Positions 1 through 16,547 of a stretch of 16,547 nucleotides of DNA are shown one piece after another. The position numbers were made by a program, and so were the translations under genes. How positions within the stretch are numbered: the first letter of the stretch is position 1; each line of letters opens with the position of its first letter. Location: NCBI GenBank assembly GCA_946408305.1, contig CAMJRQ010000001.1, positions 1-16,547 on the forward strand, given 5' to 3'. The stretch comes from an uncultured Prevotellaceae bacterium (GTDB lineage Bacteria > Bacteroidota > Bacteroidia > Bacteroidales > Bacteroidaceae). The notes beneath the pieces are model-generated. The model had not been told where the DNA came from, made no database searches, and saw only the letters and a program-made list of their open reading frames with translations.

Positions 1-8
1 CTCCTTTT

Positions 9-17
9 TTATTCACA
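9..17 (+). promoter_or_regulatory. DnaA box, exact consensus
   Basis: TTATTCACA matches the TTATNCACA consensus exactly. It is the leftmost box seen. Confidence 0.7.
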
Positions 18-142
18 GGCGGATGATAAATATCCACAGCAGGGCGAGAGCGGCTCAACTTTTCCACAACCGCTCAAATTTATAATGAGAGAATCCACTG
101 GATTTTCTCCACTTATTTACATCGCATCTCGCAAAAAGTTAT

Positions 143-150
143 TAAATTTG
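143..150 (+). promoter_or_regulatory. Possible -7 promoter box for nadA
   Basis: TAAATTTG fits the Bacteroidota TAnnTTTG box. No good TTTG -33 box stands at the right distance; only a weak TTTA occurs near 116. If used, the nadA transcript would run through about 215 bases of the candidate origin. Confidence 0.3.
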
Positions 151-164
151 CACTTGTGAACAGA

Positions 165-173
165 TGTGCATAA
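165..173 (-). promoter_or_regulatory. DnaA box, exact consensus
   Basis: TGTGCATAA on the + strand is TTATGCACA on the - strand. It lies just right of the A+T-rich centre at 131-150. Confidence 0.7.
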
Positions 174-234
174 CCCGTCATCGAGAAATGCCGTAAACCA
201 TTATAGCAAAACAGGAAAAGCGATGAAAAGGTAG

Positions 235-243
235 TGTGGATAA
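235..243 (-). promoter_or_regulatory. DnaA box, strongest consensus form
   Basis: TGTGGATAA on the + strand is TTATCCACA on the - strand, the classical high-affinity form. A small hairpin (245-260) follows one base later. Confidence 0.72.
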
Positions 244-244
244 C

Positions 245-260
245 CGACCGAAAAGGGTCG
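245..260. repeat. Small hairpin between DnaA boxes
   Basis: CGACC and GGTCG form a 5-bp stem around GAAAAG. It resembles the CGACCC/GGGTCG mini-hairpins at 3777-3793 and 16500-16516, so it may be a decayed relative of them or a coincidence. Confidence 0.4.
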
Positions 261-266
261 ATAAGA

Positions 267-275
267 TGTGAATAA
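267..275 (-). promoter_or_regulatory. DnaA box, exact consensus
   Basis: TGTGAATAA on the + strand is TTATTCACA on the - strand, the same 9-mer as the box at 9-17 but inverted. Confidence 0.7.
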
Positions 276-282
276 CGCAAAA

Positions 283-299
283 CAGGGAATTCTTCCCTG
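283..299. repeat. Perfect 7-bp inverted repeat in origin region
   Basis: CAGGGAA and TTCCCTG pair perfectly around a 3-base centre. No T-run follows, so it is not an obvious intrinsic terminator. It lies between the last exact DnaA box and the A+T-rich tract. Confidence 0.5.
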
Positions 300-336
300 C
301 AAGTTATTTACATTGTCCACGCCCTATCATCATCAC

Positions 337-373
337 AATAACAATTTTAAAATTAAAAAAAGAAAATATAATA
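337..373. other. A+T-rich tract, possible DNA unwinding element and nadA leader
   Basis: Only two of 37 bases are G or C, against GC-rich genes nearby. It ends at the nadA start codon. In an origin this would be the natural melting site. It would also serve as the unstructured A-rich leader that Bacteroidota use in place of a Shine-Dalgarno sequence. The two roles can coexist. Confidence 0.5.
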
Positions 374-1366
374 ATGATACTTGAAAAGTGGAAAACGATG
401 GGCTACGTCGACGAGCCCATCCCCGAGGGAATCGACCTGAAGGAGGAGATACGCCGCATGTGCCGCGAGAAGAATGCCGTCATCATGGCCCACTACTATA
501 CCGAGGGCGCCGTGCAGGACATAGCCGACTTTGTGGGCGACAGCCTGGCGCTGGCCCAGCAAGCTGCGCAGACCGATGCCGACATCATCGTCATGTGTGG
601 CGTGCACTTCATGGGCGAGACGAACAAGATTCTCTGCCCCGGCAAGAAAGTCCTCGTGCCCGACCTTAACGCCACTTGCTCGTTGGCCGAGAGCTGTCCG
701 GCCCCCGAGTTCGAAGCCTTCATTCAGGCTCATCCCGGCCACACTGTCATCAGCTACGTTAACACCACGGCTGCCATCAAGGCCCTCACCGATGTGGTGG
801 TCACCAGCAGCAATGCCCGCCAGATTGTGGAGAGTTTCCCAAAGGACGAGAAAATCATCTTCGGCCCCGACCAGAACTTGGGCAATTACATCAATAGCAT
901 CACGGGCCGCTCGATGGTGCTCTGGAACGGAGCCTGCCACGTCCACGAAAAGTTCTCACTCGAAAAGATTCTCCAACTCAAGCGCGAGCATCCCGGAGCC
1001 AAGGTGCTGGCTCATCCCGAATGTAAAGGTCCCGTAGTCAAGGTAGCCGACAAGGTGGGCTCCACGGCAGCTTTGCTCAAGTTCAGTCAGGAGGACGACG
1101 CCAAGGAGTACATCGTAGCCACCGAGAGCGGCATCCTGCACAAAATGCAGCAGGCCTGTCCGCAGAAGGTCTTCCTGCCCGCTCCGCCCGACGACAGCAC
1201 CTGTGCCTGCAACGAGTGCAACTACATGAAGCTCATCACACTCCCGAAACTCTACAACTGCCTGAAGCACGAGTGGCCCTTCATCGAGGTGGATTCCCAG
1301 GTGGCCGAGAAAGCTGTGCGGCCAATAAAGAAAATGTTGGAGATAAGTGCCCGCATAAAGAAGTAG
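374..1366 (+). CDS. nadA: Quinolinate synthase NadA
   Basis: Condenses iminoaspartate with dihydroxyacetone phosphate to quinolinate, the second step of de novo NAD synthesis, in the cytoplasm. The protein has 330 residues, a normal length for the family. Family hallmarks are AHYYTEGAVQDIADFVGDS (39-57), GVHFMGETNKIL (76-87), the NATCSLAESC segment (99-108), SYVNTTAAIKA (127-137), GPDQNLG (164-170), GACHVH (186-191), HPECKGPV (214-221) and CACNEC (277-282). By position relative to known NadA proteins, the three [4Fe-4S] ligands should be C102, C188 and C282. The ATG at 374 gives the expected N-terminus and sits after an A-rich leader, as usual in Bacteroidota. nadB and nadC are not adjacent on this side. 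One base separates it from the antiporter gene, so the two are probably cotranscribed. Confidence 0.97.
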   Translation: MILEKWKTMGYVDEPIPEGIDLKEEIRRMCREKNAVIMAHYYTEGAVQDIADFVGDSLALAQQAAQTDADIIVMCGVHFMGETNKILCPGKKVLVPDLNATCSLAESCPAPEFEAFIQAHPGHTVISYVNTTAAIKALTDVVVTSSNARQIVESFPKDEKIIFGPDQNLGNYINSITGRSMVLWNGACHVHEKFSLEKILQLKREHPGAKVLAHPECKGPVVKVADKVGSTAALLKFSQEDDAKEYIVATESGILHKMQQACPQKVFLPAPPDDSTCACNECNYMKLITLPKLYNCLKHEWPFIEVDSQVAEKAVRPIKKMLEISARIKK

Positions 1367-1367
1367 G

Positions 1368-3638
1368 ATGGAAGAGCTGCCTCACCTGATAACCGACCTG
1401 GCTTACATCCTCATCATAGCCGGAGCGGTGACGATTGTCTTCAAGCGTCTGCGCCAGCCGCTCGTGCTGGGTTACATCGTGGCGGGCTTTCTGGCAGGGC
1501 CCTACATGCCCTATACGCCCTCCATCTCGGACAACAGCAGCATCAACGACTGGAGCCAGATTGGCGTCATCTTCCTGATGTTCTCGCTGGGGCTGGAGTT
1601 CTCGTTCAAGAAGATTGTGAAGATGGGTATGCAGCCCATCGTGGCAGCCGTGGCCGTGATGGTATCGATGATGAGTGTGGGCAACACGGTGGGCATGCTC
1701 TTCGGATGGTCCAACATGGACCGCCTCTTCCTGGGCGGAATGTTGGCCATGTCGTCCACCACGATTATCTACAAGGCTTTCGACGACCTGGGGCTGCGCA
1801 CGCGCAAGTTCGCCTCGGGAGTGCTCTCGGTGCTCATTCTGGAGGACATCATGGGCATCTTGCTCATGGTCATGCTGAGCGCCCTGGCCGTGAGCAACAA
1901 GTTCGAGGGGATGCAGCTCGTCAGCAGCCTCGTGCAGCTCGGTTTCTTTCTCATCCTGTGGTTTTTGGTGGGCATCTATCTGGTGCCGCTCATCCTGCGC
2001 AAGAACAAGGAGTATATCAACACGGAGACGCTGCTCATCGTGAGCGTCGGCCTGTGTTTCCTGCTCGTGGTGATAGCCTCGTATGTGGGCTACAGCCCCG
2101 CCTTTGGTGCCTTCATGATGGGCAGCATCTTGGCCGAGACGGTGGAGGCCGAGCGTGTGGAGCACACCGTGGCCTCGCTCAAGGACCTCTTCGGAGCCAT
2201 CTTCTTCGTCTCCGTGGGCATGTTGGTAAACCCCGCCGTGCTGGCCGAGTATTGGTTGCCCATCCTGGTCATCACGCTGGCCGTCATCGTGGGTCAGGTG
2301 GTGCTGGGCAGCCTGAGCTATCTGATAGCCGGCAATCCGCTGAAGGAGGCCATGCAGAGCGGTTTCTCGATGGCCCAGATAGGCGAGTTTGCCTTCATCA
2401 TCGCCGCCCTGGGGCAGTCGCTCGGGGTGACGAGTTCGTTTCTCTATCCCGTGGTGGTGGCGGTGAGCATCGTCACCACGTTTCTCACCCCCTACATGAT
2501 ACATGCTGCTGAGCCAGCCTATGCGCGCCTGCAGCGCATCCTGCCGCAGCGCCTCTCCACCGTGCTCGAGAAGCGCCAAGCCGCCCTCATGGGCAACAAG
2601 GCGAGCGGGGCGAGTGAGCGCCACACAATCACTTCGGCCTGGCGGCAGTATCTGCGCATGCTCGTCTCGCAGACGGCAGCCTGGCTCACCGTCTCGGTGG
2701 CCATCATCGGAATCAGCTTCTCGTCGCTACTGCCACTGAGCCGCCAGCTCTTCACGCACTGGCCCGGCACCGTCGTGTGCGGACTCGTCACGCTGTGCGC
2801 CATCTCGCCGTCGGTGCGACCCATCGTCATGCAGCGCAACCACACGTCGGCAGCCGTCTTCATCCGTCGCTACAGCAAGTTCCACGCCGTACTCTACTGG
2901 GCCGTCATCCTGCTGAAGTTCCTCCTGGGCTTCCAGATTGTCTTCTACGTACTGAACCACCTCTCGCCCCTGGCGTGGTACTGGCAGGCGGTGGCCACGA
3001 TGGGCGTCATCATGCTCATCATCCGCAGCCGGCGTGTGAAGTACCTCAGCATCCGTCTGCAGCGCACGTTCACCCTCAACCTGCGCAGCCGCGAGGAACT
3101 GAATGCCGACGGGCGTCCGGCCTATGGCCGCAAGCTGAAGGGCAAGGACCTCCACCTGGCCTCGCTCACGCTGCCTCCCAACACGGCCTGGGGCGGCCAG
3201 ACGTTGGCTCAGCTCCACATAGGGCGCACCGACCATGTACACGTGGTGGCCATCGTGCGCGGCCATCAGCGCATCAACATCCCTGGCGGCAGCAGCAAGG
3301 TGTTTGCGGCCGACACGCTCGAGGTGGTGGGCGACGACCCCAGCATCGAGAGTTTCCGCCAGCGCATGAAGGCCGACATTCTGCGGCCCGAATCGGCCTC
3401 GCAGCGCCAGCACCGCCTCTCGCTCGTGCAGATGAAGCTCTCCGAGGCCTCGCCCGTGTGTGGCCAGACGCTGGCCCAGCTCGACATCCGCAACCGCTAC
3501 CACTGCATGGTGGTGGGCATCGAGGACCGCCGCGGCCTGATGCAGACGGCTCAGGCCGCCCGCCAGCTGCAACCCGCCGACACACTCTGGGTGGTGGGCG
3601 AGGAGTCCGACCTCAGCATGCTGAAGATGGGGCTGTAG
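1368..3638 (+). CDS. Kef/CPA2-type cation:proton antiporter with two TrkA_C domains
   Basis: An inner-membrane monovalent cation/proton exchanger of 756 residues. Residues 8-380 form the Na+/H+-exchanger core of about 12 membrane segments, with FLMFSLGLEFSFKK (69-82), MSSTTIIYKAFDD (128-140), the acidic pair E159-D160 in LILEDIMGI and FSMAQIGEFAFIIAALG (333-349). The acidic pair is the likely ion-binding site. Residues 430-552 add about four further membrane helices. The cytoplasmic tail holds two TrkA_C-like domains, roughly 590-665 and 684-750. Each contains a G-Q-T-L-A-Q-L motif (610-616 and 699-705) and ends in D-T-L-x-V-V-G (649-655 and 738-744). The Rossmann-type TrkA_N nucleotide domain usual in KefB/KefC is not seen. 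Its start lies one base after the nadA stop. The ion (K+ or Na+) cannot be told from sequence. Composite hairpins follow the stop codon. Confidence 0.9.
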   Translation: MEELPHLITDLAYILIIAGAVTIVFKRLRQPLVLGYIVAGFLAGPYMPYTPSISDNSSINDWSQIGVIFLMFSLGLEFSFKKIVKMGMQPIVAAVAVMVSMMSVGNTVGMLFGWSNMDRLFLGGMLAMSSTTIIYKAFDDLGLRTRKFASGVLSVLILEDIMGILLMVMLSALAVSNKFEGMQLVSSLVQLGFFLILWFLVGIYLVPLILRKNKEYINTETLLIVSVGLCFLLVVIASYVGYSPAFGAFMMGSILAETVEAERVEHTVASLKDLFGAIFFVSVGMLVNPAVLAEYWLPILVITLAVIVGQVVLGSLSYLIAGNPLKEAMQSGFSMAQIGEFAFIIAALGQSLGVTSSFLYPVVVAVSIVTTFLTPYMIHAAEPAYARLQRILPQRLSTVLEKRQAALMGNKASGASERHTITSAWRQYLRMLVSQTAAWLTVSVAIIGISFSSLLPLSRQLFTHWPGTVVCGLVTLCAISPSVRPIVMQRNHTSAAVFIRRYSKFHAVLYWAVILLKFLLGFQIVFYVLNHLSPLAWYWQAVATMGVIMLIIRSRRVKYLSIRLQRTFTLNLRSREELNADGRPAYGRKLKGKDLHLASLTLPPNTAWGGQTLAQLHIGRTDHVHVVAIVRGHQRINIPGGSSKVFAADTLEVVGDDPSIESFRQRMKADILRPESASQRQHRLSLVQMKLSEASPVCGQTLAQLDIRNRYHCMVVGIEDRRGLMQTAQAARQLQPADTLWVVGEESDLSMLKMGL

Positions 3639-3653
3639 AAGCCTCACCCCCAG

Positions 3654-3673
3654 CCCCTCTCCGAGGAGAGGGG
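3654..3673. repeat. Hairpin of the CCCCTCTC...GAGAGGGG type
   Basis: An 8-bp perfect stem (3654-3661/3666-3673) around CGAG, 15 bases after the antiporter stop. This G/C-rich hairpin type, preceded by CTCACCCCCAG, recurs in intergenic regions of many bacteria and often produces spurious short ORFs. It may protect the mRNA 3' end. Confidence 0.6.
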
Positions 3674-3690
3674 AGCGAGGGGCAGGTAAA

Positions 3691-3709
3691 TGGACGCTGG
3701 AGGCGTCCA
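3691..3709. repeat. H hairpin of left element
   Basis: TGGACGC and GCGTCCA pair around TGGAG. The copy at 16417 has AGACCGC/GCGGTCT around the same loop: different stem, preserved pairing. Confidence 0.75.
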
Positions 3710-3720
3710 CCTTTCAATAA

Positions 3721-3752
3721 CCTGGGGTACGTGCCCAGGCACGTACCCCAGG
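3721..3752. repeat. P palindrome of left element
   Basis: 15-bp arms CCTGGGGTACGTGCC and GGCACGTACCCCAGG around CA, with no mismatch. A further small hairpin, GGTATG/CATACC around AGTAA (3751-3767), overlaps its right edge. Confidence 0.8.
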
Positions 3753-3772
3753 TATGAGTAACATACCACACC

Positions 3773-3845
3773 AAAGCGACCCTAAAGGGGTCGACCAGCA
3801 CCAAGCCTGGCTACTTGCTGGTCGACCCCTTTAGGGTCGCTTTTT
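3773..3845. terminator. R: 27-bp nested inverted repeat with T-run, likely bidirectional terminator
   Basis: The arms 3773-3799 and 3817-3843 pair perfectly around a 17-base loop. Each arm is itself a mini-hairpin: CGACCC/GGGTCG around TAAAG on the left and around CTTTA on the right. T3841-T3845 follows the stem and AAA precedes it, which fits intrinsic termination after the antiporter gene. The stem is far longer than a terminator needs, so another role is possible. Confidence 0.6.
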
Positions 3846-3865
3846 ATATTGTAGGTCGCAGTTTT

Positions 3866-3895
3866 CCGTGGGTGCTCGCAAGCGAGTACCCACGG
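3866..3895. repeat. P' palindrome of left element
   Basis: 14-bp arms (3866-3879/3882-3895) around AA, with one G-T pair (3874/3887). It is nearly the same sequence as the P palindrome at 16448-16477, where that pair is a perfect G-C. Confidence 0.8.
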
Positions 3896-3906
3896 TTATT
3901 GAGAGT

Positions 3907-3925
3907 AGACCGCCTTTAGCGGTCT
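3907..3925. repeat. H' hairpin of left element
   Basis: AGACCGC and GCGGTCT pair around CTTTA. Read on the - strand the loop is TAAAG, the counterpart of TGGAG in the H hairpins. Confidence 0.75.
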
Positions 3926-4080
3926 TGGTCTTTTAGGCCGTTTTCATCGAACATCAATAATACGCCCTCACATAAGCCAAATTTCCCAAATTGTCTCAAT
4001 TGTCGTTCCAAAATTATAAACATTTCTTACCACTCCAAAAAAATCTCCGTCAACCTACCCACCGAAAACCGGCGTGAGAA

Positions 4081-4110
4081 ACGGTGAGATTCGGTGCGCC
4101 ACGGTGCGCC
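4081..4110. repeat. Short phased direct repeat CGGTG
   Basis: CGGTG recurs at 4082, 4092 and 4102, ten bases apart. The last two copies share the nine bases CGGTGCGCC. One-helical-turn spacing is suggestive of protein binding but the array is short. Confidence 0.4.
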
Positions 4111-4225
4111 GCAATTCAAAATTAAAAATTAAAAAATCAAAACCTCTTGATAATCAATGCTCCCAAATTTCGGTTTTTCTCGATGAAACCGGGATTTTCT
4201 GCGAAAGAGCGCGTTCTTGGGGCAA

Positions 4226-4269
4226 ACGCAACGTGTTGCGTCGGTCGGAAGAACACGTTGCGTCGGCCG
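4226..4269. repeat. 12-bp inverted repeat overlapping a direct repeat
   Basis: ACGCAACGTGTT (4226-4237) and AACACGTTGCGT (4252-4263) are perfect reverse complements around 14 bases. GTTGCGTCGG is also directly repeated at 4235-4244 and 4257-4266. It lies about 180 bases upstream of the giant gene's promoter and could be a dimer-binding operator or a remnant repeat. Confidence 0.55.
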
Positions 4270-4417
4270 AGGTACTTCACCGTTTCGGCTCGTGTCGAAC
4301 TTTCCGCCAATCTGGAAACGCTTAAATGTAATGAAATAATCACGTTTTTGGTCTCTTTCCGACCGAAAGCCTCATCGACGGGAAACTTTTGCCCCTCGCG
4401 ATAATTATTTACTTCAC

Positions 4418-4452
4418 TTTTAGGTGATTTTTAAAATTTATCCGTACATTTG
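4418..4452 (+). promoter_or_regulatory. Bacteroidota-type promoter of the surface operon
   Basis: TACATTTG (4445-4452) is an exact TAnnTTTG -7 box. A weak TTTA/TTTT -33 element lies at 4418-4422, about 22 bases upstream. Transcription should begin a few bases after the -7 box, near 4458-4462. That gives a leader of about 30 bases before the ATG at 4491 and excludes the in-frame GTG at 4452 as the start. Confidence 0.6.
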
Positions 4453-4490
4453 TGCAAAATTTCTTAATTTACGCGAAAAGTGTCCATATT

Positions 4491-7400
4491 ATGAAAGAGA
4501 ATTTCTTGCGTCGCATGGCGTGGTGCCTGACGCTTACGCTTCTTGGTCTGGCTCAGGCCGTCTGGGCCGACGACGGCATGTTCGACCGCCCGGCACAGGC
4601 CTTCACCTGGTATGAGAAGGGGCAGGGTTGCCTGCACTTTAAGCTGATGACCACCAATGCCAGCCCCTATCGCACGCTGCACACCGCCACCTACGGCCTG
4701 CGCGACGCCGACGGCAACAAGACACCCATCTTCTTCGTGGGCGAGACAAACAGCAGCGAGAGCGACAAGGTGCGCTCCGACTACCAGAACCTGCTCTTCG
4801 ACGAGACGCTCCTCTATCTGACCAACGACAACAAATGGAGCCCGCAGCTGAACTTCATCGACGGCAACAAGGTGGCCCACGAAGCCAAGCGCATGGGCAA
4901 GGAGGACGGCTTTGCCGAGTTGGACTGGTACTATCCCATACGCTTCGCCGGAAAGAGCTTCACGCTCTACGTGGAGGCCACCTTGTGGCACGATGGCGGC
5001 AGCACCACGGAATACAAGCAGGACATCGGCACGATGAAGTTCGAGGAAGCCGGATTCGAGCTCCACGAGATGATACCGGGCACGGAAAGCGGCGACGAGG
5101 GCCTGCTGCTCATCCCCTTCAGCAGCAACCGGCCCGTAAACTGGGTGGACGTCTTCTATACCGACCCGACGGGCACCCTCAAGCAGATGGAACGCCTCAC
5201 GTTCGACACCAACACCTATGCGGGCTACATACGCCTGCCCTCCACCGAGGCTCACCCCAACCTGCTGGTGACGGCCAACATAAAGAGCGGCGAGGTGCAG
5301 AAAAACGATGTGCCCAACCCCGAATGGCCCACCGTGCTGAACGGCAGCCTCACGCTGAAATATGACAACGCGAAGGATGGCTTGATTCACAACCCGCGAT
5401 ACCTCACGGCCCACATGGTGAGCGGCCTGGGAGGCTCGGCCACGCCGGGCACCGTGGTGCTCGAGTGGAAGACGGCCGACAACGACAAGCGCGACGCGCT
5501 CGACAGCGACGTCTTCCTCGTGCAGCGCTCGCTCACCGGGCAGCTGGATGACTTCGAGGACATCGGCTCGGTGATGTACGACAGCAAGCTCACAAGCTAT
5601 TCGTTCCACGACTCGACGCTCATCGCCTCGCTCACCCCCGAGCTCATCGACTCGGTGGCAGGCATACCGCTGGTGCGCTACCGCGTGGTGCGCGGCATGC
5701 CATACGAACTCTGGGGCAACCAGAAGAACCCCACCGTGGCCTACGTCCAGCCCCAGCTCTCCACGCTCTCGCTGCTCACACCCACGAAGCCCACCACCAC
5801 CTGGACCGACGAGACGACGCACAAGGCGCTGGTGAAATGGACGTGCGAGACCGGCGAGGACTTCACCTACGTCTGGGACGACCGCGCACGGATGAGCCTC
5901 GAGGTGCACATGTTCGCTCGCGACGGACGCGAGGTGGGAGTGACGACTGAGGAACTCTCGCGCGCCGAAATTCTGAAGGGACAGAAGGAGGTGACGCTCC
6001 GCCGCTCGTGTGTGAACTACCGCGTAGACATCCGCGTGGATGCCCAGCAGTCGCCCATCGGCGCCGGAACGGGCCACATCTTCGTCGTCATCGGCAGCAG
6101 GGACGACTACGTGGCCTTCATGAACCGCGTGATGGCCGGCGAGACGAAGCTCAACGCCATCCTGACAGCCGACATCGCGGCCAACTCGGTGACGGTATCG
6201 GCCGATGCCGGAAAGGCTTATCAAGGCAACTTCAACGGCAACGGACACACCATCACCGTGGGCTACATGATGAACTCAAACTACGCCGGCCCCTTCCGCC
6301 ACGTGGGCGACGGAGCCGTCATAGCCAACCTGACCACCGATGGCGAAATTTACAGCGGATTCCTGTATGTGGGCGGCATCGTGGGCCACGTGGTGGGCGG
6401 CAACGTATGGATTGAGAACTGCCGCACGCACATGACCATCAACTCTAACTACGTCGGCTCAGTAATGAACGGTGGTATGGTGGCGGATGTGAGTGAAAAT
6501 TCGAACCTCTACATCTCCAATTCGCTCTTCCAGGGATGCTTCCAATACAAAGGAATGACCTACGGCTACGCCACCGCCCAGAGCGGCTTTGTGGGCTACC
6601 GCCGGAAGAATGCCTTCGTCATGCTGGCGAACAATTATTTCGCCCCCAATAAATCGTACAGAGTCGATGGCGTGACGAATAACGCGCGGACATTTATGCT
6701 CAGCGAAGGCAAGGATGAATACTTGGGCATCATTCAAGATTGCACCTACAAAGAGGCATACGCCTGGGAGCAGGGCACACAGTCGGCCACACCGCCCCAG
6801 AACGGCTGCTGGAAGGACGGAGTGCCCGCCGCAGAAACAAAGAACTTCACCGCCGTCGGCTGGCACGAGAAGACCGTCGAGGGAACCCCGAACCCCAAGC
6901 TCTACTACGAGAACCTGGGCCACATCGACACCGGCTCGCTCAAGGCCGAGAAGCAGCAGAGCTCCGTGCTGCTCTCCTGGAAGAACAAGGACGACAACCC
7001 CGTGGACTACTACGAGGTGTGGCGCCGCGACGCGCTGGAGAAAGACTCCGTCTGCATCGCCACCCAGATAACCGAGATGAGCTACGAGGACAAGACCACC
7101 TCGCCCGTACATACCTATATCTATCGCGTGCGCGGAGTGAACAGCTGCGAGGGAACGAAGTTTGAAGACACCAAACCCGTCGAGGGCTTCTGCGAGCCCA
7201 CCGGCATGGTGGAGGGCTATCTGCGCTTCCCCGACGGCACCGGCATTCCAGGCCAGACAATCGTCATCACAGCCGCCGACGGCACCGTCGTAGGCGAGGC
7301 CACCACCGACGAGAGCGGATTCTACCGCAAGAAAGGCCTGCCCTACGTGAACCACACAGAGACCACCTACACCATCGCGCCGCGACTGAACGGCTTCAGC

Positions 7401-10400
7401 GACTCGCAGCCCCTAAAGCTGGGCACCGAGCCGGGCGGCAACTCGGTCTCGGGCGTGGTCTTCGTCATGGAAAAGAGCGTGAAGTTCTCGGGCTACGTGC
7501 AGTATGAAGGCACGAGCATCCCCGTGCAGGGCGTGAAATTCCTGGTGGACGGTCGCGAGGTACACACGGCCAGCGGCCCCGTCGTGAGCGACCACGAAGG
7601 CAAGTTCGCCTTCCGCATGCTCCCCGACACGAAGCACTCCATCCAGGCCGTGAAGGACGGGCACGGCTTCTACCAGAACGGCTTCTACCACGAAGACGAG
7701 GACACCACACAGACGGAATACGCCTTCACGACCGACAAGGCCGGCATCATCTTCAACGACACCACGCGGGTGAGACTCATCGGGCGTGTGGCCGGCGGTC
7801 GCGACCAGGAGGCGCTGCCGCTGGGCAACTCGCTCTCGCGCAACAACCTGGGCGACGACCTGCAGATGGTCTTCACGCTGGAGGGCGACAATGCCTCGCG
7901 ACTCGTCTGGGACATCCTGGACCGCAACAAGAAGGAGCGCGACGAGGTCTTCGTCCACAAGGCACACGACGACAAGTACACCTATCAGACCAAGGTTCAC
8001 ACGACGCTCAACCGCAAGGTGGTCTATCCCGACGTGCACACCGGCGAATACGAGGTGTGGCTGCCGCCCGTGAAGTGGAAGATTCAGCAAATCATGGCGC
8101 AGGGCTATTCCACCCTCTTCCAGGACGGCAAGACGGGCGACGTCATCGACCTGAGCGACTCACTCACCGAACACACCGACCATCTGACTGGCGAATGGAC
8201 CACGGTCACGAAGAAGACGGTCAGGGAGGTGGACGTCAAGTATCACGCCCAGTATAACCGCATCTATCACTCGCCCGTCATCCTCGACTATGAGCAGAAG
8301 GGCTACGAAAACTTCAGCTACCTGGGCGAACGCTACTATCAGGCCCGCAACCTGATGGGCGAGACGTCGCAGGTGCCCCTCTGCTACCCCGTGCGGAAGG
8401 CCAACTGGCCCGAGGGCAAGGCCGACTCGCTCGTGGCCGTCTACACCTTCGGCCACCCCGTCTTCAACATCGAGCGCAGCTATCCCATCAAGATTTCGGC
8501 CACCGAGCGATACTACTATAACAACAATACGAAGAGCGACACCATCGACGTGGTGCGCCTCTCGGGTGGCTTCGTCACCATCCAGAACGGCATGGTGAGC
8601 AGCACCCACCGCGACACGCTGAGCCTCGACGCCAACGGCGAGGGAACCTATCGCCTGCAGGCCAAGCAGATACCCTACATGCTGGCAGGCGACGACGCAC
8701 TGCGCACCGTCTCCATGACACTCCTCATGGACGGCACCTACTACGAGGCCAAGCCCCTGAAGGCCTTCGTGCTGAACCAGTATGTGATACCCGGAGCCAA
8801 GGACCTGCTCACCATCAACAAGCCTCAGCTCATCGACATCCTGCGCGACCCGCCAGGCGGAACCTCGAGCGCCAAGCTCAGCAAGGGCTCCACACTGAAG
8901 TATGCCCACGACATGACGTGGTCCATCAAGGGCGGAACGTCCATCAACCTCAACTTCGGACATTCGCTCACCAGCCTGGTGGCCGTCGGCGTGGGCAGCA
9001 TCCTCGGCACCATCTCGACGAGCAGCAATGAGTTTACGGTCAGCGTGGACCTCATCTGGACGGGCACGGGCAAGGAGGCCTGGTCCTACACGATGACCAA
9101 CAACGTGGACATCTCGACGAGCAGCAACGTCGCGATGGTGGGAGCCGATGCCGACGTCTACATCGGCGCCGAGACCAGCTACGTGATGAAGCCCACCGTG
9201 GCCATACGGGCCATACCCGACGACATGTGGGTGCAGCTCGAGGGCATGCGCCAGGCCGGCCGCACGCTGGAGATAGCCCGCGGAACGGATGCCGAGGGAA
9301 AGGTGGTCCATCTGGTGCGCGACGAAATTGTGGGCATCCAGCAGAAGCTGAACTCCACATTCGTCCACTCGCAATCCTACATCGTCAACCAGCTGATGCC
9401 GGAACTCAAGGAACAGTGCAGGTCGCTCCTGTTCACCGGAACGAAGAAGGAGGCCCAGAGTATTGCCAACAGCACGCAGAAGAACGTATACCTGGCCCTC
9501 CGCCAGCCCGACGACGAGAACTTCGCCATGGTCAACACCACGAAGGAAGTGGTCGAGGGCGAAACGAGTTGGGAATATTACTTCAACACCACCAAGGACC
9601 AGGCCGAGGAAGGCATCAACTACCTCGTGGTGCGTCCCGAGGGCGACGATAACAACGAAGACCTGGTGGCCGAGTTCTCCCAGAGCCTGCTCTACTGGGC
9701 AGCCATGATTGCGCAGAACGAATACGAGAAAGTCTCGGCCACGGATTTGGTGAGAACCTTCGACGTGGACGGCGGCTCGCCCGTGAGCTACAGCGAGGAT
9801 TTCTCAAGCGACTACAGCGCCAGCGGCGAGGTGCAGAGCCCGCTGAGCGGCGGAGTGGGCAAGCTTGCCTCTTCGGTGCTCGGCTCGCTGGCCAACATCT
9901 TCAACCAGAGTAAGAAGTCTCACACGGAGAAACAAAACAACCTGCCGCACTTTGGCGTGGAAATGCCCGGCTACAAGTTCGGAGTGACCTTAGGCCCCGT
10001 GCTCGAATACAACATAGTCGACCCCTACAGCGAAAGCAAGAAATACAACCGCAAGGAGAGCTTCTCCATCGGCATGGACCGCAAGAGCCACCTCGTCTTC
10101 GACCTCTACCGCGTGAAGACCTCGGTGGACAACGTATCGACGACCGACGGCAAGTATGACGTCTTCTCGAACCAGAACTTCAACGCACTGGCTGAGGATG
10201 TGAGCAAAGAGGTGCTCCACGGAGGCACCCTGCCCCAGCTGGGCAAGCTCCAGGAGTCGGACCTGCGCTATGCCCGCAGCTTTGTCTATCGCACCCGCGG
10301 CGGTGCCACGCTACGGCCTTGGGAAGGAGAGCGCGTCACCGAGTTCTACAACGCAGGCACTCTGCTCGACGAACGGACGAAGAAGGTGGAGAACCCCGTC

Positions 10401-13400
10401 ATCAAGATGGACCGCCAAAGCCTGAGCGGAGTGCCCTTCGGCGAACCCGCACGCTTCAAGCTCTATCTGGCCAACGAGAGCGAACAGCCCGAGGCAGCCT
10501 ACCACTACTTCGAGCTCTTCCAGGTGGAGAACTCCAACCCTAAGGGAGCCAAACTGATGGTGGACGGCATGCCGCTCTCGGGCAATCCGCGCACGATGGA
10601 AATCGTTCCCGGAAAGGTGACCGAGAAGACACTCGAGGTCTATGCCAGCGAAGACTTCGACTACGAAGACCTGCGCCTGCGGCTGCGCTCGCTCAACGAC
10701 ATCAAGACGCTTCAGGAGGTGCAGTTCTCCGTACATTTCCTGCAGACGGCAGGCGCCGTGGACATCTCCATGCCGGGCGACAAGTGGATTATGAACACCG
10801 ACGCCCCCTACGACAGCCGGTATGGATGGTACATGCCCGTCGTCATCAGCGGCTTCAACAAGAACCAGAAGAACTTCGACCACATCGAGTTCCAATACAA
10901 GGAGAGCACCCGCGGCGATGACTACTGGACCAACCTCTGCGGCTACTATGCCGACTCCACCATTTATCGCACTGCTGCCGGCACGAAGGAAATGATTCCC
11001 GAGAACGGCAATATCATTACAAATTTCTTCGGCGAAGGCATCGAGATGGAGAAGGCCTACGACCTGCGGGCCGTGCTCTTCTGCCGCAACGGGAACGGTT
11101 TCCTGACCAACAGCTCGAGGGTGCTCAGCGGCGTGAAGGACACGCGCCGGCCCAAGCTCTTCGGCACGCCCGAACCCAAGGACGGCATCCTGGGCGTCGG
11201 CGACAACATCGTCTTCAACTTCTCCGAGGCCATCGAGCATAACTACCTGCAGGCCACCACCAACTTCGAGGTGAAGGGCGAGACTAACGAGACCAGCATC
11301 CAGGAGGAACCCTCGCTGCTCTTCAGCGGCACAAAGAGCTATGCCGAGAGCGAGGCACGCCGCAACTTTGCCGACAAGAGCGTAACCGTCGAGGTGATGG
11401 TGAAGCCCGTGAAGACGGGGCGCGACATGCCCATCTTCTCCCACGGCCGCGACGGCAAGCAGCTGCAGCTGTGGCTCACCAAGGACTTCTGCCTGCGCGC
11501 CGTGGTGGACGAGGTGGAGCTCGAGTCGAAGACGCCCATCGAGGAAGGAATCTTCCAGCGAGTGGCACTCGTGGTCGACAACGAGCATCAGCGCATCTCG
11601 CTCTACAGCAACGACCTCGATGCCACGCTCGACAGCGTCACCTACAGCGGCTATGGCTCGCTCATCTTCGGTGCCACCAACCAGACCGACGCCAACAAGC
11701 GCACCTGCTACGAGGGTCGCATGCTGCAAGCCCGCGTCTGGAACCGCGCCATGGACCTCATCCAGCTGAACAACTACGGCAACCAGATGCTGACGGGCTA
11801 CGAGATGGGACTCACCGACTACTACCCCATGAACGAGGGCCGCGGAGACTATGCTGCCGACCAGGCACAGGGCGCCCATTTGAAACTGACAGGTGCATCC
11901 TGGGCACTGCCCAGAGGCATGTCGCTGTACCTCGACAAGTTGGAACAGCGCGACGTCAAGGGCCTGCAGCTGAAGCCTGCCTTCATGCAGCGCACAGCCG
12001 AGCAGGACTACACACTGATGTTCTGGTTCAAGACCGACAACGACGGCCGGGGTGCCCTGCTGAGCAACGGCTCGGGCCGCGCCACCGACGTCGGGGCACA
12101 GGACAAGTTCTTCATCGGTTTCGAAGGCCCGACGCTCAAGTATCGCAGCAACGGCCGCGAATATGCCCTCGGCAATGACTTCAGCGACGACACCTGGCAC
12201 CACTACGCCATGACCGTCAACCGTTCCCACCAGGTGGCCAACATCTACGTGGACAACGCGCTGAAGGCTCAGTTCGCCACCGACAGCCTGGGCGGAATGG
12301 TGGGCAACTTCTACCTGGGCAACATGGTATGGCAGGAGGAAGGCGCCCAGAACGACGTCGTCCACCAGCAGTATCCCCTCACGGGCTACATCGACGGCCT
12401 GACGCTCTTCAAGCAAGCACTGCCGGTCTCGCTCATCGAACGATACAGTGTCAAGGCACTGGGCGGCGCCGAGAAGGGTCTGGTCACCTATCTCGACTTC
12501 AACCGCCAGGAGCGGCAGAAGAACGGTGACCTCGTCCTGCACCCCTATGCGTTCAACCAGGTGGTGAAGCTGGGCCCCGACGGACAGCCCAGCGAGGAAG
12601 CCGACAGCGTCTTCGAGAACCCCGTGAGCAGCATCCTGGAGCACATCGACCGGAGCATCGGAGCCCCGGTGCAGGCCTACGAGGAGTTGCGCAACCTGAA
12701 CTTCAGCTTCGTGGGCCGCGACCACCAGCTGCTGGTGAACCTGGACGAGCTGGATAGCCGCATCAACAAGCGCCGCATGTATGTCACCGTGGCCGACATC
12801 CCCGACATGAACGGCAACTTCATGGAGTCGCCCGCCACCGTCTCGGTCTTCGTCGACCGCAACCCGCTGCGGTGGGGACAGAAGGCCTACAAGCGCTCGG
12901 TCGGCGTGCTGCAGAACTACGACTTCAATTTCGACATCAACATCGTCAACAACAGCGGCGCCCCCCACACCTACACGATTGACAACATGCCGAAGTGGCT
13001 CAGCGTCGACTCACAGACCGGTGTCATCGAGCCCAAGAGCGAGCAGACGCTCACCTTCTGCGTCGCCAAGGAAACCAATGTGGGCACCTACGACCAGATT
13101 ATCTATCTGACCGAAGAGAACGGGCTCTCCGAGCCGCTGACGCTCAACATCACCGTGGAAGGCGTGAACCCCGGTTGGTTCATCAATCCATCGATGCAGC
13201 AATACTCGATGAGCATCGTGGGACGTGTGCAGATAGGCGACGACATCGTCACCGACTCGCACGACCAGGTGGGCGTGTTCGACAATCAGGGTAACTGCCT
13301 GGGCGTGGGCAACGTCCGCTACGACGCCGCCTCGTCCGAGAGCCTCGTCTATCTGACCGTCTTCAGCAACCAGACCGCGTCGAAGCCTCTCACCTTCCAG

Positions 13401-14537
13401 CTCTGGCATGCCGAGACGGGCAAGACCATGGTGCTCTCCCCCTCGCAGAACATCAGCTTCAAGCCCGAGTCGTTCGTAGGCTCGCCCCAGGAGCCCATCG
13501 TGCTGAGGGCCGGCGACCTCTACATCCAGACGCTCACACTGGAGCCCGGATGGAACTGGATGTCGCTCAATGTCCTCAACGAGAGCTACCGCGACATTGA
13601 GAGCTGGCTGAAACAGTTCAGCTGGAGCGACGGCGACATGTTCACCGACGAGAACAGCAACCTCTCGCTCCTGCGGCTCGACGGACAGTGGATCTCAAAC
13701 AAGGGCACCGCCAAGATGTCGGATATGAGCTTGCGCGTCAGCAAGAGCTATCGCGTCAAGGTGGGAAGCTTCACCATCATGGAGCTCATCGGTAATGCCA
13801 TCACGGGCCGGAACGACCGCACCATCGCCGTGAAACCGGGATGGAACAGCATCGGATACACCCCCCTGGTCAATCTGCCTGTGGCTACGGCCCTGGCCGA
13901 CTATCTCGACTATGCCGAGGACGGCGACGTGGTGAAGAGCAAGACCGAGTTTGCCATGTTCACCGTCGGGGCCAACGGTTCCCGCCAATGGAAGGGCAAC
14001 CTGATATACATGAAGCCCGGCGAGGGATACATGCTCTATCGCAAGCAGAAGACCGAGGCCAAGTTCACCTATCCCTACTTCGATGCCAATGCCACATTAT
14101 TCGACGATGCTGGTTCCGGCACGACGCAGTTCGTGGCCCCCTATGCCGCCAACATGACGCTGACGGCCCAAGCCCTGGGCCTCGAACTCGAGGAGGGCGA
14201 CCTGCTGATGGCCTTCGCAGGAGCCGAGCTGCGCGGCCAGGCCCTTGTCACCGAGCCCGACGAGCCGCTCTATCTCACCATCTCGGGCGACCAGAAGGCT
14301 CCGCTCACCTTTGCCGTGGAGCGCAACGGCAACATCATTGCCACCGCTGCCGAGGCGATGGACTACGAGACGGATGCCTGCGTAGGCTCGCCCAACGAGC
14401 CCACGAGCATCTCCTTCGTCGGCGCCGACCAGCTGCCGGGCGACGGATGGTACACCCTCTCGGGCATCAAGCTCGACAAGCGTCCGCGCCAGTCGGGCGT
14501 CTACATTCTCAATGGCAAGAAAATCGTGATAAAGTAA
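4491..14537 (+). CDS. Giant exported multidomain protein with two LamG-like domains (3348 aa)
   Basis: A probable surface or secreted adhesin-like protein; no enzyme motif was found. The start is the ATG at 4491: it opens a clean signal peptide (MKENFLRRMAWCLTLTLLG, probable cleavage after AVWA) and follows the promoter. In order: an unrecognised beta-rich region (30-560); a GLUG-like beta-helix (about 575-700, FNGNGHTI at 581 and GGIVG at 628); an Fn3-like domain (812-900); two, perhaps three, carboxypeptidase-regulatory-like folds (from 906, 997 and 1094); a large unrecognised middle (1180-2215); a Big_5-like Ig domain (2217-2260); two LamG-like domains (about 2276-2470 and 2480-2660); a BACON-like segment (2820-2890); two copies of a FxGxxxxG module (2912-3005 and 3227-3313) alternating with two PGWN segments (3017 and 3114). 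The tail 3317-3348 (WYTLSGIKL...SGVYILNGKKIVIK) resembles the Por-type sorting tail. First gene of a four-gene operon. Role and ligand are inferred or unknown. Confidence 0.9.
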   Translation: MKENFLRRMAWCLTLTLLGLAQAVWADDGMFDRPAQAFTWYEKGQGCLHFKLMTTNASPYRTLHTATYGLRDADGNKTPIFFVGETNSSESDKVRSDYQNLLFDETLLYLTNDNKWSPQLNFIDGNKVAHEAKRMGKEDGFAELDWYYPIRFAGKSFTLYVEATLWHDGGSTTEYKQDIGTMKFEEAGFELHEMIPGTESGDEGLLLIPFSSNRPVNWVDVFYTDPTGTLKQMERLTFDTNTYAGYIRLPSTEAHPNLLVTANIKSGEVQKNDVPNPEWPTVLNGSLTLKYDNAKDGLIHNPRYLTAHMVSGLGGSATPGTVVLEWKTADNDKRDALDSDVFLVQRSLTGQLDDFEDIGSVMYDSKLTSYSFHDSTLIASLTPELIDSVAGIPLVRYRVVRGMPYELWGNQKNPTVAYVQPQLSTLSLLTPTKPTTTWTDETTHKALVKWTCETGEDFTYVWDDRARMSLEVHMFARDGREVGVTTEELSRAEILKGQKEVTLRRSCVNYRVDIRVDAQQSPIGAGTGHIFVVIGSRDDYVAFMNRVMAGETKLNAILTADIAANSVTVSADAGKAYQGNFNGNGHTITVGYMMNSNYAGPFRHVGDGAVIANLTTDGEIYSGFLYVGGIVGHVVGGNVWIENCRTHMTINSNYVGSVMNGGMVADVSENSNLYISNSLFQGCFQYKGMTYGYATAQSGFVGYRRKNAFVMLANNYFAPNKSYRVDGVTNNARTFMLSEGKDEYLGIIQDCTYKEAYAWEQGTQSATPPQNGCWKDGVPAAETKNFTAVGWHEKTVEGTPNPKLYYENLGHIDTGSLKAEKQQSSVLLSWKNKDDNPVDYYEVWRRDALEKDSVCIATQITEMSYEDKTTSPVHTYIYRVRGVNSCEGTKFEDTKPVEGFCEPTGMVEGYLRFPDGTGIPGQTIVITAADGTVVGEATTDESGFYRKKGLPYVNHTETTYTIAPRLNGFSDSQPLKLGTEPGGNSVSGVVFVMEKSVKFSGYVQYEGTSIPVQGVKFLVDGREVHTASGPVVSDHEGKFAFRMLPDTKHSIQAVKDGHGFYQNGFYHEDEDTTQTEYAFTTDKAGIIFNDTTRVRLIGRVAGGRDQEALPLGNSLSRNNLGDDLQMVFTLEGDNASRLVWDILDRNKKERDEVFVHKAHDDKYTYQTKVHTTLNRKVVYPDVHTGEYEVWLPPVKWKIQQIMAQGYSTLFQDGKTGDVIDLSDSLTEHTDHLTGEWTTVTKKTVREVDVKYHAQYNRIYHSPVILDYEQKGYENFSYLGERYYQARNLMGETSQVPLCYPVRKANWPEGKADSLVAVYTFGHPVFNIERSYPIKISATERYYYNNNTKSDTIDVVRLSGGFVTIQNGMVSSTHRDTLSLDANGEGTYRLQAKQIPYMLAGDDALRTVSMTLLMDGTYYEAKPLKAFVLNQYVIPGAKDLLTINKPQLIDILRDPPGGTSSAKLSKGSTLKYAHDMTWSIKGGTSINLNFGHSLTSLVAVGVGSILGTISTSSNEFTVSVDLIWTGTGKEAWSYTMTNNVDISTSSNVAMVGADADVYIGAETSYVMKPTVAIRAIPDDMWVQLEGMRQAGRTLEIARGTDAEGKVVHLVRDEIVGIQQKLNSTFVHSQSYIVNQLMPELKEQCRSLLFTGTKKEAQSIANSTQKNVYLALRQPDDENFAMVNTTKEVVEGETSWEYYFNTTKDQAEEGINYLVVRPEGDDNNEDLVAEFSQSLLYWAAMIAQNEYEKVSATDLVRTFDVDGGSPVSYSEDFSSDYSASGEVQSPLSGGVGKLASSVLGSLANIFNQSKKSHTEKQNNLPHFGVEMPGYKFGVTLGPVLEYNIVDPYSESKKYNRKESFSIGMDRKSHLVFDLYRVKTSVDNVSTTDGKYDVFSNQNFNALAEDVSKEVLHGGTLPQLGKLQESDLRYARSFVYRTRGGATLRPWEGERVTEFYNAGTLLDERTKKVENPVIKMDRQSLSGVPFGEPARFKLYLANESEQPEAAYHYFELFQVENSNPKGAKLMVDGMPLSGNPRTMEIVPGKVTEKTLEVYASEDFDYEDLRLRLRSLNDIKTLQEVQFSVHFLQTAGAVDISMPGDKWIMNTDAPYDSRYGWYMPVVISGFNKNQKNFDHIEFQYKESTRGDDYWTNLCGYYADSTIYRTAAGTKEMIPENGNIITNFFGEGIEMEKAYDLRAVLFCRNGNGFLTNSSRVLSGVKDTRRPKLFGTPEPKDGILGVGDNIVFNFSEAIEHNYLQATTNFEVKGETNETSIQEEPSLLFSGTKSYAESEARRNFADKSVTVEVMVKPVKTGRDMPIFSHGRDGKQLQLWLTKDFCLRAVVDEVELESKTPIEEGIFQRVALVVDNEHQRISLYSNDLDATLDSVTYSGYGSLIFGATNQTDANKRTCYEGRMLQARVWNRAMDLIQLNNYGNQMLTGYEMGLTDYYPMNEGRGDYAADQAQGAHLKLTGASWALPRGMSLYLDKLEQRDVKGLQLKPAFMQRTAEQDYTLMFWFKTDNDGRGALLSNGSGRATDVGAQDKFFIGFEGPTLKYRSNGREYALGNDFSDDTWHHYAMTVNRSHQVANIYVDNALKAQFATDSLGGMVGNFYLGNMVWQEEGAQNDVVHQQYPLTGYIDGLTLFKQALPVSLIERYSVKALGGAEKGLVTYLDFNRQERQKNGDLVLHPYAFNQVVKLGPDGQPSEEADSVFENPVSSILEHIDRSIGAPVQAYEELRNLNFSFVGRDHQLLVNLDELDSRINKRRMYVTVADIPDMNGNFMESPATVSVFVDRNPLRWGQKAYKRSVGVLQNYDFNFDINIVNNSGAPHTYTIDNMPKWLSVDSQTGVIEPKSEQTLTFCVAKETNVGTYDQIIYLTEENGLSEPLTLNITVEGVNPGWFINPSMQQYSMSIVGRVQIGDDIVTDSHDQVGVFDNQGNCLGVGNVRYDAASSESLVYLTVFSNQTASKPLTFQLWHAETGKTMVLSPSQNISFKPESFVGSPQEPIVLRAGDLYIQTLTLEPGWNWMSLNVLNESYRDIESWLKQFSWSDGDMFTDENSNLSLLRLDGQWISNKGTAKMSDMSLRVSKSYRVKVGSFTIMELIGNAITGRNDRTIAVKPGWNSIGYTPLVNLPVATALADYLDYAEDGDVVKSKTEFAMFTVGANGSRQWKGNLIYMKPGEGYMLYRKQKTEAKFTYPYFDANATLFDDAGSGTTQFVAPYAANMTLTAQALGLELEEGDLLMAFAGAELRGQALVTEPDEPLYLTISGDQKAPLTFAVERNGNIIATAAEAMDYETDACVGSPNEPTSISFVGADQLPGDGWYTLSGIKLDKRPRQSGVYILNGKKIVIK

Positions 14538-14566
14538 GACAAACGTAACACATACAAAACTGAATT

Positions 14567-15367
14567 ATGAATCGAAGATTATATGCAGTGCTGACGGCAG
14601 CCCTTCTCATGGCGTGGGGCTGCTCGTCAGACGACAATGACGAACCGCAGGGTGGAGGCAATTTCACCGTAACACCCGTTCAGCCAGCCCCCAAATGGGC
14701 GGTAGACTGGACGTGGAACAGTCCCGTCCCCGAATGGCAGGAGCCCGACCCCACGCGGTTTGAGTGCAGTATGAACATGTTGGTCGAGCTCAACAGCGAC
14801 CTCGCTTCCTACAGCACCAATGCCGACCAGATGGCCATGTTCATCGGCGGCGAATGTCGCGGCCTCAGCTATCGCAACATCGTCAGGGACGGCGACGTCA
14901 TCTTCCTTGTCCACGTAAAGGGAACCAGCGAGGAGGCTGGGCAACCCATGGAACTGCACTACTACAGCTCCGGTGCCGGCCAGCTCTTCACAGACCCGAA
15001 CATGCCGCCCTTCACTCCGAACAACGTGATTGACTCCGGCGATGTCAACTTCCAGATGGTGCTGACCCCTGCCGGGATAAGCACCAAATATCCGTTCTTC
15101 ACCGAATTCTCGGTCCTCCTCCCCGACAACATCCCTTTCACCCTTTCCGACGACGATGAGATGGCCGTCTTCGTGGGCGACGAGTGCCGGGGCATCTGCA
15201 GCCAAATGCCGGAGGCCTACGACGGCTGGCGCGGTATCATCTACCGAGCCTCCGAAAGCGAGCAGGCCCAGCTGCGCTACTACAGTGTCGAGAAGCAGAG
15301 CATTTACATCCTGGATGAGAGCTTCGTCCTCGACGACGAGCTGCAAACACTCCGCGTAACCTTCTGA
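14567..15367 (+). CDS. Surface-type lipoprotein with two FxGxECRG modules
   Basis: A 266-residue lipoprotein. The signal ends in MAWGC with the lipidated cysteine at C19, followed by SSDDNDE. An acidic stretch right after the cysteine is a known surface-export signal in Bacteroidota, so it is likely outward-facing on the outer membrane. The mature part has two repeats, each with a near-identical core: MAMFIGGECRG at 89-99 and MAVFVGDECRG at 199-209. Each is followed by a strand with YYS (LHYYS, then LRYYS). The giant protein's C-terminal region carries related cores (V-G-V-F-D-N-Q-G-N-C-L-G at 2927; MAFAGAELRG at 3240). The gene starts 29 bases after the giant gene stops, pointing to one operon. 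I do not recognise a named family. It may bind or anchor the giant protein, which is inferred from the shared module and adjacency. Confidence 0.85.
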   Translation: MNRRLYAVLTAALLMAWGCSSDDNDEPQGGGNFTVTPVQPAPKWAVDWTWNSPVPEWQEPDPTRFECSMNMLVELNSDLASYSTNADQMAMFIGGECRGLSYRNIVRDGDVIFLVHVKGTSEEAGQPMELHYYSSGAGQLFTDPNMPPFTPNNVIDSGDVNFQMVLTPAGISTKYPFFTEFSVLLPDNIPFTLSDDDEMAVFVGDECRGICSQMPEAYDGWRGIIYRASESEQAQLRYYSVEKQSIYILDESFVLDDELQTLRVTF

Positions 15368-15382
15368 ACAGATAAAAAACAC

Positions 15383-16201
15383 ATGAAAAAGCCATTCCTC
15401 CTCCTGCTCGCCGCCTTCGGCCTTGCCGCCTGCTCCACCAACGACGAGCCGGCTCCCCAGCAGCGCACGCTCTCCATACACGTGTCTGAGAAAGCCACGC
15501 GCACCGCCGCAGCCACCACCGCCGAGGCCCTCTCCGCCTTCTCGATGAACTATAAGGACAACCAGTACGACTTCCTCAAGACCGGCGGCGAATGGAACAC
15601 CAAGACCTGGCCCTCGGAGCCCGAAAACAATGAGAAGATTGGGTTCTATGCCTACGACGGCGGAGAGCTCAACTGGAGCAACAGCGAGGCTTATACCTAC
15701 CCCTACGTCTCGTTCAACACCGGTACCGATGCCTTTGCGCAGCACGACCTGCTCGTGGCGGCCGACACCGTGGCCTACAGCGACCATCGCGGCATCGTCT
15801 CGCTCGAATTCGTCCACGCCTGCGCTGCCGTCCGCTTCACCATCCAGAAGCATGCCGAGGTAGGCGAGAAGGTGGTCACCGTCACCCATGTGGAGCTCAA
15901 GGGCGTGCTGAGCCGCGGCGAATATCACTATGCCGACTCCACCTGGCAGAACCTCTCCGTGCCCCAGACCTATCAGCTCACCGACGACAGCCCCATCAGG
16001 CTTTCCACCGAGAAGCAGCCCCTTCCCTGCCAGTATCTCTTCCTCATCCCGCAGTCGAAGGAGGGAATCGAACTCTCGGTCGATTTCCGAGTGGACGGCG
16101 TCGAGAAGCAGCACACATTCAGTCTCGGCGGAATATGGAAGGCCGGCCACGAGTATCCGATAAACATCAATTTGGGTTCCGCGATAATCAATAAAGAATG
16201 A
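15383..16201 (+). CDS. Fimbrillin-like (Mfa-type) lipoprotein
   Basis: A 272-residue lipoprotein with signal MKKPFLLLLAAFGLAAC, lipobox LAAC and C17 as the lipidated residue, followed by STNDEP. The mature part fits the Fimbrillin_like/Mfa family: an early T-R in EKATRTAA (36-43), then the diagnostic stretch HDLLVAADTVAY...VSLEFVHACAAVRFTI (about 121-155), and a final strand pair ending in WKAGHEYPINI. Family members are pilus subunits, anchors or accessory proteins in Bacteroidales. They are exported as lipoproteins and matured by an arginine-specific protease with strand exchange, but I cannot say which class this is. The length is short compared with many major pilins. It begins 15 bases after the preceding stop and its own stop overlaps the next start (ATGA), so the operon is tightly packed. 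Confidence 0.85.
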   Translation: MKKPFLLLLAAFGLAACSTNDEPAPQQRTLSIHVSEKATRTAAATTAEALSAFSMNYKDNQYDFLKTGGEWNTKTWPSEPENNEKIGFYAYDGGELNWSNSEAYTYPYVSFNTGTDAFAQHDLLVAADTVAYSDHRGIVSLEFVHACAAVRFTIQKHAEVGEKVVTVTHVELKGVLSRGEYHYADSTWQNLSVPQTYQLTDDSPIRLSTEKQPLPCQYLFLIPQSKEGIELSVDFRVDGVEKQHTFSLGGIWKAGHEYPININLGSAIINKE

Positions 16202-16383
16202 AAAAGACATATATCTCGCCCGGCTGCGAGACAATCGCTCTCCAGCCGCACGCTTCGCTCCTGCTCTCTGCCAGCTATTCCGTCAGAGGCTACGTGGTGG
16301 AGGAAGAAGAAGAGCTGGGCGGTTCGCACCAGGCTCCGTCTCGGAGCTTCCGGCACGAACACTCCGAGGGGCTCTTCCAGTAA
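16198..16383 (+). CDS. Small acidic peptide of the MKKTYxxP type
   Basis: A 61-residue protein. Its ATG overlaps the fimbrillin-like stop codon in ATGA (16198-16201), which suggests translational coupling. The N-terminus MKKTYISPGCETIALQP followed by HASLLLSASYS resembles a class of very short Bacteroidota proteins (MKK-x-Y-x-x-P, a short hydrophobic patch, then small residues) often seen beside surface-protein genes; their function is not known to me. The C-terminal half has a run of five glutamates (VVEEEEELGG) and then a basic/His segment. There is no typical signal peptide, since the hydrophobic patch is only about six residues. The position at the operon end and the coupled start argue that it is real and not a chance frame. 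The palindromic element begins 33 bases later. Confidence 0.65.
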   Translation: MKKTYISPGCETIALQPHASLLLSASYSVRGYVVEEEEELGGSHQAPSRSFRHEHSEGLFQ

Positions 16384-16416
16384 ATTCAACAGCAAAGGGG
16401 GAGGCTTATCTGCGAA

Positions 16417-16435
16417 AGACCGCTGGAGGCGGTCT
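16417..16435. repeat. H hairpin of right element
   Basis: AGACCGC and GCGGTCT pair perfectly around TGGAG. The loop is the same as in the left H hairpin; the stem differs but still pairs. Confidence 0.75.
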
Positions 16436-16447
16436 ACCTTTCAGTAA

Positions 16448-16477
16448 CCGTGGGTGCTCGCTTGCGAGCACCCACGG
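16448..16477. repeat. P palindrome of right element
   Basis: 14-bp perfect arms (16448-16461/16464-16477) around TT. It matches P' of the left element almost base for base but stands in the P position. Confidence 0.8.
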
Positions 16478-16495
16478 AAAAACTGTCCCAAAATG

Positions 16496-16547
16496 AAAGC
16501 GACCCTGGAAGGGTCGACCAGCTACAGACTGCGCTACATGCTGGTCG
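16496..16547. terminator. R hairpin of right element, partial; likely operon terminator
   Basis: AAAGCGACCC starts the left arm, with an internal CGACCC/GGGTCG mini-hairpin around TGGAA (16500-16516). The loop is 17 bases (16523-16539), the same length as in the left copy. The right arm begins GCTGGTCG at 16540 and leaves the window. By analogy with the left copy, a T-run should follow outside. Confidence 0.55.

Follow-up and report, generated by a model that had tools for sequence, protein, structure and literature searches.

A probable chromosomal replication origin of Bacteroidales upstream of nadA, with a conserved period-3 module beside its DnaA boxes

Bases ~1-373 of a 16,547-nucleotide stretch of DNA from an uncultured Prevotellaceae bacterium (the window) very probably represent the right-hand and central part of a Bacteroidales chromosomal origin of replication (oriC), the left edge of which is not covered by the window and in relatives adjoins a divergent SpoU gene. 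The location and anatomy of this origin rest on conservation and on GC skew in relatives. A candidate oriC upstream of nadA had been put forward in a first-pass annotation of the window, and the proposal is strongly supported by relatives through box conservation, the skew minimum and a 46-nt module adjoining nadA. The chances are about even that Bacteroidales use at this module a version of the basal unwinding system (BUS) particular to their lineage, in which a DnaA with replaced guanine- and adenine-capturing residues would read an element of five triplets in phase (box strand YAT), motif and pocket having changed together and the trio code not being universal.

The window starts only 8 bases left of the first DnaA box, and its left flank is known from relatives only. 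At the other end, the final two bases (374-375) of the interval 9..375 assigned to the origin by the first-pass annotation are within the nadA start codon. Five genes were called, all on the + strand, in agreement with the co-directional rightward reading of the annotation: nadA, a Na/H exchanger-TrkA_C transporter, a 3361-aa protein, a 266-aa ORF and a fimbrillin-like lipoprotein. A tRNA search and an Rfam search of the window gave no match.

Eight DnaA boxes were recovered between 9 and 312, four exact and four with one mismatch to TTATNCACA, at the places where they had been annotated (Table 1); against the strict E. coli box TTATCCACA the window has one exact and five one-mismatch matches. 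When bases 1-373 were shuffled 1000 times with dinucleotides preserved, exact boxes occurred at a mean of 0.03 (maximum 1) and exact-or-one-mismatch boxes at a mean of 0.46 (maximum 4), and the density is thus far above chance, as had been stated. The two converging groups described in the annotation were found in part: the four leftmost boxes point rightward and those at 165, 235 and 267 leftward, but the eighth, at 304, points rightward and breaks the picture. Box 304 is the most informative of the eight. The annotated 37-base tract with two G/C was located at 337-373, and an AT-rich tract was also seen 3' of the module in the relatives inspected by eye.

Table 1. Features of the putative origin and its flank, in window coordinates
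Feature	Position	Strand	Basis
DnaA box, exact TTATNCACA (TTATTCACA)	9..17	+	consensus match
DnaA box, one mismatch (ATATCCACA)	30..38	+	consensus match
DnaA box, one mismatch (TTTTCCACA)	60..68	+	consensus match
DnaA box, one mismatch (TTATTTACA)	113..121	+	G014 box at same place, -261 from nadA
TAAATTTG in conserved block, promoter-like	143..150	+	19-sequence alignment
DnaA box, exact TTATNCACA (TTATGCACA)	165..173	-	consensus match
DnaA box, exact TTATNCACA and exact E. coli consensus TTATCCACA	235..243	-	consensus match
DnaA box, exact TTATNCACA (TTATTCACA)	267..275	-	G014 box at same place, -107 from nadA
Whole conserved 46-nt module	304..349	+	alignment A1, model R1
First tandem DnaA box of opening module, one mismatch (TTATTTACA)	304..312	+	G014 box at same place, -70 from nadA
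Second, weaker tandem DnaA box (TTGTCCACG, two mismatches to TTATCCACA)	313..321	+	module alignment
DnaA-trio-like element, triplets CTA TCA TCA TCA CAA, adenine at 326, 329, 332, 335, 338	324..338	+	module alignment
Candidate DNA unwinding element, AT-rich, two G/C	337..373	.	base composition
nadA, quinolinate synthase	374..1366	+	flanking landmark gene, outside origin proper

Genome contigs were scanned with NadA as the guide, and the best 80 loci were taken, from Bacteroidales (among them rumen Prevotellaceae, Paraprevotella, Bacteroides and Phocaeicola); the SpoU neighbour was called from protein motifs within 1.5 kb of nadA. A SpoU-family methyltransferase gene lay divergently to the left of nadA in 36 of the 80 loci and on the other strand in 10, and was not found in 34. 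Conservation of boxes upstream of nadA, which had been proposed as a check on the annotation, was evident at the SpoU loci: TTATNNACA occurred at a mean of 3.25 per 500 bases upstream of nadA in the 36 divergent-SpoU loci versus 0.41 in the 34 no-SpoU loci. Within the divergent-SpoU set the count drops to 0-2 in Bacteroides-, Phocaeicola- and Paraprevotella-type loci. The closest relative among the genomes compared (G014; NadA 87% identical) has the order SpoU (divergent), boxes, nadA, with its boxes at the same places as window boxes (Table 1).

SpoU and nadA were apart in seven Prevotella-type genomes sampled (G252, G211, G127, G006, G277, G007 and G222), in which module matches were weak or none; some Prevotella-type genomes with the two genes apart had no box cluster at either gene. 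An origin search of G252 gave a skew minimum at 2,825,345 in 237 kb and a densest box window of three boxes at 2,790,821, with no convincing module, and the origin motif of this genome may have diverged further. The dnaA gene was not adjacent to the region, being ~848 kb off in G194, in keeping with the annotated remark that the origin is often away from dnaA, and on different contigs in G001, G004 and G014.

Inside the box array a block at ~138-165, TTATTAAATTTGCA..TTGTGAAC, is near-identical in G014 and recognisable across an alignment of 19 sequences. Its TAAATTTG has the look of the Bacteroidales promoter element TAnnTTTG, and transcription may start inside the origin from this element.

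A skew minimum at the origin had likewise been proposed as a check, and in relatives, where it was made, it came out as expected in G194, G001, G002 and G014 but not in G004, where skew is weak and the minimum lies ~7.5 kb off (395.7 kb analyzed). The 5.196-Mb contig of G194 was sampled in 20 pieces of 20 kb; skew was negative in every one of the 10 pieces between 2.1 and 4.47 Mb, and of the 10 others, from 4.72 Mb around to 1.85 Mb, nine were positive. At base level (200 kb) the cumulative minimum of this contig is at 4,492,976, ~38 bases upstream of the nadA start on the minus strand at ~4,492,938, which was extrapolated from a NadA match running from residue 3 and ending at 4,492,932. The minimum of G001 (179,760; 200 kb) is 46 bases upstream of nadA at 179,806, that of G002 (317,164; 160 kb) ~42 bases upstream of nadA at ~317,206, and that of G014 (20,666; 38-kb contig) within the SpoU-nadA gap at 20,490-20,931. 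The modules of G002 and G194 are identical in sequence, and these two genomes are not fully independent. The densest box windows in G001 and G125 (three boxes) were 3-4 kb away from the module, and the densest box cluster in G194 and G002 was downstream of nadA.

Local skew was compared over flanks of up to 8 kb at loci with at least 3 kb on each side (31 of the 36 divergent-SpoU and 30 of the 34 no-SpoU loci; the 10 other-strand-SpoU loci were excluded). Skew was higher on the right than on the left in 27 of the 31 usable divergent-SpoU loci (Wilcoxon p 2e-7, kinship ignored), with means of -0.052 on the left and +0.052 on the right, and was negative on the left and positive on the right in 23. 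The corresponding counts for no-SpoU loci were 20 (p 0.31) and 10 of 30. Over nearly its entire length, rightward too, the window itself has negative GC skew, opposite to most syntenic relatives, a pattern unsupportive of an oriC; fourfold-site skew of the window nadA was -0.42, below the six syntenic values printed, with a mean of +0.05 for 35 syntenic relatives. Codon bias is inseparable from replication bias in the window skew because all window genes are on one strand. GC content showed no significant correlation with nadA skew and offers no explanation of the negative skew of the window.

Gap alignments showed the block adjoining nadA to be steadier than the rest of the gap; it consists of TTATNNACA, one base, TATNAAC, a short spacer, period-3 adenines and AT-rich DNA. 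Sequences were aligned with an ungapped anchor on box columns 1-17 alone. Of 52 input sequences, 48 passed a loose anchor and 38 a stricter filter plus hand exclusions (L005, L024, L046); 35 were non-redundant, and removal of L056 and L079 by eye left 33 in the model, the window and G014 included. Loci L001, L004, L005, L010, L011 and L015 have their boxes one base closer, and the module, apparently present, was missed there by the ungapped anchor. Adenine was found at columns 23, 26, 29, 32 and 35 in 94-100% of the 35 non-redundant sequences (median identity 65%), while the columns between vary. All five phased adenines were present in 30 of the 33 model sequences and in 11 of 11 further distinct modules, which were not close to the training set but were chosen by the model. 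With the window and G014 left out of its construction, a matrix scored 33.6 bits at window 304, against -7.1 for the next best site in the window and at most 13.8 for 1000 shuffles of bases 1-373. In 20 genomes searched with a strict 23-base pattern, three mismatches being allowed, the nadA-adjacent module was detected in six (G001, G003, G004, G079, G110 and G113), besides four chance-like matches; the reversed control pattern gave one match. The profile model did better.

Among 298 genomes of the family to which G001 belongs, 162 had a match to profile R1 (E of 0.01 or less, strict filters). The matches listed comprise 150 module matches and, for the 265 genomes with a nadA match, 150 nadA places, and among these 102 module matches have a listed nadA place for comparison. 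The module lies 27-54 bases upstream of nadA and in the same orientation in 86 of the 102, the 54-base case in G168 being a truncated match, and elsewhere in 16. The value of nadA as a landmark, suggested by the first-pass annotation, holds for much, not all, of the group: where a nadA place is listed (150 genomes), a listed module adjoins the gene in 86 and no listed module does so in 64. A laxer module search of 19 genomes without a listed module beside nadA returned weak matches only (best E 0.002).

Three of the 16 genomes with the module away from nadA were examined, and in two the module is at the skew minimum. The module of G272 (609,704) is 324 bases from the minimum at 610,028 (200 kb), with a five-box cluster at 609,379 and nadA 1.55 Mb off; that of G125 (1,539,782) is 40 bases from the minimum at 1,539,822 (120 kb), with nadA 2.6 kb away and the densest box windows ~3 kb off. 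The third, G032, has a weak module match (22.2 bits) with four boxes adjoining, and a shallow minimum 7.7 kb distant. Where the two part, the module thus tends to stay with the origin and not with nadA. The G272 site (G272:C4:609379-609749, L265-L266) belongs to a Prevotella-type genome in which SpoU and nadA are separated and the module stands among other genes.

The BUS, as set out in the available part of its description, combines DnaA boxes with DnaA-trios (3'-GAT-5') across a spacer, the trios being required on a 5' tail beside the boxes. At least three triplets with central A on the trio strand are expected, a NAN rule is given with a spacer near 13, and deviant trios are suspected (PMC8287927). 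N187 of B. subtilis DnaA contacts A, R202 and E228 contact G, and a central A to G change slows opening, according to the part available of PMC10721633. The distance from box 1 of the tandem boxes at 304-321 to the first triplet is 11 nt, within the BUS limit of 16 bp. On the presumed bound strand, outward from the boxes, the first triplet is 3'-GAT-5' in the window (324-326 only) and in 15 of 33 modules, and later triplets are mostly 3'-AGT-5' or 3'-AAT-5' (spacer 11), or in the shifted frame 3'-TAG-5' or TAA (spacer 13). In either frame the strictest base is not a central A but a T of the strand presumed to be bound by DnaA, printed here as A, and we propose that the period-3 element is a deviant DnaA-trio with this near-invariant T.

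The DnaA proteins differ as well. The positions of B. subtilis N187, R202 and E228 are V, I/M and T/A in eight of eight Bacteroidales DnaAs, three of which were aligned to B. subtilis 8btg and five placed by eye; two of the eight are from Prevotella-type genomes, one of which, G252, has no recognised module. In the alignment N/Q, R and E are retained by the DnaAs of T. maritima and A. aeolicus, T. maritima keeping N, R and E, unlike the Bacteroidales DnaAs. The joint change of motif and pocket suggests a different reading code. Features shared with the B. subtilis BUS are tandem co-directed boxes, the outer one nearer consensus, an 11-nt (or 13) spacer, triplets and AT-rich DNA, whereas the most conserved base here is T, later triplets are AGT/AAT and the GAT-contacting DnaA residues are replaced (available parts of PMC8287927 and PMC10721633). 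The oriC of Thermotoga maritima, with its eTrio (TAG)x3, also has a trinucleotide repeat beside DnaA boxes, required there for opening, but its DnaA-bound repeats are 5'-TAG-3' and the presumed bound strand here reads 5'-ATG/GAT-3' (PMC10316083, in the part available).

DnaA box clusters occur outside origins in general, and the boxes could instead be a DnaA-titrating or regulatory cluster (datA- or DARS-like) or a DnaA-controlled nadA promoter, a reading with which the conserved promoter-like block within the array would agree. We regard this as highly improbable, given the skew minimum at the region in four of five genomes examined and the change of skew sign, on average, at SpoU-nadA loci and not at other loci. 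In G272 and G125 the module is at the minimum with nadA elsewhere and is therefore independent of nadA; regulation of nadA by the boxes was rejected on these two genomes. Nor is it at all likely that the period-3 element is a mere AT-rich, low-complexity or coding-frame signal with no role of its own. The element does abut the AT-rich tract, and from 326 to the nadA start the window is in frame and stop-free, as are nine of 30 relatives, which likewise lack an in-frame stop. Low complexity is countered by the near-fixed phased adenines with variable columns between them, found when only the box columns served as anchor. The coding explanation was rejected: nadA starts fall in all three phases relative to the element (13, 9 and 8 of 30), and an in-frame stop occurs in 21 of 30. 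In G272 and G125, where the module is away from nadA, it keeps the same period.

A more serious rival, which we still hold to be doubtful, is that the element is an ordinary DnaA-trio in the shifted frame (3'-TAR-5', central A, spacer 13 nt) and that DnaA reading is unchanged. Central A would then occur at 94, 83, 71, 51 and 86%; 22 of 33 modules have A at each of the first three central positions in this frame, versus 4 of 33 in the GAT frame, and the window has three central A's only in the shifted frame (327, 330 and 333). This frame agrees with the NAN rule with a spacer near 13, as given in the part available of PMC8287927. Against this, the shifted frame puts the strictest position at the first T, where B. 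subtilis prefers G, and the residues that make the B. subtilis contacts (PMC10721633, part available) are replaced in all eight Bacteroidales DnaAs.

If the element is a deviant trio within an origin, the events at the site can be modeled by analogy with the BUS of B. subtilis. DnaA would occupy the array of boxes, and from the tandem pair two DnaA molecules would guide a filament of DnaA along one strand of the period-3 element. The AT-rich tract would then melt, helicases would load, and forks would leave both ways.

Location of the origin away from dnaA has already been stated, as usual for Bacteroidetes, in the available part of PMC4755523. The predicted oriC on the first chromosome of Prevotella intermedia OMA14 described there has multiple DnaA boxes at a GC-skew transition, far from dnaA, and belongs to the same bacterial order; unlike here, its flanking genes and an unwinding module are not named in the text seen. 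Ori-Finder 2022 uses lineage-specific indicator genes (PMC10225481, in the part available). The main texts of PMC8287927 and PMC10225481 contain no mention of 'Bacteroid'. In the open-access literature no paper on the DnaA-trio in Bacteroidetes/Bacteroidota was found, and none on a Bacteroides oriC with DnaA boxes and nadA, an earlier prediction of these origins or of Bacteroidetes trios being possible in DoriC entries or supplements; for Bacteroidales DnaA box together with replication origin only PMC4755523 was found. The SpoU-module-nadA arrangement and the deviant trio were likewise not found described earlier in the open-access literature.

Origins in this phylum, commonly far from dnaA according to the available part of PMC4755523, are difficult to locate when only a draft genome is available. 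A short module marking the skew minimum even after rearrangement (two of three cases) offers a sequence handle for origin calling and for coverage-based growth-rate estimates. Module and matching DnaA change together make a specific deviant-trio candidate, with which the universality of DnaA-trio recognition becomes testable.

Several observations were made beside the origin. The SpoU and nadA genes are on the same strand in 10 loci (L032, L041, L045, L046, L054, L056, L058, L064, L067 and L068); over the 450 bases that precede the extrapolated start of nadA, four or more TTATNNACA boxes were counted in nine of them and three in L032, and the NadA matches begin at about residue 20, a pattern that suggests a local inversion with an altered NadA N-terminus. 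Some Bacteroides-type genomes have a second DnaA box cluster of four to five boxes at and just past the nadA 3' end (G194:C1:4491529-4491979, L184; G002:C2 from 318193, L218; and L061, which is G002, downstream of nadA), so boxes stand on both sides of nadA, resembling a split origin. In the window itself, the 3361-aa predicted protein (4452-14537) has laminin-G-like and carboxypeptidase-regulatory domains, and its C-terminus resembles a type IX secretion signal. The 266-aa ORF downstream gave no Pfam match and is followed by the fimbrillin-like lipoprotein gene.
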